Shown here: positions 1 through 64,000 of the stretch, in pieces
How positions within the stretch are numbered: the first letter of the stretch is position 1
Layout of the letters: every line of letters starts with the position of its first letter
Assembly: GCA_016839055.1 (NCBI GenBank)
Contig: JAEKNX010000010.1
Span: forward strand, 1-64,000
From: Spirochaetales bacterium
Lineage (GTDB): Bacteria > Spirochaetota > Spirochaetia > UBA9216
Reading direction: 5' to 3'
Length of the DNA stretch: 64,000 nucleotides
Program-made: the position numbers and the translations under genes
Notes under the pieces: model-generated
Database searches by the model: none
Seen by the model: only the letters and a program-made list of their open reading frames with translations
Told to the model about the DNA's origin: nothing

Positions 1-698
1 TCAAAGAAGACAAAAAAAGCTTCTTGAGCCTGATAATAATTTCAAAGAACTGTGACATCTATCTTGACATATTCCGAGATGCTGCGGATATCTACTCCAT
101 AAGGGCCAGCTGCAGGTATCAGCTGAAAGACTACGATGGAGCAGTAGAAGATTATTCCAGGGCCATAAACCTGGATCCTGAATTTTCGGAAACCTATTAT
201 TCCAGGGCCTACGCCTATATCGAAACAAAAAACTTCGAGGCCGCAATTGAAGACTATAATAAGGTGCTTGAACTGGATCCCGGGAACTACAGAATCCCAA
301 ATAAAATAGCGACAGTTAAAGTTCTATCCGGATCATATGAAGAGGCCATTGCTGATTGCGATAGAATGATTAAAGAGAACGCGGATGATTTGGAAGCCTA
401 TTTTATCAGAGGCTATGCCAAAACCGAAGCTGGTGATTACGAAGCTGCGCTCACTGATCTTGATTTTGTAATAGAACAATACCCCGGACTTCAGGAAGCC
501 TTCTATTACAGAGCAATTTCAAGATTCCAGCTGAATCAATATGAGGCAGCACTCAAGGACTATGATAAGGCCATTGAAATAAACTCCGACTACGCCGAAG
601 CCTTTTACGGCAGAGGAGTACTAAAAAATATCATGGGAGACGTAAAAGGAGCCGCTGCCGATATTCTGAAGGCTGAAGGGCTCGGTTTTACCGGTTAG
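1..698 (+). CDS. TPR-repeat protein, 5' end outside window
   Basis: The reading frame is open from the left edge (in frame from base 3), so the true start lies upstream. A TTG at 24 is only an internal option. About 230 residues are visible. They consist of consecutive 34-residue tetratricopeptide repeats with the typical pattern of A/Y/G at fixed positions followed by an acidic-proline turn (LDPEFSE, LDPGNYR, INSDYAE). At least six repeats are seen. TPR arrays are protein-protein interaction scaffolds; the partner cannot be inferred. The gene is convergent with the outer-membrane-like gene downstream, and a hairpin lies between them. Function beyond TPR is unknown. Confidence 0.8.
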   Translation, partial: KEDKKSFLSLIIISKNCDIYLDIFRDAADIYSIRASCRYQLKDYDGAVEDYSRAINLDPEFSETYYSRAYAYIETKNFEAAIEDYNKVLELDPGNYRIPNKIATVKVLSGSYEEAIADCDRMIKENADDLEAYFIRGYAKTEAGDYEAALTDLDFVIEQYPGLQEAFYYRAISRFQLNQYEAALKDYDKAIEINSDYAEAFYGRGVLKNIMGDVKGAAADILKAEGLGFTG

Positions 699-747
699 GG
701 CCTGATCCGGCTTTGCCGGAACGGGCTATCCGCTCAAATGCCCTCAT

Positions 748-792
748 CCTGACATCTGAATCCGGCTTCGTCGCCTTCGCCGGGCTGTCAGG
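748..792. terminator. Nested stem-loop between convergent genes
   Basis: Arms CCTGACA (748-754) and TGTCAGG (786-792) enclose a second pair, CCGGC (762-766) and GCCGG (779-783). No T-run follows on either strand, so it is not a standard intrinsic terminator. Its place between two convergent stop codons makes transcript-end formation or RNA stabilisation the likeliest role. Confidence 0.4.
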
Positions 793-819
793 GGGCATAA
801 CCGCTTCTATCCCTTCAGG

Positions 820-1575
820 TTAAAAGGGTGTGTACTCAAGACTTAGGCCAATGCTTACTGCGAAACTCTGTGTCGGAAAAGTGTTGTTTTCAAAGAAACT
901 CCGTAAAGTTTCGAAATCAGCAGGACCAGAATAGGCGGCCGATAATTCGTCCCAGTTAAGAGAAAAGCTGTAAGCATAGGGGAAGCGGTAGTACGCCGAT
1001 ATGCGGATGCCGACCGCACTTGTCTCATCCATATATAAGATAGGATTCGGGTCCATTCCAAAAGAATTGAATATATACAGTCCCCCTACAATAAAGGGCC
1101 CCTGGCCGCCTACGAAGCCCTCGCCAATATCGTCAATAAGGCCATTTGCAATTGAATACCCGCCCCCAATAAAGGGGTGAAACCCCTGAAGAAAGGGGAA
1201 GAGGGGCTGTATTTCAAGCTGAACTGATAGAGAGTCTGCATAGAGAGAGAAGCTGCTGTAAGTGTCTCCGAATAGTTCGCTCCAGAGAAAGGAGCCGCCG
1301 CCTGAATAAGAGAGACTCAGAGCTAAATCAAAAAGTTCCGACATGCGATAATTCATGCCTGCAGAGATAACCGGAACTGCACTCTCTGTCCCTATGCTGC
1401 CGTAGCCCGCATCTTCAATAGAACTAAACCCCTGGCCTGCTAGCCATAGTCCCCCTATCTCTAATGCTCCCGAAAAGCCCCAGTGTGAGTTTTTTTCAGC
1501 GCTGTCGGTAGCTTCAGCTGCGGCAGGGTAGATAAATGCACAGAATATAAATGTAATAATCCACATTTTTTTCAT
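820..1575 (-). CDS. Probable outer-membrane beta-barrel protein
   Basis: This 251-residue protein starts with a signal peptide: two lysines, a hydrophobic core and cleavage near AAA-E around residue 20-22. The mature part is rich in Gly, Ser, Tyr and Phe with alternating hydrophobic residues, and it ends in a hydrophobic/aromatic residue (...LEYTPF), as many outer-membrane barrels do. I recognise no named family. The start is supported by a GAGGA Shine-Dalgarno about 7 bases upstream. It is probably a small outer-membrane or surface protein; the role is unknown. Confidence 0.6.
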   Translation of the reverse strand: MKKMWIITFIFCAFIYPAAAEATDSAEKNSHWGFSGALEIGGLWLAGQGFSSIEDAGYGSIGTESAVPVISAGMNYRMSELFDLALSLSYSGGGSFLWSELFGDTYSSFSLYADSLSVQLEIQPLFPFLQGFHPFIGGGYSIANGLIDDIGEGFVGGQGPFIVGGLYIFNSFGMDPNPILYMDETSAVGIRISAYYRFPYAYSFSLNWDELSAAYSGPADFETLRSFFENNTFPTQSFAVSIGLSLEYTPF

Positions 1576-1602
1576 GAAAATATCCTCATTTTATTATCAA
1601 CA

Positions 1603-1632
1603 AGTATATTCCGCTTATCTTGAATGTGTAAA
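1603..1632 (-). promoter_or_regulatory. Sigma-70-like promoter of the barrel gene
   Basis: On the minus strand, TTTACA (1627-1632), an 18-base spacer and TATACT (1603-1608) lie about 30 bases upstream of the start codon. This leaves a short leader that contains a GAGGA ribosome binding site. Confidence 0.55.
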
Positions 1633-1649
1633 GTTTTTTCCGGCCTCGC

Positions 1650-2564
1650 TTATTTCAGTTTAGAAAACGCAACAGCTATCTCTGTACCGACCCTCGCGTT
1701 GTTGTAGACTAGCTGGATATTCGACTCCAGGGAGTCGCCGCCGGTAATCTGCTTAACCCTGTCAAGAAGGAAGGGGGTCGTCTCCTTTCCTTTAATTCCT
1801 TTTTTATCCGCCTCGGAGAGGGCCTGAGTTATTGCGGCGTCGATCTTGTCCGGATCCATTTCATACTCTTCGGGTATGGGATTGGCTATTACCATTCCGC
1901 CTTCCAGGCCCAGCTTCCACTTGGCGTGGAGTACTCCGGCAATGGCTTCGGCGTCATCGTAGCGGTAGTCAACCTTGAAACCGCTTTTTCTGATATAGAA
2001 GGCCGGCAGATCGTCGGTTCCAAAACCCGCAACCGGAACGCCCATGGTCTCCAGGTATTCGAGGGTGAGGCCAATATCCAGAATTGATTTCGCGCCGGCA
2101 CAGATTACCGCGACATTAGTTGCGGCAAGCTCCTGAAGGTCGGCCGAGATGTCAAAGCTGTTTTCCGCGCCGCGGTGAACTCCGCCTATGCCTCCGGTTA
2201 CAAATACCCTTATTCCGGCAAGGTTCGCTGCTATCATGGTGGCTGCTACCGTTGTAGCTCCGTTGAGGCCGTTTGAGACAATGTGGGCAAGGTCGCGCCT
2301 GGATGCTTTGAGGATGTTCGTGGCAGTTCCAAGGTATTCCACCTCTTCACGGCTCAGGCCTATCTTTATCCTGCCGCCTAAGATGGCGATGGTTGCGGGA
2401 ACCGCGCCGCCTTTGCGGACTATCTCCTCGACGGCAAGGGCCGTCTCGACATTTCGGGGGTAGGGCATCCCGTGTGAGATTATTGTAGATTCGAGGGCAA
2501 CAACGGCCCGTCCGCTCGCAAGCGCCTCTGAGACTTCGTCTTTGATATCAAGATAATCAGTCAT
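1650..2564 (-). CDS. psuG: Pseudouridine-5'-phosphate glycosidase
   Basis: This 304-residue protein matches the PsuG family along its whole length. The enzyme splits pseudouridine 5'-phosphate into uracil and ribose 5-phosphate in the cytoplasm by breaking a C-C glycosidic bond. Visible family features are ALESTIISHGMP near the N-terminus (catalytic Glu25), VTGGIGGVHRGAE (about 123-134), FDISADL with the metal-binding aspartate (about 137-143), and CAGAKSILD carrying the Schiff-base lysine K159. The start codon lies 1 base after the psuK stop, and the ribosome binding site GAGGAGAAAAG overlaps the psuK end. The two genes are therefore co-transcribed and probably translationally coupled. Confidence 0.95.
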   Translation of the reverse strand: MTDYLDIKDEVSEALASGRAVVALESTIISHGMPYPRNVETALAVEEIVRKGGAVPATIAILGGRIKIGLSREEVEYLGTATNILKASRRDLAHIVSNGLNGATTVAATMIAANLAGIRVFVTGGIGGVHRGAENSFDISADLQELAATNVAVICAGAKSILDIGLTLEYLETMGVPVAGFGTDDLPAFYIRKSGFKVDYRYDDAEAIAGVLHAKWKLGLEGGMVIANPIPEEYEMDPDKIDAAITQALSEADKKGIKGKETTPFLLDRVKQITGGDSLESNIQLVYNNARVGTEIAVAFSKLK

Positions 2565-2565
2565 A

Positions 2566-3492
2566 TTACTTTTCTCCTCTGAGTATTTTATTCAATCTCT
2601 CCGGTTTAAGGTCAGGTGAAACAGTATCCTTCGATTCCGCGGCAATTCCCGCGCAGGTCATTCCGCATTTAAGAAGCGTTTCACCTTCTGCGTTATTGTA
2701 TTTTCCGAAGGCAATTCCTGCCATGAAGGCGTCGCCGCTTCCGGTTGTGTTCACGGCGGATATTTTTTCGGGTTCAAGGAACCATTTTCCTTTGCGGCTT
2801 CGGAAGAAAGCACCCTCGGCGCCTAGGGTAATGAAGATGTTTGAAACAGACCGTTCGGCTATGATCTCCGCCGCGGTCGACGCAGACGCCGGTGAGTTAA
2901 CCTTTAGGCCTGACAGAATCTCCGCCTCAATAGCGTTCAGCTTGATGGAGTTAATATTTCTAATAAGATCGGCCCTCTTTTTAAGTTTTACTCCCGAGAC
3001 GGCATCAAAGAGGATATCTCCGCGCCGCATTTGGAGCAGCAGCTTAAGAGTCTCGGCCTCCAGGTTGTTGTCTGCTATTACTATAAATGCTTCTTTAATG
3101 AAACTGGTCTTTCCGGACAAAAGCGCAGGGCTTATTTCTTCTGTTATTTTCATGTCTGAAACGGCGGCTTCAAGTTCGCCGGCCTCATTCATTATCGCCG
3201 CGTAAATCGATGTTCGGCCGCCTTGAAGAACGGAGGCTTCGCTCATGTCAATTCCGGTATTCCGACACTCTTTTATAAGGTAGTCCCCAAAGCTGTCATT
3301 GCCGATTACGGTGAGCAGTTTTACCGGCAGACCGAGCCTTGCGATGTTTTCGGCAATATTTCTGCCGACTCCGCCGGGTGAAATATTAATAGTTCCGGGA
3401 TTAGAATCATTTGGTCTGAAGCCGCTTTTCGGCAGACCGGTGATATCTACATTACTTCCGCCTATTACGGCAATATATTTATCAGTTATCAT
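2566..3492 (-). CDS. psuK: PfkB-family kinase, probable pseudouridine kinase
   Basis: This 308-residue ribokinase-fold protein has the PfkB N-terminal block (GGVGRNIAENIARLG, about 40-54) and the C-terminal block NTTGSGDAFMAGIAFG, whose Asp is the catalytic base. The N-terminal DSNPG segment and the RTSIYAA segment resemble PsuK rather than ribokinase. Together with the adjacent psuG this supports phosphorylation of pseudouridine to pseudouridine 5'-phosphate, the first step of its breakdown. Because the neighbouring sugar operon has no kinase of its own, this enzyme could also serve other nucleosides or sugars; that is inference. There is no Shine-Dalgarno, and the promoter almost touches the start codon. 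Confidence 0.88.
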   Translation of the reverse strand: MITDKYIAVIGGSNVDITGLPKSGFRPNDSNPGTINISPGGVGRNIAENIARLGLPVKLLTVIGNDSFGDYLIKECRNTGIDMSEASVLQGGRTSIYAAIMNEAGELEAAVSDMKITEEISPALLSGKTSFIKEAFIVIADNNLEAETLKLLLQMRRGDILFDAVSGVKLKKRADLIRNINSIKLNAIEAEILSGLKVNSPASASTAAEIIAERSVSNIFITLGAEGAFFRSRKGKWFLEPEKISAVNTTGSGDAFMAGIAFGKYNNAEGETLLKCGMTCAGIAAESKDTVSPDLKPERLNKILRGEK

Positions 3493-3501
3493 CGTTTATT
3501 C

Positions 3502-3530
3502 TGTATAACGTTTGAGGGAACAGCTGTCAA
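3502..3530 (-). promoter_or_regulatory. Promoter of psuK-psuG, near-leaderless
   Basis: On the minus strand TTGACA (3525-3530), a 17-base spacer and TATACA (3502-3507) are followed after only 9 bases by the psuK ATG. Transcription would start about 2-3 bases before the codon, with no room for a ribosome binding site. Confidence 0.6.
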
Positions 3531-3611
3531 TGCCGGGGATCTGTCTCCGGTAATAATATAAATATTGTTTTTTAATCGGTTATAAAGTAAGGTTGTTTAA
3601 AAGGAATGCTG

Positions 3612-4334
3612 ATGAAAAATGAACCGATGTACATGAATGTTTTTCGAATCCTATCCAAGAGGATGGACGCAGGGGTATATAAGACTGATGAGCTCCTTCC
3701 TCCCGAGCCTCTGCTGCAGGACGAGTTTCAGGTGAGCAGAACTACCATTAGAAAGGCTATGGAGATGCTTGCGGGTGAAAAGTACGTGAGTATTAAGCAG
3801 GGAAAGGGAACAAAGGTGCTGGACCGGAGTATCATGTCCCAGCAGTTGAATTACGTCAGTTCTTTTTCAGAGACTCTGATAAAGAAGGGCTGTAATGTGT
3901 CTCTGAAATCAATTAATTTAAAAAAGGTTAAGGCTGACTCGGCTATGGCAGATGAGCTTTGCATAGAAGCAGGTGTTGAGCTCTTTCTTCTCGAGAGGGT
4001 TTATCTCTCTGATTTGAAACCGATCGCTATATCACGAAATTTCATCATTCCAAGATTTGTACCGGGGCTCGGCGAAGATTATATGAATATGAAATCTCTT
4101 TACAGGTATTTTGAGACACATTGGGGTATCACAATTGAGTCCGCTTTTGACCGAATAACCGCTCGTGCTGCGGATGAAGATGAAGCCCGTATTCTCGATC
4201 TTGAAAAAGGTGCTCCCCTGTTAATAGATCACAGAGTATCGAACACCATGGGCAAACCCTTTGAGGTCGTATATCTGATTATCGATGCTGCATCCTATGA
4301 GTTCAGCATATTCATGAGGGGCCGTCCGGTCTGA
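3612..4334 (+). CDS. GntR-family regulator with UTRA ligand domain
   Basis: This cytoplasmic DNA-binding regulator is about 240 residues long. The N-terminal winged helix (residues about 8-70) shows the GntR pattern LPPEPLLQDEFQVSRTT followed by IRKAMEMLAGE. The remainder (about 90-240) is a UTRA domain (LERVYLSD, ISRNFIIP, ...IDHRVSNTMGKPFEVVYLI), which binds sugars or sugar phosphates in this family. The ATG at 3612 is preferred over that at 3606 because AAGGA (3601-3605) is 6 bases from the former and abuts the latter. It lies directly upstream of the sugar operon, whose promoter carries palindromic sites. It is probably the repressor of that operon and of the isomerase gene at 10960-11784. 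Confidence 0.9.
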   Translation: MKNEPMYMNVFRILSKRMDAGVYKTDELLPPEPLLQDEFQVSRTTIRKAMEMLAGEKYVSIKQGKGTKVLDRSIMSQQLNYVSSFSETLIKKGCNVSLKSINLKKVKADSAMADELCIEAGVELFLLERVYLSDLKPIAISRNFIIPRFVPGLGEDYMNMKSLYRYFETHWGITIESAFDRITARAADEDEARILDLEKGAPLLIDHRVSNTMGKPFEVVYLIIDAASYEFSIFMRGRPV

Positions 4335-4344
4335 GTTTTTTTTG

Positions 4345-4394
4345 TTGACGGCTAAACATCGTGATGATACTATCTATAACATAGTGATGTTATA
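4345..4394 (+). promoter_or_regulatory. Promoter and double operator of sugar operon
   Basis: TTGACG (4345-4350), a 17-base spacer and TACTAT (4368-4373) form a good sigma-70 promoter. A perfect palindrome follows at 4375-4394 with arms TATAACAT and ATGTTATA around AGTG, covering the expected start of transcription. A second, imperfect copy (AACATCGTGATG, 4355-4366) lies in the spacer, 23 bases upstream of the matching core AACATAGTGATG (4378-4389). Such placement is typical for a repressor. The same core occurs at 11808-11819. Confidence 0.75.
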
Positions 4395-4417
4395 ATGAAT
4401 ATAATCAGGAGATAGCT

Positions 4418-5626
4418 GTGAACAACTTTGACTTCTACAACCCTGTCAGAGTCCATTTTGGGGCCGGGCAGTTGGAAAATATTGGAGAAATTGCGTCTGG
4501 ACTAGGGCGGCGGGGATGTGTCGTCTCCTACAAAGACCTTGGACCGCTTGAAAGCGTCTGCGATCGCCTTATTGGTTTACTCAAACAGAAGGGGATTACT
4601 GTTTTCACGTTTTTTAATGCTGAACCTAATCCTGATATATCGACCATCGAACTCGGAGCTGAATTCTGTCGTGACAACAGCATTGATTTTGTAATAGGTC
4701 TTGGAGGCGGAAGTGCCATGGATGCAGCCAAGGCAATCTCCGCTGCAGTGTATTATGACGGAGAAGCCTGGAATATGGTTTACAGCCGTCATGATGAGGT
4801 TAAGGCCGTTCCGCCGGAGAAAGCCTTGCCGATGATCATGATTCCTCCCCTGCCGGCTACCGGCTCTGAGATGAATCAGTGTTCGGTTGTCAGTAATAGA
4901 GCATTGAAGGAAAAATCATATATATGGGCAGAGTGTCTCTATCCTAAGGCTGCGGTAATCGATCCGGAGCTTACTCTTACTCTACCGTCCTATCAGACCG
5001 CCTGTGCCGCCGCCGACTCAATCTCCCATGTTCTTGAGATTTATATCAACGGCGAGGAGGACACGCCGCTTCAGCATTCATTTCAGGAAGGAATCATGAG
5101 AACGGTAATAGATAATGTTCATCTTGCCCTCGCCGAGCCTGGAAATATCAATGCGCGGGCAAATCTGCAGTGGGCGGCAACCTGCGCTATAAACGGTTGG
5201 GCATCCCCTGGGGACGCCTGGACTCCTATTCACCAGGTTGCGCATAATCTGACCTCCCTTTATGGAATAGCCCACGGTGCATCGCTGTCAGCCCTTATGC
5301 CTGCCTGGATGAAAACATTTAAGTCACGAAGAACCTCAAGATATTTTAATTTCGCGGTCAATGTGATGAGGGTTAATCCTGAAGGAAAAGAAGAGACGGC
5401 CGTTATCGATGAGGGGATTAAGAAATTTGAAGATTTCCTAAGGGTAATAGGGGTTCCGGTAAGCCTGAAAGAACTCGGAATTCCAGCTCGGGGCATTCCT
5501 GAAATTATCAGCGGAGTAAGAACTGTGAGTTTCAACGGCGAGGATGTACTTTCCTGTAATCCGCCTGTTACAGCCGAGGATCTCCGGCTGATGCTTGAGA
5601 ATGCTGATCCGGCAGGGGAGATTTAA
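4418..5626 (+). CDS. Iron-containing alcohol dehydrogenase
   Basis: This 402-residue group III (iron-type) alcohol dehydrogenase resembles the BDH/YqhD branch, which reduces short aldehydes with NAD(P)H. Visible features are the nucleotide-binding GLGGGSAMDAAK (95-105), the ATGSEMN loop (about 148-154), and metal ligands D200 and H204 in ADSISHV plus H272/H276 and H286 in IHQVAHNLTSLYGIAHG. The start is GTG with AGGAG about 6 bases upstream. It is the first gene of the operon and lies 2 bases before the aldolase gene. It probably removes the aldehyde (acetaldehyde, if the aldolase acts like DeoC) as an alcohol, regenerating NAD. The actual substrate is inferred. Confidence 0.9.
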   Translation: MNNFDFYNPVRVHFGAGQLENIGEIASGLGRRGCVVSYKDLGPLESVCDRLIGLLKQKGITVFTFFNAEPNPDISTIELGAEFCRDNSIDFVIGLGGGSAMDAAKAISAAVYYDGEAWNMVYSRHDEVKAVPPEKALPMIMIPPLPATGSEMNQCSVVSNRALKEKSYIWAECLYPKAAVIDPELTLTLPSYQTACAAADSISHVLEIYINGEEDTPLQHSFQEGIMRTVIDNVHLALAEPGNINARANLQWAATCAINGWASPGDAWTPIHQVAHNLTSLYGIAHGASLSALMPAWMKTFKSRRTSRYFNFAVNVMRVNPEGKEETAVIDEGIKKFEDFLRVIGVPVSLKELGIPARGIPEIISGVRTVSFNGEDVLSCNPPVTAEDLRLMLENADPAGEI

Positions 5627-5628
5627 AG

Positions 5629-6306
5629 ATGCTGAATGTTGAAGAAGTAGCAAAGATGATGGATCTCAGCTGTGTCCGGGCCGACAACACCCTTGATGAG
5701 ATCAGGGCCGCGGCAGATACGGCGAAAAAATATAACTGCATTGCTGTGTTCGCGCTGCCTGCCCACACCCCCTATCTGGCGAAGCTTCTTTGTGACCGGC
5801 CGGATATCCTCATAGGTGGAACGGTCGGTTTTCCCGACGGAGGCGCCACCACGACTGGTAAAGTTCATGAGGCTAAAGAGCTTCTTTTGATGGGGGTTAG
5901 CGAACTCGACATGGTTATAAATATCGGCTGGCTAAAGGCTGGTGATGATGAGGCTGTAGCCTCTGATATTCGGAGCGTCGTCGAGGCGGCTGGAAGTATT
6001 CCTGTAAAGGTAATTATAGAATGTCATTATTTGACTGATGAGCAGATTGTCAGGGCCAGCAGGATCTGTGTTCACGCCGGCGCGAGCTTTGTGAAGACAG
6101 GTACCGGATGGGCCCCCACCGGCGCCACGCTTGAAAACATCGAGCTGATCGCCAGGACTGTCGGAGATGACTGTCATGTGAAGGCTGCCGGAGGCGTAAG
6201 GGATACTGAAACCCTTCTTGCAATGCACAGGCTAGGTGCAAGCCGCTTCGGAGTAGGTGCGGGAACGGCTGTGGCAATTCTCGAGAATCTCGGTTCATTA
6301 AAATAG
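5629..6306 (+). CDS. DeoC-family aldolase, divergent N-terminus
   Basis: This 225-residue class I aldolase belongs to the DeoC family (deoxyribose-5-phosphate to acetaldehyde plus glyceraldehyde-3-phosphate). The Schiff-base lysine K156 (FVKTGTGW), the proton-relay lysine K185 (VKAAGGVRD), ELDMVINIG with D94, and GGTVGFPDGG are all present. The usual N-terminal DHT(L)LKP signature is replaced by MDLSCVRADNT. The CVNP-like strand reads IAVFALPAHTP. These changes lie at the substrate side, so a different sugar phosphate is possible. The gene sits in an operon with an alcohol dehydrogenase and a sugar ABC transporter. The symbol deoC is not given because of the divergence. Confidence 0.85.
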   Translation: MLNVEEVAKMMDLSCVRADNTLDEIRAAADTAKKYNCIAVFALPAHTPYLAKLLCDRPDILIGGTVGFPDGGATTTGKVHEAKELLLMGVSELDMVINIGWLKAGDDEAVASDIRSVVEAAGSIPVKVIIECHYLTDEQIVRASRICVHAGASFVKTGTGWAPTGATLENIELIARTVGDDCHVKAAGGVRDTETLLAMHRLGASRFGVGAGTAVAILENLGSLK

Positions 6307-6312
6307 GAATAA

Positions 6313-6328
6313 CTCCTCAGGGGAGGAG
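6313..6328 (+). promoter_or_regulatory. Small stem-loop before binding-protein gene
   Basis: CTCCTC (6313-6318) and GAGGAG (6323-6328) pair around a 4-base loop in the leader between the aldolase and binding-protein genes. An A-run rather than a T-run follows, so it would not terminate forward transcription. It may protect the 5' end of a processed binding-protein mRNA. Confidence 0.35.
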
Positions 6329-6348
6329 ATAAAAAAATGGGGGAATAG

Positions 6349-7401
6349 ATGAAAAAATTATTTGTTCTTATTATGGCTGTAGCACTGGTTGTGCTTACAG
6401 GCTGTACGAAAGCAGATTCTGCTTCAAACGGAGCGGAAGAGAAAACTTCAACTGTTACAGAAAAATCAGCACCGAAAAGTGATGTATTCTGTGTTTCACT
6501 CGGCTGGCAGGAAAATGAGTCGGGACAGAGGCAGACTCTCGGATATGAGGAAGCCTTTAAAGATTTTGGAATTGCAAAGGATAAGGTTCTCTGGTCGAAC
6601 GCCAACTATGATGCAAAGCTTCAATCTGAGCAGATTGATGCATTCATAAAGATGAATCCGAAGGCTCTTTTTGTTACTCCGTCAGATCCTGCAGGTATTA
6701 CCCAGGCTGTAAAGCGGGCGACCGATGCGGGTATTCCCGTCTTCGTTGCTGATGCTATTATCGCCGGTGTTCCGGCAGTAACATCTATCTGTTCCAATGA
6801 TTTTGGTATGGGTACATGGTCAATGAAATGGATTATCGATCAGATTGGCGGGAAGGGAAAAGTCGCTGTCATAGATCTTCCTAACAATGAAGCATGGGAT
6901 CTGAGAGGACAGGGCGCGAGATACATGCTGAGCCAGTATCCTGACGTTGAAGTTGTCGCGCAGTGGTCCTGGGATTCAACAGGAGCGGTAACACCCCGCC
7001 AGGCAGTCGAAAACATGCTAACCGCCAACCCGAAAAACGGCGATCTCGATGCAATATGGTGTGCCTGGGACGGAGCCGCCATGGAAGGCGCTCTTGCAAT
7101 CAAGGATGCCGGCAGAAAGGGCGAGATCATTACAACCGGAATAGACGGCGGAGAATATGCGTTCAGCATTATGAAGAATGATGGCGTCTTCGCTCTCACT
7201 ATGGCGCAGAGTATTTATTATATGTCTTACAACTCAGTGCGCTACGCAAAAGATTATCTTGAAGGTAAGCAGGTTCCGAGATTTGTCATAGCTCCTGTAT
7301 ATGCTGCAACCCAGAGTTCTTTAAAAAGCGCTCCGGCTGATGCATATAACTATGATATTCCCGGTAAGGCCGATGCTTATGGATGGGTTCCTGTCCTTTA
7401 A
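6349..7401 (+). CDS. Sugar ABC transporter substrate-binding lipoprotein
   Basis: This 350-residue periplasmic binding protein is of the RbsB/Peripla_BP_4 type. It begins with a lipoprotein signal peptide whose lipobox LTGC places Cys19 as the anchored residue; a low-complexity Ser/Thr/Glu/Lys linker follows. The mature domain shows the family features FVTPSDPAGITQAVKRA and GIPVFVADA in the first lobe, and AIWCAWDGAAMEGALAI and TTGIDGGEYA in the second. It should capture a pentose- or hexose-like sugar and deliver it to the two permeases encoded downstream. A strong terminator follows directly, so this gene is probably expressed above the rest of the transporter. Confidence 0.92.
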   Translation: MKKLFVLIMAVALVVLTGCTKADSASNGAEEKTSTVTEKSAPKSDVFCVSLGWQENESGQRQTLGYEEAFKDFGIAKDKVLWSNANYDAKLQSEQIDAFIKMNPKALFVTPSDPAGITQAVKRATDAGIPVFVADAIIAGVPAVTSICSNDFGMGTWSMKWIIDQIGGKGKVAVIDLPNNEAWDLRGQGARYMLSQYPDVEVVAQWSWDSTGAVTPRQAVENMLTANPKNGDLDAIWCAWDGAAMEGALAIKDAGRKGEIITTGIDGGEYAFSIMKNDGVFALTMAQSIYYMSYNSVRYAKDYLEGKQVPRFVIAPVYAATQSSLKSAPADAYNYDIPGKADAYGWVPVL

Positions 7402-7415
7402 TATTCAGTAATAAG

Positions 7416-7466
7416 CATGCCTTTCTTCTTTGAATTTAATTTGAATGGGGGAAGGCGTGTTTTTTT
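7416..7466 (+). terminator. Intrinsic terminator inside the ABC operon
   Basis: A 13-base-pair stem (7416-7428 with 7447-7459, including G-U pairs) is followed by seven T residues (7460-7466). It begins 15 bases after the binding-protein stop codon and ends just before the AAGGAG of the ATPase gene. It should stop part of the transcripts, which would favour the binding protein. Confidence 0.75.
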
Positions 7467-7476
7467 AAGGAGAATG

Positions 7477-9000
7477 ATGGTGACTGAATTCAGTCTTGAA
7501 ATGAAAGGCATAACAAAGCAGTTTCCTGGAGTTCTGGCCCTCGATAATGCAAACTTCAACCTGAGGCAGGGTGAGGTGCATGCGCTTCTTGGAATAAACG
7601 GCGCCGGAAAATCAACCCTGATAAAGGTTCTCTCTGGTGTTTATCAGAAGGATGGCGGGGAAATAATAATAAACGGGGAAAATGTCAACATTGACAGTCC
7701 TGCAAGTTCAAAAACCATGGGCATCGCTACGGTTTATCAGGATCCGCAGATGATTCCCTCATTCACAGGCTATGAGAACATCTTTCTTGGAAGTGAATCT
7801 GAAGGAAAGGGACTTTTTCCGGTGATACATCGGAAGAGACTCAGGCTTAAAGCGGAAGCGCTGCTGGATAAATTTCCTGTAGATATCAATCTGTCTATGC
7901 CGGTCAACCGGCTTGAAGCCGTCGAGAAAGAGAGCATTGCAATCCTGAGGGCCCTGTCACAGGAAAAGATGGACATCCTTATTCTTGATGAGCCGACTTC
8001 AATTCTGACCAGGAAGGAGATAGCGGTCCTTTTTGACAGAATTCAGCTTCTCAAGGAAAGAGGAATTTCTATTATCTATATCACTCATAGACTCGATGAA
8101 GTCTTTGAAGTAGCCGACAGGTTTACGGTCTATCGAAACGGCTGTCATGTCGGTACTTATAATACCAATGATGGGGGAATGGATCATGCAAAGATTGCCG
8201 AACTGATGCTCGGCGACAAGCTCGAAAAGATCTATCCGGATAAATCTACAGCTATAGGAGAGCCTGTCCTTGATGCTGATAATATCAGACTCACCGGAGC
8301 CTTCAGTGATATAAGTTTTACTGCCCGGAAGGGTGAGGTTCTCGGAGTCTTCGGCCTTGTTGGTTCGGGAATAGATGAGCTTTCAAAATCCCTGTTTGGA
8401 ATCATGCCGCTTTCCGCGGGACAGCTTTTGAAGCATGGAAAAGAAATCAAACTGAAAACTGCCGTAGACGGCTTGAAAAACGGCATTTTTCTTGTACCCG
8501 GAGACCGGAGGCAGGAAGGTCAGATAGGTAATGAATCTGTTAGTTTTAACATAACCTTGTCCAATCTAAAGAAAATTTCACGGGCAGGCCTTGTTGACCG
8601 CCGGGCGGAAAACCGGGACTCCTATGAGCTGATTGACAAGCTCGAATTGAGGCCTCGTGACAGCCGTAAGCTCGTGTCGCTTTTAAGCGGCGGAAACCAG
8701 CAGAAAGTCGTTATCTCGAAGGGCCTCTATACCGATTCGGAGGTCTATATTTTCTGTGAGCCGACGGTCGGGGTCGATGTTGGGGCGAAGACCGGAATAT
8801 ACCGGGTTATCCGTGAACTCTCGAAAGATAAGGGCGTTATTGTAATAGGTTCCGACTGTGAAGAGATTTATGGAATATGCGACAGGGCTGTTGTTCTATA
8901 CAAGGGGAAGATGGTTATGAATAAACCCGTCCGGGAAATCAGGCTTGATCAGATGCTTCTATACGGTTTGACGGGAGGAAATAATGATAAAGAGAATTAA
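7477..9000 (+). CDS. Sugar ABC transporter ATPase, two nucleotide-binding domains
   Basis: This is an RbsA/MglA-type ATPase of about 507 residues with two fused ABC domains, usual for sugar importers of this class. The first domain has Walker A GINGAGKST, Walker B ILILDEPTS and the H-loop YITHR. The second has a degenerate P-loop (GLVGSGIDEL), the signature LSGGNQQKVVISKGL and a CEPTVGVD segment, as is typical. The start at 7477 fits AAGGAG at 7467-7472. A longer frame from 7417 would begin inside the terminator hairpin and adds an unlikely N-terminus. The gene overlaps the next permease by 17 bases. Confidence 0.92.
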   Translation: MVTEFSLEMKGITKQFPGVLALDNANFNLRQGEVHALLGINGAGKSTLIKVLSGVYQKDGGEIIINGENVNIDSPASSKTMGIATVYQDPQMIPSFTGYENIFLGSESEGKGLFPVIHRKRLRLKAEALLDKFPVDINLSMPVNRLEAVEKESIAILRALSQEKMDILILDEPTSILTRKEIAVLFDRIQLLKERGISIIYITHRLDEVFEVADRFTVYRNGCHVGTYNTNDGGMDHAKIAELMLGDKLEKIYPDKSTAIGEPVLDADNIRLTGAFSDISFTARKGEVLGVFGLVGSGIDELSKSLFGIMPLSAGQLLKHGKEIKLKTAVDGLKNGIFLVPGDRRQEGQIGNESVSFNITLSNLKKISRAGLVDRRAENRDSYELIDKLELRPRDSRKLVSLLSGGNQQKVVISKGLYTDSEVYIFCEPTVGVDVGAKTGIYRVIRELSKDKGVIVIGSDCEEIYGICDRAVVLYKGKMVMNKPVREIRLDQMLLYGLTGGNNDKEN

Positions 9001-9958
9001 GGAGAACTTCTCCCTTATAGCCTTTGCCGGACTCATAATAATAGTCCTGGTAGTTTTTAGTTCGGCAAGTGAGCAGTTTATGACTCTGGGCAACATGCTC
9101 AAAGCCTTTAAGCATCTTTCAATCACCGCAATATCTGCCCTTGGGCTGACCTTTGTCGTTGCGATCGGACATAATGATATGTCCTTTCATTATTTCAGCT
9201 GTTTTGCCGCAATGACAATGAGCTGGCTCATCGGGCTTGGATTTCCGCCTGTTCCGTCAATACTGATAGGATTGCTTCCCGCTGTATTTTTCGGCTGGAT
9301 TAATGGAGTTGCCATCGGAACCTTCAAGCTTCCCGACATGATTGTTACAATCGGGCTTGGTTCGGCCGTATATGGTCTTGCGTACATCTACAGCGGCGGT
9401 TCATACATCTATAAAAATTTTCTTCAAAGCGGAATTCTAGAACTTAACAATGGGAAACTCGGTAGTCTTCCTGTTCCCGTTGTTTTTTTGATTCTTCTCT
9501 ACGGAGTTAGCTGGATTGTGCTTCACCATTCGGTTCACGGAAGACGTTTCTATGCGATAGGGAGCAATAAGACCGCGGCTCTGTTTTCGGCCATCCCGGT
9601 GAGGAAGTATATCATAGCCGCCTTTATTATCTGCGCCCTACTCAGCTCGTTTACGAATATGATCCAGATAGCCGCCCAGGGAAAGGGATATCTCAAGGGC
9701 GGCCTGATGCTGCTGATGCCGTCCTGGGCCGCTGTTTTTATCGGGATCTCGATTTTCAAGAAACCTACCGTCTATGGTACCTTCCTAGGCGCCTTTCTGA
9801 TATCCATTATGCAGAACGGTTTTACTATGCTGTCTGTTCCTTTTTACTTCATGGATTTTGTCATCGGAATCGTTCTAATCCTGTCCATTATTATTTCCGG
9901 ATTAGATGTAACAAGGATAAAGCCTAAAAGTTTATTGAAAAAAAGGAGTAAGGTATAA
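8984..9958 (+). CDS. Sugar ABC transporter permease 1 (RbsC family)
   Basis: This 324-residue inner-membrane permease of the BPD_transp_2 family has about eight to ten hydrophobic segments and the family core GLTFVVAIGHNDMSFH and VTIGLGSAVYGLAYIYSGG. Residues near RRFYAIGSNKTAALFSAIPV match the cytoplasmic loop that contacts the ATPase in RbsC-like permeases. It starts within the ATPase gene behind GGAGG and ends in an overlap of one base with the next permease. It should form a heterodimeric channel with that second permease. Confidence 0.9.
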   Translation: MIKRIKENFSLIAFAGLIIIVLVVFSSASEQFMTLGNMLKAFKHLSITAISALGLTFVVAIGHNDMSFHYFSCFAAMTMSWLIGLGFPPVPSILIGLLPAVFFGWINGVAIGTFKLPDMIVTIGLGSAVYGLAYIYSGGSYIYKNFLQSGILELNNGKLGSLPVPVVFLILLYGVSWIVLHHSVHGRRFYAIGSNKTAALFSAIPVRKYIIAAFIICALLSSFTNMIQIAAQGKGYLKGGLMLLMPSWAAVFIGISIFKKPTVYGTFLGAFLISIMQNGFTMLSVPFYFMDFVIGIVLILSIIISGLDVTRIKPKSLLKKRSKV

Positions 9959-10923
9959 TGCAGGGCTCAGTAAAAAATAAGCTTGAAATCATCTTTAGAC
10001 CGAATACTATCCTCCTGTGGATCCTATTGCTGCTGGTTTTGTTTTTCTCCTCCAGATCGGTGGCCTTCAGATCAGTTGATAACCTGATGGAGGTCCTGCG
10101 TTCCTGCGGAATCATCGCTCTGATGGTTCTGGGAGTAACCTGGATTGTCGCAAGCGGTGAAACCGATATTAGTTTTCCGGAAATTGCGGGTTATGCCAGC
10201 ATGATGACTGCTCTTATGGTCAAAAATGGTCTTACGTGGGGCCTTGCCGCCGGAATAGCAATTTCTACCGGAGTTCTCTATGGGTTCCTGAGCGGCACGC
10301 TGATAACCCGCTTTCGTTTTCCGGCCCTCATTGCCACAATAGCGGTTGGAAGCCTTGCAAAGTCCATAGCCAACATGATCAACAAGGGGCAACCGCTTTA
10401 CCTTATGAACATCGACCCGTCAATTCAATTTATTGTATACGGTAAGGTCTTTGGAATTCCTGTCCTGTTTTTAGTGGTCGTCATAATTTATCTGATTGCC
10501 GCCTGGATTCAGGACCATACAACAACTGGGCAGCATCTTTATGCTCTTGGAGAAAACAGAACGGCAGCCCTTGAGGCTGGTATTAAAGAAAAGAGGATAA
10601 TAATCAGTTTTTTTGCCTTGTCCGCTCTTCTCGCTTCGGTTAGCGGGGTTCTCCTGGCGGCGTCCTTCAGTTCGGGACAGCCCAGGATAGGAGGTTCGTT
10701 TTTCATCGACGGGCTGACGACAGTTTTTCTAGGTGCCATGATAATCAAGGCCGGAAAGCCTAATGTAATCGGAACGCTGATAGGGGCCGTAATTATATCG
10801 GTCTTAAGTAACGGAATAACGATGATGGGAGTTCCATATTATATCGGTTCTATTATAAAGGGACTTTTAATGATTACCGGTGTTGCGGTTATTGTTCTTT
10901 CGCGAAAAGGCATAATCAAGTAA
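9958..10923 (+). CDS. Sugar ABC transporter permease 2 (RbsC family)
   Basis: This 321-residue BPD_transp_2 permease is related to permease 1. It contains LGVTWIVASGETDISF, the ATIAVGSLAKSIANM segment and the ATPase-contact loop QHLYALGENRTAALEAGI. Start and upstream stop overlap in TAATG, which indicates translational coupling. It ends one base before a strong bidirectional terminator. Two distinct permeases with one double ATPase is the arrangement of transporters such as LsrACDB or RhaPQST. This resemblance does not fix the substrate. Confidence 0.9.
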   Translation: MQGSVKNKLEIIFRPNTILLWILLLLVLFFSSRSVAFRSVDNLMEVLRSCGIIALMVLGVTWIVASGETDISFPEIAGYASMMTALMVKNGLTWGLAAGIAISTGVLYGFLSGTLITRFRFPALIATIAVGSLAKSIANMINKGQPLYLMNIDPSIQFIVYGKVFGIPVLFLVVVIIYLIAAWIQDHTTTGQHLYALGENRTAALEAGIKEKRIIISFFALSALLASVSGVLLAASFSSGQPRIGGSFFIDGLTTVFLGAMIIKAGKPNVIGTLIGAVIISVLSNGITMMGVPYYIGSIIKGLLMITGVAVIVLSRKGIIK

Positions 10924-10953
10924 AAAATCTGCCCCTGGCCAGGGGCAGATTTT
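10924..10953. terminator. Bidirectional intrinsic terminator
   Basis: A perfect 30-base palindrome has a GC-rich core (10931-10946) flanked by A-runs and T-runs on both sides. It separates the convergent permease and isomerase genes and should work in both directions. Confidence 0.9.
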
Positions 10954-10959
10954 ATAGAA

Positions 10960-11784
10960 TTAGATTGTTTTTATGAATAACAGGGAGTCGGTAACTGCTT
11001 CTTCCGCGTTGAGATCGTTCTCATATTCTATGGAAATAAAACCATCATAACCATAATTTTTGAGTTTTTTCATAACCTTCGGAAGTCCCGCGTCACCTTT
11101 TCCGGCTGCAATACCTGTCATTCTGACGCCCTTTCTGCTTGTCTGAATTCTCCATGCCTCCGATGAGTACTCTTGAAAGGCCCCGGATTTTTCAGTAATG
11201 AAATCCTTAAGATGGATATAGGATATGTATGGAAGCAGTATATCTACAGCAACCTCCGGGGATTCGTCAGCAAGAAGTGAATTTGCGGTATCGAAGTTTA
11301 TCCGGAGACATGGAGAGTTAATTGCCTCAATAATTGATGCGGCATCGCCTGTTTTTCCCGCAAATGGGCCGATATTTTCAAGAATCAGAGTGATATTCCT
11401 TTTTTCCGCCTCAGCGACGGCAGCCGATAGTTTTTTTATAAGTATCAACCTGTCCCTCTCTGAGCCTGTTTTGTCTCCGGTCAGTACTCTGACAAAGGGT
11501 GCGCCTAGTGTGGCTGCCGTATCAAGATCTTTTTTAAATTCTGCTTTTGTATATGCTGATTCGTCTGTGAAATCTGACAGGATTGTATAGCAGGATAATT
11601 GCAGGCCAAGTCTGTTGAGTTCAGTCTTGATCTCCTGCTGATTATTCTCTCTGTTCATATAGTAGCTCAGAAGTTCTACATAATTCAGATTCTGCTCTGC
11701 CGCCCAGTGAAGAAAGTTTTTTTGTTTCCAGTTATTCCTGTTAATCACAGCCTCAAGGCTCCACATACTAACCGATGGATGCAT
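10960..11784 (-). CDS. Sugar isomerase/epimerase-like TIM barrel
   Basis: This 274-residue member of the xylose-isomerase-like TIM-barrel (AP_endonuc_2) family is of the type that includes ketose 3-epimerases and inosose enzymes. The four metal/catalytic residues of the family are visible: Glu in LILENIG, Asp in INFDTAN, His in YIHLKD and Glu in SIEYEND. It is cytoplasmic, has no signal peptide and is transcribed towards the ABC operon from its own promoter. That promoter carries the same operator core as the operon, so the enzyme probably acts on the imported sugar before phosphorylation or cleavage. The exact reaction is unknown. Confidence 0.85.
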   Translation of the reverse strand: MHPSVSMWSLEAVINRNNWKQKNFLHWAAEQNLNYVELLSYYMNRENNQQEIKTELNRLGLQLSCYTILSDFTDESAYTKAEFKKDLDTAATLGAPFVRVLTGDKTGSERDRLILIKKLSAAVAEAEKRNITLILENIGPFAGKTGDAASIIEAINSPCLRINFDTANSLLADESPEVAVDILLPYISYIHLKDFITEKSGAFQEYSSEAWRIQTSRKGVRMTGIAAGKGDAGLPKVMKKLKNYGYDGFISIEYENDLNAEEAVTDSLLFIKTI

Positions 11785-11804
11785 TCTTTTTTCCTTTTAA
11801 AGAT

Positions 11805-11849
11805 AGTAACATAGTTATGTATAATAAAATGAAAAATTGCTTTTGTCAA
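11805..11849 (-). promoter_or_regulatory. Promoter and operator of isomerase gene
   Basis: On the minus strand TTGACA (11844-11849), a 17-base spacer and TATTAT (11821-11826) form a near-consensus promoter. Immediately downstream lies the core that reads AACATAGTTATG on the plus strand (11808-11819). It matches the operator of the sugar operon in 11 of 12 positions and in its place relative to the -10 box. Confidence 0.75.
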
Positions 11850-12032
11850 AGTTTTAGGAAATACTATATTTTTATAGAAATTGAATTCTTTATAGCTATG
11901 CTTCTTAATTATTGATAATTTAATGATCGGTATTTATCAACAGCCTGAAAAGCCATCGGATGGGAGAACTTCATATTGTCAACGGAACGTCAATAATTCA
12001 AATAACTAAGCTAGCTGAATTCTGTCGTCTCT

Positions 12033-13499
12033 CTATTTTTTCAGTTCACCAAGCAGCTCTTCAAGATTGACCGTTGCATAGGTAGAGGAATAATCCGAAA
12101 CGGCATAAGGGATAATCAAGTCCTGATTATGTATCATGGAACCGCAGGAATACACCACATTGGGGACATATCCTTCCCTCTCTGTTTCATTAGGTGCTAA
12201 AAGAGGCGAATTAAGCCGGCCTATCTCAATTTCTGGATTTTTAAGATCCATCAGAATTGCGCCCAGAACATATTCCCTCATTGGTCCCACAGCGTGAGTT
12301 ATTATAAGCCAGCCATCTTTCGTTTCCAATGGAGAACCGCAGTTACCCACCTGGATGAATTCCCAGGGGTATTTGGGGGTCTGAATCAGCTGAGCCTCAT
12401 TCCAGAGATTAATATTGTCAGAATATGATATATAATTATTTAATCCATCCATACGGCAGAGCATTGCATATTTTCCATTAATTTTTCTGGGGAATAATGC
12501 CATGCCTTTATTCCTGGAAATTGGACCATGGAGGGGGAGAACGTTAAAATGGTAGAAATCTTTTGTTTCAATAAGTTTGGGCATGATGGATATCCCGTCA
12601 TATGCTGTATATGTCCCATAATAGATAACTTCCCCATTGTCATCGACAAACCTTACAAAACGGGCATCCTCTATGCCCCGCTGTTCCATCGAGGAAATTG
12701 GGAAAATAACCCTTTCACAAATAGCTGAATCCATGGAAAAATCAATTTCATAATGAGATGACGCCAGCCACATAATCTGATTTAACGCCAGTTCATTTTC
12801 TATAAGGTTACTGGACTGTTTAATAGCATCTTTAACACAACGCTCCAATTCTCCATAGGTAAAGGTGTCACCAATATCTTTGAGTACCTCATCAGGGGAT
12901 ACATGGCTCCGGAACTCCTGAATTTCATTTAAGGTTTCAAGGAATGTTTTTTTATTATAAATAAATCTTTTTATCCGCTCAGCTTCAGCAAGCATTTTAC
13001 CAACCGGCTCCATTACGAAATCACTGTTTTTATCCAGAATACCGGAACGAAAAACTATTGAAGAAAGGTGTCCTTCCCCTGTAGCCCGAAAACTAAGGTT
13101 CACTCTTTTTTCACCCGGCATTATCCCTGTCTGATCAGGAGATTCTACAATAGAAGGATTAAAAAAAGCCGCTGCTTCAATGGAATATTCCATTGTAAAA
13201 TATGAACCAATCAAGGCTTTTTGGGAGATATTAAGGCTTTCAATATCAATCCCCATCTCCTCCATTAATTCTTTCAGGCAAATAAAATGTTTCGTGAAAA
13301 TATTGGAGATACTTCTATGTCTTCTGGCATAGCGCCTGAGAACCTGGTTCAGTTTTGTCTTAATTTCATCTTCACTCATCTGCAAAACCTGTTTGATGAT
13401 TGTTCTGCTTCTCTTGTCACCGGTATACATGAATCTGGCGATAACTCTTGATGAGTCAGGGCTAAACTGAACATCTTTTCTAATTACGTTAACCTGCAT
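12033..13499 (-). CDS. GH130-family mannoside phosphorylase/hydrolase-like protein
   Basis: This 488-residue protein has an N-terminal domain (about 1-190) and a five-bladed propeller typical of the DUF377/GH130 family. That family acts on beta-mannosides, mostly by phosphorolysis. Family features in the second half are ARFVRFVDDNGEVIYYGTYTAYDG, GNCGSPLETKDGWLIITHAVG and YVPNVVYSCGSMIHNQDLIIPYAVSD. The length with its extra N-terminal domain fits the longer GH130 members. There is no signal peptide, so it acts in the cytoplasm. An AAAGGGGG ribosome site precedes the ATG. It lies divergent to the deacetylase, glycosyltransferase and glycosidase genes and probably serves the same glycan. Confidence 0.85.
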   Translation of the reverse strand: MQVNVIRKDVQFSPDSSRVIARFMYTGDKRSRTIIKQVLQMSEDEIKTKLNQVLRRYARRHRSISNIFTKHFICLKELMEEMGIDIESLNISQKALIGSYFTMEYSIEAAAFFNPSIVESPDQTGIMPGEKRVNLSFRATGEGHLSSIVFRSGILDKNSDFVMEPVGKMLAEAERIKRFIYNKKTFLETLNEIQEFRSHVSPDEVLKDIGDTFTYGELERCVKDAIKQSSNLIENELALNQIMWLASSHYEIDFSMDSAICERVIFPISSMEQRGIEDARFVRFVDDNGEVIYYGTYTAYDGISIMPKLIETKDFYHFNVLPLHGPISRNKGMALFPRKINGKYAMLCRMDGLNNYISYSDNINLWNEAQLIQTPKYPWEFIQVGNCGSPLETKDGWLIITHAVGPMREYVLGAILMDLKNPEIEIGRLNSPLLAPNETEREGYVPNVVYSCGSMIHNQDLIIPYAVSDYSSTYATVNLEELLGELKK

Positions 13500-13594
13500 A
13501 AAGACCCCCTTTTTATATTTCCCTGTAACTATTCTAACCCCATTATCCGTTTTTTATATAATTAATCAGTTTTATTTTCAGAGGAATTCGGTGG

Positions 13595-13600
13595 TATAAT
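13595..13600 (+). promoter_or_regulatory. Extended -10 promoter of glycan operon
   Basis: TGGTATAAT gives an extended -10 element with consensus TATAAT at 13595-13600. The -35 region (TTATTT, 17 bases upstream) is poor. The leader to the ATG at 13619 is about 12 bases and includes AGAGGA. Confidence 0.55.
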
Positions 13601-13618
13601 ATTATCAAGAGGAATACG

Positions 13619-14266
13619 ATGTATGCCACTGACAAGGAAATCGGGCAAATTGCCGTCATTGTAGCTCATCCTGATGATGAAACACTCTGGGCAGGCGGCA
13701 CTCTTCTCTCCAGCTCATTCGAGAATTGTTTTATACTGAGTTTATGCCGGAGGGAAGATCCCGACAGGGCAGCCCGTTTTTACAGAGTATTGACGGAACT
13801 CGGGGCAAGCGGAACTATGGCTGATCTTGATGATGGTCCTCAGCAGGTTTTCTTGCCTGAATCTCTAATTGCAAATACCATCATTGATAACCTGCCGATC
13901 CGAATGTATGACAGAATTTACACACATAGTCCTCTCGGAGAATATACCAGACATAAGAGACACGAAGAAACAGGACGAGCTGTACTTATGCTCTGGCTAG
14001 CTGGATTACTACAGACTAAGGAAATCCTGCTGTTCGCCTATGACGACGGCGGGCATGCTCATCTGCCCAAACCCATAAAAAACGCCAATATTAAAGTAAA
14101 CCTCCCCGAAGAAATATGGGAGGAAAAATATCATTTAATTACAGATATATATAATTTTAATAAAGACAGTTTTGAGGCTAAAACCACGCCGGCAACAGAG
14201 GCGTTCTGGCAGGTTAAAACCCATGATGAAGCAAGGCAATGGCTTAAAAGGAAAAGGAGTGAGTGA
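13619..14266 (+). CDS. PIG-L/LmbE-type zinc deacetylase
   Basis: This 215-residue protein belongs to the PIG-L (LmbE) family of zinc-dependent N-acetylglucosamine or related deacetylases. The zinc motif AHPDDETLWAGG is near residue 17, and the third ligand is in the TRHKRHEETGRAV segment. There is no signal peptide, so it acts in the cytoplasm. It is first in a three-gene operon and overlaps the glycosyltransferase gene by 4 bases. Its substrate is probably an N-acetyl-sugar moiety of the compound handled by its neighbours. Confidence 0.88.
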   Translation: MYATDKEIGQIAVIVAHPDDETLWAGGTLLSSSFENCFILSLCRREDPDRAARFYRVLTELGASGTMADLDDGPQQVFLPESLIANTIIDNLPIRMYDRIYTHSPLGEYTRHKRHEETGRAVLMLWLAGLLQTKEILLFAYDDGGHAHLPKPIKNANIKVNLPEEIWEEKYHLITDIYNFNKDSFEAKTTPATEAFWQVKTHDEARQWLKRKRSE

Positions 14267-15408
14267 TGAAAGTTCTTGTTCTTTATGATTATCCCCCGTC
14301 ACCCGGAGGACTGGCGACTCAGGGAGATATGCTTTATAAAGGTCTGTGCGAAATGGGTGTTGATGCTCACGCAGCTCATTTTAACTCTGATCAGGAAAAG
14401 GAATGGTACTACAAATGGTTTAAGCCGGATGTCGTCATTGGCGTGGGTTACTGGGGTCACACTCCCGAAATAGTTCTTCATCCTCGGAGTTTCGGCATGA
14501 ACGCCGTTCCCTGGCTTGTAGCAGACGGCTATATTGCCAACTACCAGGAGGTTTTGAACAAGCTGCCGCTGATTCTTGTTACTTCGACATGGGTAAAAGA
14601 AATGTATGTCCGTGATGGTATCCACGCTGATAATATTGAAGTGCTTCCTGTAGGCTGTGATACAAAATCATTTATTCCGCGCGATCATAAAGATCCAAAA
14701 ATAATTGCTGTACGGGAGGCTCTGGGAGTTAATCCTGAAGAGCTGATGATACTGACTATTGGAGGAGATGCAGCCTCAAAAGGAGGACAGGAAGTAATGC
14801 ATGCTCTGTCACAGATTAATGATGAGGTACCTGACTGGAGATATGTCTGCAAAGTATGGCCTCAGGAGAGAACAACCACGCAGAACTCGGCAGATCTGAA
14901 TTTAGCGGCTCAACTCGGAATCGATAAAAAAGTTAACTTTCAAACCAATAGAATCTCTCGTAATTTCGTCCCCTATCTAATAGGCGCCTGTGATATCTAT
15001 GCCGCCCCCTCCCGCCTCGAAGGCTTCGGCATGCCGCAGGTTGAAGCCTGCTCCTGTGAAAAGCCCGTATTGAGTATAAAGGCGATGGGCCCTCTCGATA
15101 CGATGATTCATGGAAAAACAGCTCTTCTTGCAGGTGTTGCCAAGGAAATAATTCTTTGTGAAACAATACTGGGGGCCGAATCCGGATTCACTGAAGGAAA
15201 AAGAATTGTTTTTGACAAACCAAGAATAGTAGATTACCGGGCAAGCATCCCCGATATAGCAGAGTATTTGAAAATGCTTATGAATGATAAATCACTCAGA
15301 GAAAAACTTGGTAAAGCAGCGAGACTGCGGGTTGTAGAAAATTATGACTACCATGTTGTCGCTGAAAAATTTGTTAATATAGTCAGGAGGAAATTACAAA
15401 TTAATTAA
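14263..15408 (+). CDS. GT4-type glycosyltransferase
   Basis: This 381-residue GT-B glycosyltransferase has the GT4 donor-binding pattern PSRLEGFGMPQVEACSCEKPVLS, with the E-x7-E-like arrangement, at about residues 247-269. The N-terminal half begins with VLVLYDYPPSPGGLATQGD, the glycine-rich acceptor-side loop usual in this family. No membrane segment is seen. The start overlaps the deacetylase stop (ATGA), so translation is coupled. A deacetylase followed by a GT4 enzyme recalls mycothiol- or bacillithiol-like and glycolipid pathways, but nothing here proves that. Confidence 0.9.
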   Translation: MMKVLVLYDYPPSPGGLATQGDMLYKGLCEMGVDAHAAHFNSDQEKEWYYKWFKPDVVIGVGYWGHTPEIVLHPRSFGMNAVPWLVADGYIANYQEVLNKLPLILVTSTWVKEMYVRDGIHADNIEVLPVGCDTKSFIPRDHKDPKIIAVREALGVNPEELMILTIGGDAASKGGQEVMHALSQINDEVPDWRYVCKVWPQERTTTQNSADLNLAAQLGIDKKVNFQTNRISRNFVPYLIGACDIYAAPSRLEGFGMPQVEACSCEKPVLSIKAMGPLDTMIHGKTALLAGVAKEIILCETILGAESGFTEGKRIVFDKPRIVDYRASIPDIAEYLKMLMNDKSLREKLGKAARLRVVENYDYHVVAEKFVNIVRRKLQIN

Positions 15409-15409
15409 T

Positions 15410-16579
15410 ATGAATAAAAACGACTGGAAACAAATTGATGATGCGGAAAAAGCCGCGCTGGAAGTATTGAAGCACAATGCAATTGGTCCATTCCTTGGTC
15501 TACCCCGTACTGCCGGATGGGGATATCCCGAGCCATATACTAGAGACCTGCTTATAGCCCTGCCCGGTATGCTGTTGACCGGTGATAAAGACCTTGTAAA
15601 TCAGATGAGAAGAGTTCTGATGACTCTATCAGAGAACCAATCAGAACATGGTCACATTCCATCACTCGTTCATGATCCTGAGGATCGAGGTGCCAGTGAT
15701 ACAACGCCGCTATTTCTTGTCGGCTTATCCATATTCAGAATTTTTACTGGAGAGAAAGAATTTCTTAAAGATGCTGCGAATAAAGCGTTAAGTTGGATGA
15801 GCCATCAAAGTCCTACTGACGGGGTACTTATAGCCCAGCAGCCGACGACAGACTGGAGAGATGAGCAATGGGTTACCGGTTATGGTATCTATGTAAACAC
15901 ACTGGTCTACTCTTATCTTCGTTTTTTTGGTCTTGATGATAAGGCTGAAGAATTCCGGAATTTCATGGATTATTTTAAAATATGCGGCGGAGAGATTCAT
16001 GCGCATGTTCACAACGTCCTTGCGGCGGAAAATAAACCCTATTATGTATTCTGGTCTTTCAAGGTTTACAGCAGTGAACGGTTTGATCTGCTCGGTAACA
16101 GTCTTGCAATACTTTCAGGGCTGGCCCCCCTGAAAAGAGCCAGGGAAATTATATCGTGGATCAATATAGAATGTGAAAATCTGAAGAAGAGGGGAGACCT
16201 GGCCGTTGATCTGCCGCCAAACTTCTTTCCCTATATAAGGAAGGAGGATCCGGACTGGCTCGGTAGATATGAAGAATACAACATGCCCGGCGAGTACCAC
16301 AATGGCGGCATATGGCCCTTTATTATCGGGTTCTATATTGCAGCCCTGGTAGCGGCCGAAGAATATCAGCTCGCGGAAAAGAAACTTCTTGTTATGACTG
16401 ATCTTATAAAAAAATCCAGTGATAATTCACTGTCCTTTGGTTTTAATGAGTGGATAAAAGCCCAGAATGGTGAAGTCAGAGGTCAGGACTGGCAAACATG
16501 GTCAGCGGCCATGTATATTTATGCCGCGCATTGCGTCAGAGACAGAAACACACCATTCTTCGACAAAATCCGGAATTAA
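15410..16579 (+). CDS. GH100-like six-hairpin glycosidase
   Basis: This 389-residue alpha/alpha-barrel glycosidase-like protein resembles neutral/alkaline invertases (GH100) and related debranching-type enzymes. Markers are PYTRDLLIALPG with a candidate acid residue D46, DWRDEQWVTGYG (148-159), GEYHNGGIWPFIIGFYIAALV (294-314, read in two parts), FNEWI with a candidate E347, and GQDWQTWSAAMYIYA near the end. There is no signal peptide. It starts 2 bases after the glycosyltransferase gene. The substrate may be a glucoside, sucrose-like sugar or mannosyl compound; family membership alone does not decide. Confidence 0.75.
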   Translation: MNKNDWKQIDDAEKAALEVLKHNAIGPFLGLPRTAGWGYPEPYTRDLLIALPGMLLTGDKDLVNQMRRVLMTLSENQSEHGHIPSLVHDPEDRGASDTTPLFLVGLSIFRIFTGEKEFLKDAANKALSWMSHQSPTDGVLIAQQPTTDWRDEQWVTGYGIYVNTLVYSYLRFFGLDDKAEEFRNFMDYFKICGGEIHAHVHNVLAAENKPYYVFWSFKVYSSERFDLLGNSLAILSGLAPLKRAREIISWINIECENLKKRGDLAVDLPPNFFPYIRKEDPDWLGRYEEYNMPGEYHNGGIWPFIIGFYIAALVAAEEYQLAEKKLLVMTDLIKKSSDNSLSFGFNEWIKAQNGEVRGQDWQTWSAAMYIYAAHCVRDRNTPFFDKIRN

Positions 16580-16670
16580 CAGGATTTTGAGATTCCATCG
16601 GTATTCCCCCTGCTGCCGGAGCCGAAGCTGCTTTCTTAAAACTCCACTTCAAATCATTTATAGAGATAAA

Positions 16671-16709
16671 AAAATGAGGTCAAAAACCTTTGGTTTTCAA
16701 CCTCATTTT
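16671..16709. terminator. Bidirectional terminator between glycan operon and tRNA-Arg
   Basis: AAAATGAGGT (16671-16680) pairs with ACCTCATTTT (16700-16709). Inner arms AAAACC and GGTTTT extend the stem, and T-runs follow on both strands. It serves the glycosidase gene on the plus strand and the tRNA on the minus strand. Confidence 0.85.
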
Positions 16710-16712
16710 TTT

Positions 16713-16786
<74 letters not shown>

Positions 16787-16844
16787 ATGATTACTCTGCG
16801 TGGTTATAATAGTCAAAAACACAACCGGTGTCAATTGTGAAGTC

Positions 16845-17279
16845 TTATACAAACTTCTGGAACGTCTTGAGCATCAGAAAGCTTTCTGTTGTCGTAATAT
16901 CATCAACAGTTGAGAGCTCTTCAGTGAGAAATTTCACGAGGCCCTTATTTGAGCTAATCAGGACCTCAACGAGGAGATCGAATCGGCCGGAGGTCATTGA
17001 GACATTCAGGACACTTTCGAGGGCGACGATCTCGCGGGCTTTTTTTTCTAAAAGCGCTGAGCGGGCAACATTAACCGCAATAACTGCAAGTTGCTGATTA
17101 TCAAGAATTTCAGGATTAATCAGCCCCCGGACATTAAGAATACCGGATTCCTTGAGTTTTTTTATCCGCTGCCTGACGGTTCCTTCAGAGATGTTCAGTT
17201 CCCGGGCAAGGGTGTTGTTCGTCTCATTTCCCTCTCGGAGAATGTCGATTATTTTCCAGTCTAATTCATCAGGTTCCAT
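16845..17279 (-). CDS. AsnC/Lrp-family transcriptional regulator
   Basis: This 144-residue regulator has an N-terminal helix-turn-helix (LDWKIIDILREGNETNNTL, then ARELNISEGTVRQRIKKL, about 5-45) and a C-terminal ferredoxin-like RAM domain (about 65-140) that binds amino acids or related ligands. The ATG at 17279 is chosen over a TTG at 17315 because it gives the normal family start (MEPDELDW). It also lies 7 bases after a TATACT box, which would give a leaderless mRNA. Autoregulation is common in this family, and here the promoter is adjacent. Its targets are unknown. Confidence 0.9.
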   Translation of the reverse strand: MEPDELDWKIIDILREGNETNNTLARELNISEGTVRQRIKKLKESGILNVRGLINPEILDNQQLAVIAVNVARSALLEKKAREIVALESVLNVSMTSGRFDLLVEVLISSNKGLVKFLTEELSTVDDITTTESFLMLKTFQKFV

Positions 17280-17286
17280 GCAAGTG

Positions 17287-17315
17287 AGTATATAGTAGAT
17301 TGTTCCGGCAAACAA
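17287..17315 (-). promoter_or_regulatory. Leaderless-type promoter of AsnC-family gene
   Basis: On the minus strand TTGTTT (17310-17315), a 17-base spacer and TATACT (17287-17292) are followed by 7 bases and the ATG at 17279. No Shine-Dalgarno is present. Confidence 0.55.
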
Positions 17316-17375
17316 GCTGTTGCTGCAAGTTCAAAAAAGAGGGGGAAAATATTGTGAAATAAGTTCATCGCTTCC

Positions 17376-18209
17376 CTAGCAGACAACGTTTATTATACGT
17401 TTCATATCTAAAAGACTGTCGAAGGAGTTAATTTTATCTATCATCGAGTCATCAAGAATCACTCCCCTAGGAATCAGCAGCATGCCGTTAATCAGAAAGA
17501 TGTCATCAGAGATATACATTCCATGCCGCAGCTCGGACATGGGAATCCCTGTGTGATTTGTTTCATTATCCTGTTTGTCGACATTGGTCTTGATGAATTT
17601 GATGAAATAGGCCGAGAGATTAGGGTCATAGATATAGCCGGAGCGTTCGGTGATATTATTCACAGCCTCCGAAGCTTTAATTTTCTTTTTATAGATAGCG
17701 TTATCATAATCGTTCGCAAGTCTGACAATTCTAGCTCCCAGCGGAATTTCAGAGCCTGCAAGACCGTCCGGAAAGCCGTCGCCGCTGAACTCTTCATGGT
17801 GGCCTCTGATTATCAGGGCGGTTTCCTTCAGATCGTATGCGGATGAGATTATTCTCTCGCCTATCAGCGGATGCTGCTTAAAGAGAGCTACTTCTTTATC
17901 TCCGAGGCGGTCAAAAGGCGTGCTTATAATATTCTCCTGCATTCCGACCATGCCTATATCGTGAAGCAGTCCCCCGTAATATATTCGAAAGACAATATCT
18001 TTTTCATACCGCATGTATTCGGAAAAGGCTTTTGAGAGAACGGCAACTCTCTTGATGTGGCCGCCGAGAAAAGAATTGGACTGTGATATTGTGGTTGTAA
18101 GAAGGCCGACCATGTCCTGGAAATTCCTTCTCAGGGTTTTTTTTATTCCTTTGAGTCTCTTAATTTCAGCTTTAAGTTCTTCTACTTTTTCAATCTCGTC
18201 AGCAGTCAT
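17376..18209 (-). CDS. HD-GYP-type phosphohydrolase domain protein
   Basis: This 277-residue protein has a short N-terminal coiled coil (about 1-30, rich in E/K/L) and an HD-GYP-like domain (about 40-190). Such domains hydrolyse cyclic di-GMP. The metal residues are visible in GGLLHDIG (His-Asp) and IIRGHHEEFSGDGFPDG. The usual GYP triplet is GFP here, and the HDIGK lysine is replaced (HDIGMVG), so activity is likely but not certain. The C-terminal 80 residues are unassigned. A GAGGT site about 9 bases upstream supports the start. Confidence 0.85.
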   Translation of the reverse strand: MTADEIEKVEELKAEIKRLKGIKKTLRRNFQDMVGLLTTTISQSNSFLGGHIKRVAVLSKAFSEYMRYEKDIVFRIYYGGLLHDIGMVGMQENIISTPFDRLGDKEVALFKQHPLIGERIISSAYDLKETALIIRGHHEEFSGDGFPDGLAGSEIPLGARIVRLANDYDNAIYKKKIKASEAVNNITERSGYIYDPNLSAYFIKFIKTNVDKQDNETNHTGIPMSELRHGMYISDDIFLINGMLLIPRGVILDDSMIDKINSFDSLLDMKRIINVVC

Positions 18210-18236
18210 AATACTTTTACCTCGATGTGTTTATTA

Positions 18237-19079
18237 TTAAATCGGCTGCGGCCGCCATTTTCCTTCCGAAAAAAAATAAATTTCCCTGTAACCGGCTGAT
18301 TTGACCTCTTTCACGGCCTCTGTCAGGTGGAAATCGAGGTGATCCGGCTGGTGCGCATCGGCGGACAAGGTCAGCGGTATGCCGAGCTCGCAGCATTGTT
18401 TCAGCATCCATGGAGACGGATAGAGCTCGGTTATGGCCCCGCGTGAGAGGCCTCCGGTGTTAACCTCTATAACGACGTCCTTTGCGGCTGCGATTTTAAG
18501 CATTTCAAGGGCCTTGTCCCTGTACCTCTTCATGTTCGGATCAAAGAAGCGGTTGTCGGTATTCCTTTTTTTAATCAGATCACAGTGGCCGAGAATGTCA
18601 AACCCGCCGGCTTCAAGCATTTCCATCTCGAGGTTGAAGTAAGTGTCAACCATGTTTTCTGCATTTCTGCCGAATCTTCTTTCGAGAAGTCTTATAAGAT
18701 CTTCTACCGGGCCGTCAACCGACAGCTCTTCTCCTGATTCCGGTTCCATTATCGAGTGTACAGATCCAATACGGTAATCAAGGTTCATGGACTTATATTT
18801 ATTATTTGAGGGGCCGCCCTTCCCCGGGATGTAGTCAATCTCCAGTCCTGTATAGACTTCGAGCCTTCCGGCCCATTCTTTCTTCACCTTTTTTGCAAGA
18901 CCGAGGTAGACAGCACAATTTTCTTCGGTCATCGCCCAATCATTAGTATAGGGAAGCGGAGCGTGGGGAGAGAAGCCTATAATGCTTAGTCCTTTTGCGG
19001 CTGCGGACTCGGCATAGTCCTGCAGTGTGCCGCTGCCGTCATCGAGTTCAAAATGAGTGTGATAATTTGTCAGTAACAT
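18237..19079 (-). CDS. hisK: Histidinol-phosphatase, PHP family
   Basis: This 280-residue PHP-fold phosphatase is of the HisK/HisJ type. It removes phosphate from L-histidinol phosphate, the penultimate step of histidine synthesis. The metal-binding motif NYHTHFELDDG is at the N-terminus. GFSPHAPLPY, GLEIDYIPG, SVHSI, LGHCDLIKKRN, EVNTGG and LSADAHQPDHL follow in family order. No other histidine gene is nearby, so the role rests on family likeness alone. The gene has no ribosome binding site, and its promoter ends 6 bases before the ATG. It is divergent from argJ. Confidence 0.88.
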   Translation of the reverse strand: MLLTNYHTHFELDDGSGTLQDYAESAAAKGLSIIGFSPHAPLPYTNDWAMTEENCAVYLGLAKKVKKEWAGRLEVYTGLEIDYIPGKGGPSNNKYKSMNLDYRIGSVHSIMEPESGEELSVDGPVEDLIRLLERRFGRNAENMVDTYFNLEMEMLEAGGFDILGHCDLIKKRNTDNRFFDPNMKRYRDKALEMLKIAAAKDVVIEVNTGGLSRGAITELYPSPWMLKQCCELGIPLTLSADAHQPDHLDFHLTEAVKEVKSAGYREIYFFSEGKWRPQPI

Positions 19080-19085
19080 AAAAGA

Positions 19086-19113
19086 ATAATATTCCCCCTG
19101 ATACTTTTGTCAA
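19086..19113 (-). promoter_or_regulatory. Leaderless-type promoter of hisK
   Basis: On the minus strand TTGACA (19108-19113), a 16-base spacer and TATTAT (19086-19091) end 6 bases before the ATG. The A of ATG is then the expected first transcribed base. Confidence 0.7.
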
Positions 19114-19136
19114 GCGTCGAATTCAGTTCTTACACC

Positions 19137-19164
19137 TTGAATGCCTTGTGCCTGCTGTTATATA
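19137..19164 (+). promoter_or_regulatory. Leaderless-type promoter of argJ
   Basis: TTGAAT (19137-19142), a 16-base spacer and TATATA (19159-19164; a TATAAA register is also possible) lie 7 bases before the ATG at 19172. No Shine-Dalgarno is seen. Confidence 0.55.
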
Positions 19165-19171
19165 AATAATG

Positions 19172-20461
19172 ATGAAACAAATAACTTCTGATACCGAATA
19201 CAGGGACGAACTAAAAGCCCGGGGTGTGCTTCCGGAGGGGTTTCGAACCGGATTCTCCAAACTTTTTTTTATTCCCGAAGAACTTGATACCAATACTGAA
19301 ATGCCGATGAATATGTCGCTTATTCTTCTTGATAAACCGACAGACTGTTTTGCCGGTGTTTTTACCAGGAATAAATTCCCCGGTGCTCCGGTGCTTCTCT
19401 GCCGAAGTCGGCTTGAGTCGGAGTCTTTCAGGGGAATTATTATAAATAATAAGATTGCTAATGTATGTATAAGCTCAGGGCTCGAGGATGCGGAAGCCGT
19501 CCTGTCCTCAGCGGCTTCCTTAATCGGCTGTGACGAGAGCGAGCTGATGGTCGCGTCAACCGGGGTTATCGGCTGGAGGCTTCCGGTGACTGAGATGGCC
19601 GGGGCCATTGCTTCCCTCGTCGATGGTGCTGTCTCAGACGAGGAGTGCAACGCAGCAGGGCTGGCAGAAAGAATCATGACAACCGACAGCTTTCCGAAGC
19701 TCAGGAGCCGGAAGGTCTGCGGGGGGACGATTACCGCAGTAGCTAAAGGCGCCGGGATGATAGAGCCCAATATGGCCACGATGCTGTGTTTCATAATGAC
19801 TGATCTTGATCTGCCGCGGGAAACTCTGCGCGGGATGTTGCCGTCTGCTGTCTCCTCAAGCTTCAATAGAATAACGGTCGACAGTGATCAGAGCACGAGT
19901 GACATGGTAATTGCGGTAAGCTCTAAACTGAAGGAGTGCTCCGATCATAAGGCGTTTGAAGTAGCGCTTCAGGAAATATGCCTCGAACTTGCTGAAGACG
20001 TCGTTAGAAACGGAGAAGGCACCGGTCATGTAATGAAGGTCAGGGTCAGCGGCGCGGAGAGTGAAGAGCAGGCGGCCGAGATTGGTAAGGCTCTTGCTAA
20101 TTCTCCCCTGGTCAAGACCGCCATTGCCGGCAATGATCCAAACGTCGGACGCTTTGTCTCTTCGGTAGGAGACTACTGCGGAAATAACAGGATAGACCTC
20201 AAGCCCGGCAGAACGGAGATAAGGCTCGCCGGTGAGATTGTTTTTGCCGGAGGCAGTTTTGTTCTCGATTCCGACAAGGAAAAAAGACTCTCGGCCTATC
20301 TAGAGGATTGCGGAATGGATCCTGTGCATAAAGGTTATCCGGAACATGAAAAATCCGTAGAAATTGATATTAATATGGGGATTGGAAAATTCCATGCAAC
20401 TATACTAGGAAGTGATTTGACTCATGAATATGTGAGAGAGAACGCGGACTACAGAACCTGA
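19172..20461 (+). CDS. argJ: Glutamate N-acetyltransferase / ornithine acetyltransferase
   Basis: This protein of about 429 residues belongs to the ArgJ family, which moves acetyl groups between N-acetylornithine and glutamate in arginine synthesis. The self-cleavage and nucleophile site is visible as GAGMIEPNMATML, where the Thr after Ala becomes the N-terminus of the beta subunit. Other family segments are STGVIGWRLP, TTDSFPK, DSDQSTSDM, GEGTGHVMKV and IAGNDPNVGRF. ATG 19172 is preferred to ATG 19169 because it fits the promoter spacing for a leaderless mRNA; the difference is one residue. It lies 10 bases before the MoxR gene and could be co-transcribed with it. Confidence 0.95.
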   Translation: MKQITSDTEYRDELKARGVLPEGFRTGFSKLFFIPEELDTNTEMPMNMSLILLDKPTDCFAGVFTRNKFPGAPVLLCRSRLESESFRGIIINNKIANVCISSGLEDAEAVLSSAASLIGCDESELMVASTGVIGWRLPVTEMAGAIASLVDGAVSDEECNAAGLAERIMTTDSFPKLRSRKVCGGTITAVAKGAGMIEPNMATMLCFIMTDLDLPRETLRGMLPSAVSSSFNRITVDSDQSTSDMVIAVSSKLKECSDHKAFEVALQEICLELAEDVVRNGEGTGHVMKVRVSGAESEEQAAEIGKALANSPLVKTAIAGNDPNVGRFVSSVGDYCGNNRIDLKPGRTEIRLAGEIVFAGGSFVLDSDKEKRLSAYLEDCGMDPVHKGYPEHEKSVEIDINMGIGKFHATILGSDLTHEYVRENADYRT

Positions 20462-20471
20462 GGAAAAAATT

Positions 20472-21452
20472 ATGATTAACGAGAATATCGATTTACAAAT
20501 TGAGAAAGCGTATGCTCAGCTTGAGAAGTGCAGGAATGAAATTGCGCTCCGGGTTATCGGCCAGAGGGCGATGATAGACGGAATTTTGATGGGAATGCTC
20601 GCCGGCGGACATGTCCTGATTGAGGGTGTTCCGGGGCTGGCAAAGACTCTCGCTGTTAAAACAACAGCGGAGGTAATCGACTCCGAGTTCTCCAGAATTC
20701 AGTTTACTCCCGATCTTCTCCCGGCTGATATTATAGGAACGATGATCTACAGGCAGCAGAGCGGAGATTTCATCGTACGGAAGGGGCCTGTTTTCTCGAA
20801 CATCATCCTTGCGGATGAAATAAACAGGGCTCCGGCCAAGGTTCAGTCCGCCCTGCTTGAAGCCATGCAGGAACAGCAGGTGACAATCGGCAGTCAGACC
20901 TCCAAGCTTCCTGATCCGTTCTTTGTGCTCGCAACCCAGAACCCAATAGAGAGTGAAGGCACCTATCCTCTTCCCGAAGCTCAGCTTGACCGGTTTATAC
21001 TCAAGCTCAAGATTGAGTATCCATCACCGGTCGAAGAGCTCAAGATACTCCGAACGATGGGAATCGAAACTGATATTCCGGTAAAGAAGGTTCTTTCTCC
21101 CTCATCCCTCCGGGATCTCCGGAAGACAGCCTCAAAGATTAAAATTGATGAGAGAATTGAAGAATATATCGTCGCGTTGATTGCCGCCACAAGGGAGAAA
21201 GACAAAATATCGGTTCCTTATGCTAAGTTCATCGAGTTCGGCGCGTCGCCTCGGGCCAGTATTTACACTTACCGCTGTGCAAAGATACAGGCCCTCTTCG
21301 AAGGCCGGAGCTATGTTATTCCCGACGACGTAAAATCGGTGGTGCATGATGTAATGCGGCACAGACTTGTCCTCTCCTATGAGGCAGAGTCCGAGGAGTT
21401 GACCCCTGATGATGTTATTGACCGTATTCTCAAGGTGGTTCCGGTTCCATAA
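20472..21452 (+). CDS. MoxR-family AAA+ ATPase
   Basis: This 326-residue MoxR ATPase has Walker A GVPGLAKT (52-59), Walker B IILADEINRAP (111-121), sensor I ATQNPIESEGTYPLPEAQLD, read in pieces, and the C-terminal lid domain. MoxR proteins work with DUF58 and von Willebrand A (VWA) proteins encoded alongside, as chaperones that assemble or activate complexes. The stop codon overlaps the start of the DUF58 gene by one base. It heads an operon of eight overlapping or adjacent genes (to 28066) of the Bat type. Confidence 0.95.
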   Translation: MINENIDLQIEKAYAQLEKCRNEIALRVIGQRAMIDGILMGMLAGGHVLIEGVPGLAKTLAVKTTAEVIDSEFSRIQFTPDLLPADIIGTMIYRQQSGDFIVRKGPVFSNIILADEINRAPAKVQSALLEAMQEQQVTIGSQTSKLPDPFFVLATQNPIESEGTYPLPEAQLDRFILKLKIEYPSPVEELKILRTMGIETDIPVKKVLSPSSLRDLRKTASKIKIDERIEEYIVALIAATREKDKISVPYAKFIEFGASPRASIYTYRCAKIQALFEGRSYVIPDDVKSVVHDVMRHRLVLSYEAESEELTPDDVIDRILKVVPVP

Positions 21453-22324
21453 TGGATAGTTTACAGCTGCTCTCCAGAATTAGAAACATACCTCTTGTCT
21501 CATCCCGCCTTGTAGATGGATTTTTATCCGGGAACTACCGTTCCGTCTTCAGAGGCCCGGGGCTGGAGTTTGATGAGGTTCGTGAATACACCGATGGGGA
21601 TGATGTCAGGTCAATCGACTGGAATGTAACCTCCAGGATGGGCTCTCCTTATGTTAAAACATTCCGGGAAGAACGCGAAATGGCCCTTCTTCTGATGATC
21701 GATGTCTCGGCATCGCTCCAGATTGGAAGCGGAACATATAAAAAAGCCGATACCGCGGCGATAATTTCTGCCCTTCTTGCCCATTCGGCGATCCACAATA
21801 ATGACAGGGTCGGCGCCGTATTTTTCTCTGATCGGATCGAGAAGTGGGTGCCGCCGATGAAGGGGCGGAATCACCTGCTCCGGCTTGTTCAGGATGTAGC
21901 ATCGATAGAACCAGTCGGGCGCGGTTCCGATCTTTCTGCGGCTATTGCCTGTGTCGAGCAGTCTATGAAGATGCGTGGAATCTGCATTATTGTATCGGAT
22001 TTCAAGATGCGCGCGACCTTCAGGCAGATGTCAATGCTCGGCAAGAAGCATGATCTGATTGCTGTGAAAATTACCGATCCGTCCGACAGTAAATATCCTC
22101 AGTCGGGTCTTATGGAAATAAGGGATATGGAATCCGGGGAAATTACCCCATCATTCGGGTTTTCTGCCAGGTTCAGAAGAGATTATGAAGATTTCTGGCT
22201 GACTGATCGTATCTTCTGGGAGAGAGAATGCAGGAGGCGCGGGATAGATTCTGTTGTTGTAGATACCGAAGAAGATCCCGCCAAGGCTCTGCTTTCTTTT
22301 TTCAAGAGGAGAAAAAAAAGATGA
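21452..22324 (+). CDS. DUF58 protein of the MoxR/Bat operon
   Basis: This 290-residue DUF58 protein has the hallmark FRGPGLEFDEVREYTDGDDVRSIDWNVTSR (about 32-61, given here as a region) and a VWA-like fold afterwards with a DVSAS metal site in LLLMIDVSASLQIG. It is cytoplasmic or membrane-peripheral. It is the usual partner of MoxR and overlaps the next gene by 4 bases (ATGA). Confidence 0.92.
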   Translation: MDSLQLLSRIRNIPLVSSRLVDGFLSGNYRSVFRGPGLEFDEVREYTDGDDVRSIDWNVTSRMGSPYVKTFREEREMALLLMIDVSASLQIGSGTYKKADTAAIISALLAHSAIHNNDRVGAVFFSDRIEKWVPPMKGRNHLLRLVQDVASIEPVGRGSDLSAAIACVEQSMKMRGICIIVSDFKMRATFRQMSMLGKKHDLIAVKITDPSDSKYPQSGLMEIRDMESGEITPSFGFSARFRRDYEDFWLTDRIFWERECRRRGIDSVVVDTEEDPAKALLSFFKRRKKR

Positions 22325-23217
22325 GAAAGGCTGCCGTCATATTTGGGTTTCTGCTTATTGTGCCTGTCTTCTTTGTCGGTGCCGGGAAGAATTATACGAG
22401 TGAGAAAATTGTCTTCCTGCCTCAGGAATTTTACGTCGGAGATCTTGTGGAGATGAGGATTGTTGTAAATCCTTCTCCCGGTGTTAAGATGCGAAAGCCT
22501 GAGCGGTTTCCGGATTCATACTGGTTGAGAATTGAAAACGCCGATGTTTTCGAACTAGACGGAAAATATGAGCTAAGGGTCTTTCTGAGGTCTTATGCGC
22601 CAGGAATCAGGACTCTTCCTCCTGTTCAGTTCGGTGATGTGCTGCTTCGCGACATAAGGATTCAAACAAAATCAGTCCTCGATGAAAATCCGGCAGGACT
22701 GTCGCCGACGGCAGGACAGATGCTGCTTCCGGGAACAAATTATTACATTGCCATGCTGACTGGAATTGTTTTCATCCTGCCTATTATCCTGATTATATTC
22801 TGGGGAAGGTTTAAAAGCGCTGCTCGTGATTATCTAATAAGACGGATACAGAAGCGGCCGTACAAGAGGCTTGTAAAGGTCCTTAAAGAGCTTGAGGACA
22901 GCCTGAATGATAAAAAGGGAAAGGTTTTTTATACTGAGCTTATTGATGCTGTCAGGGTCTATTTTACCGAAAGGGGAAGCATTGACTATACTGCCGCCAC
23001 AGCCCGGGAGGGTGTTAAGGGAATTACCGCTGATTTCAGCGAATTGGAAAATTACGGAGATCTCATCTCACTATTTAAGTTTGCCGATGAGGTCAAGTTC
23101 GGTGACCGGAGAGTTATGATTAGAAAACGGGAAGAACATCTTGCATTGATTGAAGCTGCATCCGGCGAAATTGAAAAATTGATGACTACCGGAGGAGGGA
23201 AAGATGTGGATATTTGA
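22321..23217 (+). CDS. Membrane-anchored Bat-operon protein with signal peptide
   Basis: This 298-residue protein begins with a signal sequence (RKAAVIFGFLLIVPVFFVGAG). A periplasmic beta-rich domain of about 110 residues is followed by one membrane span (about 142-162) and a charged cytoplasmic tail. This layout matches the DUF4381/BatD-like small proteins found between DUF58 and BatA genes. ATG 22321 overlaps the DUF58 stop. A longer frame from 22228 would add 31 arginine/cysteine-rich residues that are an artefact of reading through the DUF58 gene. It overlaps batA by 14 bases. Confidence 0.8.
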   Translation: MRKAAVIFGFLLIVPVFFVGAGKNYTSEKIVFLPQEFYVGDLVEMRIVVNPSPGVKMRKPERFPDSYWLRIENADVFELDGKYELRVFLRSYAPGIRTLPPVQFGDVLLRDIRIQTKSVLDENPAGLSPTAGQMLLPGTNYYIAMLTGIVFILPIILIIFWGRFKSAARDYLIRRIQKRPYKRLVKVLKELEDSLNDKKGKVFYTELIDAVRVYFTERGSIDYTAATAREGVKGITADFSELENYGDLISLFKFADEVKFGDRRVMIRKREEHLALIEAASGEIEKLMTTGGGKDVDI

Positions 23218-24205
23218 GTCTCCCGCCTATTTGCTGCTGCTGACTTTGCTTCTTCCGTCAATATATTTCTGTCATTTCTACAGGAAACGCGGCGGAGTTT
23301 TCCCAGCTTCGTTCGGAGTGTGGAAGAGCAGCAGTTTTAAGTCCTCCAATCATTTTCTCAAGTTCGTCCTTTTTTTATCGACGACTGCTTCCTGGATTGG
23401 ATTCGCCGGGTTGATATTTGCCCTTGCCGGACCGTCCTATGTAGAAAAAGAGAAGATCTACATAGGACGCGGAATTGATATTGTCTTTGTGCTGGATGAA
23501 TCACCGAGTATGGCCGCTATGGATTTTCCTCCCTCCAACAGATTCGAGGCCGCGAAAGAGGTTATCAAAAGTTTCGTGTCAGCAAGGGGGAATGATCCTA
23601 TAGGTCTGGTCACCTTTGCCGCAGAAGCCGCTCTTCGAATACCGCCAACCCTCGATTATGACGGATTTATCGAAGAAGTCGAGAAGCTGTCCCTGATGGA
23701 GCTTGGGAACGGAACCGCTGTGGGGCTGGGAATTGCGATTGCGGCTCTGCATATGCAGAACAGCACCGCCGTTGAGAAAGTAATTATACTGATTACCGAC
23801 GGCGAGAGTAATGCCGGAGAGATTGTTCCGGAATCCGCCGCGGATATCGCGGCACAGATGGGAATAAAAATCTATTCGATCGGTATAGGCACAAAGGGTG
23901 AAGTTCCAATCGAATATGAAGATAAGGCGACCGGAAAGATAATAACTGGCCGGTTTAACAGTGATTTCAATGAAAAGTTGTTGCGCGAAATTGCCGAAAC
24001 CACCGGCGGCAGATACTATTATGCACCGAGTACAAACGCGCTTGGCAGTATAATCAAGACAATTGATTCGCAGGAAAGTTCCGATAAAAGGATCAAAATA
24101 AAAACCAGATCAAAACCCGGATACAAGATGCTTATAATATTCTCAATGACGCTTATTTTAGCCGACTTTACCATCAAGAAGTTGTTTTTCAGGGAGATTC
24201 TTTAG
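23204..24205 (+). CDS. batA: BatA-like VWA-domain membrane protein
   Basis: This 333-residue protein has two hydrophobic segments near the N-terminus (about 5-20 and 55-80), a VWA domain (about 88-290) and a C-terminal membrane span (about 305-325). The metal-ion-dependent adhesion site is seen in DIVFVLDESPSM (DxSxS) with the later threonine and the ITDGES aspartate. Bat proteins were named for aerotolerance in Bacteroides and are common in spirochaetes; they are thought to act in envelope stress. A GGAGGAGGG site precedes the start. Confidence 0.9.
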   Translation: MWIFESPAYLLLLTLLLPSIYFCHFYRKRGGVFPASFGVWKSSSFKSSNHFLKFVLFLSTTASWIGFAGLIFALAGPSYVEKEKIYIGRGIDIVFVLDESPSMAAMDFPPSNRFEAAKEVIKSFVSARGNDPIGLVTFAAEAALRIPPTLDYDGFIEEVEKLSLMELGNGTAVGLGIAIAALHMQNSTAVEKVIILITDGESNAGEIVPESAADIAAQMGIKIYSIGIGTKGEVPIEYEDKATGKIITGRFNSDFNEKLLREIAETTGGRYYYAPSTNALGSIIKTIDSQESSDKRIKIKTRSKPGYKMLIIFSMTLILADFTIKKLFFREIL

Positions 24206-24206
24206 T

Positions 24207-25193
24207 ATGGCTCAAAATCCTGAAGTATTTTGGCTTTTTATTCTGCTTGTCCCCATGATTATTATAATGCTGCTGCAGTACCTAAACGGAAGAATGACTC
24301 TTGTGAAAACCTCAGGAGAATGGCGGTCCGGGGATTATTATGATCTGTATACTATCAAGTGGTTTTTTACCTCTCTCGGGTTTCTGCTTTTTCTTGTCTT
24401 TACGGTACTTTCACTGGCAGGCTATCCCGGACGCGGCTATCCTGTAGGCTATGAACCCAGCGGCTCGGATATAATCTTTGTTGTCGATGTCTCCGAGAGT
24501 ATGAAGGCTGAAGATATACAGCCCTCGAGACTCGCGGTGGTTTCCAGGGTGATTCGCAGCGTCTGTGAGAATACGCCAGGCGGACGTTTTGGGCTGGTTA
24601 TCTTCAAGGGACGGGGAGTGAAGATTATTCCCTCGACGGAGGATGTAGAGGCGGTTTTCAACTTCCTGAATTATTTAAGCACTGATCTAATCTCGAGTCC
24701 CGGAAGTAATATTCAGCTTGGGCTGGCGGCGGCGGTCAATGCCTTTCCGTCCGGAGAGGAAAGGGAAAAATATATTATTCTGCTCTCGGACGGAGAAGCC
24801 CTCAGCGGGGATTTGGATGAGGTCCTCAGCCGGGCGGTAGCATCAGAGGTTACAATTTACTGCGCCGGGGCCGGTACTGTCGCCGGCGCCGCTATCCCGA
24901 CGGCTGACGGAGGTTTTCTAAAAGACCCGGCAGGCGAAACCGTGATAAGCCGGATGAATGAGCAGTCTCTCCGGTATATCGCTGATTCAACAGCCGGGAG
25001 GTACTACAATATTCTGGACAATAGTCTTCTGCCTGATCTGATTGCTCTTGCCGGAGGCGGAGGGATTAAGGACACCGAGGAAGGTTATAGAATTGTGACC
25101 AAGGAGCGTTACAGATTCTTTCTTGTTTTTGCTCTCATGGGCCTGCTGATTGCCCGAATTGTAAAGGTTGTAAGATGGAAAAATTTTTATTAG
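24207..25193 (+). CDS. batB: BatB-like VWA-domain membrane protein
   Basis: This 328-residue paralogue of BatA has N-terminal membrane spans (about 6-22 and 53-75), a VWA domain with DIIFVVDVSESM and LLSDGEAL, and a C-terminal span (about 300-318). It starts one base after the batA stop and overlaps the batC start by 19 bases. It probably forms a complex with BatA in the inner membrane, with the VWA domains exposed to the periplasm. Confidence 0.9.
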   Translation: MAQNPEVFWLFILLVPMIIIMLLQYLNGRMTLVKTSGEWRSGDYYDLYTIKWFFTSLGFLLFLVFTVLSLAGYPGRGYPVGYEPSGSDIIFVVDVSESMKAEDIQPSRLAVVSRVIRSVCENTPGGRFGLVIFKGRGVKIIPSTEDVEAVFNFLNYLSTDLISSPGSNIQLGLAAAVNAFPSGEEREKYIILLSDGEALSGDLDEVLSRAVASEVTIYCAGAGTVAGAAIPTADGGFLKDPAGETVISRMNEQSLRYIADSTAGRYYNILDNSLLPDLIALAGGGGIKDTEEGYRIVTKERYRFFLVFALMGLLIARIVKVVRWKNFY

Positions 25194-25768
25194 CAGTAAC
25201 TACAGTACTCATTCTCTTTTTATCTTCCTGTTCTAATCCTGCTGTCTATTATTCGGTATGGAGAGGGAATAACGCTTTTGCCGGCGGAGACTATCAGGCG
25301 GCAAATACAGCCTATCTGAAGGCTTTGGAAAGTAAGGTTCATTCGCCCTATGTAAACTATAACCTTGCTAATGTTTATTACGCTCTGGGAGAAGGTGATG
25401 CGGCAGCGGCGGAATGGGAAAAGGCTGTTTTTACCAGCAGTAGAGAGCTGATGTTCAGGACCGTGTACAACCGAGGGCTTCTTGAGTTTGAAACTGGAAA
25501 CTATGAAGACGCCTTCGGTTCATTCAGAGACGCCCTGGAACTGAAGTCGGATAATATGGATGCGAAGATAAACCTTGAATACAGTCTACGGAGAATGAAT
25601 GCTAATGTAGACGTCACCGAAAGTTCGGCCGCAGGCGCGCAGAAATCTGATAATGAGGGCACCTCTGATGAAATCAAGCGGATTCTTGAGTTTATTAAGA
25701 GGAAGGATGCCGGACTCTGGTCTGTCCGTGAAGAGAATGTAATAACTACCGGAGAAAAAGATTGGTAA
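25175..25768 (+). CDS. batC: BatC-like TPR lipoprotein
   Basis: This 197-residue lipoprotein has lipobox LSSC (Cys19 or so) and four TPR-like repeats (about 25-150: RGNNAFAGGDYQAANTAY, YNLANVYYALGEGDAA, YNRGLLEFETGNYEDA, INLEYSLRRMNA). BatC proteins are TPR components of the Bat complex. It overlaps batB by 19 bases and the following gene by 7 bases. Confidence 0.85.
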   Translation: MEKFLLAVTTVLILFLSSCSNPAVYYSVWRGNNAFAGGDYQAANTAYLKALESKVHSPYVNYNLANVYYALGEGDAAAAEWEKAVFTSSRELMFRTVYNRGLLEFETGNYEDAFGSFRDALELKSDNMDAKINLEYSLRRMNANVDVTESSAAGAQKSDNEGTSDEIKRILEFIKRKDAGLWSVREENVITTGEKDW

Positions 25769-27696
25769 AAAAGTATTTATTAATTTTACTGATAGCCCTT
25801 GTTTCCGTTTCAGCGCTTGCCGCTGAAGGAGTTGAGAATATTGAAATCTCTCCAAATCCTGTCGGCCTTGGTGATCTTTTTTCTCTGACTATTGTCCTGG
25901 ATCACCCTTCCTCGGACGATGTCGAATTTTCCATGAAGGAACTGCCCAAGCAGCTGACCCTATGGAGAGGGCCCTATACAAGGACATTTATTGATTCAGG
26001 TAATAAAGGTGAAACGAGGCGAAAGGTTCGAATTACCACGACGTTCAAGGCCCTTAGTTCGGGCAGGATGATTATTCCTGAATTAAGCATAACCGCAGGC
26101 GGCAAGGTACTGAAGACCAAGCCCCTGCTTCTTCGGGTCGGGCTGTATAAGAACCGGAAGCTCTATATGCCGCTTGAAGTTGAGTGGCGGCCGGCGTTTG
26201 AAGATGTCTATGCAGGAGAAGCCGTCCCCCTCTTTCTCATCGTGCAAAAGCAGGAAGTAGTCTCGCTTTTTGACCGGATAAGGGTGGCCATTCCCCGGGA
26301 CGGATATTTTGAGAAGGCCGAAGGGCTTGGAGAGATAAATCAGCTAGGCGAGGGAAACCTCATTCTCTATGATATCCCGGTTGCCGCGTATATATTTACA
26401 TCACCGGTTCCCGGAGAAGTGAAAATCCCAGCGGCCGGAGTAGACAGCGGAGGAATTACCGGATGGACGGATATTCTCAGCCTGAAAATACTACCCGTTC
26501 CGGGGCAGATCAGCGCAACCGGAGCAATCGGAGACTTCGATTTTAACACTTCTGTAAACAGCAGCGAAATATCCGCGGGGAAGAATATAATACTAACCTC
26601 GGTTGTCAACGGAAGGGGAAACCTTAATTATCTTCAGATTCCGGAGCCTGAAGCCGGCGGATGTATCCTGATTTCACGAATTGAGACCGATGATTTTGCA
26701 CGAAGTCTGAGCGGATATTCGGGGAGCAAAACTGTTGTATGGACTTTCAATGCAATGGAGGCTGGAATATCGGAAATCACAACTCCCGACTTCAGTTTTC
26801 TTAACAAGGAAACCGGAATTATTGAAACAATACCTGAGAAGACACACAGGATAAATGTTATACCTGCCGCTATCGAACCGGAAGCAGCAGATGAGGAAGG
26901 GGTCCATCCCTTTTCCGGGCTTGATTCGGAACTTGATACCTCCCGTGAATGGAGAGATTATTATAAAGGCTATATCAACTATATATGGCTTCTGCCCGCG
27001 GCGGTTTTCTTTTTGATGTCAAGATTGCTAAAAGGCCGTAGGAACATCGTTGCCCTGGTTATTACCCTAATCATCATGGTTTCTGCTGTCTCTCTTATAA
27101 GAAGCTTCGCGGGGCCCTGGAACGCCGCCGCGGAGGGTAGGGGCCCCGCTGATTACTACAACAGGGCTGCCGGGATGTATGATGATGGCAATCTTACCGG
27201 CTCCCTTCACAATCTCCGGACTGCGGTATACTCAGATCCGATGAATAAGATGTTTTATGAAACACTGAACGCTCTGGAAGAACAGAACGGGTATCTTTCA
27301 GCCGTATCGCCTTCGGTACAACTTCATCCTGATCTGTTTTTTTATATTTTAATTGGCGCAGTGAATTTTTTCTTTCTCGCAGCTTTTTTGAAATCAATTA
27401 AACCGGGAGCCCTTGTTTCGGTTGCGTATATTATGTCTGCCTTCGTCATTCTATGTTCTTCAGGGCTTATTGTTTATAATCATCTGTCCAGAACATCCCT
27501 TACCGGAATAGTGGCAGGCAGTAACGTCTACATCAAGAAAATTCCGAGAAAGTCCGCAGAAAATTGGCTGCTGATGAGGCCTGGAACCTCGGTGAAAATT
27601 ATAGACGGCTCGGATGACTTTCTGCTCATTGAGACCGGTATGGGAGTAAAGGGCTGGATTGAGCACGGTCTTATTCTTGAGGACAGGCCGGAATAA
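25762..27696 (+). CDS. BatD-BatE-like fusion protein
   Basis: This 644-residue protein starts with TTG, supported by GGAGAAAAAG. It has a signal peptide (KYLLILLIALVSVSALAAEG), a long BatD-type domain with immunoglobulin-like strands (about 25-390, beginning with the typical ISPNPVGLGDLFSLTI), then membrane spans near 418-435 and 445-465. Next come a TPR-like pair (about 478-530, YYNRAAGMYDDGNLTGSLHNL) and two further spans (about 540-590). The protein ends in an SH3-like domain (about 590-640, ending GVKGWIEHG). The TPR, membrane and SH3 part is what BatE normally carries as a separate protein, so this gene appears to fuse BatD and BatE. Confidence 0.8.
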   Translation: MVKKYLLILLIALVSVSALAAEGVENIEISPNPVGLGDLFSLTIVLDHPSSDDVEFSMKELPKQLTLWRGPYTRTFIDSGNKGETRRKVRITTTFKALSSGRMIIPELSITAGGKVLKTKPLLLRVGLYKNRKLYMPLEVEWRPAFEDVYAGEAVPLFLIVQKQEVVSLFDRIRVAIPRDGYFEKAEGLGEINQLGEGNLILYDIPVAAYIFTSPVPGEVKIPAAGVDSGGITGWTDILSLKILPVPGQISATGAIGDFDFNTSVNSSEISAGKNIILTSVVNGRGNLNYLQIPEPEAGGCILISRIETDDFARSLSGYSGSKTVVWTFNAMEAGISEITTPDFSFLNKETGIIETIPEKTHRINVIPAAIEPEAADEEGVHPFSGLDSELDTSREWRDYYKGYINYIWLLPAAVFFLMSRLLKGRRNIVALVITLIIMVSAVSLIRSFAGPWNAAAEGRGPADYYNRAAGMYDDGNLTGSLHNLRTAVYSDPMNKMFYETLNALEEQNGYLSAVSPSVQLHPDLFFYILIGAVNFFFLAAFLKSIKPGALVSVAYIMSAFVILCSSGLIVYNHLSRTSLTGIVAGSNVYIKKIPRKSAENWLLMRPGTSVKIIDGSDDFLLIETGMGVKGWIEHGLILEDRPE

Positions 27697-27697
27697 T

Positions 27698-28066
27698 ATG
27701 AGTATGGATGAATGGCTCCGGAAATATCCTCCGGAAAATAAGGATGAGGGGGAAGGGGATGAAGCTTCCAGAACCCATGTTTCTAAACGAAAACTCCTGA
27801 AACAGAGTTCGCAGAGAAGTCTTGATCTGCACGGTCTTACCGCCGAGGAAGCGCGGTGTGAGGTTGAAAGTTTCCTCCGCAGCTCCAGAAAGATGGGGCT
27901 GCGGAAGGTACTTATAATTCATGGAAAAGGGTATCACTCAGAAGGAGCTCCGGTTCTGAAAAAAGAGGTTCTCAGATTATTGGAAAATAGCCCGATTGCG
28001 GGCGAATTCGGTACTGCCGACAGAAAAGAAGGCGGCAGCGGGGCCGTATGGGTCCTTCTGAAATGA
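27698..28066 (+). CDS. Smr-domain protein
   Basis: This protein of about 122 residues has a charged N-terminus and a C-terminal Smr domain: LDLHGLTAEEARCEVESFL, KVLIIHGKGYHSEGAPVLK and a final GGSGAVWVLLK. Small Smr proteins are related to the MutS2 tail and are nucleases or RNA/DNA-binding proteins. The start lies 1 base after the BatD-E stop. It is the last gene of the long operon and convergent with infA. Confidence 0.9.
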   Translation: MSMDEWLRKYPPENKDEGEGDEASRTHVSKRKLLKQSSQRSLDLHGLTAEEARCEVESFLRSSRKMGLRKVLIIHGKGYHSEGAPVLKKEVLRLLENSPIAGEFGTADRKEGGSGAVWVLLK

Positions 28067-28077
28067 TAATCGGGGGT

Positions 28078-28296
28078 TTATCGTTCCCTGTAGATGATTC
28101 TACCACGGGTGAGATCGTAAGGTGATAAGGCAACTCTGACTTTGTCGCCGGGGACAATCCTTATATAGTGTTTTCGCATTTTCCCAGACAAATGAGCCAG
28201 GATGAGATGTCCGTTTTTAAGCTCGACCCTGAACATCGTGTTGGGGAGAGATTCTTTAACAATTCCTTCTACTTCTATAGCTTCTTCTTTGGCCAC
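28078..28296 (-). CDS. infA: Translation initiation factor IF-1
   Basis: This 72-residue S1-like OB-fold protein matches IF-1 from end to end ([44 protein letters not shown], ending [10 protein letters not shown]). It binds the A site of the small ribosomal subunit during initiation. GTG at 28296 is chosen because GGAGG lies 4 bases upstream and the length is then the family standard. A start at 28317 would add seven unusual residues. Confidence 0.97.
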
Positions 28297-28321
28297 AATT
28301 CCTCCAAAATAATTCAAAAGA

Positions 28322-28383
28322 ATATTAAGTCAATAAGAATCCTTTGTCAACCGGTTGACTTTTTTCCTCTTTTCATAGATATT
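28322..28383. promoter_or_regulatory. Back-to-back promoters of infA and dksA
   Basis: For infA (minus), TTGACA (28345-28350), a 17-base spacer and TAATAT (28322-28327) form a strong promoter. For dksA (plus), TTGACT (28355-28360), 17 bases and GATATT (28378-28383) form a weaker one. The two -35 boxes are halves of one perfect 14-base palindrome, GTCAACCGGTTGAC (28346-28359). Confidence 0.75.
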
Positions 28384-28414
28384 TCGGCGTAACTGAAAAG
28401 TAAACGAGGGTACT

Positions 28415-28771
28415 ATGGACAAGGTATTTATTGAGCAGATGAAAGAGGAACTTCTCAGACAAAAAGAGGAGATCGTTAAGAGCCTCATGTCTGAAAGTGA
28501 TGATTTCAATGCCATCGTAAAAGCAAAACAGCCGAAAGATCTTGCTGATATAGCCGCCGATGATATTGACAGAAATACACTCGAAACATTAAGCGCTAAT
28601 GATGTTAGAAGACTGCGCTTGATTGATTCGGCAATGTCACGAATAGCGAATGATCGTTATGGACTGTGTATGAGATGTAACAAGAAGATTCCACGGGAAA
28701 GGCTTATGGCAATTCCGTCTGCGCTGATGTGCATTGAATGTAAGTCTGTCGACGAGAGACAAAACAGATAG
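28415..28771 (+). CDS. dksA: DksA/TraR-type zinc-finger protein
   Basis: This 118-residue protein has an N-terminal coiled-coil region (about 5-70) and a C4 zinc finger, CMRCNKKIPRERL to MCIECK (about 87-111). DksA-type proteins bind the RNA polymerase secondary channel and modulate rRNA and amino-acid promoters with ppGpp. The coiled-coil tip is ADIAADDIDRNT rather than the canonical DxxDxA of E. coli DksA, so activity may differ. GAGGG precedes the ATG. Pairing with infA is also seen in treponemes. Confidence 0.85.
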   Translation: MDKVFIEQMKEELLRQKEEIVKSLMSESDDFNAIVKAKQPKDLADIAADDIDRNTLETLSANDVRRLRLIDSAMSRIANDRYGLCMRCNKKIPRERLMAIPSALMCIECKSVDERQNR

Positions 28772-28787
28772 AAAAGCTAAACTTCGT

Positions 28788-28815
28788 TCCTGTTAATCCG
28801 ATAAATTTAACAGGA
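28788..28815 (+). promoter_or_regulatory. Stem-loop abutting a start codon
   Basis: TCCTGTTAA (28788-28796) pairs with TTAACAGGA (28807-28815). The second arm contains the only AGGA near the ATG at 28817, with just one base left before the codon. It could mask the ribosome site or mark the end of the dksA transcript; no T-run follows. Confidence 0.4.
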
Positions 28816-28816
28816 T

Positions 28817-29200
28817 ATGGACGTAAAAAGCATTTCAAGACAGTCGTTAACCGTTCCTCAGCTTGTAAAAGCTCAGGTAGGAAGCTCCCGTATATCACTT
28901 CCTGTTAACGGAAATATAATCTACACAAATTTAAAACACATTTCGGGTTTCGGCGGAGTCAAAAATCAGCCATCCTACTCACTCAGTCAGCTTCGTACTC
29001 TCGATAATCTCATCGATCGGCTCAAAATCATGAAGGGTGACAAATTTAAACCTAACCGGGCAGGAGAGGGGTCGGGTGAAGATCTTGAGAAACTTATCGA
29101 AACATATAGAAAAGAACTCTATGACGCTCTCCATGAGAAGAAAAAGCTTTATTCGGCCCGATTCAGCACTAGCGGGCTGTCCCTTAATGTATTAGTATAG
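28817..29200 (+). CDS. Hypothetical protein, 127 residues
   Basis: No family is recognised. The protein has no signal peptide or membrane span. The first 60 residues are polar with several Gly/Ser stretches. Residues 55-115 are rich in charged residues and likely helical (LRTLDNLIDRLKIMKG, LEKLIETYRKELYDALHEKK). The start is uncertain because the putative ribosome site is one base from the ATG and locked in a hairpin. It ends 3 bases before the membrane-protein gene, which suggests co-transcription. Confidence 0.6.
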   Translation: MDVKSISRQSLTVPQLVKAQVGSSRISLPVNGNIIYTNLKHISGFGGVKNQPSYSLSQLRTLDNLIDRLKIMKGDKFKPNRAGEGSGEDLEKLIETYRKELYDALHEKKKLYSARFSTSGLSLNVLV

Positions 29201-29203
29201 ATC

Positions 29204-30352
29204 ATGTCGTTTTTTTTTCTACCTATCATTATCGCCAGTGTCTTTTATTTTCTGCTGCCCTTAACGGGGGCTTTCTCAGTCAGGAGAGGCTGGCGCAGCT
29301 TCAGGAAGCAAATCAGTGACGCTTGGCTCTGTCGTGAATTATCTTATTCTGATCCGGGCAGGAGCCGCGATGGATTTGCCGGGAATTATCGTTTCATAGG
29401 AGACCTTCAGGCAATTCAGAATGAAAGCTCTGTATGGCTGAATAATGGTTCTATCTCGGTTAAAGCCGAGCTAGAAGATGTGAAAATTTATCTTCTCCCA
29501 ACCTTCAGGACTATGGAAACCGAGGATAGGATAGAAAAGAATGAAGATCTCCTGCCTCAGGAGATGCCCAAGAAATTGAACTGGGAAAGAGTATATTCAC
29601 TTGCCCAGGGAACCGGCTTCCTTTTATCCGGCGCCGTATATCTTGATAATGGCAATCCGGTTTTTTGTCAGACTCCGGAGCATCCGCTGCTGGTAATAAT
29701 TTATGACGGTAAACGCGATACAATATTAAGACGTTCGGTCTGGTGCGGCAGGCAGCTCAATGAATACTGGAACGCCCTGACGCCTCCGTCTCTTCTTGCC
29801 GGTTCTTTTTCTTTGTTCGTGCTCGCGTATGTTTTTTTCAGGCGGCCTGACATGAGAATGTTTTCTATCTTCATCCTTCTTCTGAGCATGGTTCCCGTTA
29901 TGCCTATTCTGCCTCCGGGATTATTCTTCTATTCAGTTTATAAACGGCTGTGGAAAAGTGGGCGGCTGCTCAGAGGGGAGCGCGATCTGCTGCGGCTTCC
30001 GCTGAGATTTTTCTGTAATGGAGAAAAATCCGGATGTCTTATAAAGAAATGTGGAACCACCCGGGAGGCTCTCGACCTGTTTCCGAAAGCAAAGGTCCGC
30101 AGCTGTGCCGTTATCCCTGATGCCGCTCTTATGAGCAGTGAATGCACTGTTTTTCTATCGGAAAACGAAACGGATAAAAAAAAATCAGATCCCCTCTTCG
30201 AGAATCTGATTATTCCAGGTGATCCGGAGAGTCTATCAGCAGCGTGCCGCAGGCGTGCCAGGCTGATGGAAGTCTTGGCTATCACCTCGTTCGGCTTCGC
30301 TATTATAATAAATTCAGTTATTATTTACTTTATATTAATCTGGTTTCTGTAA
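29204..30352 (+). CDS. Hypothetical membrane protein
   Basis: This 382-residue protein has a hydrophobic N-terminus (about 3-22), a soluble domain (about 30-195), two or three spans between about 198 and 250, a second soluble domain (about 255-350) and a C-terminal span (about 358-380). I recognise no family. Conserved-looking blocks such as FLLSGAVYLDNGNPVF are not diagnostic. It lies directly after the 127-residue gene and is convergent with the degenerate DEAD-box gene. Topology suggests an inner-membrane location. Confidence 0.65.
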   Translation: MSFFFLPIIIASVFYFLLPLTGAFSVRRGWRSFRKQISDAWLCRELSYSDPGRSRDGFAGNYRFIGDLQAIQNESSVWLNNGSISVKAELEDVKIYLLPTFRTMETEDRIEKNEDLLPQEMPKKLNWERVYSLAQGTGFLLSGAVYLDNGNPVFCQTPEHPLLVIIYDGKRDTILRRSVWCGRQLNEYWNALTPPSLLAGSFSLFVLAYVFFRRPDMRMFSIFILLLSMVPVMPILPPGLFFYSVYKRLWKSGRLLRGERDLLRLPLRFFCNGEKSGCLIKKCGTTREALDLFPKAKVRSCAVIPDAALMSSECTVFLSENETDKKKSDPLFENLIIPGDPESLSAACRRRARLMEVLAITSFGFAIIINSVIIYFILIWFL

Positions 30353-30364
30353 AATAAACCTCGA

Positions 30365-31483
30365 TTAATTACTTCTTTTTCTAGCGTGATTTACTGTCAG
30401 TTTACGTCCCTTATATTCTTCCCCGTTCAGGAGCTCGATAGCTTTTTCCGCATATTTATGTGAAATCTCGATGAAAGAGTAGCTGTCGAGAACCTTGATA
30501 GATCCTATAGCCTCCTCATCGAGTTCCATCTTTGACTGAAATAATCTGGCAAGGTCTTTTGGGAATACTCTTCGATTTTTTCCCACACTGATGAAGAGGG
30601 TCGTCTTTTCCGGATCGGAGATTCTCTTTTTTGAAGGTCTGCTTACGCCGCCGTCTGCATGCATGAGCAGATATGCGCTTAAATATCCCCGCATTGTCAT
30701 TGGGGTATGTTTCTTGAACAGTTTTCTGTAGGTGTTGAGCAGATCCGGATCTTCATCTTCCTTAATGGATTTAATGAGCGACTCGATTTTTTTTTCGATT
30801 TCTGCAGCATCAACTGAATCTTTTGTTCTTTTCATTTTAGGATTCTCCTGTGAATTTTCCTCAGCCATGGTAATGATGATAGGGTTTTTTACCAAAGGCT
30901 CGATGAGCGCGACATTATTAATGTTGTCGGTATAAAAAAGTCTTTGGTGCTTTCCGGGCACCTTTGAAAAAATGTAATGAAGATCCTGGTCGAATCCATT
31001 TTCGTCCAGGCTGCCAGGATTGTCGACTATAGCCGTCTTGATATGTGATAAATTGATATTTTCACGGCGGATGTGGTCAATAATCCTTTGCGGAGTTCCG
31101 ATAATTACATCAGGGCAGTTTGAAAGTGCTTTGAGCTCCTGTTTTATCATAGAATCCGAAATGAGTTCGGCAACTATCAGGTTTGATGAGTTTCGGCTTA
31201 TGCAACGGCTGAATTCCCGGCCGGCCTTTTTAACTGTTTCAGGCACAGAGGCAATAATAATAACTCGGGCATGTCTCTGATGTGAGTCCAGGCTGATGAG
31301 GATGGGGACAATGAAAGATGCCCTTTTCCCCTTCGCGCCTTCCACTCCGGCGATGATGTCTTTTTTCTGAAAAAATGCGGGGAAAACCCTGCTTTGAAGA
31401 GGTGTTGGATTGTTATATCCGGCATTTTTCAGAAAAATTAGTAATTTATCATCAACCTGTGTTAGATTCATTTTATGGTTCAT
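30365..31483 (-). CDS. Degenerate DEAD-box protein with DbpA-type RNA-binding domain
   Basis: The protein has about 372 residues if it starts at ATG 31483. The RecA1 fold of a DEAD-box helicase is recognisable: Q motif PTPLQSRVFPAF (26-37), a motif I position reading GVEGAKGKRAS (46-56) instead of AxTGxGKT, IIGTPQRIIDHI (127-138), a motif II position VDNP (153-156) instead of DEAD, and a motif III position YTDN (184-187) instead of SAT. The RecA2 domain is absent. After a charged linker comes an intact-looking DbpA-type RNA-recognition domain (about 293-368). ATP hydrolysis is therefore unlikely, and it may be an RNA-binding pseudo-helicase. It is not broken by stops or frameshifts. Confidence 0.8.
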   Translation of the reverse strand: MNHKMNLTQVDDKLLIFLKNAGYNNPTPLQSRVFPAFFQKKDIIAGVEGAKGKRASFIVPILISLDSHQRHARVIIIASVPETVKKAGREFSRCISRNSSNLIVAELISDSMIKQELKALSNCPDVIIGTPQRIIDHIRRENINLSHIKTAIVDNPGSLDENGFDQDLHYIFSKVPGKHQRLFYTDNINNVALIEPLVKNPIIITMAEENSQENPKMKRTKDSVDAAEIEKKIESLIKSIKEDEDPDLLNTYRKLFKKHTPMTMRGYLSAYLLMHADGGVSRPSKKRISDPEKTTLFISVGKNRRVFPKDLARLFQSKMELDEEAIGSIKVLDSYSFIEISHKYAEKAIELLNGEEYKGRKLTVNHARKRSN

Positions 31484-31526
31484 ACCGGCAACAATACTGA
31501 TATTTTTTACCTTTAAAGGATTTGTT

Positions 31527-32729
31527 ATGATAAAAAGAGTCGTTTTAATTATCTCTTTTACCCTTATTTCTATTTTAACGCTATATTCAGAAACTTTCAA
31601 GTTCAGTTATGATTCTAATGATAGATACAGAATTTTATCGCGTGTTGATGAATGGGTGTATGTGAACAAGGAATTTTCTCACCGAGCGGACATTCTGAAT
31701 AAAATTACTGTTGAGATAACGGGAACCGAGGATGGCTCCGGAATTATTGATTCTGTATTTCAGACATCGGAGAGGACCTCCGGTTCCGACGGTGTCTACC
31801 AGTGGGCTACTGAGTATGAATCCAGGTTCAAGCGGGATGAGTTCGGCAGATACGATATAGCACCCGAATACTTCATGCCTGTCGTTCGAGATGTGCCGGT
31901 TTTTCCGGATCGTGATCTTCAGCCCGGCGACAGCTGGTCCTGGAAGGGAGAAGAGGTTCATGACTTCAGGAAAAATTTTGGAATAAGAGACGCCTATCAC
32001 ATTCCGATCTATGTTAATTATATGTATCTCGGAAAGGGTGACTACAACGGCAGGGAATATGACAAGATATCAGTTAAATATAATATATTTTTTCGTCCGT
32101 CTTCTCCTCCTCCCGGAGCCGAAATTTACCCCAGTCTGATTGCCGGGAGCTCGGATCAGCTTGTCTACTGGGACAGCGGGGCTGGGCGTCCTTATGCATA
32201 TGAGGAGAATTTTGAGTTTTTGTTTGAGCTTTCAACCGGCGATTCGGTTGAATACCGGGGACTTTCGGATGCCTATATAATAGACAGCCCCGAGATGGAT
32301 AAGGATGCTGTCGCGGAAGGAATCCAGCGACGGATAGAGGCGGAAGGTGTTCGTGATGCCGATGTTTCGGTAAGTGATGAAGGTGTGATGATAACATTGA
32401 GCAATATCCAGTTTGCGCCGGATTCATCCGTCCTGATGCCGGAAGAAAAAGCAAAGCTGAAACAGATAGCCGATATACTATGTGAATATCGGCAGCGGGA
32501 CATCCTCGTCGAAGGGCATACGGCTTTAGCCGGCAGCGCCGAAGGACGGAAGCTTCTCTCCGAGCAGCGGGCGGGCGCTGTCGCCGATTACCTGCTTTTG
32601 AAAGGCTGTAGAGAGCCGGAGCAGATTATTATGCGCGGAGCAGGCGCCGAAAAGCCGGTTGCCGGCAACGACACCGAAGCAGGAATGAGAAAGAACCGGC
32701 GAGTTGAGATAACTATTTTGGAAAATTAA
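31527..32729 (+). CDS. OmpA-family envelope protein
   Basis: This 400-residue protein begins with a signal peptide (KRVVLIISFTLISILTLYS). An unassigned N-terminal domain (about 22-265) has many Tyr, Asp and Gly residues. A C-terminal OmpA peptidoglycan-binding domain (about 290-400) shows IQFAPDSSVLMPEEKAKL, ILVEGHTAL, LSEQRAGAVADYLLLKG and the final NRRVEI. It should link the outer membrane or periplasm to peptidoglycan. ATG 31527 is chosen for AAAGGA 7 bases upstream and the signal peptide; a longer frame from 31410 is rejected. Confidence 0.88.
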   Translation: MIKRVVLIISFTLISILTLYSETFKFSYDSNDRYRILSRVDEWVYVNKEFSHRADILNKITVEITGTEDGSGIIDSVFQTSERTSGSDGVYQWATEYESRFKRDEFGRYDIAPEYFMPVVRDVPVFPDRDLQPGDSWSWKGEEVHDFRKNFGIRDAYHIPIYVNYMYLGKGDYNGREYDKISVKYNIFFRPSSPPPGAEIYPSLIAGSSDQLVYWDSGAGRPYAYEENFEFLFELSTGDSVEYRGLSDAYIIDSPEMDKDAVAEGIQRRIEAEGVRDADVSVSDEGVMITLSNIQFAPDSSVLMPEEKAKLKQIADILCEYRQRDILVEGHTALAGSAEGRKLLSEQRAGAVADYLLLKGCREPEQIIMRGAGAEKPVAGNDTEAGMRKNRRVEITILEN

Positions 32730-32862
32730 CGAATCCCTTCGGGATTCGTTCAGGAGATTTGTACCGAAGACGGTACAAACGTCCACACTTATAATTAAAT
32801 CCTGCGGATTCGTTCTGGAGTTTGTACCGAAGACGGTACAAACGTCCACACTTATAATTAAA
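32728..32862. repeat. Hairpin and 59-base tandem repeat
   Basis: A perfect hairpin with 10-base arms (32728-32737 and 32741-32750) overlaps the OmpA-gene stop codon. Two near-identical direct copies follow, at 32742-32800 and 32806-32862. Each contains an inverted repeat, TTTGTACCG and CGGTACAAA around AAGA, and ends with the same 27-base AT-rich tail. The copies differ by one substitution and one missing base. The array fills the gap between two convergent genes. Confidence 0.85.
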
Positions 32863-32867
32863 TGTGA

Positions 32868-33587
32868 TTAATAAAATTCTGCGCGAATAGCCTTCCGCTT
32901 CGCAATCCATTCAATTGTTGATTCAAGAGTCCGGTTCACAATTTTTTCAGTCGGGAAGGCTGTTTTCTTTAGAAGGGCTTCGATCACGTCGGTGTTTCCC
33001 ACCTCGTTAAGCGCGTGCGCGTCCGTATTCACCGTCACATCACAGCCGGCTTCAATGCAGGCTTCGATGAGGCTGATGGTCTGCTCTTCGGTAGAGCGTC
33101 CGAGCCTCGTTTTTGCGTTGTTCAGTTCGATGGCTGTTCCGGTCTCGGCGGCTGTTTCAGCTATCATTTTGAAATCAATTACGAAGTGAGGCGCGTTCGG
33201 GTGAACAATTATATCGATGCAGGGGTTTGTCCTTAATGCCTTTGTCATGATTTTCGCATAATATTCAGGCGGAGCGTCCTTTATGCTGAAGTTGTGAAAT
33301 CCTACAAGCACAACGTCATACCACTTCATGAACTTCGGTATCACATCAATGCTTCCGGCCTCGTCGGTTACATTGCATTCCATTCCCTTGAAGAATCTGA
33401 TGCCTTTGACGGGGTTTTCAAGTCGTTCGAAGAAGGTGCTGCTGGGCCGCCGGCCCAGGAAGGGGCCGTGATCGGTTATTGCCTGGCCCCTTATTCCTTT
33501 AATTTTTGCGGCGGTCAGCATTTCAATAATGGTGTGAAGTCCGCAGGCGCTGAAGAGGCTGTGGGCGTGTAAGTCTGTTTCAAACAT
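32868..33587 (-). CDS. PHP-domain phosphoesterase
   Basis: This 239-residue PHP-fold metal-dependent phosphoesterase resembles the YcdX/PolX-tail type. Metal motifs are TDLHAHSLFSACG (residues 4-16), AITDHGPFLG (about 36-45), GMECNV, VLVGFHN, VHPNAPH and VNTDAHALNEVGN. It is cytoplasmic. The substrate is unknown; relatives act on nucleotides, phosphorylated sugars or DNA ends. The promoter directly abuts the gene, giving a leaderless transcript. Confidence 0.85.
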   Translation of the reverse strand: MFETDLHAHSLFSACGLHTIIEMLTAAKIKGIRGQAITDHGPFLGRRPSSTFFERLENPVKGIRFFKGMECNVTDEAGSIDVIPKFMKWYDVVLVGFHNFSIKDAPPEYYAKIMTKALRTNPCIDIIVHPNAPHFVIDFKMIAETAAETGTAIELNNAKTRLGRSTEEQTISLIEACIEAGCDVTVNTDAHALNEVGNTDVIEALLKKTAFPTEKIVNRTLESTIEWIAKRKAIRAEFY

Positions 33588-33593
33588 GTATTT

Positions 33594-33623
33594 ATTATAG
33601 TGAATTAGAGTATATTATGACAG
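33594..33623 (-). promoter_or_regulatory. Leaderless-type promoter of PHP gene
   Basis: On the minus strand CTGTCA (33618-33623), an 18-base spacer and consensus TATAAT (33594-33599) are followed by 6 bases and the ATG. No ribosome binding site is present. Confidence 0.65.
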
Positions 33624-33629
33624 GTCCTC

Positions 33630-33653
33630 AAGCATATTACCGGCGATCGGACT
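33630..33653. repeat. Duplicated 3' end of tRNA-Leu
   Basis: The 24 bases at 33630-33653 are identical to 33691-33714, which cover the last part of the T arm and acceptor arm of tRNA-Leu plus 8 flanking bases. The copies are 61 bases apart. Such partial tRNA 3' ends commonly mark past integration or tandem duplication. Confidence 0.8.
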
Positions 33654-33698
33654 GCGCAGCAGCCCGACTTGCAGCGATGGCTTCATTCTGAAGCATAT

Positions 33699-33782
33699 TA
33701 CCGGCGATCGGACTTGAACCGATACAGAGTTGCCCCCGGCAGATTTTGAGTCTGCTGTGTCTACCAATTTCACCACGCCGGC
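33699..33782 (-). tRNA. tRNA-Leu (anticodon CAA)
   Basis: The minus strand gives an 84-base class II tRNA. The acceptor arm is GCCGGCG with CGCCGGT (one G-U pair), the D arm contains GGTGAAATTGGTAGAC, the anticodon stem GCAGA/TCTGC encloses loop CTCAAAA, a long variable arm follows, and the T arm contains GGTTCAAGTCC. The anticodon CAA reads TTG leucine codons. CCA is not encoded. Confidence 0.95.
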
Positions 33783-33860
33783 ACTTACACTTAAAAATAA
33801 ATTACACTAAAATTTTTAGATGTGCAACTGCTGAGCCTGTTTTAAAACCTATATTCCGGT

Positions 33861-33866
33861 TATAAA
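33861..33866 (+). promoter_or_regulatory. -10 box of PflX-type gene, leaderless
   Basis: TATAAA lies 7 bases before the ATG at 33874, and no Shine-Dalgarno is present. The -35 region is poor (TGTTTT at 17 bases spacing), so the call rests on the -10 box and its distance. Confidence 0.4.
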
Positions 33867-33873
33867 GATTGTT

Positions 33874-34860
33874 ATGAATGAGATCTCGGCCTTGTACAGG
33901 CACTGCACCTTATGTCCAAAAGATTGCGGAATAGACCGGCTCTCGGGGCAGAGAGGATATTGCCGAATGTCGGGGGACATGTTTATAGCCTCGGCAGTTC
34001 TTCACAGGGGTGAGGAACCTCCGCTCTCCGGCTTAAACGGATCTGGTGCGATATTTTTCAGCGGATGCACCCTGGGCTGCACGTTCTGCCAGAATATCCA
34101 GATTAGCTGTCCTTCCGGCGGCTTGATGGGAGCGGGGGTTTCCGCTGATGAGCTTTCGGAAATTATGCTGACCCTTGAGAACCGGGGCGCGGCCAATATA
34201 AATCTTGTAACTGCTACCCAGTTTACGCCATCTGTGATAGACGCACTTAAAGCCGCACGCAGGCACGGCCTCGGCATTCCGGTTGCCTGGAACTCCTCCG
34301 GCTATGAATCCGTTGAAACAATAAAAAGTCTGGCGGGGATAGTCGATATCTGGCTGCCCGATCTGAAAACCCTCGACGTGGGGCTCTCCGGCCGGCTTTT
34401 TGGGGCTCCGGATTATCCTGCTGCTGCGGCCTCGGCGCTGAAGGCGATGGCCGCGTCACTAGTTGCCGGCGGCGGCACCTTCCTCGAGGACGATATAATG
34501 AGGCGGGGAATGATAATGCGTCACCTGGTTCTTCCGGGCCATGTTGAGACAAGTATAGACGTTCTTAGATGGTATGCCGAGAATCTGATGGGCACGGCTA
34601 TGCTCTCACTCATGGTTCAATATACTCCGGTGAATGAGGCAGGAGCCCGAATAGCCTCTTCGGGCTACATGATTTCAGAAGCCGATTACGAGAAGCTCCT
34701 CTGCGCTCTGGAGGACTTCGGGATAGATGAGGGCTTTATTCAGGAACCGGAGGCGGCCGACAGCAAGTGGATACCTGATTTCAGCAGACTTAATCCTTTT
34801 CCGGCAGATTATTCTATGCCCGTCTGGCATTGGCGGGAGGGTCATCTTCCTAAAGTCTGA
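33874..34860 (+). CDS. Radical SAM protein, PflX/COG1313 type
   Basis: This 328-residue iron-sulfur protein has an N-terminal cysteine cluster (CTLCPKDCGIDR, then GYCRM, about 10-33) and the radical SAM motif FSGCTLGCTFCQN (CxxxCxxC, about 64-76). Family segments VVAWNSSGYES-like (PVAWNSSGY) and IWLPDLKTL follow. It resembles putative pyruvate-formate-lyase-activating proteins of the PflX branch, whose substrate protein is not established. It is cytoplasmic and oxygen-sensitive by type, which suits an anaerobe. Its stop codon directly adjoins the stop of the convergent rsmE. Confidence 0.88.
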   Translation: MNEISALYRHCTLCPKDCGIDRLSGQRGYCRMSGDMFIASAVLHRGEEPPLSGLNGSGAIFFSGCTLGCTFCQNIQISCPSGGLMGAGVSADELSEIMLTLENRGAANINLVTATQFTPSVIDALKAARRHGLGIPVAWNSSGYESVETIKSLAGIVDIWLPDLKTLDVGLSGRLFGAPDYPAAAASALKAMAASLVAGGGTFLEDDIMRRGMIMRHLVLPGHVETSIDVLRWYAENLMGTAMLSLMVQYTPVNEAGARIASSGYMISEADYEKLLCALEDFGIDEGFIQEPEAADSKWIPDFSRLNPFPADYSMPVWHWREGHLPKV

Positions 34861-35634
34861 TTACAGCATTCCCATCCCTGAGAGGCAGAGAGCTGTTCCC
34901 GTTATAGAGGCCGTCTCGGTTCGTAGAACCCTTTCTCCTATAGATGCAAGGGTGAAGCCTGCGTCTCTTAGAATACCGCGTTCCCGGCCGGTCCATCCTC
35001 TCTCAGAGCCTACGGCCAGAATTGTTTCAGCCGCCGGGCGTATCTGGGCTTCAGGGGTTCTCCAGTAGGTTGAAAGGGAAACATCTGCCTCGTAGTTATC
35101 AAGTGCTATCAGGCGGGGAGACGCCCCGCCTGATAGCACAGTCCTGACAGCGGATTCCAGGCTTACTTCAATCCGGCACTCCGGAATCGAGGTGCAGAAT
35201 GCCTGCTGCGCCCCCTCTATAAACAGTTCATGCAGCTTTTCCGGTTTGAGAGCACTGCTTTCCGCGTAGCTCCTTTCTCCCAGGTCGGTTCTGGTGAGAA
35301 GGAAGCGGCCGATTCCGAGTGCTGTTGCCTCTTTCAATACCTTTTTTACTGTTTGAGGGCGCGAGAGCCCAAGCAGAAGAGTCAGCGGAAACAGTCCTGC
35401 CGGATCGGCCTCCGGAAAAAAGGTTAGAGTCATGTTTTCGGAAGATATTGATACAATAACAGCCTTGCCGCGTTTTCTGTTTATAATTCCCGCATCAAGT
35501 CTGCTTCCAACGCCTGCCTTCAATACCTTTAAAATGTGAACTGCCCTCGAGTCACCGAGATCTATTATTATTTCGGCACTGGAATCATCCAGCTGCCGGC
35601 AAATTTCATCTTCTTCGAATAAGATCAGATTCAT
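34861..35634 (-). CDS. rsmE: 16S rRNA m3U1498 methyltransferase
   Basis: This 257-residue SPOUT methyltransferase has an N-terminal PUA-like domain (about 1-75) and a C-terminal knot domain. Family signatures are LGLSRPQTVKKVLKEATALG, EGAQQAF-CTSIPE, and the AdoMet loop AVGSERGWTGRERGILRDAGF followed by LGERVLRTETA-like (IGERVLRTETAS). It methylates U1498 of 16S rRNA. A TTGTAA-N18-TAGGCT promoter-like pair (minus strand, -10 at 35641-35646) ends 6 bases before the ATG. Confidence 0.95.
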   Translation of the reverse strand: MNLILFEEDEICRQLDDSSAEIIIDLGDSRAVHILKVLKAGVGSRLDAGIINRKRGKAVIVSISSENMTLTFFPEADPAGLFPLTLLLGLSRPQTVKKVLKEATALGIGRFLLTRTDLGERSYAESSALKPEKLHELFIEGAQQAFCTSIPECRIEVSLESAVRTVLSGGASPRLIALDNYEADVSLSTYWRTPEAQIRPAAETILAVGSERGWTGRERGILRDAGFTLASIGERVLRTETASITGTALCLSGMGML

Positions 35635-35701
35635 TCTCCGAGCCTAACACCAAGAAGGCTCTGATTACAAGAGTGAGGGGGAGGCCGGCCTTAATTTCGA
35701 C

Positions 35702-35730
35702 TGGAAAAACCGGAGCAGCAGTAGTAGAAT
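35702..35730 (+). promoter_or_regulatory. Leaderless-type promoter of histidine kinase gene
   Basis: TGGAAA (35702-35707), a 17-base spacer and TAGAAT (35725-35730) are followed by 5 bases and the ATG at 35736. No ribosome binding site is visible. Confidence 0.5.
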
Positions 35731-35735
35731 AAGAC

Positions 35736-37838
35736 ATGTTCGCCGATGTCAGTTTGATAATATTATTCATTTTCGACTTTGCCCTCATCTACATGATTTA
35801 TTTCTATAACCCGCTTGGAACGATAAACCGGTTTTTTACGCTCCTGATTATTCCGATTATGCTGTCGAACATTGAAATGTTTCTGCTGCGGAGTGTTGTG
35901 AATGAGCTGTCTCTTGATATTGCGCTTAATATGGCCTTTCTCGGCGGACTATCCTTCTTTCCTCTTTTTTACCATTTCTCGTTTTATTATCCGCGGAACG
36001 TAATGAATGAGAATAGAAGCAGGCGGATGATATTCTTATATGTCGCTACGATTCTCATCGGTGTACTGCTGTTTTTTACCTATAAACTCAAGCTCGATTC
36101 AGCCCTCGGGGCCGACCTTCGGCAGATAATCGCTTTTTTCAAGACTAATCCGCTCTTTTTCTCAATTTATGTCATAGCGATAATTTATATGCTTCTGCTC
36201 CTTGTTCTGACAATTGTGAGGTTTGTGAAGGCCTTCAGGCTGAAGCTGATGCCGGGAGAAAAACGGAATATAATAATGATTATCACAGGATTCATACCAA
36301 CATCTTTCGCCCTGCTGTTCAGTTATTTCCTCTTTCTCCCGCTTCGGAGCGGAATCTATATTTACATCGCGGCCTCATCCTTCTATACCATATATTTCAT
36401 CATCCTGCTGTTTTCCTTCGGCTATGTTGACCGGATAGCTGCCGTCAGGACTCTTTTTACCTATCCGCTGCTTTTTTTGATTATTTTCATTCTTTTTGAG
36501 TATGGCCTGTCGGAGCTTAACATCAGGCTCGTGAAAATATTTAAGATAGATCTCCAGTTTTTTATGTTAACCGAAGTTCTTGTCCTCATGCTGCTTCTTC
36601 AGCCTCTTATGAAGTTCATGGAAGCCAGACTGTTTAAGGCAGGTAAAGCTGGCTCGCGAGATTTTCATCGACTGCTTAAGGATTCGACGGGAGGGCTTGC
36701 CGGAATTATTTCACTGACGGATTTGACATCCTTTCTTAATGATATTTTCAAGGGCAAGCTAAGGCTCAGTGATTTTTATCTGATGATCCGTGACCATGTC
36801 TCCGGGGATTTTCTGATTTCCGGAGATGATGGTTCGGACGGGTTGGTTTTTCCACGTTCCGGAGAGCTTGTAGGAAAGCTTGAGGGCAGCCGGAGGATTA
36901 TGGATATCCAGCAGATTGCCCTTGCATGGCATGAGGGAGAGGAGCTTGCCGATATTTCAGATCGCAGGATAATTCTTATTGCTCCTCTTTTTGAGAAGGC
37001 AGAGCTCATTGGTGCCTGTCTGTTTGGTGAACCGGGGCCTGCCCGAGCCTGGTATCCGTCAGAGAAGGAAGGGCTTGAGACTCTGATGTCTAGTCTGTCG
37101 GTGGTTATCGCGCGTTGTAATACTCATGAAAAGGCAATAGCACTCGAGAAGAAGCAGGCGTCAATAGAGAAGATGGCCGTCCTGAGTGAAATATCTTCCG
37201 GGATAGCACACGAGATAAGAAATCCGCTGTCAATTATCGCGGCTTCAGCCGAGACCCTTGTAGGCCGGGATCTTTCTTCCGAAGAGGTTAAACGTTTCTC
37301 GGCCTATATTCAAGATGAGACCGAGAGGATGTCCAGGCTTCTAAATAGAATTTTGTCTGTTTCCGTCACCTCGGCTGTCGCTCACCGGCCGGAGAATGTC
37401 ATCAATATTATTCAGCGTGCCCTTGATCTATTGTCGACAAAATTCAGGAAGAAGAACCTTAGGGTTGATTTTTTGCATCCAGGACGACATTGCGTTGCAG
37501 TCATCGACAAGGAAGTCCTGATGCAGATCTGTCTTAACCTGATGCTGAATGCTATTGACGCGATGTCGGCCGGAATGAGGCTCAGGCTAGAGGTAGATTA
37601 TTTCGACAGCAGCAGAGTGAAGATAGTGTTTGCGAATGACGGACCTGTTATCCCTGATGACATACGTGCCCGAATTTTCGACCCCTTCTTTACGACAAAG
37701 AAGACCGGTACCGGCCTGGGGCTTTCTGTCACCCAGCGTCTGGTAAGGGAAGCTTCCGGTGAGATCAGTCTCCTGGAGGCGGATGATCAGACGGTTTTTC
37801 AAATTCTTCTACCTGCTGCAACCGATTTTATGCGATAA
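35736..37838 (+). CDS. Membrane sensor histidine kinase, NtrB/AtoS-like
   Basis: This 700-residue kinase has an N-terminal membrane domain with about eight spans (1-290), a GAF-like linker domain (about 330-460), a short coiled coil, and a HisKA domain with SSGIAHEIRNPLS (phospho-acceptor H492). The HATPase domain follows, with the G1 box NDGPVIPDD, IFDPFFTTKKTGTGLGLSV and a final GEISLLE. It autophosphorylates and passes phosphate to the sigma-54 regulator encoded 18 bases downstream. The membrane-GAF-kinase layout recalls PrsK-type kinases, but that identity is not claimed. The signal is unknown. Confidence 0.92.
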   Translation: MFADVSLIILFIFDFALIYMIYFYNPLGTINRFFTLLIIPIMLSNIEMFLLRSVVNELSLDIALNMAFLGGLSFFPLFYHFSFYYPRNVMNENRSRRMIFLYVATILIGVLLFFTYKLKLDSALGADLRQIIAFFKTNPLFFSIYVIAIIYMLLLLVLTIVRFVKAFRLKLMPGEKRNIIMIITGFIPTSFALLFSYFLFLPLRSGIYIYIAASSFYTIYFIILLFSFGYVDRIAAVRTLFTYPLLFLIIFILFEYGLSELNIRLVKIFKIDLQFFMLTEVLVLMLLLQPLMKFMEARLFKAGKAGSRDFHRLLKDSTGGLAGIISLTDLTSFLNDIFKGKLRLSDFYLMIRDHVSGDFLISGDDGSDGLVFPRSGELVGKLEGSRRIMDIQQIALAWHEGEELADISDRRIILIAPLFEKAELIGACLFGEPGPARAWYPSEKEGLETLMSSLSVVIARCNTHEKAIALEKKQASIEKMAVLSEISSGIAHEIRNPLSIIAASAETLVGRDLSSEEVKRFSAYIQDETERMSRLLNRILSVSVTSAVAHRPENVINIIQRALDLLSTKFRKKNLRVDFLHPGRHCVAVIDKEVLMQICLNLMLNAIDAMSAGMRLRLEVDYFDSSRVKIVFANDGPVIPDDIRARIFDPFFTTKKTGTGLGLSVTQRLVREASGEISLLEADDQTVFQILLPAATDFMR

Positions 37839-37856
37839 TCCATTCAGGAAAATAAA

Positions 37857-39236
37857 ATGACTCCGGATCTTGGGAAGAAAATAATAATAATTGAAGACGA
37901 AGAGCGTCTGCTGGATCTGATTATATTCAACCTCAACGACAAGTATAATGTTGCGGGGTTCCCCTCTGCCGAGTTTTTTCTGGAATCTTATATCCCCGAC
38001 GAGACCCTGATGGTTATTACGGATGTTCGTCTTCCCGGAAAGAGCGGGATTGATGTCCTTAAAGCGGTAAAGCTTGTCTCTAAAGATGTTCCTGTAGTTA
38101 TAATGACGGCTTACGGCAGTATTGATCAGGCCGTCTCCGCTGTGAAGCTCGGGGCCTATGACTACCTGACCAAGCCTGTTGCGTTCAAGCAGCTGGTGGA
38201 ACTGATAGAAAGAGTAAAAACTTACAGAAGCAGCATCACTCTCGAGGCTCCCCTTTTTCCCGAAGATTCAGGCTTCATCACCTGTGACGGGATAACCACC
38301 GAGCAGTTGAATCTTGCAGCCCGTGTGGCGGGACAGAAGGTTCCGGTGCTTATTCTAGGAGAGACGGGAACCGGAAAAGAGATTGTTTCCGAACTGGTGC
38401 ATAAGGCCAGCGGGAGGACCGGCGAGTTTGTGAAGATTAACTGCGCGGCAATTCCGTCTGAGCTGCTCGAAGGGGAGCTCTTCGGGTACCGTAAGGGCGC
38501 CTTTACCGGGGCAACTGATTCATATGAAGGGAAGGTTAAACTCTCCGACGGCGGTACGCTTTTTCTTGATGAAATAGGCGATCTTTCAGAGAGTCTTCAG
38601 GCGAAACTCCTACGGGTTCTTGAGGATGAGAGTTTCTATCCTCTTGGTGATAATAAACTAACATCGGTCGATCTTCGGGTAGTTGCGGCAACAAACAGGG
38701 ATCTTAAGGCTGAGGTAGATGCCGGACGTTTTCGTTCTGATCTCTATTATCGGCTGGCGGTAGTGCCAATCCGGATTCCGCCGCTTAAAGAACGGCAGGG
38801 TGATGTGATGTTGATAGCCAGATCCTTCTTTGAGAAGTTGGTTTCGGAAGGCAGAACCAGGGCGAAGTATATTGACACGTCTGTTTATGACGGACTTGCC
38901 TCATATAGTTGGCCCGGCAATGTTCGGGAGCTGCGTAATGTTATCACGCAGATGGCCCTCTTGGCAGGGAGCGATGAGATAGGGATAAGCAGGCTTCCAT
39001 CCGAGATAATGAGGGCGAACATCCGCGCCGAAGGCATTCCCTCCACCTATGAAGAGCTTAAGGAAATGAAGAAGATTCTCAAAAATGAAACTGTTTCGAG
39101 GATTGAGAAGCAGTTTATTCTGTCCGCCTTGATTAGAAATGACTGGAATGTTTCCCGGACATCAGCGGCGGTCGGAGTCGACCGCCGCTATCTTCAGAAT
39201 CTGATGAAAAAATATAACATCAAAAAACAGGATTAA
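37857..39236 (+). CDS. Sigma-54-dependent response regulator, NtrC family
   Basis: This 459-residue protein has a receiver domain (1-120, phosphoryl site D56 in ITDVRLPGKSG), a sigma-54 AAA+ domain with Walker A GETGTGKE (167-174), the polymerase-contact loop GAFTGA (213-218) and LFLDEIGD, and a C-terminal Fis-type helix-turn-helix (NDWNVSRTSAAVGVDRRYLQ). It activates sigma-54 promoters after phosphorylation by the upstream kinase. Its 3' end overlaps the convergent radical SAM gene by 4 bases. That gene carries a consensus sigma-54 promoter, which makes it the obvious target. Confidence 0.95.
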   Translation: MTPDLGKKIIIIEDEERLLDLIIFNLNDKYNVAGFPSAEFFLESYIPDETLMVITDVRLPGKSGIDVLKAVKLVSKDVPVVIMTAYGSIDQAVSAVKLGAYDYLTKPVAFKQLVELIERVKTYRSSITLEAPLFPEDSGFITCDGITTEQLNLAARVAGQKVPVLILGETGTGKEIVSELVHKASGRTGEFVKINCAAIPSELLEGELFGYRKGAFTGATDSYEGKVKLSDGGTLFLDEIGDLSESLQAKLLRVLEDESFYPLGDNKLTSVDLRVVAATNRDLKAEVDAGRFRSDLYYRLAVVPIRIPPLKERQGDVMLIARSFFEKLVSEGRTRAKYIDTSVYDGLASYSWPGNVRELRNVITQMALLAGSDEIGISRLPSEIMRANIRAEGIPSTYEELKEMKKILKNETVSRIEKQFILSALIRNDWNVSRTSAAVGVDRRYLQNLMKKYNIKKQD

Positions 39237-40726
39237 ACCTTCGCTTCTTCAGGTTTTTTCTCCTTCGCCGGCCCGCCGTTGTCGACTGTGGCGGAAATTT
39301 TTTCTCCGCTTTTGAACTCAAAGAGCTTTTTAAAGTATTTCTCGTCCTTATTCCAGCGGAAGCCGGGGGTGTTTATGTCTCTTACCCACTTGTCTTCGGT
39401 CAGCTCCTTTATCTGCTCGGAATAGTCGTCGATGAACTTCATTACTTCAGGATCGTTGACTATGTCCTCCGACCCCTGATGAGCTTCCTTTGCTACATGT
39501 TTATGTACTGCGTTTCTGAGAATCTGCGGGTTGTCTATTATCATGCAGGGGCGCCTGAGGTTTGCGTTCTCGTTGTACGGAAATGCTCCCCTTATTTCCC
39601 TGAAGAAAGGACTGTTGAAAATATCGATGAGTGGCTTATCACGGATATTGTCTACTCCGAAGTGGGCGAAGACGCAGGCTTCAACATTTCCGGAGTTCAG
39701 GATGTGAACGTACTGTCTTCCGCCTGCAAGGCATCCTCCTACTAGCTCTCCGTCATTCCAGAAATCGGCGAGGAAGAGCGGGTATTTTTCCCGGAGCTCT
39801 TTAACCCGTTTTCCGGTGGCCACGCGCTGTTCCGGAGTAGGAACGAGATCCAGGAGAGGATCCTTGCCCACCGGCATGAAGACAAAGAACCAGCCGAATA
39901 TTGCCCCCAGACTTAGGAAGTGTTCCATCAGTTTGTCGTTGGTTATGACATCAAAGTTATGTCTGGTTACTGTGATAGATATTCCAAAAAGGACTCCTTC
40001 CGCCCTGAGATTGGCCATTGCGACATGTATTTTTTTCCACATACCCTTGCCTCGTCGAGCGTCGGTCTCCTTTTCCCAGCCTTCAACCGAGATTGCGGCC
40101 GCTACATTGCCGAGTTTGCGGAGTTTTCTGCAGGTTTCCCTGTCCAGCAGGGTTCCGTTTGTATAAGTTAAGAAGAACATGTCTTTATGTTTTTTAAAGA
40201 GTCTCAGCAGCATGTCTTTGAGAACCCAAGGTTCTCCGCCTGAGATGACGACGAAATATGAGCCGTTTTCCTTCAGCTGGGTGAAGATGCTGTCAAGTTC
40301 GGATTCTGAGAGTTCACCGTCCTTGAGGTAGAGTCCTGCATAACAGCCCTGACATCTTAGATTACATCGCATTGATGGACTGATTGCCACGAAATTAGGA
40401 ACCCATCTCACGTCCGGATCTTTGCGGATTTCATTTCTGAGGGCTGCGCCCTTGTAGAGATGGTTATATATCAGGTTTGTGAGGATTTTACGCTTGTAAT
40501 CGTTGCTGAGTTCCTTGCCGACTCTGAGAAATATCTCATGGAAGGGTGTTCCTTCTTTCATTGATTTATCCAGCGCATTCATGAAGAAATAAAGGCTGTT
40601 TTCGGTTTTAAGGTATTTATTTGAGTATTCGACCATGAGTTCAAGGTCTCTTTTTTTTCCAGAGAATCCTTTTGCAAATCTTCTGAACAGTATATTCCTT
40701 AAGATTGGATTATCCATTTTCCTCAT
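39233..40726 (-). CDS. Radical SAM/SPASM-like protein under sigma-54 control
   Basis: This 497-residue protein has an N-terminal helical region (1-105), a radical SAM core with CNLRCQGCYA (Cys121, 125, 128), the GGEP motif in VISGGEPWVLKD, and a C-terminal cysteine segment of SPASM type (GGCLAGGRQYVHILNSG, then VEACVFAHFGVDNI). The last 120 residues are charged and include a Lys/Glu/Pro-rich tail. Substrate and reaction are unknown; relatives modify peptides or lipids. AAGGAG lies 7 bases upstream of the ATG. Only this gene in the window has a clear sigma-54 promoter. Confidence 0.85.
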   Translation of the reverse strand: MRKMDNPILRNILFRRFAKGFSGKKRDLELMVEYSNKYLKTENSLYFFMNALDKSMKEGTPFHEIFLRVGKELSNDYKRKILTNLIYNHLYKGAALRNEIRKDPDVRWVPNFVAISPSMRCNLRCQGCYAGLYLKDGELSESELDSIFTQLKENGSYFVVISGGEPWVLKDMLLRLFKKHKDMFFLTYTNGTLLDRETCRKLRKLGNVAAAISVEGWEKETDARRGKGMWKKIHVAMANLRAEGVLFGISITVTRHNFDVITNDKLMEHFLSLGAIFGWFFVFMPVGKDPLLDLVPTPEQRVATGKRVKELREKYPLFLADFWNDGELVGGCLAGGRQYVHILNSGNVEACVFAHFGVDNIRDKPLIDIFNSPFFREIRGAFPYNENANLRRPCMIIDNPQILRNAVHKHVAKEAHQGSEDIVNDPEVMKFIDDYSEQIKELTEDKWVRDINTPGFRWNKDEKYFKKLFEFKSGEKISATVDNGGPAKEKKPEEAKV

Positions 40727-40774
40727 AATTTTTCTCCTTCATGTTTTAGTTGAAAAATGTGTTTATCAATATCG

Positions 40775-40790
40775 TGCAATAAGTGTGCCA
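40775..40790 (-). promoter_or_regulatory. Sigma-54 (-24/-12) promoter
   Basis: On the minus strand TGGCAC (40785-40790), a 5-base spacer and TTGCA (40775-40779) match the sigma-54 consensus with the correct 12-base GG-to-GC distance. Transcription would start about 40 bases upstream of the radical SAM gene. Confidence 0.85.
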
Positions 40791-40821
40791 GTAATTGGAC
40801 GAAAGAAGGAGGCGATGGTGT

Positions 40822-40844
40822 AATTGCTTATGCTGCATATAATT
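40822..40844 (-). promoter_or_regulatory. Candidate enhancer-binding site for the NtrC-type regulator
   Basis: TATGC-T-GCATA (40829-40839) is a perfect palindrome flanked by AATT on both sides (40822-40825, 40841-40844). It lies about 40 bases upstream of the -24 element, close to where activators of sigma-54 promoters bind. The assignment to the neighbouring regulator is inference. The rest of the 270-base gap shows no gene. Confidence 0.35.
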
Positions 40845-40959
40845 ATTTCAAGTTCAATTATTTGGAAGGGAGGTTGATGTTTTTCACTGCGATATTTTTA
40901 GTTATCTTTTATCGGGAAAAACTTTGGAAATTTTCTAAATGATTATATTATAAAGACTT

Positions 40960-40989
40960 AGCGGGTGCGAGCATGAACTCGCACCCGCT
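40960..40989. terminator. Strong hairpin after UMP kinase gene
   Basis: AGCGGGTGCGAG (40960-40971) and CTCGCACCCGCT (40978-40989) form a 12-base-pair stem with a 6-base loop. On the plus strand TTTTAT follows; on the minus strand the tail is only moderately T-rich. It most likely ends the kinase transcript. Confidence 0.75.
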
Positions 40990-40998
40990 TTTATAGGT

Positions 40999-41694
40999 CT
41001 ATTCCGGGCCTATGATGGTTCCGGTAAATTCAGCACCTTCTAGGAGCTTTGACAGGTTGTCAATGTCCCTGCCGGCCGCAGTGATTACGGTAAGTTTAAG
41101 TTCCGCTGCCTTTGCCGTGGCAACCGGATCGAAGGGAACATTTTTGCCGGGAACCCATTTGTCCCCAACGAGTGCTTTTAGTTCATCCCAGCTCATTCTG
41201 TCAAGAGCCACGGCGTCGGGGTCTGTATTCGGATCAGCGGAATAAACCTTGGAGACGTTCGACAGATTGATGACGGTATCGCCTCCGAAACATTCGGCCA
41301 GGACTACGGCGTCGAAGTCGGTCGACCAGCCTGGCTTCCATCCGGCTGCTACCATTATCCTTCCGTCGAAGCTTCCGGGCTTTGTCGGATCGGTTACTAC
41401 CGGATTTTCGCAAAGCTTGCCGAATATCCCCTTGATCAGCTGGGCGTTGAGTCTTGTTGCCATTATACCGATCCAGTCCTGAAGATCGCTGTCAGCATCA
41501 GCGGAGATTTCTCTGTATGCCCTCTGGTACTGCCTCGCGGGCCCCCCGCCGCCTGTTACAAAAATAAGCTTTCGGTTCGGGTCCTTATCGAGATATCTTG
41601 TAATCTCGTTGTGAAACTTTTTTATAAAATCCGTATCAACCTTATCGGGGGCGATTATTGAACCGCCGAGTGAAATTACCTTTATATTGTCCAT
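40999..41694 (-). CDS. pyrH: UMP kinase, archaeal-type
   Basis: This 231-residue amino-acid-kinase-fold protein begins ISLGGSIIAPDKVDTDF. It shows VTGGGGPARQYQ, TRLNAQLIKG, DTVINLSNVSKVYSADPNTD and a final GTIIG. The short N-terminus and these blocks match the archaeal UMP kinase branch rather than the longer usual bacterial PyrH. It phosphorylates UMP to UDP. The gene is monocistronic, has no ribosome binding site, and its promoter ends 6 bases before the ATG. Confidence 0.85.
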   Translation of the reverse strand: MDNIKVISLGGSIIAPDKVDTDFIKKFHNEITRYLDKDPNRKLIFVTGGGGPARQYQRAYREISADADSDLQDWIGIMATRLNAQLIKGIFGKLCENPVVTDPTKPGSFDGRIMVAAGWKPGWSTDFDAVVLAECFGGDTVINLSNVSKVYSADPNTDPDAVALDRMSWDELKALVGDKWVPGKNVPFDPVATAKAAELKLTVITAAGRDIDNLSKLLEGAEFTGTIIGPE

Positions 41695-41700
41695 AACCTA

Positions 41701-41729
41701 AATATAAGAATAATCAGCTTCGAGTACAA
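41701..41729 (-). promoter_or_regulatory. Leaderless-type promoter of UMP kinase gene
   Basis: On the minus strand TTGTAC (41724-41729), a 17-base spacer and TATATT (41701-41706) are followed by 6 bases and the ATG at 41694. Confidence 0.65.
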
Positions 41730-41749
41730 GTAGTGTTTGTCTATACTAG

Positions 41750-41778
41750 TGGACGTTTTAATTATTGAAGCTTATACT
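41750..41778 (+). promoter_or_regulatory. Near-leaderless promoter of TPR/zinc protein gene
   Basis: TGGACG (41750-41755), a 17-base spacer and TATACT (41773-41778) are followed by 8 bases and the ATG at 41787. No Shine-Dalgarno is seen. Confidence 0.55.
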
Positions 41779-41786
41779 TCAAGTAC

Positions 41787-44204
41787 ATGAAACTGTTCCG
41801 GAATAAGTATACACCTGATGATTCTGATATTGTCTATGAACGATGGTCGACCTCCTTCTCTGTCCTGCAAGAACATCGGTTTCTGCCTGAATCACAGCCG
41901 GGGTATGATTCTTTTTATGACCACGGGGCTATGAATCTGCGTCTGCGTCAGAAGAACCTCTTTGCATGGACCGATGATCCGTTGTACAGGTATGAGAATT
42001 TTCTCCTTTCGGCCGAGATAGGGATTGATAAGTCTAATGGTTATTCGTCAGCAGGCTTTCTATTCAGGCGGATTGACGAAACCTCATATTATTATTTTCT
42101 CGTTTCGAATAAGGGGCATTACCGTCTTGACGCCGTGATAAACGGCAGTCCTGAAGCGCTTATTGACTGGACGCCGGCCGGGGAGTTTAATCCTGAGAAA
42201 ATTTCGGTGAAAATTCTGGCCGACGGCAGCTCGATCATGCTTTTAATAAACGATGAGTGGGTAGGCGGAGCTTCTGATGAGAGGCTCTTGGCCGGGGGGC
42301 TTTCGTTCGCGGGCCAGAACTATGATGAGGCCGGTGAGGCGCTTTTTCGTCTTAGGAAAATTACAATAGAATCAAGGCCTATTGAACTTGACAGGAAACA
42401 GGCCGTCCTGTTAGCGGAGAAGGTCGGTACGGACAGGAGGCTTCACTTCGCAGAGAGCCAGATGATGTCAGGCCGTTTCGCCGCGGCTCTTATTGAACTC
42501 AGGAAGGCGCTTCGGAACAGTCCTGATGATCCTGCGCTTTTGATAATGGCCGCTGACTGCTGTATCATGCTTGAAATGTATTCCGAAGCAAGGCAGCTGC
42601 TGGATAGAGTTCCTGAAGACTTAAAAGATGAGCGTTATCTGATGTGCCGTGCCGGGCTGCTCTACCTGGTTAATGATTTTATGAGGCTTCGTGAACTTCT
42701 TAAAAGTAGAAATGATCTGACCGAAAAAAATCCGGCAGCCCTGAACCTTCTTGGTAATGCCGAGTTTTCACTCGGCAACTGGCTGCTGGCAGGCGAGGCT
42801 TATGGCAGGGCGTTTTCTGTTGACCAAACCCAGCCTCTTTATCTGCAGAATGCCGCAAGAGCATGGGAAAAAGCCGGCAGACCTGATGTAGCGCTTGAGT
42901 CTTACAGACAGGCCGCGAAACAGTATTTCAGAAACGGTGATTATGACGAACTTCTGGGTATGCTCCCCCTTATTGAGCGGCTCGACGGGGGTGGGGATTC
43001 GGTGAGCAGTGAAGCCCGGGGGATTAAAGCAAAAATACTCTTTTCTGAGGGCAAATTTGATGAGGCCGATGTTTTTTTCACCAAACTAATAAAAGAAGGA
43101 ACCTCTGATAGTGCCATATATTATCTTAAAGCGCTCATTGAAAGCCGGACAGGGGAAAAGAAGAAGATTTCAGGTCTTTTCAAGAAGGCGATAGAACTGG
43201 AGCCGGATTATTACCTGTATCACTTCAAAAAGGCTGAGTTTCATTTTCTAAGCGGCGGACGGTATCGTAAAGATCTGAATGCGGCGCTTGAGCTTGCGCC
43301 TGAGGAGCCTTGGGTTCTGAATCTTTCCGGACAGGCTCTTCTTCAGGAGGGTGATGTCAATGGAGCATGTGATTGCTTTTCAGCTGCGCTGAAAGTCATG
43401 CCGGATGAACCCGAACTGCTGATGAATTATTCGGAGGCCCTGTTTCTTTCGGGCCGGCAAGAAGATGCCCTGTCGCTGCTCTCAGGAGAAGGGTCGGAAC
43501 TTCTTAACCAGAAGGGAAATCTCTATTCCAGGATGCATAATTACGAACTGGCGCTTGAGGCTTATGAAGCGGCTTTATCCGCTGCTCCTGATAATAATGA
43601 TATATTGCTCAATCTTGCGGCGGCCTGTATCGAATCCGATCTTTTCAGCAGGGCGGAAGAGGTCCTTGTCGGAATTCTGGAGAGGGAAGAAAACCCGTCA
43701 GCCTATAATCTTGTAGGCAATCTCTCGCTGCTAAAGGGTGAGTACAGCAGGGCGGAAGCCGCATATCGGCGGGCAGTCGAGCTTGATGCCTCTTTTTCCG
43801 ATGCGGTCTGCAATCTCGCAGAGCTGTATTTATCGCGTGAGCGGCTTATTGATGCAGACATGATCCTTGAAAAGCTTGATGTGAAATCTGCTGGTGAAAG
43901 AGGGCTTCGGCTGAAAGAACAGGTCTTCAGGAAGCGTATGAGAATTTTCAGCTGTATCAGCTGCGGTCGTGAATGGATCGTTCCGAGGAAGATAAAGGGC
44001 CAGCAGGCGTTGCAGCTTGTCGGTGAGCCGCCCGATGATATGCCTGCCGGTAAATGCTCCGGCTGTGGAGAAATTTATTGTATAGGATGCTCTAAAGAAC
44101 ATATTGTGGATGGTCGTTTTCAATGTACGTCCTGCGGCCAGCCGCTTAAGCTGAATGAAGACTGGATGAGATATCTCTATCAGGTGAATATGCTTGACAA
44201 ATGA
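41787..44204 (+). CDS. Lectin-like/TPR/zinc-ribbon protein
   Basis: This 805-residue protein has no signal peptide. Residues about 1-200 look like a concanavalin/laminin-G-type beta sandwich (SAGFLFRRIDETSYYYFLVS, YRLDAVINGS, LLINDEWVGG). Residues about 215-730 hold some fourteen TPR-like repeats, including ALIELRKALRNSPDDPAL and YSRAEAAYRRAVELDASFSD. The C-terminal 70 residues carry four cysteine pairs (CISCGREW, CSGCGEIYCIGC, CTSCGQPL) that should bind two zinc ions. It is probably a cytoplasmic scaffold. No enzymatic motif is seen, and the function is unknown. Confidence 0.75.
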   Translation: MKLFRNKYTPDDSDIVYERWSTSFSVLQEHRFLPESQPGYDSFYDHGAMNLRLRQKNLFAWTDDPLYRYENFLLSAEIGIDKSNGYSSAGFLFRRIDETSYYYFLVSNKGHYRLDAVINGSPEALIDWTPAGEFNPEKISVKILADGSSIMLLINDEWVGGASDERLLAGGLSFAGQNYDEAGEALFRLRKITIESRPIELDRKQAVLLAEKVGTDRRLHFAESQMMSGRFAAALIELRKALRNSPDDPALLIMAADCCIMLEMYSEARQLLDRVPEDLKDERYLMCRAGLLYLVNDFMRLRELLKSRNDLTEKNPAALNLLGNAEFSLGNWLLAGEAYGRAFSVDQTQPLYLQNAARAWEKAGRPDVALESYRQAAKQYFRNGDYDELLGMLPLIERLDGGGDSVSSEARGIKAKILFSEGKFDEADVFFTKLIKEGTSDSAIYYLKALIESRTGEKKKISGLFKKAIELEPDYYLYHFKKAEFHFLSGGRYRKDLNAALELAPEEPWVLNLSGQALLQEGDVNGACDCFSAALKVMPDEPELLMNYSEALFLSGRQEDALSLLSGEGSELLNQKGNLYSRMHNYELALEAYEAALSAAPDNNDILLNLAAACIESDLFSRAEEVLVGILEREENPSAYNLVGNLSLLKGEYSRAEAAYRRAVELDASFSDAVCNLAELYLSRERLIDADMILEKLDVKSAGERGLRLKEQVFRKRMRIFSCISCGREWIVPRKIKGQQALQLVGEPPDDMPAGKCSGCGEIYCIGCSKEHIVDGRFQCTSCGQPLKLNEDWMRYLYQVNMLDK

Positions 44205-44221
44205 CAGTTCTTCAGTAATAT
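44194..44221 (+). promoter_or_regulatory. Promoter of lolA-like operon
   Basis: TTGACA (44194-44199), a 16-base spacer and TAATAT (44216-44221) overlap the end of the TPR gene and give a leader of about 27 bases for the next gene. Confidence 0.65.
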
Positions 44222-44254
44222 GAACTGATATCTTTCTTTAAATGAAGTGGAATT

Positions 44255-44956
44255 TTGAACAGAACTAAACGAATAATTTTATTTACATTGTTAATTTTTA
44301 TTATTACTGTTTTTCCGGTCTCTGCGCAGGAAATGATTACGGCAGTCAATTTTTTTGAGAGCGTCTCTGAATATTACGGTGATGTGTTTGATTACAAAGC
44401 GGATCTGAGTATTTCTCAGACTGTCGGCGACGGGGAAATTACATCTGAGGGTGTTATCTATTATAAAAACCCCAATATGCTCCGGATTGACTTTGTTAAA
44501 CCTGAAGAGCAGGTAATCTGTGTTACTGGTGAGGAGCTTATGATATACCTCCCCGCGCAGGTTGTTGTAATGACTCAGAAGCTTAAGCGTCATAATGACG
44601 CGACCCTTGCCTCGATGGTGAGCAGCCAGGGGCTTGATCTGCTGAAAAAAGGCTACAGCATAGGCTATCTTGAGGGACCTGATCCGGTTTTCCTGGAAGA
44701 GGGTTCGGAAGAACTCGTTACGAAACTAAAGCTGGAATGGAGAACTACCGAGCAGGGGTTCAGGCAGATTGAAATGTCTGTAGGCGCGAATAATCTTATC
44801 CGCAGGATGAAGGCGCTCACCTCTGAAATGGAAGAAGTCCAGTTCGATTTTCGGAATATTAATATCAATCAGAATATTCCCGATGTCCGCTTTGATTATG
44901 AAGCTCCGGCGTCGGCATATGAAATTAAAAACTTTCTTTTCGAACCGGAAGGATGA
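44255..44956 (+). CDS. LolA-like outer-membrane lipoprotein carrier
   Basis: This 233-residue periplasmic protein has signal peptide NRTKRIILFTLLIFIITVF with cleavage after VSAQ. The mature part follows the LolA pattern: FFESVSEYYGDVFDYKADLS, GVIYYKNPNMLRIDFVKPEEQV, TGEELMIYLPAQ and a C-terminal half with RQIEMSVGANNLIRRM. It should carry lipoproteins or lipid through the periplasm. It starts with TTG. It ends 3 bases before the RodZ-like gene, which suggests one envelope operon. Confidence 0.85.
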   Translation: MNRTKRIILFTLLIFIITVFPVSAQEMITAVNFFESVSEYYGDVFDYKADLSISQTVGDGEITSEGVIYYKNPNMLRIDFVKPEEQVICVTGEELMIYLPAQVVVMTQKLKRHNDATLASMVSSQGLDLLKKGYSIGYLEGPDPVFLEEGSEELVTKLKLEWRTTEQGFRQIEMSVGANNLIRRMKALTSEMEEVQFDFRNININQNIPDVRFDYEAPASAYEIKNFLFEPEG

Positions 44957-44959
44957 TAA

Positions 44960-46117
44960 ATGGAATCTATTGGCCAGAAATTAATGTCGGCAAGAGAGGC
45001 TCTCGGGTATTCAATTGAGCAGATTGCCAGAGAGACAAATATCGCAAAAAGTTATTTAACGGCCCTTGAAGCGGAAGACTTTGAATCTTTTCCGGGCGAG
45101 ACTTATATTCTCGGATTTTTGAGAAATTATTCAGAATATCTCGGAATAGAATCTGAGGAGATGGTAAGTCTCTATAAAAACATGAAGATTCAGGAACAGC
45201 CGGTTCCTATGGAAGAACTTTTCGAAAAGAGAAGATCGGTATCATCTGGTCTTGTCATCATCATTCTGGTCGCACTCGGCCTTGCGGCCGCGGGATATTT
45301 TTATATTTATCCCAGGTTTTTTTCAGGTGATCGTCCTGTGAAGCAAGCAGTGGCCGAAGCCGCGGAAGAAAAAGCTGAGATAAAGAGTCGTGATGTTGTA
45401 ATTCGCAGCTTATTCGAGTTTTCGGATGAGGTTGTTGAAAAAAGATTCCGAAAGGGTGACGCAGTCTCGGTCCGTATTGATGACGTGGCATATAATCTTG
45501 TCCTGGCGGAGATTACTGATAAGGTTGCATTCATTCACCCTCAGGGAGAACTGGAGATGACAGCCGGTGAAGAGGTCCTTCTCGATCTCAACGGTGACGG
45601 TTCTCCGGATATCAGGGTGCTTCTGCGAAGTTTTAAGGCTGGAAGCGATTCGGCTGTTATTCACATAGACAGGTTTGTTCAGGCTTCAAGCCAGAGCGCG
45701 AATCCGGTTGCAAGAGACAGTGAGCATGCCGAAACTCCCGAAGCCGCGGTTCCTTCTTCTGCTGCCGTCGGCGAAGCCGGCGCCCAGTCCAGGGTTGTGA
45801 AACCGACCGTGATCAGGAGCGCTGCAAGGCCCGAGTCGTTTACTCTCAATGTTATATTCCGAGGTTATTGCTTTTTTCGATATCATTCTGATAATTCTGT
45901 ACGCGAAGAGCGCTATTTTCATAAGGGTGAGACCTTCCGGCTTAACGCGGATTCTGAAGTGCGGCTGTGGGTGTCAAATGCCGGTGCACTCTCGAGTAAG
46001 GTCAACGGTGTTGATATAGACCTCGGCGGATCCGGTGAAATATCGACAAGAAGTATCAAATGGATTTATAATGAAGAAAACTCAAATTACGAGCTGCAAT
46101 TGGTTCCAGTCTACTGA
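44960..46117 (+). CDS. RodZ-like helix-turn-helix membrane protein
   Basis: This 385-residue protein has a cytoplasmic HTH_25 domain (1-70: MSAREALGYSIEQIARETNI, SYLTALEAEDFESFPGETY), a single membrane span (about 95-117) and a periplasmic part with a beta-rich domain of DUF4115 type at the end (about 295-385). RodZ links MreB to the cell-shape machinery. The middle region (about 145-260) carries an extra beta domain, and an Ala/Ser/Pro-rich linker lies between about 250 and 295. Confidence 0.85.
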   Translation: MESIGQKLMSAREALGYSIEQIARETNIAKSYLTALEAEDFESFPGETYILGFLRNYSEYLGIESEEMVSLYKNMKIQEQPVPMEELFEKRRSVSSGLVIIILVALGLAAAGYFYIYPRFFSGDRPVKQAVAEAAEEKAEIKSRDVVIRSLFEFSDEVVEKRFRKGDAVSVRIDDVAYNLVLAEITDKVAFIHPQGELEMTAGEEVLLDLNGDGSPDIRVLLRSFKAGSDSAVIHIDRFVQASSQSANPVARDSEHAETPEAAVPSSAAVGEAGAQSRVVKPTVIRSAARPESFTLNVIFRGYCFFRYHSDNSVREERYFHKGETFRLNADSEVRLWVSNAGALSSKVNGVDIDLGGSGEISTRSIKWIYNEENSNYELQLVPVY

Positions 46118-46186
46118 ACCGTTTTTAATCCTATCTGACAGGTTACGGAGTTCCGTTAGTTCTGAAAAACTCCATGAGAGAAACTA

Positions 46187-47572
46187 TTGAAATCAAATGA
46201 AAAATTTTATATTGAGAACCTCGGATGTGCCAAGAATCAGGTTGATGCTGAAGTTATGATAAATGCGCTTCAATCCGAAGGATGGCTGAGAACCCTTGAT
46301 CCTGCCGAGGCCGATTTCATCATCGTAAATACCTGCGGTTTTATAGAACCGGCAAAAAAAGAATCGGTTGATGTTCTCATCTCCTACCGTGACGCCTTTC
46401 CTGATGCGGTCGTTATTGCCGCGGGCTGCCTGTCTGAGCGTTATTCAGCCGATCTTTCAGCAGCCATGCCGGAGCTTGACGGAATTTTCGGAAATGCTTC
46501 ATTGTCCCGCATCACCGATTTTATCCGCATGAAGGCGGAAACTGACGGGCAGCTGGTAATGGTTCCGGCCTTGGATGAGGTAACCTCCGATGCGGCAAAA
46601 AGGGATGACATCTTCTCTATTGGCAGAGCCGTTTTGCTCTCTGGACCCTCGAGCGCTTATGTGAAGCTTGCCGAAGGCTGTAGTAATAACTGCAGCTTCT
46701 GCGCCATTCCCCTTATACGGGGGCCTCTTAGGAGCCGGGCGATAAAAAGTGTTGTCGAAGAGATTAAGCATCTGACGGAGTCCGGGATTCTGGAGATAAA
46801 TCTCATAGCTCAGGACCTTGGATCCTATGGTGTAGATCTTGAAGCCGGCGGAGATGGTCCCTGTCTTCTTTTCGGTCTTCTGTCGGAGATTGACAAGTTG
46901 TCCGGTGATTTCATTGTCAGGATGCTGTATATTCATCCGGATAATTTTCCTCTTGAGATTCTTGATATCTGCGCCGAAAGTTCAAAAATACTCCCGTATT
47001 TTGATATCCCCTTTCAGCATGCCTCAGCCGAAATTCTACGGACAATGAACCGGAAGGGGAGTTCTGAAAAGCATCTCGATCTCCTCGGGGCAATCAGGAA
47101 AAGGTTGCCGGAGGCTGTTATCCGGACAACTTTTCTTGTTGGTTTTCCCGGAGAAGGAAAGGCCGATACTGCAGAACTCGAACAGTTTATTACTACCGCA
47201 AAGCTTGAATGGGCGGGCTTCTTCTCATACTCAAGAGAAGAGGATACTCCCGCCTATAATATGGAGACGGAACGGAAGCATAAGAGCAGGCATAAGTCTA
47301 CAGAGAAGAATGTCCAGCGGATGCAGGGGCTTCAGTCAGCTGTTACTACCGAAGCTTTCGGAAGGTTTATAGGTCGGAAACTCCGGCTCTTTGTCGAAGA
47401 AGCGGTCGAGAAGGAAGATCTCTACCTTTGCAGAGCATGGTTTCAGGCCCCTGAAGTAGACGGACTGGTTGTGCTCCATGCGGATGAGGGAAGTCTTAAG
47501 CCCGGAAGTTTTGTTGAAGCAGAGGTAACGGGAATAAACGGAATAGATCTCGAGGCTGTGCTCCGCGCCTGA
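46187..47572 (+). CDS. rimO: Ribosomal protein S12 methylthiotransferase
   Basis: This 461-residue enzyme has an N-terminal UPF0004 domain with three cluster cysteines (C14 in LGCAKNQVDAE, C50 in NTCGF, C81 in AGCLSERY). The radical SAM domain has C165, C169 and C172 in CSNNCSFCAIP, and the C-terminal TRAM domain lies at about 390-461. LGCAKNxVDxE separates RimO from MiaB. It adds a methylthio group to an aspartate of S12. The start is TTG, with GAGAG weakly placed upstream. Confidence 0.95.
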   Translation: MKSNEKFYIENLGCAKNQVDAEVMINALQSEGWLRTLDPAEADFIIVNTCGFIEPAKKESVDVLISYRDAFPDAVVIAAGCLSERYSADLSAAMPELDGIFGNASLSRITDFIRMKAETDGQLVMVPALDEVTSDAAKRDDIFSIGRAVLLSGPSSAYVKLAEGCSNNCSFCAIPLIRGPLRSRAIKSVVEEIKHLTESGILEINLIAQDLGSYGVDLEAGGDGPCLLFGLLSEIDKLSGDFIVRMLYIHPDNFPLEILDICAESSKILPYFDIPFQHASAEILRTMNRKGSSEKHLDLLGAIRKRLPEAVIRTTFLVGFPGEGKADTAELEQFITTAKLEWAGFFSYSREEDTPAYNMETERKHKSRHKSTEKNVQRMQGLQSAVTTEAFGRFIGRKLRLFVEEAVEKEDLYLCRAWFQAPEVDGLVVLHADEGSLKPGSFVEAEVTGINGIDLEAVLRA

Positions 47573-47698
47573 ACCTCCCCGAGAGGCAGGCGCTGAGTGC
47601 TTCCCGGAGGCATAATCAGTATTTTCTAAACCTCTCCACATTATATTTCTTTTATGATAATCTTGCATAAGTACTCAAAATGCCAACAGGAGAAGTTA

Positions 47699-49384
47699 AT
47701 GTCTGATACCGACAAGAAAAGTCCGTCAAATTTCATACGGGATATTATAGATTCTGATCTCAGTTCCGGAAAAAGAGCCGAGGTGATCACAAGGTTTCCT
47801 CCCGAGCCCAACGGATATCTTCATATCGGACACGCAAAGTCTATCTGTCTTAACTTCGGTCTCGCGAAGAGCTATAGCGGAAAATGTAACCTGCGCTTCG
47901 ATGATACCAACCCCGCTAAGGAAGAGCAGGAATATATTGATTCAATTCAGAATGATGTAGCCTGGCTCGGGTTCGACTGGGGCGGAGAAGCTCTCTACGC
48001 CTCCGATTATTTCGAGGACATGTATGAATGGGCAAAAAGGCTGATAAAAGCAGATCTTGCATACGTTGATGATCTCACTGCGGAAGAGATTCGGGCATAT
48101 AGAGGAACCCTTACGACTCCGGGAAAAGAGAGTCCGTACAGGACCCGTTCAGCCCAGGAGAATCTCGAGCTTTTTGAGAAGATGAAGGACGGCGAATTTC
48201 CTGATGGAGCAAAAACCCTTCGGGCGAAGATAGATCTGACCTCAGGAAACCTCAATATGCGTGACCCCGTCATGTACCGGATTGTCAGGGCTGTGCATCC
48301 CAGGCAGGGTGATAAGTGGTGTATCTATCCGATGTACGACTGGGCCCACGGCCTTGAAGACTCTATTGAAGGCATTACTCATTCAATATGCACCCTCGAG
48401 TTCGAGGATCACCGGCCTCTCTATGACTGGTTTCTGAACCAGCTTCCCGAACTTCACCATCCGCGGCAGATTGAGTTTGCGCGGCTTAATATAAATTATA
48501 CGGTTATGAGCAAGCGGATGCTCATGCAGCTTGTAAAGGATAAGCATGTCAGCGGCTGGGATGATCCCCGCATGCCAAGCATAAGCGGAATGAAGAGGCG
48601 GGGCTATACACCTGAATCCATCCGTGACTTCTGCGGCAGAATCGGAGTAGCAAAGGTCGCGAGTACCGTTGATATCGCCCTGTTAGAGCATTGTCTGCGT
48701 GAGGATCTTAATAAAAGGGCCCTCCGCCGGATGGCTGTCCTTAAGCCGCTTAAGGTTGTGATTGATAATTACCCCGAAGACCAGGTTGAATGGTTTGACG
48801 GTGAGAATAACCCTGAAGACCCGGAAAGCGGAACGAGAAAGATCCCTTTCTCCCGTGAGCTCTGGATTGAGCAGGATGACTTCCGTGAGGAAGCCCCCAA
48901 TAAAAAATATTTCAGGCTTGCGCCGGGTAAGGAAGTGAGGCTCAAACACGCCTACTACATTAAGTGCGTCGACTACAAAAAAGATGAGTCGACCGGCGAG
49001 ATTCTCGAGGTTCACTGCACCTATGATCCGGCATCCAGAGGCGGCGGGACCGACGACGGCCGAAAAGTTAAAGGCACAAGCCACTGGGTTTCAGCCTCTC
49101 ATGGGGTGAAATCCGAGGTCAGGTTGTACTCCCATCTCTTCTCGGCCGAGACTCCCGGAGCGGCCACGGGGAATTTTCTTGACGATATCGACGCTGATTC
49201 GCTTGAGATCCTGACAGACGCTCTGGTAGAGCCGGCACTTGCTGAGGAAGCGGCCTTCGCCGGCGTTCAGTTCCTGCGTCAGGGTTACTTCTGCGTTGAT
49301 CCTGATTCGACGAAAGATCGTCCGGTATTTAACCGTACGGTAACTCTGCGCGACACCTGGGCGAAGGTGGAGAAGCAGGGCTGA
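47699..49384 (+). CDS. glnS: Glutaminyl-tRNA synthetase
   Basis: This 561-residue class I synthetase attaches glutamine to tRNA-Gln. HIGH is at 42-45 ([12 protein letters not shown]), the MSKR signature is at 270-273, and the C-terminal anticodon-binding beta barrels are present ([23 protein letters not shown]). ATG 47699 is chosen for AGGAGAAG just upstream; a frame from 47654 adds 15 unlikely residues. Presence of GlnRS implies direct charging of tRNA-Gln rather than only the amidotransferase route. Confidence 0.97.
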
Positions 49385-49639
49385 GAAAGGCTTGTTTGAT
49401 TGATTTTATAACGGCATTAGGATTTGCGCCTTCTTCATGGGCGCATATTCCAATGTCGGCAGCCTTTATCGGATCGAATAAGGCAGGTATCGTAGCGATG
49501 TCTCTTGTCGCAATTCCTGTTTTTGCGTCAATCTTCGGCGGCAAGGGCCGGATGATTATATAATTGCAGCTAAATTTAGAATTGCTGTTAATCATCTAAC
49601 CTCGTTGACAATTATCCTGCAATAATTCAACATGGGCTC
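49385..49639. other. Gap of 255 bases, possible gene relic
   Basis: No complete gene is recognised. On the plus strand 49396-49563 reads as a 55-residue hydrophobic peptide (TTG start, ending GGKGRMII). On the minus strand the same bases read as a plausible soluble stretch (IDAKTGIATRDIATIPALF). Neither has a clear ribosome site or a known relative. The last 35 bases hold the uvrD promoter. Confidence 0.3.
49605..49633 (+). promoter_or_regulatory. Candidate leaderless promoter of uvrD
   Basis: TTGACA (49605-49610), a 17-base spacer and CAACAT (49628-49633) are followed by 6 bases and the ATG at 49640. The -35 is perfect and the -10 weak. No Shine-Dalgarno is present. Confidence 0.45.
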
Positions 49640-51760
49640 ATGGATTATCTTGAAAGTCTCAATCCCGTTCAGCTTGAAGCCGTAACTCATGAAGGCCCCT
49701 CGCTCCTGATTCTTGCCGGCGCCGGTTCGGGAAAGACCAGGGTTATTACAACCCGAATTGCCTGGCTCATTGATCAGAAAAAGATGAATCCGAGATCCAT
49801 CCTTGCCGTAACCTTTACAAACAAGGCTGCCGGAGAGATGAGAGAAAGGGTTGCGGCCATGGTTCCGGGCGCCGGCGGGGCGATGATTCGCACCTTTCAT
49901 TCATTCGGGGCATGGCTCATGAGGCAGAATGCTCATCTTACCCCGGATTTAAAACAAAGCTTTTCCATCTACGATGATGATGATTCTCTCAGCCTCCTTA
50001 GTACAATATTTCCTGACAGGACGAAGAAGAAGCTTGCGCCTTATTCAACCTGGATAAGCCGTGCGAAGGATTATTGTCTCGGCCCGGAAGATGATCTATC
50101 TCAAATTACGACAGTACCTGACTTTGCCGACGTCTATGCCCTCTATGACAAGAAACTCCGGGCGGTAGGCAACCTGGACTTCGGAGGCCTCATCATGAGG
50201 CCGGTTGAGCTGCTCCGAAGCAACGACGAGCTCAGGCGAAGGATCAGGCAGCGTTTCCAGGTTGTGATGGTTGATGAGTATCAGGACTCCAATGTCTCTC
50301 AGTTTGAGCTTCTTAAACAGCTCTCCGGCGAGGGGAATGCAGTCTGCGTCGTCGGAGATGATGATCAATCCATCTATAAGTTTCGGGGGGCTGAGGTTCG
50401 AAATATTCTCTTGTTCCCCAAGCAGTTTCCCGGCACTAAGATAGTGCGCCTCGAGCAGAACTATCGCTCGACCGAGCCAATTCTTGAAATAGCTTCCGAG
50501 GTAGTGTCCAATAACTCGGACAGACTCGGAAAGCACCTCTGGACCGAAAGGAAGGAAGGAGAGAAGGCAAAGGTTGTGTACCTTGAGGATCAGATGGCTG
50601 AAGCCGAGTTCTGTGCTTTTCTTCTGCAGGACGGACGGCTTGCGGATACCGCCATTCTGTACAGGACAAACGCCCAGTCAATGAGTTTCGAGACAAGCTT
50701 CGCGCGGCTCGGAATTCCTTACCGAATAATCGGGGCTCTCCGTTTTCTTGAGAGGGAAGAGATTAAGGATGTCCTCGCGCTGCTTTCCTTTATGATTAAT
50801 CCGGATGACGCTGTCGCATTTGTCAGGGTTGTGAATAAGCCCGCGAGGGGACTCGGGAAGGCCGCGGTTCGGAAAATAATCGATGAATCAGAGAGGACGG
50901 GTGTCAATCTGGTTGAGGCGGCTGATAATGTAAAGCTGTCGGCAAAAGCGGCAGACGGTTTTTTTTCTTTCAGGAAGATATATGAGTTTATGACGGCCAA
51001 TGTCGACTGTATGCCGCTTTCTGAGTTTATTTCTGAAATTATTGCCGAGTCAGGGCTGCTGAGTCATTATCTGAAGAAGGACGAGATGACGGCCTCGGCC
51101 AGGGAAAACAACCTCAATGAGCTTGTGTCGGCAGCCGCCCGCTACGGAGACGGCCAGGACGCCCTTGTTCAGTTCCTCGAAGAGCTGGAACTGGACAGAG
51201 AGGCCGCAACCGGCAGGGATGCCCCTGATAAAGAGGCAGCGGTAACCCTCATTACCATGCATAATACGAAGGGACTTGAGTTTGACAGAGTCATAATAAC
51301 AGGAATGGAGGAAGGGCTTTTTCCTTCCGGACGTGAAGAGAGCCCCGAGGATCTCGAGGAGGAAAGGCGAATTCTTTATGTCAGCATAACGCGGGCAAAG
51401 AATGAACTATACTTCACGTCCTGCCGGAGCCGCCGGATATGGGGGCGGACATCATTTTTCGGCCCGTCGGTATTCCTTTTTGAACTTCCTGACGAGCATA
51501 TAGAGGTTATCGACGGAACAGGGGGGGGAAGGCCGCACTACGGTAGCGCGGCTGCCGCGGCTGTTCCTCCCGATGCTCCCGAATACCGCCGTGGAACCGG
51601 AATCTATCATGATGACTACGGAAGCGGTATTGTTGTGAAGACGGGCGAGGCCGGCGGTCAGATTTTTATAATAGTTAAGTTTGAAAACGGCAGAACCGGG
51701 CGGTTTGTTCCGGCCTATGATGCCCATCTGGAGATAATGAGTAATGAACAATGGGATTAA
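49640..51760 (+). CDS. UvrD/PcrA-type DNA helicase
   Basis: This 706-residue superfamily 1 helicase unwinds DNA 3' to 5' in repair and replication restart. Walker A is AGAGSGKT (26-33); FTNKAAGEM, VMVDEYQDSN (DExx box), GDDDQSIYKFRGA, LEQNYRST, MHNTKGLEFD and YVSITRAKNELY follow in family order. The C-terminal tail (about 645-700) forms a small beta domain (YGSGIVVKTGEAGGQ), like the polymerase-binding tail of PcrA. It overlaps the next gene by 17 bases. Confidence 0.95.
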   Translation: MDYLESLNPVQLEAVTHEGPSLLILAGAGSGKTRVITTRIAWLIDQKKMNPRSILAVTFTNKAAGEMRERVAAMVPGAGGAMIRTFHSFGAWLMRQNAHLTPDLKQSFSIYDDDDSLSLLSTIFPDRTKKKLAPYSTWISRAKDYCLGPEDDLSQITTVPDFADVYALYDKKLRAVGNLDFGGLIMRPVELLRSNDELRRRIRQRFQVVMVDEYQDSNVSQFELLKQLSGEGNAVCVVGDDDQSIYKFRGAEVRNILLFPKQFPGTKIVRLEQNYRSTEPILEIASEVVSNNSDRLGKHLWTERKEGEKAKVVYLEDQMAEAEFCAFLLQDGRLADTAILYRTNAQSMSFETSFARLGIPYRIIGALRFLEREEIKDVLALLSFMINPDDAVAFVRVVNKPARGLGKAAVRKIIDESERTGVNLVEAADNVKLSAKAADGFFSFRKIYEFMTANVDCMPLSEFISEIIAESGLLSHYLKKDEMTASARENNLNELVSAAARYGDGQDALVQFLEELELDREAATGRDAPDKEAAVTLITMHNTKGLEFDRVIITGMEEGLFPSGREESPEDLEEERRILYVSITRAKNELYFTSCRSRRIWGRTSFFGPSVFLFELPDEHIEVIDGTGGGRPHYGSAAAAAVPPDAPEYRRGTGIYHDDYGSGIVVKTGEAGGQIFIIVKFENGRTGRFVPAYDAHLEIMSNEQWD

Positions 51761-52475
51761 TGAGTTAAAAGCCTGCCTCCCCAGGATTAAGCGCGCCCGC
51801 GATTTCCATCTCTATGATTTCGGCGGGAAGCGATACCTGGATCTATGGCTTGACGGCGGCCGGGCTGCCCTCGGGCATAAGGCGGGCAAGATAGTCCGCG
51901 AGATGAAAAACAGTCTTGAAAAAGGGCTCTCGGCCGGTTATCCGTCAGTATATGCTCACAGGCTGCTGAAGCAGGTGCAGCGGGTGTATCCAGATGTTGC
52001 CGGCCTATCGGTGGTGTTCTCTGGCGCTGATGCCGTGCTGCCCGTTCTCAGGCCCTTTACGGGCCGCAGGCTGCCTGGCGGACTTTGTGAACTGGTCCTG
52101 CCGATGGCCGGAAGTACCTGTCTGCGCCTGGTTTGCGCGGACGCGGCTTCCATTGACCTTCTGCCGGCGCCTGACGCCGTACCGGTCTTCCTTCTAAGCG
52201 GAATGTGCAGGGCCGCCTCGGAGCTTGCCGTCTTTGATGAGACCGAAGGAGAGAAGGCGTGGCAAGCCTTTGACTCTCCTCTCTGGAGACGGGACGGTCC
52301 TTGGCTGTATCCGGAAGTTGCCGAAGATACTTATCCGGCCTTGTTTAAGGCGCTGCTCGGTCGGGGGGTAGTCCTGTCTCCAGATTTTAAAACGCCGTCC
52401 TGCGCTCCTTACATCTTTACTGAGGGTGAAATTGCGCCGATAAAAGAGATAGAAAGGGAGTTTTTAATAGGATGA
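51744..52475 (+). CDS. Truncated class III aminotransferase-like protein
   Basis: The first about 100 of 243 residues follow class III PLP aminotransferases (RYLDLWLDGGRAALGHKAGKIVREM, given as a region near 30-55). The family's central PLP-binding domain with its lysine is not visible: the protein is about half the usual length, and the SDEV/lysine motif is missing. The C-terminal third (TYPALFKALLGRGVVLSP, YIFTEGEI) resembles the end of such enzymes. It looks like a shortened, probably non-catalytic relative rather than a random relic, because the frame is intact and translationally coupled at both ends. Confidence 0.6.
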   Translation: MNNGINELKACLPRIKRARDFHLYDFGGKRYLDLWLDGGRAALGHKAGKIVREMKNSLEKGLSAGYPSVYAHRLLKQVQRVYPDVAGLSVVFSGADAVLPVLRPFTGRRLPGGLCELVLPMAGSTCLRLVCADAASIDLLPAPDAVPVFLLSGMCRAASELAVFDETEGEKAWQAFDSPLWRRDGPWLYPEVAEDTYPALFKALLGRGVVLSPDFKTPSCAPYIFTEGEIAPIKEIEREFLIG

Positions 52476-52774
52476 CGGTAGAAAGTCTTGTTTTTATAAT
52501 AAGCCGCCTTGTTTTCGGGGCCGGCGCGACCTTCCTTGCAATAATTCTATGGTCGAGAACCAGGGATACTGCTTGGATGTTTATCGTCGTGGGAACAATA
52601 TTCAGATACGGACAGATTATGTACGACACCTTCAGTATGTTTGGCATCGTACGCGCCAACATCGTTATTATTCCTGATTATCTTGGGATTGATGCCGTAC
52701 TTGAAAATCTGCCCTATGTATTTTTCATCGTTGCTTTCATCATCATGATCAGGAGGACTTTTCGTAAATGGTGA
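52472..52774 (+). CDS. Small hypothetical membrane protein
   Basis: This 100-residue protein has three hydrophobic segments (about 5-25, 32-50 and 72-92) and a basic C-terminus (RRTFRKW), so it is an inner-membrane protein. The start overlaps the previous stop (ATGA), so it is coupled to the aminotransferase-like gene. Its last 26 bases overlap the convergent ferredoxin gene. No family is recognised. Confidence 0.65.
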   Translation: MTVESLVFIISRLVFGAGATFLAIILWSRTRDTAWMFIVVGTIFRYGQIMYDTFSMFGIVRANIVIIPDYLGIDAVLENLPYVFFIVAFIIMIRRTFRKW

Positions 52775-52946
52775 TAGCGGCCGTTGGACAGTCTTCGGCC
52801 GTCTCCCTGACCCTTTGGGCTAGTTTTTCTTCAACCTCCGTCTTTTTAAGTTCTGCAGTATATTCTCCTGTTTTAAAGATCTCCGAAACGTTTTCCTCAC
52901 ATAAACCGCAGCCCGCACAGAGGTCCGCATCAAGCTCAACTGTCAT
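52749..52946 (-). CDS. Small ferredoxin
   Basis: This 65-residue ferredoxin has one cluster. CAGCGLC near the N-terminus supplies three cysteines and DCPTAAI the last, the pattern of monocluster 4Fe-4S ferredoxins. ATG 52946 is chosen because GAGG lies 7 bases upstream; a start at 52985 would add 13 residues and lacks a ribosome site. It is probably an electron carrier for radical SAM or fermentation enzymes. Confidence 0.85.
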   Translation of the reverse strand: MTVELDADLCAGCGLCEENVSEIFKTGEYTAELKKTEVEEKLAQRVRETAEDCPTAAITIYEKSS

Positions 52947-53004
52947 ATAATGCCTCAAGGCTCTTTCAAAAATCTCCGATTTCATGAAAGAGCTACCATA
53001 GATT

Positions 53005-53106
53005 TAATTGCAGTTTTTTGCAATTATTATAATGTTTTTGCTTAATTGCATTCAAGCAAAAACACTGCAAAGGGAATTTTAAAAATAACCGATTTTTGAA
53101 ATTCCC
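53005..53106. other. Cluster of three AT-rich perfect hairpins
   Basis: Three stem-loops lie in about 100 bases of the roughly 370-base gap between the ferredoxin and the small membrane gene. They are 53005-53026 (8-base arms), 53033-53064 (11-base arms) and 53072-53106 (15 pairs with one G-U, loop of 5). The spacing of 6-7 bases between them is regular. No reading frame is seen. Candidates are terminators for the upstream genes or a small structured RNA. Confidence 0.5.
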
Positions 53107-53192
53107 TCCCTCGTATAGAAGGTACTTGTTTTTTCCGCTGCAGGCAAGTTGTCTCTGCCTATTGCTGAAATTCGTGAAATTAGTTATTCTTG

Positions 53193-53297
53193 AGGCTCTA
53201 TTGAAAACTGGTTGTTTTTAATGGAGCCTTTGAAGTATTCTTGAAAACGAGTTTCAAAAGTTAACGGCATAACAAGTTGTCAAAATACTTCTTTTTT
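53193..53297 (+). promoter_or_regulatory. Structured leader with terminator-like fold
   Basis: A 16-pair hairpin (53193-53229, loop of 5) is followed by GAAGTATT (53232-53239) and AATACTTC (53284-53291), which enclose a further stem TTGAAA/TTTCAA. A T-run (53292-53297) follows. The ribosome site AGGAGG of the next gene starts 8 bases later. The layout could act as an attenuator for the gene at 53317. No known riboswitch is recognised. Confidence 0.45.
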
Positions 53298-53316
53298 AAA
53301 GTCCAGGAGGAAATGT

Positions 53317-53538
53317 ATGAAAGCGCTTATCATAGGAATCATTTTAACACTCTTTGCTGTTTTTGCTGCAATTCCCGCTCCCGGCCTCAGCTGGTGGAAG
53401 GAAATCCTTTTTGTTCTTAAAGGTTTTGTTCCTCTTCTTGCGGTGTTCGTGGGGATTATCGCTCTTTTGGTAGGTGTTGCTGATATTAAGGACGCCAGAG
53501 AGGCGCGGAGAGAAGCCGCCGGAGATGATGAGACATAG
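53317..53538 (+). CDS. Small membrane protein, two spans
   Basis: This 73-residue protein has two hydrophobic segments (about 1-20 and 31-52) joined by a short APGLSWWKE turn and ends in a charged tail (DAREARREAAGDDET). A strong AGGAGG precedes the ATG. No family is recognised. It stands alone behind a highly structured leader and ahead of the rplM promoter. Confidence 0.7.
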   Translation: MKALIIGIILTLFAVFAAIPAPGLSWWKEILFVLKGFVPLLAVFVGIIALLVGVADIKDAREARREAAGDDET

Positions 53539-53595
53539 TATCGCATTATTTCCTGAAAGACAGTAGCGGAAGAGCTCTCCGGGCAGGTGACGGCC

Positions 53596-53624
53596 TTGAC
53601 AATATCAGCTGAATATGGAATTAT
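53596..53624 (+). promoter_or_regulatory. Promoter of rplM-rpsI
   Basis: Consensus TTGACA (53596-53601), a 17-base spacer and AATTAT (53619-53624) leave a leader of about 50 bases before rplM. Confidence 0.65.
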
Positions 53625-53682
53625 TCGTTCACCCGTTACGATTTTTTAAGTATTGAAACTATATAGAGTTAAAGGCAGATAG

Positions 53683-54108
53683 ATGAATACGATTTACGTA
53701 AAACCAAAAAATGTAGAACGAAAATGGTGGATAATTGACGCTGAAGGTCAGAGACTTGGCCGTGTGGCAGTTAAAGCCGTTGAGCTTCTCAGAGGAAAAC
53801 ATAAGCCGGAGTTTGTTCCATTTCACGAATTAGGCGATTATGTTATAATAATTAATGCTGGCAAAGTTGAAGTCAGCGGAAACAAGGCAGAAGGCAAGCT
53901 TTATTACCGGCACACAGGATATCCTGGCGGCCTCAAGGTAGAAAAGTTTAGGAATATGATCGAAAAGAAACCGACTTTCCCGATGGAAGCAGCAGTTAAA
54001 GGCATGCTCCCTAATGGTCCGATGGGAAGAAAACTTTTCACAAACCTCAAGGTTTATGCCGGAGTAGATCATCCGCACGCGGCACAGAAGCCCACAGTTC
54101 TCGAATAA
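53683..54108 (+). CDS. rplM: 50S ribosomal protein L13
   Basis: This 141-residue protein matches L13 throughout (KWWIIDAEGQRLGRVA, GKHKPEFVP, GDYVIIINAGKVEVSGNK, RHTGYPGG, AVKGMLPNGPMGRKLF, LKVYAGVDHPH). It is a structural protein of the large subunit. It is followed after 16 bases by rpsI, the usual pairing. Confidence 0.98.
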   Translation: MNTIYVKPKNVERKWWIIDAEGQRLGRVAVKAVELLRGKHKPEFVPFHELGDYVIIINAGKVEVSGNKAEGKLYYRHTGYPGGLKVEKFRNMIEKKPTFPMEAAVKGMLPNGPMGRKLFTNLKVYAGVDHPHAAQKPTVLE

Positions 54109-54124
54109 GGTCAGGAGTTGAATA

Positions 54125-54517
54125 ATGGCAGAAAATCTTGCATTAGGTACAGGTAGAAGAAAAACCTCTGTTGCCAGAGTTTACCTCAGGAGCGGCAGCG
54201 GTAAAATAGTAATAAACGGAAGAGATGTAGACAGCTACTTTGTGAATCCGACAAATGTTTATATTGTAAAACAGCCCCTTAACGTTACTGACAGTTTAGC
54301 TAAATTTGATATACTTATTAATGTCAAAGGCGGCGGAATAACCGGACAGGCCGGAGCGTGCAGGCATGCAATTGCCAGAGCACTGCAGAAGTATGACACA
54401 ACAAATACAACTGCACTCAAGGCTAACGGTTTCCTTACAAGAGACTCAAGGATGGTTGAAAGAAAGAAGTATGGACAGAGAGGCGCACGGAGAAAGTTTC
54501 AGTTCTCAAAAAGATAA
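54125..54517 (+). CDS. rpsI: 30S ribosomal protein S9
   Basis: This 130-residue protein matches S9 ([36 protein letters not shown]) and ends with the conserved basic tail [10 protein letters not shown] that reaches the decoding site. The end of the gene overlaps the recX start. Confidence 0.98.
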
Positions 54518-55136
54518 TCTCGAAGTCATCGATATCAGAAGAGGAGCATTTGGAGAAGCCGTTCATTTCGGTTTTTCAGATGGCTCCTCTTTTTTTATTC
54601 ACCCCGAGGCTGCTCTCGAGTATGGTATCAGAACAGGCACGGAAATTTCTCTGGATAAACTTAGAGAGGTTCTTTTTCGATCGGCGGCATTTGCGGCCCG
54701 GGACAAGGCTGTAGACTATCTTGCCCGGCGGGAGCATTCGGCATCCGAGCTTATTCTCAAACTCAGAAAAAAAGACTATGACCATGAAACAGCCGCTGCG
54801 GCTGTTGATATGCTCAAAGAGCGCGGATATGTAAATGACCGCCGTTTTGCCCAGATGTGGGTTGAGTCTAGGCTCCGGAAGCATCCTGAGGGCCGCGGTA
54901 GTCTTCTCGCTGGGCTCGCCCGCAAGGGCGTGTCGCGTGAGGAGGCTCAGGAAGTTGTCAGCACCACTTTGACCGAGGAAGTACGAGAAGACGCGCTTAG
55001 CCGGTGTACGGAGAAATTCCTCAGGACTAAATCGGCCGACAGGCAAGGGCTGCTAACTCACCTGAGACGTCGCGGTTTTGATTATACGGCTGCAAGGCAT
55101 TATGTCGATGAACTGGGGCTTAAGGAGGATTGCTAG
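54471..55136 (+). CDS. recX: RecX-family regulator of RecA
   Basis: This protein of about 221 residues has three-helix RecX repeats: [43 protein letters not shown], then [20 protein letters not shown]. RecX binds RecA filaments and restrains recombination. The N-terminal 60 residues ([19 protein letters not shown]...) form a beta-rich extension usual in the family. ATG 54471, within rpsI, is preferred; a frame from 54366 reads through rpsI out of frame. It ends 1 base before the acylphosphatase start. Confidence 0.88.
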
Positions 55137-55137
55137 G

Positions 55138-55422
55138 ATGGAATCGAGAATAGCATACCGAATTAATGTCACAGGACGGGTTCAAGGTGTAGGATTTCGC
55201 TATTCTGTGCAGCAGAGGGCATCACGCCTCCGGCTTGGAGGCTGGGTTCGAAACGAGGGCGACGGTTCGGTTGAAATCCACTGTGAAGGGGCCTCGGCCG
55301 CGGTAGATGTTTTCATCGAATGGATAGAAGCTGGAGGGCCGTCCTACTGCAGAATCGACTACATTCAAAAACATCCCGTCTCTCCTCAGGGCGTATTTAC
55401 CCGTTTTACCGTTGAGTATTGA
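55138..55422 (+). CDS. acyP: Acylphosphatase
   Basis: This 94-residue enzyme hydrolyses acyl phosphates. The phosphate loop with the catalytic arginine is GRVQGVGFRY, and the catalytic asparagine is in GWVRNEGDGSVEI. The typical C-terminal Tyr is present. ATG 55138 has AAGGAGG 9 bases upstream and starts one base after recX. Confidence 0.95.
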   Translation: MESRIAYRINVTGRVQGVGFRYSVQQRASRLRLGGWVRNEGDGSVEIHCEGASAAVDVFIEWIEAGGPSYCRIDYIQKHPVSPQGVFTRFTVEY

Positions 55423-55437
55423 AGCAGCTTTTTCTTG

Positions 55438-55466
55438 TTGGCACTTCCTTCTTAAGTTCATATAAT
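55438..55466 (+). promoter_or_regulatory. Leaderless promoter of hypothetical gene 55474
   Basis: TTGGCA (55438-55443), a 17-base spacer and consensus TATAAT (55461-55466) are followed by 7 bases and the ATG at 55474. This is the clearest leaderless arrangement in the window. Confidence 0.75.
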
Positions 55467-55473
55467 CTACAGC

Positions 55474-56094
55474 ATGAATATAGTTACCCGCAGAATATTA
55501 CTTTGTCTATTGTTTCTCACATTAATCGCGGCCGGGATCAGCGCCGATGGGCTCTGCTCCTATCCGTCGGAGCAGCAGTGGTTCTCTTTCTGCATTGAAC
55601 AGGATGGTCAGTTTGTTCCGGTAAGGAACAATAGGGTAGAACTTGAAAAAGCGCCTTTCACCCTGATTCTGATCATGCGCGGTCCGATGGGAGTTCTCGT
55701 AAACTGTTCTGCGAAAGATAACCTGTTTAAAGGCTTCCTTAAGAACAAACCTCTTTCGAAAATTACAGATAAACCTGAGATGTTTATGGGTATGGGAGAA
55801 GGCCTTGGGAATGATTCCGAGAAGATCGTGATCGACGATATAGCACCTCATTACATGTTCTATACTGACGGAGCATCACATAGGTTCAGCAGTACCGAAC
55901 TTAAGGGTGAATATGTCATTGGGCGCCGCATCGTCGCTAACTTCACAAGCTTTGATCGTGAATTTGAACCCTCTCCAATTAATGAGCTTGATGCAGATGT
56001 AATTTACCTGAGTTTTATGCGAAGTGAATATGATGAAGATTATAATCTTGTAGAACTACAGAAAGAGGCCTTGAAGGTGATGTTCACAGAATAA
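55474..56094 (+). CDS. Hypothetical exported protein
   Basis: This 206-residue protein has a signal peptide (residues about 1-22, RRILLCLLFLTLIAAGISA). The mature part has no recognised family. It contains a LILIMRGPMGVLVNCSAKDN segment and a polar C-terminal half. It is likely periplasmic. It is monocistronic and lies between acyP and the convergent eno. Confidence 0.65.
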   Translation: MNIVTRRILLCLLFLTLIAAGISADGLCSYPSEQQWFSFCIEQDGQFVPVRNNRVELEKAPFTLILIMRGPMGVLVNCSAKDNLFKGFLKNKPLSKITDKPEMFMGMGEGLGNDSEKIVIDDIAPHYMFYTDGASHRFSSTELKGEYVIGRRIVANFTSFDREFEPSPINELDADVIYLSFMRSEYDEDYNLVELQKEALKVMFTE

Positions 56095-56139
56095 AAAAGC
56101 CCGCAAACCAAAGAAAGGGAATCTTTCCGGCTGCGGGCT
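56093..56139 (-). terminator. Intrinsic terminator of eno
   Basis: On the minus strand AGCCCGCA (56132-56139) pairs with TGCGGGCT (56098-56105), with an inner AAAGA/TCTTT stem, and a T-run follows (56093-56097). It also lies just after the stop of the convergent hypothetical gene. Confidence 0.85.
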
Positions 56140-56160
56140 GAGTTTGCTTGCTAAGCAGTA

Positions 56161-57459
<1,299 letters not shown>

Positions 57460-57642
57460 TTACTCCTTAATAAATTTCCATATTCCAGTTTATACAATTA
57501 CAGGATCCTGATAATTTCTTTAAATGTCAAGGTTTGCAGCTTGCAAATGACTCTGAAATTTGTAAATTGACCTACCTGCCGAACTTTGCTGCAAAAAATG
57601 ATATAAATATATAGAATATAGTATTAGAATGGTTATTAATAT

Positions 57643-59337
57643 ATGAGATATTCACAGGTTTTCGGAAATAATACATTGCGGCATAATCCAAGCACCTCTA
57701 AGTCGATAAGTTATTCAATGCTGCTGCGCGGTGCTTATGTGCGGGCCATCGGCTCCGGCTTATTTGCTCTTCTGCCAATGGGAATAAGGGTGATGAATAA
57801 TATCAAAGCCATAATCCGTGAGGAGATGGAAGCCCTCGGCGGCCAGGAGATGTCGCTTCCGCTAGTTGTTCCATACAATCTCTGGAAAAAAACAGGCCGG
57901 GATCAACTGGTTGGAAAGGAGCTGGTCCGGTTCAGTGACCGGGCAGGACATGAACTTGTTCTCTCAACAAGCCATCTTGAACCTATTACTCAACTTGCGA
58001 GGCTGTCGATAAATTCCTACCGGGATTTCCCGCGCTTTCTCTACCAGTTTGAGACAAAGTTCAGGGATGAAGAGAAGGTGAAGTTCGGACTTTTTCGGGC
58101 AAAAGAATTTACAATGAAAGATGCCTACTCTTTTCATCGTTCCTATGTTGATTTGAATAATTTTTTTCCCAAGGTATACAAGGCTTATAAAGCGATATTT
58201 GATAAATGCGGGATTGAGACGGTGGTTGCCGAATCCGCCGTAGGATCTTTGAGCGGCGACAGGGCCTATGAGTTTCTTATGCCCTGCAGTTGGGGTGACA
58301 CTAAAATAATTAAATGTTCTTCATGTGGTTATTACGCGAATATAGACGTAGCAGTCGGAATCAAGAAGAAAATTTCGGAAATCCCACTTGATTCAATAGA
58401 AATTGCAACACCAGGCTGCTCCTCTTTTGAGACATTGCAGGCGTTTCTGGATGTGCCTGCCGAAAGGATAGCTGTTACAACTCTGTATAAAACCATTCAC
58501 GGCTGGGCTCTGGTTACCTGCCGTGGAGATTACCAGGTCAGTACCGAGAAGCTCTCCAGGCTTCTCGAAGATCCGGTCATCGGACCGGCTACGGATGAAG
58601 AAGTGACGGCTGCCGGACTCCTTCCAGGTTATATGTTTCCATCTAATGAAATAACTGGATTCAGGTTTGTTATTGATGATCTTGTTGCCGAATCCAATAA
58701 CCTGGTCGTTGGGGCAGATAAAGCCGGTCGACACATCCTCAACGCGAACTTCGGAAGAGATTTTGAAAGCGAACTTGTCGGTGATATCGCCCGCATTCAC
58801 GCGGACAACAAATGCATAAGATGTACAACTGTTCTTGAAGAGATGCAGGCTATTGAGGTGGGAAATATATTCAAGCTCGGCGATTTTTATTCGAAGTCGA
58901 TTGGACTGTCGTTTACTGAAGAAAACGGTGATGTCGTTCATCCGCATATGGGCTCATACGGGATCGGCCTCGGACGGCTGATGTCGGCGGTGGTTGAAGC
59001 TAACCATGATGAGAGAGGGATAAAGTGGCCCGAAGCCCTTTCTCCCTATAATTTTTTTCTGATGGGAATAGGAAAATCTTTCAGGGTCAAGAATGTTGTT
59101 GAGAACATTTCTGAAGAGCTCGGGTCTGATGTTCTCTTTGACGACAGGCACGAATCGGTGGGGATCAAGTTCAAGGACTTCGATTTGCTCGGACTTCCGT
59201 ATCGAATTGTCGTATCAACAAAGAGTCTTCAGGATGGTAATGTCGAGTTTTATGAGCGCAGAACAGAGAAGACCTGGAGGGTTCCGCTGGAAATGGTTGT
59301 AAAGACTTGCCGGGCACTGATTGCCGAGAATATTTGA
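57643..59337 (+). CDS. proS: Prolyl-tRNA synthetase, bacterial type
   Basis: This 564-residue class II synthetase is of the bacterial type. Motif 1 lies near GSGLFALLPMGIRVMNNI, motif 2 is FRDEEKVKFGLFRAKEFTMKDAYSFH (read as a region near 145-170) and motif 3 is MGSYGIGLGRLM (about 437-448). The region of about 225-385 between motifs 2 and 3 is the editing (INS) domain, and the anticodon-binding domain ends the protein. Two CxxC pairs (CSSCGYY and CIRC) border the insertion. The ATG has a poor ribosome site, and a TAGAAT box lies 12 bases upstream. Confidence 0.96.
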   Translation: MRYSQVFGNNTLRHNPSTSKSISYSMLLRGAYVRAIGSGLFALLPMGIRVMNNIKAIIREEMEALGGQEMSLPLVVPYNLWKKTGRDQLVGKELVRFSDRAGHELVLSTSHLEPITQLARLSINSYRDFPRFLYQFETKFRDEEKVKFGLFRAKEFTMKDAYSFHRSYVDLNNFFPKVYKAYKAIFDKCGIETVVAESAVGSLSGDRAYEFLMPCSWGDTKIIKCSSCGYYANIDVAVGIKKKISEIPLDSIEIATPGCSSFETLQAFLDVPAERIAVTTLYKTIHGWALVTCRGDYQVSTEKLSRLLEDPVIGPATDEEVTAAGLLPGYMFPSNEITGFRFVIDDLVAESNNLVVGADKAGRHILNANFGRDFESELVGDIARIHADNKCIRCTTVLEEMQAIEVGNIFKLGDFYSKSIGLSFTEENGDVVHPHMGSYGIGLGRLMSAVVEANHDERGIKWPEALSPYNFFLMGIGKSFRVKNVVENISEELGSDVLFDDRHESVGIKFKDFDLLGLPYRIVVSTKSLQDGNVEFYERRTEKTWRVPLEMVVKTCRALIAENI

Positions 59338-59395
59338 ACTAAAGTCCTGACAGGTGTACATATTAATAAAAAATAATCGTTGGCAAGACAGCTAA

Positions 59396-59423
59396 AGTCT
59401 ATTAGACTATTAGATCGTATAAT
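59396..59423 (+). promoter_or_regulatory. oppA promoter -10 and palindrome
   Basis: Consensus TATAAT (59418-59423) precedes a 26-base leader with AAGGAGAG. Directly upstream is a palindrome, AGTCTA-T-TAGACT (59396-59408), and a tandem TATTAGA repeat (59400-59414). The -35 is poor, so an activator or repressor may bind the palindrome. Confidence 0.5.
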
Positions 59424-59449
59424 ATCAAGATTTTTAAAGGAGAGAATTT

Positions 59450-61066
59450 ATGAAAAAAGCAATTCTAGTGCTTCTTACTGTCGCGTTACTGTTATCAGTA
59501 TTTGCAGGCTGTGCCAAAGACGATGCTGATGATGCAAAAACAGCAGAAGTTACAGCTACTGCGGAACCAGTGGTATTCAGATTCCACAACGGCGCGGAGC
59601 CGGAATCACTTGATCCTGCAGTAGTTGAAGGTGTTCCAGAGCACAACATACACATTGCGCTTTTTGAGGGTCTTGTGACCTACAACCCTAAAACCCTCGG
59701 TGCCGAACCCGGCGTTGCAAAAAGCTGGGAAGTCTCCGATGACGCCCTTACCTGGACATTCCACCTCAGAGACAACGCTGTATGGTCAGACGGTGTAGGT
59801 ATAACTGCTCAGCAGTTTGTTGACTCATGGCTCAGGTTCATGGCTCCTGAAACAGCTGCCGTATACGCCTACCTACCCGCGATGATTATCAAGGGCGCTG
59901 CAGAGTATAACGCCGGAACAGGCGCAGCGAAAGACGTTGCAATAAGAGCTATTGATAAGTATACTTTTCAGTTTGAGCTTAACGGCCCCGCGCCCTACGC
60001 ACTCGGAATGCTGACTCATTACGCTTTCAGCGTTGTTCCTTTACATGCAATTGAAAAATACGGTGATGAATGGACAAGACCTGGAAACATGGTTTCAAAC
60101 GGTCCTTTCAGTCTTAAGAGCTGGACGCCTCAGGACAAGCTCGTTGTTGAGAAAAGTAAAACCTACTGGGACAGAGACGCCGTCAGACTCGACGAAGTTG
60201 TCTTCTTTCCGATAGATGACTATAATACTGCTACCAATATGTATTTAAACGGCGAGATTGACTGGCTTACCGAAACTCCTCCCAATCAGCTTGACAAGAT
60301 GAAGCTCGACAAGGGTTATGGAACAAATGCCTCTTTCGTGACCTACTACTATCAGTTTAACCAGACTAAGCCCCCTTTTGACGATGTGCGTGTTAGAAAA
60401 GCCTTTACAATGGCAATTGACAGACAGGAACTCGTTGATCAGGTAACCAGAGGCGGACAGTTTCCTGCTTTCGGTATCACTCCTCCTCTTTCGGGACTCT
60501 ATCCTGCGGTTGTCGCCTTTGAAGAAGATTTCGACGAAGCAAGAAGACTTCTTGCTGAGGCCGGATACCCTGGCGGAAAAGGTTTTCCCAAATCCGGCAT
60601 TCTCTACAATACAAGCGAAACTCACAAGAACATAGCACAGTATGTTCAGCAGAAATGGTCCGAGGTTCTCGGAGTTGACGTTCAGATTGAAAACCAGGAA
60701 TGGGCAACCTATCTTGATAACAAGCAGAATCAGAACTTTGAAGTAGCACGAGCCGGATGGCAGGGTGACTATGTAGACCCGAATACCTTCCTTACTGACC
60801 TTCTTCACTCAGGCTCAGGTAATAATGACGGAAAGTACGCAAGCGCCAAATTTGACGCCCTGCTTGCAAAGGCCGCAACCCTTCCTGACGGACAGGAAAG
60901 ATACGATACTCTCGCCGCGGCTGAACAGCTTGCAATCGGTGAAGATTTTGCGGTAATGCCTTTTTACTACTACTCAAAAGCCAACTGGATTGACAAAGAT
61001 GTCTGGGGCGGCTGGTATCCTACAATTCTGGACATGCATCCGTTCAAACATATTTATAAAAAATGA
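59450..61066 (+). CDS. oppA: Oligopeptide ABC transporter binding lipoprotein
   Basis: This 538-residue family 5 solute-binding protein has lipobox FAGC (Cys21 or so), an Asp/Ala-rich linker and the family signature near AKSWEVSDDALTWTFHLRD. NTSETHKNIAQYVQQKW, FEVARAGWQGDYVDPNTFL and the C-terminal PFYYYSKANWI segments resemble the OppA/MppA branch for oligopeptides. It is anchored on the periplasmic side of the inner membrane. A terminator follows and the permease genes have their own promoter, so it is probably made in excess. Confidence 0.9.
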   Translation: MKKAILVLLTVALLLSVFAGCAKDDADDAKTAEVTATAEPVVFRFHNGAEPESLDPAVVEGVPEHNIHIALFEGLVTYNPKTLGAEPGVAKSWEVSDDALTWTFHLRDNAVWSDGVGITAQQFVDSWLRFMAPETAAVYAYLPAMIIKGAAEYNAGTGAAKDVAIRAIDKYTFQFELNGPAPYALGMLTHYAFSVVPLHAIEKYGDEWTRPGNMVSNGPFSLKSWTPQDKLVVEKSKTYWDRDAVRLDEVVFFPIDDYNTATNMYLNGEIDWLTETPPNQLDKMKLDKGYGTNASFVTYYYQFNQTKPPFDDVRVRKAFTMAIDRQELVDQVTRGGQFPAFGITPPLSGLYPAVVAFEEDFDEARRLLAEAGYPGGKGFPKSGILYNTSETHKNIAQYVQQKWSEVLGVDVQIENQEWATYLDNKQNQNFEVARAGWQGDYVDPNTFLTDLLHSGSGNNDGKYASAKFDALLAKAATLPDGQERYDTLAAAEQLAIGEDFAVMPFYYYSKANWIDKDVWGGWYPTILDMHPFKHIYKK

Positions 61067-61092
61067 GTTGAATCTGCATGCTTCAATTGAAG

Positions 61093-61121
61093 GCGGCGCC
61101 CTTTGGGGTGCCGCTTTTTTT
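61093..61121 (+). terminator. Intrinsic terminator after oppA
   Basis: GCGGC (61093-61097) pairs with GCCGC (61110-61114), with an inner GCCC/GGGT stem and a TTTG loop. Seven T residues follow (61115-61121). Confidence 0.9.
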
Positions 61122-61134
61122 GGTATTATAAACC

Positions 61135-61163
61135 TTGAAAAAATAAGATTACCCATATATAAT
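61135..61163 (+). promoter_or_regulatory. Promoter of oppB-oppC-oppD
   Basis: TTGAAA (61135-61140), a 17-base spacer and consensus TATAAT (61158-61163) lie just after the oppA terminator and about 48 bases before oppB. Confidence 0.75.
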
Positions 61164-61210
61164 CACTTGTTTAGAGCAAATTAAAATGCTAGTTTTCACA
61201 AGGGGAAGTT

Positions 61211-62137
61211 ATGTCTAAATATATTATTAGACGCGCTCTGGGATTGATTCCTACTATGCTGATCATAATTACGGTCTGCTTTTTTCTTATTCGCGTCGCA
61301 CCCGGCGGTCCTTTCAGTTCTGAAAAGAAGATTCCGCCTCAAATCATGAAAAACATTGAGAAAAAGTATCATATGGATGAACCTCTCATCCAGCAGTATG
61401 GAAGATACGTCGTAAATGTACTGCGCGGGGATTTCGGTCCTTCCTACAAGTATAAAGACTATGATGTCAATTACTACATCGCCCAGGGGCTGCCGAAATC
61501 ACTTCTTCTGGGTACTATATCAATTCTGCTTGCGGTGCTTCTAGGTACGGCGGCCGGTATGTTCTCGGCGCTCCGGCAGAACACCTGGGTAGACTATACG
61601 TGGATGTCGTTTGCGGTGGTAGGTATATCGGTGCCTGTTTTTGTTTTGGGGCCTGTTCTGATGTATATTTTTTCAATCCGGCTGGGCTGGCTGCCAGTTG
61701 CCGGATGGATAGACGAGCATGGACTCAAGGCCCTTGTTCTGCCGGTACTCGCGCTGTTTTATCAGTACTTCGCCACTATTGCGAGATTGTCGAGAGCAAG
61801 TTTTCTCGAGACAATCCGGAGTGATTACGTCAGGACGGCAAAGGCAAAGGGACTTAAGACCTCCTACATCATGATGAAGCATGTTCTAAAAGGCGCTTCA
61901 CTGCCGGTTGTTAGTTATCTCGGACCTGCGTTTTCCGGTATTATCACCGGCTCCATTGTTGTTGAGCAGATTTTCAGGGTTCCGGGCCTCGGGCGGCACT
62001 TTGTGCAGTCGGCATTCAATCGTGATTATACGATGATTATGGGAACTGTTATTGTTTACTCATTAATCCTTGTAATAATGAACTTCCTCGTCGACGTCCT
62101 TTACGGATATCTCGACCCGAGAATTTCATACAGTTAG
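61211..62137 (+). CDS. oppB: Oligopeptide ABC transporter permease OppB
   Basis: This 308-residue permease has six membrane spans and the DppB/OppB N-terminal pattern (RRALGLIPTMLIIITVCFFLIR). The ATPase-contact EAA loop reads SDYVRTAKAKGLKTSYIMMKH. AAGGGGAAG precedes the ATG. It pairs with OppC in the inner membrane. Confidence 0.95.
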   Translation: MSKYIIRRALGLIPTMLIIITVCFFLIRVAPGGPFSSEKKIPPQIMKNIEKKYHMDEPLIQQYGRYVVNVLRGDFGPSYKYKDYDVNYYIAQGLPKSLLLGTISILLAVLLGTAAGMFSALRQNTWVDYTWMSFAVVGISVPVFVLGPVLMYIFSIRLGWLPVAGWIDEHGLKALVLPVLALFYQYFATIARLSRASFLETIRSDYVRTAKAKGLKTSYIMMKHVLKGASLPVVSYLGPAFSGIITGSIVVEQIFRVPGLGRHFVQSAFNRDYTMIMGTVIVYSLILVIMNFLVDVLYGYLDPRISYS

Positions 62138-62148
62138 GGGGATATGAA

Positions 62149-63237
62149 ATGAGTAATACAATAAAAACTGATAATAATAAGATGTACAATGAGCTGAATC
62201 AGCCTGTAAAAGGCGTCAGCCTCTGGCTGGACGCATGGAGACGTCTGCGTAAAAACAAGATGGCCATGGGCGGTCTTGTTGTAATGATTGTATATGCGGC
62301 TATCGCGCTTTCCGCCGGCCTTTTGCCGATTTACTCCTTCAATCAGCAGGTTCTGGACCACCAGTATCTTCCTCCCTCAAGCAGGAGCGCAGGAGAGCTG
62401 CTTATCGAGCAGAAGGTGGAGCTTCTGTCAGCCTTCGCCGCCAAAGAAGAGCGGGAGCTGAACAAGGTCGAACTTGGACAGATTGAAAAGCTTAAAGAGA
62501 GGGTCGCCACCGAAAAGAAGGTACTTCTGACCGGGGAAGAAATCCTGGTGCATCAGAGAGTCTACCACCTTGGAACCGACGAGCTCGGACGTGACCTTTT
62601 GGCGCGAATTATTTACGGCGGTCAGGTTTCGATAATGATTGGCCTCGTCGGTGCTTTGGCGTCGATGTTTATCGGGGTTGTTCTCGGAGCCTTGTCTGGT
62701 TATATTGGCGGCCGCTTTGATTCAATAATGATGCGCTTTGTCGATATAATGTACAGCCTGCCTTATATGCTCCTTGTTATCATCATGATGGCCATCTTCG
62801 GAAAGAATATCTTGAATCTGTTTTTCGCGCTGGCCGTAGTAAGCTGGCTGACGGTCTGCCGTGTTGTGCGCGGCCAGATTATGTCGCTTAAAAATTCTGA
62901 GTTTGTTGAAGCGGCCCGTGCTTCAGGAGCCAGTACCCGGCGAATTGTTTTTAAGCACCTGATACCCAATACCATGAGTGTCATCGTTGTTTATACAACC
63001 CTTCGGGTTCCGGCCTTCATAATGCTCGAAGCCTTCCTGTCGTTTCTCGGACTCGGCGTTCAGGCGCCTTATGCATCCTGGGGAGTCCTCATCCATGACG
63101 GTGTCTATGCGATGACAACCTATCCCTGGATGCTCTGGTATCCTGCTACGGTTATGACTCTTTTCCTGTTTTCGATGAATTTCCTAGGCGATGGACTCAG
63201 GGATGCTCTGGATCCTCAGAGCAAGAACAAACTTTAA
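62149..63237 (+). CDS. oppC: Oligopeptide ABC transporter permease OppC
   Basis: This 362-residue permease has an N-terminal OppC cytoplasmic segment (SLWLDAWRRLRKNKMAMGG), a first span, a long periplasmic loop (about 65-145), the hallmark LGTDELGRDLLARIIYGG and five further spans. The EAA loop is SEFVEAARASGASTRRIVFKH. The loop is longer than usual and contains a charged, probably coiled-coil stretch (ERELNKVELGQIEKLKERVA). It starts 11 bases after oppB. Confidence 0.93.
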   Translation: MSNTIKTDNNKMYNELNQPVKGVSLWLDAWRRLRKNKMAMGGLVVMIVYAAIALSAGLLPIYSFNQQVLDHQYLPPSSRSAGELLIEQKVELLSAFAAKEERELNKVELGQIEKLKERVATEKKVLLTGEEILVHQRVYHLGTDELGRDLLARIIYGGQVSIMIGLVGALASMFIGVVLGALSGYIGGRFDSIMMRFVDIMYSLPYMLLVIIMMAIFGKNILNLFFALAVVSWLTVCRVVRGQIMSLKNSEFVEAARASGASTRRIVFKHLIPNTMSVIVVYTTLRVPAFIMLEAFLSFLGLGVQAPYASWGVLIHDGVYAMTTYPWMLWYPATVMTLFLFSMNFLGDGLRDALDPQSKNKL

Positions 63238-63252
63238 TAATCGGAGCGTGAA

Positions 63253-64000
63253 ATGAGTGAAGTAATACTGAAGGTCAATGATTTAAAGACCTATTTTAAT
63301 ACGGACGACGGTATAGTAAAGGCCGTCGACGGAGTTTCTTTCGAACTTGAAAAAGGTGAGATGCTGGGAATTGTAGGAGAGTCCGGTTCGGGGAAATCCG
63401 TAACGAACCTCTCACTAATGAAGCTGATCCCCTCTCCTCCCGGAAAAATAATGAGCGGTACCGCAATGCTGGACGGTGTGGACATCTTCAAGATGAATGA
63501 TAATGAAATCAGAAAGCTCAGGGGTAACCGGATAGGAATGATTTTCCAGGATCCGATGACGAGTCTCAATCCCTTCCTGCGGATTTCAACCCAGATGATC
63601 GAGACAATAATGTTGCATCAGGATAAGGATAAAAGCGCGGCACGGGCTAGGGCCGTTGAAATGCTCGAGATGGTTGGTATCCCGAATCCCTCGAAGAGGA
63701 TAAATGATTATCCTCATCAGTTTTCAGGCGGGATGAGGCAGCGTGTAATGATTGCCATGGCTCTTTCCTGTGACCCTGAGATTCTTATTGCGGATGAACC
63801 TACATCGGCTCTGGACGTGACAATACAGGCCCAGATAATCGAGGTTATGCAGGAGCTCTGCAGAAAGCTCAATACGGCGGTAATCATGATTACCCATGAC
63901 CTGGGTGTTGTTGCGGGAATATGCGACAAGGTCTGCGTTATGTATGCAGGCCGGATTGTCGAGAAGGGTTCAAATGATGAAATATTCAAGGATCCGAAAC
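63253..64000 (+). CDS. oppD: Oligopeptide ABC transporter ATPase OppD, 3' end outside window
   Basis: This frame is open to the right edge, with 249 codons visible. It encodes an OppD/DppD-type ATPase: Walker A GESGSGKS, Q-loop FQDPMTSLNP, signature FSGGMRQRVMIAMAL, Walker B ILIADEPTSALDV and the H-loop MITHDLGVV. The C-terminal oligopeptide/dipeptide extension lies beyond the window. It starts 15 bases after oppC and belongs to the same operon; oppF probably follows. Confidence 0.95.
   Translation, partial: MSEVILKVNDLKTYFNTDDGIVKAVDGVSFELEKGEMLGIVGESGSGKSVTNLSLMKLIPSPPGKIMSGTAMLDGVDIFKMNDNEIRKLRGNRIGMIFQDPMTSLNPFLRISTQMIETIMLHQDKDKSAARARAVEMLEMVGIPNPSKRINDYPHQFSGGMRQRVMIAMALSCDPEILIADEPTSALDVTIQAQIIEVMQELCRKLNTAVIMITHDLGVVAGICDKVCVMYAGRIVEKGSNDEIFKDPK

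Follow-up and report, generated by a model that had tools for sequence, protein, structure and literature searches.

Relation to Described Systems

The E. coli pathways for L-fucose (FucI-FucK-FucA-FucO) and L-rhamnose (RhaA-RhaB-RhaD) follow an order of roles, namely import, isomerase, FGGY kinase, aldolase and iron alcohol dehydrogenase (Fe-ADH) reductase, that is also encountered in the module described here, found in a 64,000-nucleotide stretch of Spirochaetales DNA (the window). The E. coli systems employ the zinc class II aldolases FucA and RhaD, whereas the aldolase here is DERA-like and class I; they use FucI or RhaA, whereas here there is a small TIM-barrel isomerase and a CUT2 importer; and they depend on the activators FucR or RhaSR, in contrast to the GntR/UTRA control proposed here. 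In a tree, the kinase clade of the module lies apart from FucK and RhaB, and the in-operon FGGY kinase typical of the E. coli systems is missing from the window.

Engineered ketose-1-phosphate routes to ethylene glycol combine tagatose 3-epimerase, FucK, FucA and FucO or YqhD (PMC6995148). Their epimerase, FGGY kinase, aldolase and YqhD-type reductase match the roles found here one to one, but the combination is man-made and its aldolase and kinase families differ. The deoxyribose-phosphate aldolase DeoC shares its fold family and catalytic Lys/Lys/Asp with the aldolase of the window, while the signature and pocket motifs are changed here and the partner is an FGGY kinase.

The Lsr autoinducer-2 system (LsrK, LsrF, LsrACDB) likewise has a CUT2 importer, an FGGY kinase and a DeoC/Fba-family enzyme. 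However, the kinase here falls outside the LsrK line in the tree, no LsrG-like gene was seen, the Fe-ADH and the isomerase are additional, and the regulator differs. The SPU bacterial microcompartment loci also have a DeoC-type aldolase that makes an aldehyde for an oxidoreductase (PMC4207490), but no shell genes were seen here, and an alcohol dehydrogenase takes the place of their aldehyde dehydrogenase. An earlier note on this DNA knew of no described pathway with this gene set. Literature searches also found no relevant paper, whether on the set, on the combination of the regulator and an aldolase of this kind, or on Art22, the nearest solved structure to the isomerase; this is no proof that none exists.

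A Shared Operator at Two Convergent Promoters

The locus (Table 1) comprises a regulator gene, an operon and a convergent isomerase gene. A 12-mer operator core is present three times, at 4355, 4378 and 11808, as read directly from the sequence and as the earlier note had reported. The second copy had been placed inside a perfect 20-base palindrome. This holds for the 8-base arms of the 20-mer at 4375-4394, TATAACAT-AGTG-ATGTTATA, which pair exactly, but not for its 4-base centre. Similarly, the copies had been located directly downstream of -10 boxes; those at 4378 and 11808 are, while that at 4355 lies between the -35 and -10 boxes. The operator position at both promoters would correspond to the layout usual for repression.

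Table 1. Features of the locus, with positions in the window (a dot marks features without a strand).
Feature	Position	Strand	Sequence or evidence
GntR/UTRA (HutC-type) regulator gene, presumed repressor	3606..4334	+	Pfam GntR 3.7e-15, UTRA 3.5e-27
Fe-ADH operon promoter	4345..4373	+	TTGACG-17-TACTAT; TTGACG at 4345, TACTAT at 4368
Operator 1	4354..4369	+	AAACATCGTGATGATA; in -35/-10 spacer of Fe-ADH promoter; matrix score 20.1, best in window
Operator 2	4375..4394	.	TATAACATAGTGATGTTATA; just 3' of -10 of Fe-ADH operon promoter
Iron-dependent alcohol dehydrogenase (YqhD/BDH-like), proposed aldehyde reductase	4418..5626	+	Pfam Fe-ADH 1.2e-40
DERA-like class I aldolase, diverged subfamily	5629..6306	+	TIGR00126 203.7 bits (cut-off 117.3)
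Periplasmic sugar-binding lipoprotein, RbsB-like fold, site not ribose-type	6349..7401	+	Peripla_BP_4 4.1e-45
CUT2-type ABC ATPase, two ABC domains	7477..9000	+	ABC_tran, 2 stretches
Permease A	8984..9958	+	BPD_transp_2 1.2e-24
Permease B	9958..10923	+	BPD_transp_2 1e-28
Perfect 30-base inverted repeat	10924..10953	.	AAAATCTGCCCCTGGCCAGGGGCAGATTTT; between convergent units; read directly
TIM-barrel sugar isomerase/epimerase	10960..11784	-	AP_endonuc_2 4.2e-32
Operator 3	11807..11822	-	ATACATAACTATGTTA; just 3' of isomerase promoter -10; matrix score 17.0, third in window
Isomerase promoter	11821..11849	-	TTGACA-17-TATTAT; 11/12 consensus matches, best in 3400-12000

If up to two mismatches are tolerated, the bare 12-mer is found seven times in the window, against 3.5 expected, which is weak evidence. 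Its palindromic form, AACATNRTNATGTW, occurs twice against 0.03 expected. With a position matrix built from twelve sites, all of them from other genomes, the three window sites score 20.1, 19.0 and 17.0 and take the first three ranks in the 64 kb, the next best site reaching 13.1. None of 400 first-order Markov windows contained three sites scoring 17 or more, while 44 contained at least one.

Across the 5.0 Mb genome of the same organism, AACATNRTNATGTW occurs at four distinct places: two in the window, and two on another contig, C10, next to the gene of a GntR paralogue. The raw count is not above that of the reversed-pattern control (five versus four strand matches); it is the placement of the sites, not their number in the genome, that carries the meaning. 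As for further regulon members, seven of the ten one-mismatch places in this genome were read, and none is at a convincing promoter; all seven lie within or between unrelated genes.

The inverted repeat between the two units is likely a two-way terminator. It is not among the features listed by the scan of this region, whose loop rule it does not fit.

Conservation of the Operator and its Regulator

The regulator combines an N-terminal GntR wHTH domain with a C-terminal UTRA domain (Pfam), the arrangement of the GntR/HutC subfamily, and comparison of sequences places a conserved putative operator next to its gene. Its orthologues at two loci in related genomes, L029 (genome G101) and L151 (G120), are 69-72% identical and head the same operon. 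The earlier placing of a GntR/UTRA regulator beside the operator is supported. The relatives also have an autoregulatory site before the GntR gene, whereas none was found before that of the window. An apparent fusion of GntR and aldolase at the loci L161 and L163 was rejected as an artefact of a wrong-frame ORF.

Phylogenetic footprinting had been set beforehand as a check that could refute the proposal, and the motif proved to be conserved at orthologous operons. With the consensus AAACATNATGATGTTA, it is present at orthologous promoters of nine further genomes that belong to six families of the class. L029 and L151 carry AACATCATGATGTT in the -35/-10 spacer before the Fe-ADH gene and AACATAATGATGTA before the GntR gene; the placement of operator 1 is matched at these two loci as well as at L104 and L161. 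The same two kinds of site precede the DeoC and GntR genes of G003, and further sites occur at regulator or aldolase promoters of G004, G059, G022, G085, G219 and G171. When the strict consensus AAACATNRTGATGTWW was searched without mismatches in ten genomes, all nine matches (9/9) were at the GntR/aldolase module; reversed, it gave at most one match per strand even with one mismatch allowed. Among the GntR-homologue loci L009-L028, strict sites are limited to the nearest homologues, and the more distant L014-L028 have none in the same search. At the locus of a more distant GntR homologue in G003, the binding-protein gene is preceded by repeats of a related variant, AACATTATAATG.

Judged from sequence, the shared-operator regulon at 4345-11849 is real and conserved, because the matrix and simulation ranking coincides with conservation of the motif at orthologous promoters. 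The earlier proposal of a two-part regulon that joins the Fe-ADH, the aldolase, a two-permease CUT2 importer and a TIM-barrel protein is thereby upheld.

The isomerase has an AP_endonuc_2/xylose-isomerase-like character: domain search, alignment and model agree on a TIM barrel with a Glu-Asp-His-Glu metal site, and E136, D165, H191 and E253 are invariant across six orthologues. The model (pLDDT 88) matches Art22 best (Z 32.5, 2.0 A over 260 residues), followed by AsbF, IolI and ketose 3-epimerases. Of 297 genomes in the class, only five encode an orthologue, each of them together with the GntR/aldolase module. G101 and G120 share with the window the convergent arrangement of the isomerase gene and the last permease gene. 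The element before it in G101 has one mismatch to the operator (about 0.6% by shuffling), those in G120 and G003 have two (6-8% each), and in G004 a strict operator lies between the isomerase gene and a divergent regulator gene. The membership of the isomerase in the regulon appears sound, but weaker than the link of the first operator. The pre-isomerase operator is weak in G120, G003 and G004.

The Probable Source of the Kinase

A nearby PfkB had been suggested as the pathway kinase, and this candidate was rejected. The gene has no operator before it and adjoins a pseudouridine-5'-phosphate glycosidase-type gene (Indigoidine_A, 5e-136), as in a psuG/psuK pseudouridine pair. The best-scoring model for the protein is pseudouridine kinase, yet the score is below the PRK09850 cut-off.

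In the relatives, the operon includes an FGGY kinase gene, which follows the aldolase gene and precedes that of the binding protein. The order in L151 is GntR, Fe-ADH, DeoC, FGGY kinase, binding protein, ATPase, two permeases and the convergent isomerase; L029 shares it from GntR through to the ABC genes. In-operon FGGY kinases are present in L029, L151, L032, L033 and L036. The operon of the window has none, and otherwise has the layout of L151. In the same genome, an FGGY kinase gene is found at C10 (about 391.7-396 kb), in the order GntR-DeoC-FGGY-SDR, with operators before the GntR and before the DeoC gene. Eighteen aldolase-linked FGGY kinases form one clade in the tree, with support of 100/100, and the C10 kinase is its only member from this genome. 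No solved structure of a close relative of this kinase was found; the nearest are xylulokinases. We infer that C10 provides the kinase in trans. As C10 encodes a separate regulator (41% identical) and a separate aldolase, it may serve a different sugar.

What is known of these protein families suggests the following reading. The GntR/UTRA repressor would bind operators of the AAACATNATGATGTTA type, which extend over the spacer and start region of the two convergent promoters; it is from this overlap that transcription is proposed to be blocked until the UTRA domain binds its ligand. A sugar or sugar phosphate in that domain would release the repressor, and the CUT2 importer, the isomerase/epimerase, the DERA-like class I aldolase and the Fe-dependent aldehyde reductase would then be made. 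The sugar would be imported, isomerised or epimerised, and phosphorylated by the FGGY kinase encoded at C10 under the same operator. Retro-aldol cleavage would yield a triose phosphate and a short aldehyde, which the Fe-ADH would reduce to an alcohol. The order of steps given in the earlier note is thus kept as the most likely one, with an FGGY kinase acting in trans in place of PfkB. Taken as a whole, a substrate-induced sugar-catabolic regulon with this kinase and aldolase route is the reading that we consider probable, with considerable room for doubt. The separate regulator and aldolase of C10, the weak pre-isomerase operators of G120, G003 and G004, the lack of an autoregulatory site in the window and a Gly in place of a conserved aldolase Arg (below) speak against it.

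Its most serious competitor holds that there are two separate pathways with sister regulators. C10 would serve another sugar, the operators would be alike only because the regulators are paralogous, and the aldolase of the window would cleave a free sugar or depend on an unrelated kinase. C10 does have its own regulator, aldolase and SDR, the two regulators are just 41% identical with different UTRA ligand domains, more than 20 FGGY-kinase matches were found in the genome, and the phosphate-site serines of the aldolase are lost. Against this, the operator and the HTH helix (SRTTIR) are common to both loci, every close relative has the kinase within the operon, the only clade-member kinase of the genome is at C10, and the best match of the window isomerase (53%) is the copy in G004 that lies beside the C10-type regulator. 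On balance, two separate pathways seem unlikely, but they deserve serious consideration.

The Aldolase and the Imported Sugar

The earlier label 'DeoC-like' was right as to family: the TIGR00126 score is above the cut-off, and the catalytic K167, K201 and D102 (E. coli numbering) are kept. The protein is probably not a plain deoxyribose-phosphate aldolase. Compared with PDB 3ngj and the canonical DeoC of the same genome, the aldolase of the window has DLSCVR, TGTGW and GVGAGT in place of DHTLLK, TSTGF and the SS/SA phosphate-site motifs, with the pocket changes C47F, L20V and T18S. Since the catalytic Lys/Lys/Asp is kept while the signature motifs are changed, the protein appears to be a class I aldolase with a different pocket; by its sequence, the window 'DeoC' is a member of a diverged DERA-like subfamily. 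The FGGY-linked aldolases in general show the same pattern, with DHTLLK replaced by D[LIV]S.V., TSTGF by [GSA]TGW, the Ser-rich phosphate motif altered, and Lys167, Lys201 and Asp102 kept. An Arg near the C-terminus that is conserved in the Fe-ADH-linked group (GVRTAI) is Gly in the window.

A plain salvage of 2-deoxyribose or nucleosides, in which a canonical DeoC would yield glyceraldehyde-3-phosphate and acetaldehyde and the Fe-ADH would produce ethanol, is consistent with the family score and the catalytic residues. However, the genome encodes a separate canonical DeoC (290 bits, C1:147272) with DHTLLK and TSTGF, the subfamily of the window alters C47, L20, T18 and the TSTGF and SS motifs, and the operon is without a nucleoside phosphorylase, a phosphopentomutase or a PfkB-type deoxyribokinase. 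This makes deoxyribose salvage improbable.

The importer has the composition of the CUT2 type: an RbsB-like binding protein, a double-ABC ATPase and two BPD_transp_2 permeases. The nearest folds to the binding protein are ribose-binding proteins (2ioy, Z 32.5), which says little about the ligand. Of the ribose contacts, which we take to be N13, F15, F16, N64, D89, R90, R141, F164, N190, D215 and Q235, 5 of 11 are kept and 6 are changed, in departure from RbsB. Ribose was accordingly rejected as an unlikely substrate. The Fe-ADH keeps the YqhD metal ligands D194, H198, H267 and H281 together with the GGS..D motif, as expected of the YqhD/BDH group.

That the motif is a local chance resemblance with no regulon behind it, as the barely enriched two-mismatch 12-mer might suggest, is contradicted by the cross-genome matrix, the simulations and the conservation, and is scarcely credible.

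Distribution and Implications

The aldolase subfamily and its own FGGY clade are found in Spirochaetota, Bacteroidota, Planctomycetota and Lentisphaerota, with close Fe-ADH/aldolase/kinase sets in Prolixibacteraceae JC049, a Phycisphaerae MAG and Lentisphaerae WC36. Because such sets occur outside the spirochaetes, the enzyme module extends more widely than the spirochaete operator. Elsewhere in the class there are loci at which the aldolase, the kinase or both are accompanied by another TIM-barrel protein, a zinc dehydrogenase or a flavin oxidoreductase; given these varied partners, aldolase and kinase together look like a core that can be reused.

The substrate-induced regulon favoured here may represent a module not described before, present in at least four phyla, in which a new FGGY clade and a re-specialised DERA-like aldolase replace the pair of ketose-1-phosphate kinase and class II aldolase. 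Its sugar would be neither ribose nor deoxyribose, and in spirochaetes it would be under one GntR/UTRA operator, with a kinase common to two loci in this genome. Arguments for and against this broader claim are evenly balanced.

The operator offers a way into an aldolase subfamily labelled in databases as deoxyribose-phosphate aldolase, a label with which sequence and partners disagree. With regulator, operator, kinase, aldolase, reductase and importer delimited as one set, a small number of tests should suffice to find the substrate. If the reading is true, a group of proteins annotated as 'DeoC' in spirochaetes, Bacteroidota, Planctomycetota and Lentisphaerota would be misnamed, and the regulon would offer a clear example of loci on separate contigs being linked by a single operator.

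Aldolase C-terminus and neighbouring genes

At the C-terminus of the window aldolase, a diverged DERA-like class I enzyme, glycine replaces the arginine of the GVRTAI motif, a residue that is conserved among the Fe-ADH-linked aldolases of its relatives. Immediately upstream of the GntR/UTRA regulator gene, and divergent from it, lie a psuG-like (Indigoidine_A) gene and a psuK-like PfkB gene, which constitute a pseudouridine salvage pair. A minus-strand GH130 phosphorylase-like gene stands opposite a set of PIG-L deacetylase, GT4 glycosyltransferase and invertase/GDE_C-like genes, and these appear to form a separate glycan or glycoside cluster.

Coordinates of the features discussed
Feature	Sequence	Positions	Strand
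Aldolase C-terminus	window	6240-6300	
psuG-like/psuK-like pair	window	1650-3492	-
GH130-like gene and opposite set	window	12033-16579	
Third aldolase system	L111 (own genome, contig C23)	5877-17844	
Membrane protein	L032 (Bacteroidota)	13453-14454	
Membrane protein	L036 (Lentisphaerota)	13505-14647	

Related gene sets at other loci

The third aldolase system lacks the GntR operator. Its DERA-like aldolase gene is divergent from a sigma-54 activator gene. Genes for a CUT2 importer and two FGGY kinases belong to the system too, together with an aldo-keto-reductase-like gene and one for a zinc dehydrogenase; another genome of the class (G003, locus L155) carries a comparable set. In L032 and L036, the Fe-ADH, DeoC and FGGY genes are followed by genes for membrane proteins that match no Pfam or NCBIfam family and may be an uncharacterised sugar transporter taking the place of the ABC importer. 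Aldolase and/or FGGY kinase sets also recur at nine loci (L105, L106, L109, L153, L158, L159, L160, L161 and L163), where the partners are a second TIM-barrel family, an IolM-like zinc dehydrogenase, an OYE-type flavin oxidoreductase and, in some cases, a protein of glyoxalase fold. These sets are a candidate sister pathway.
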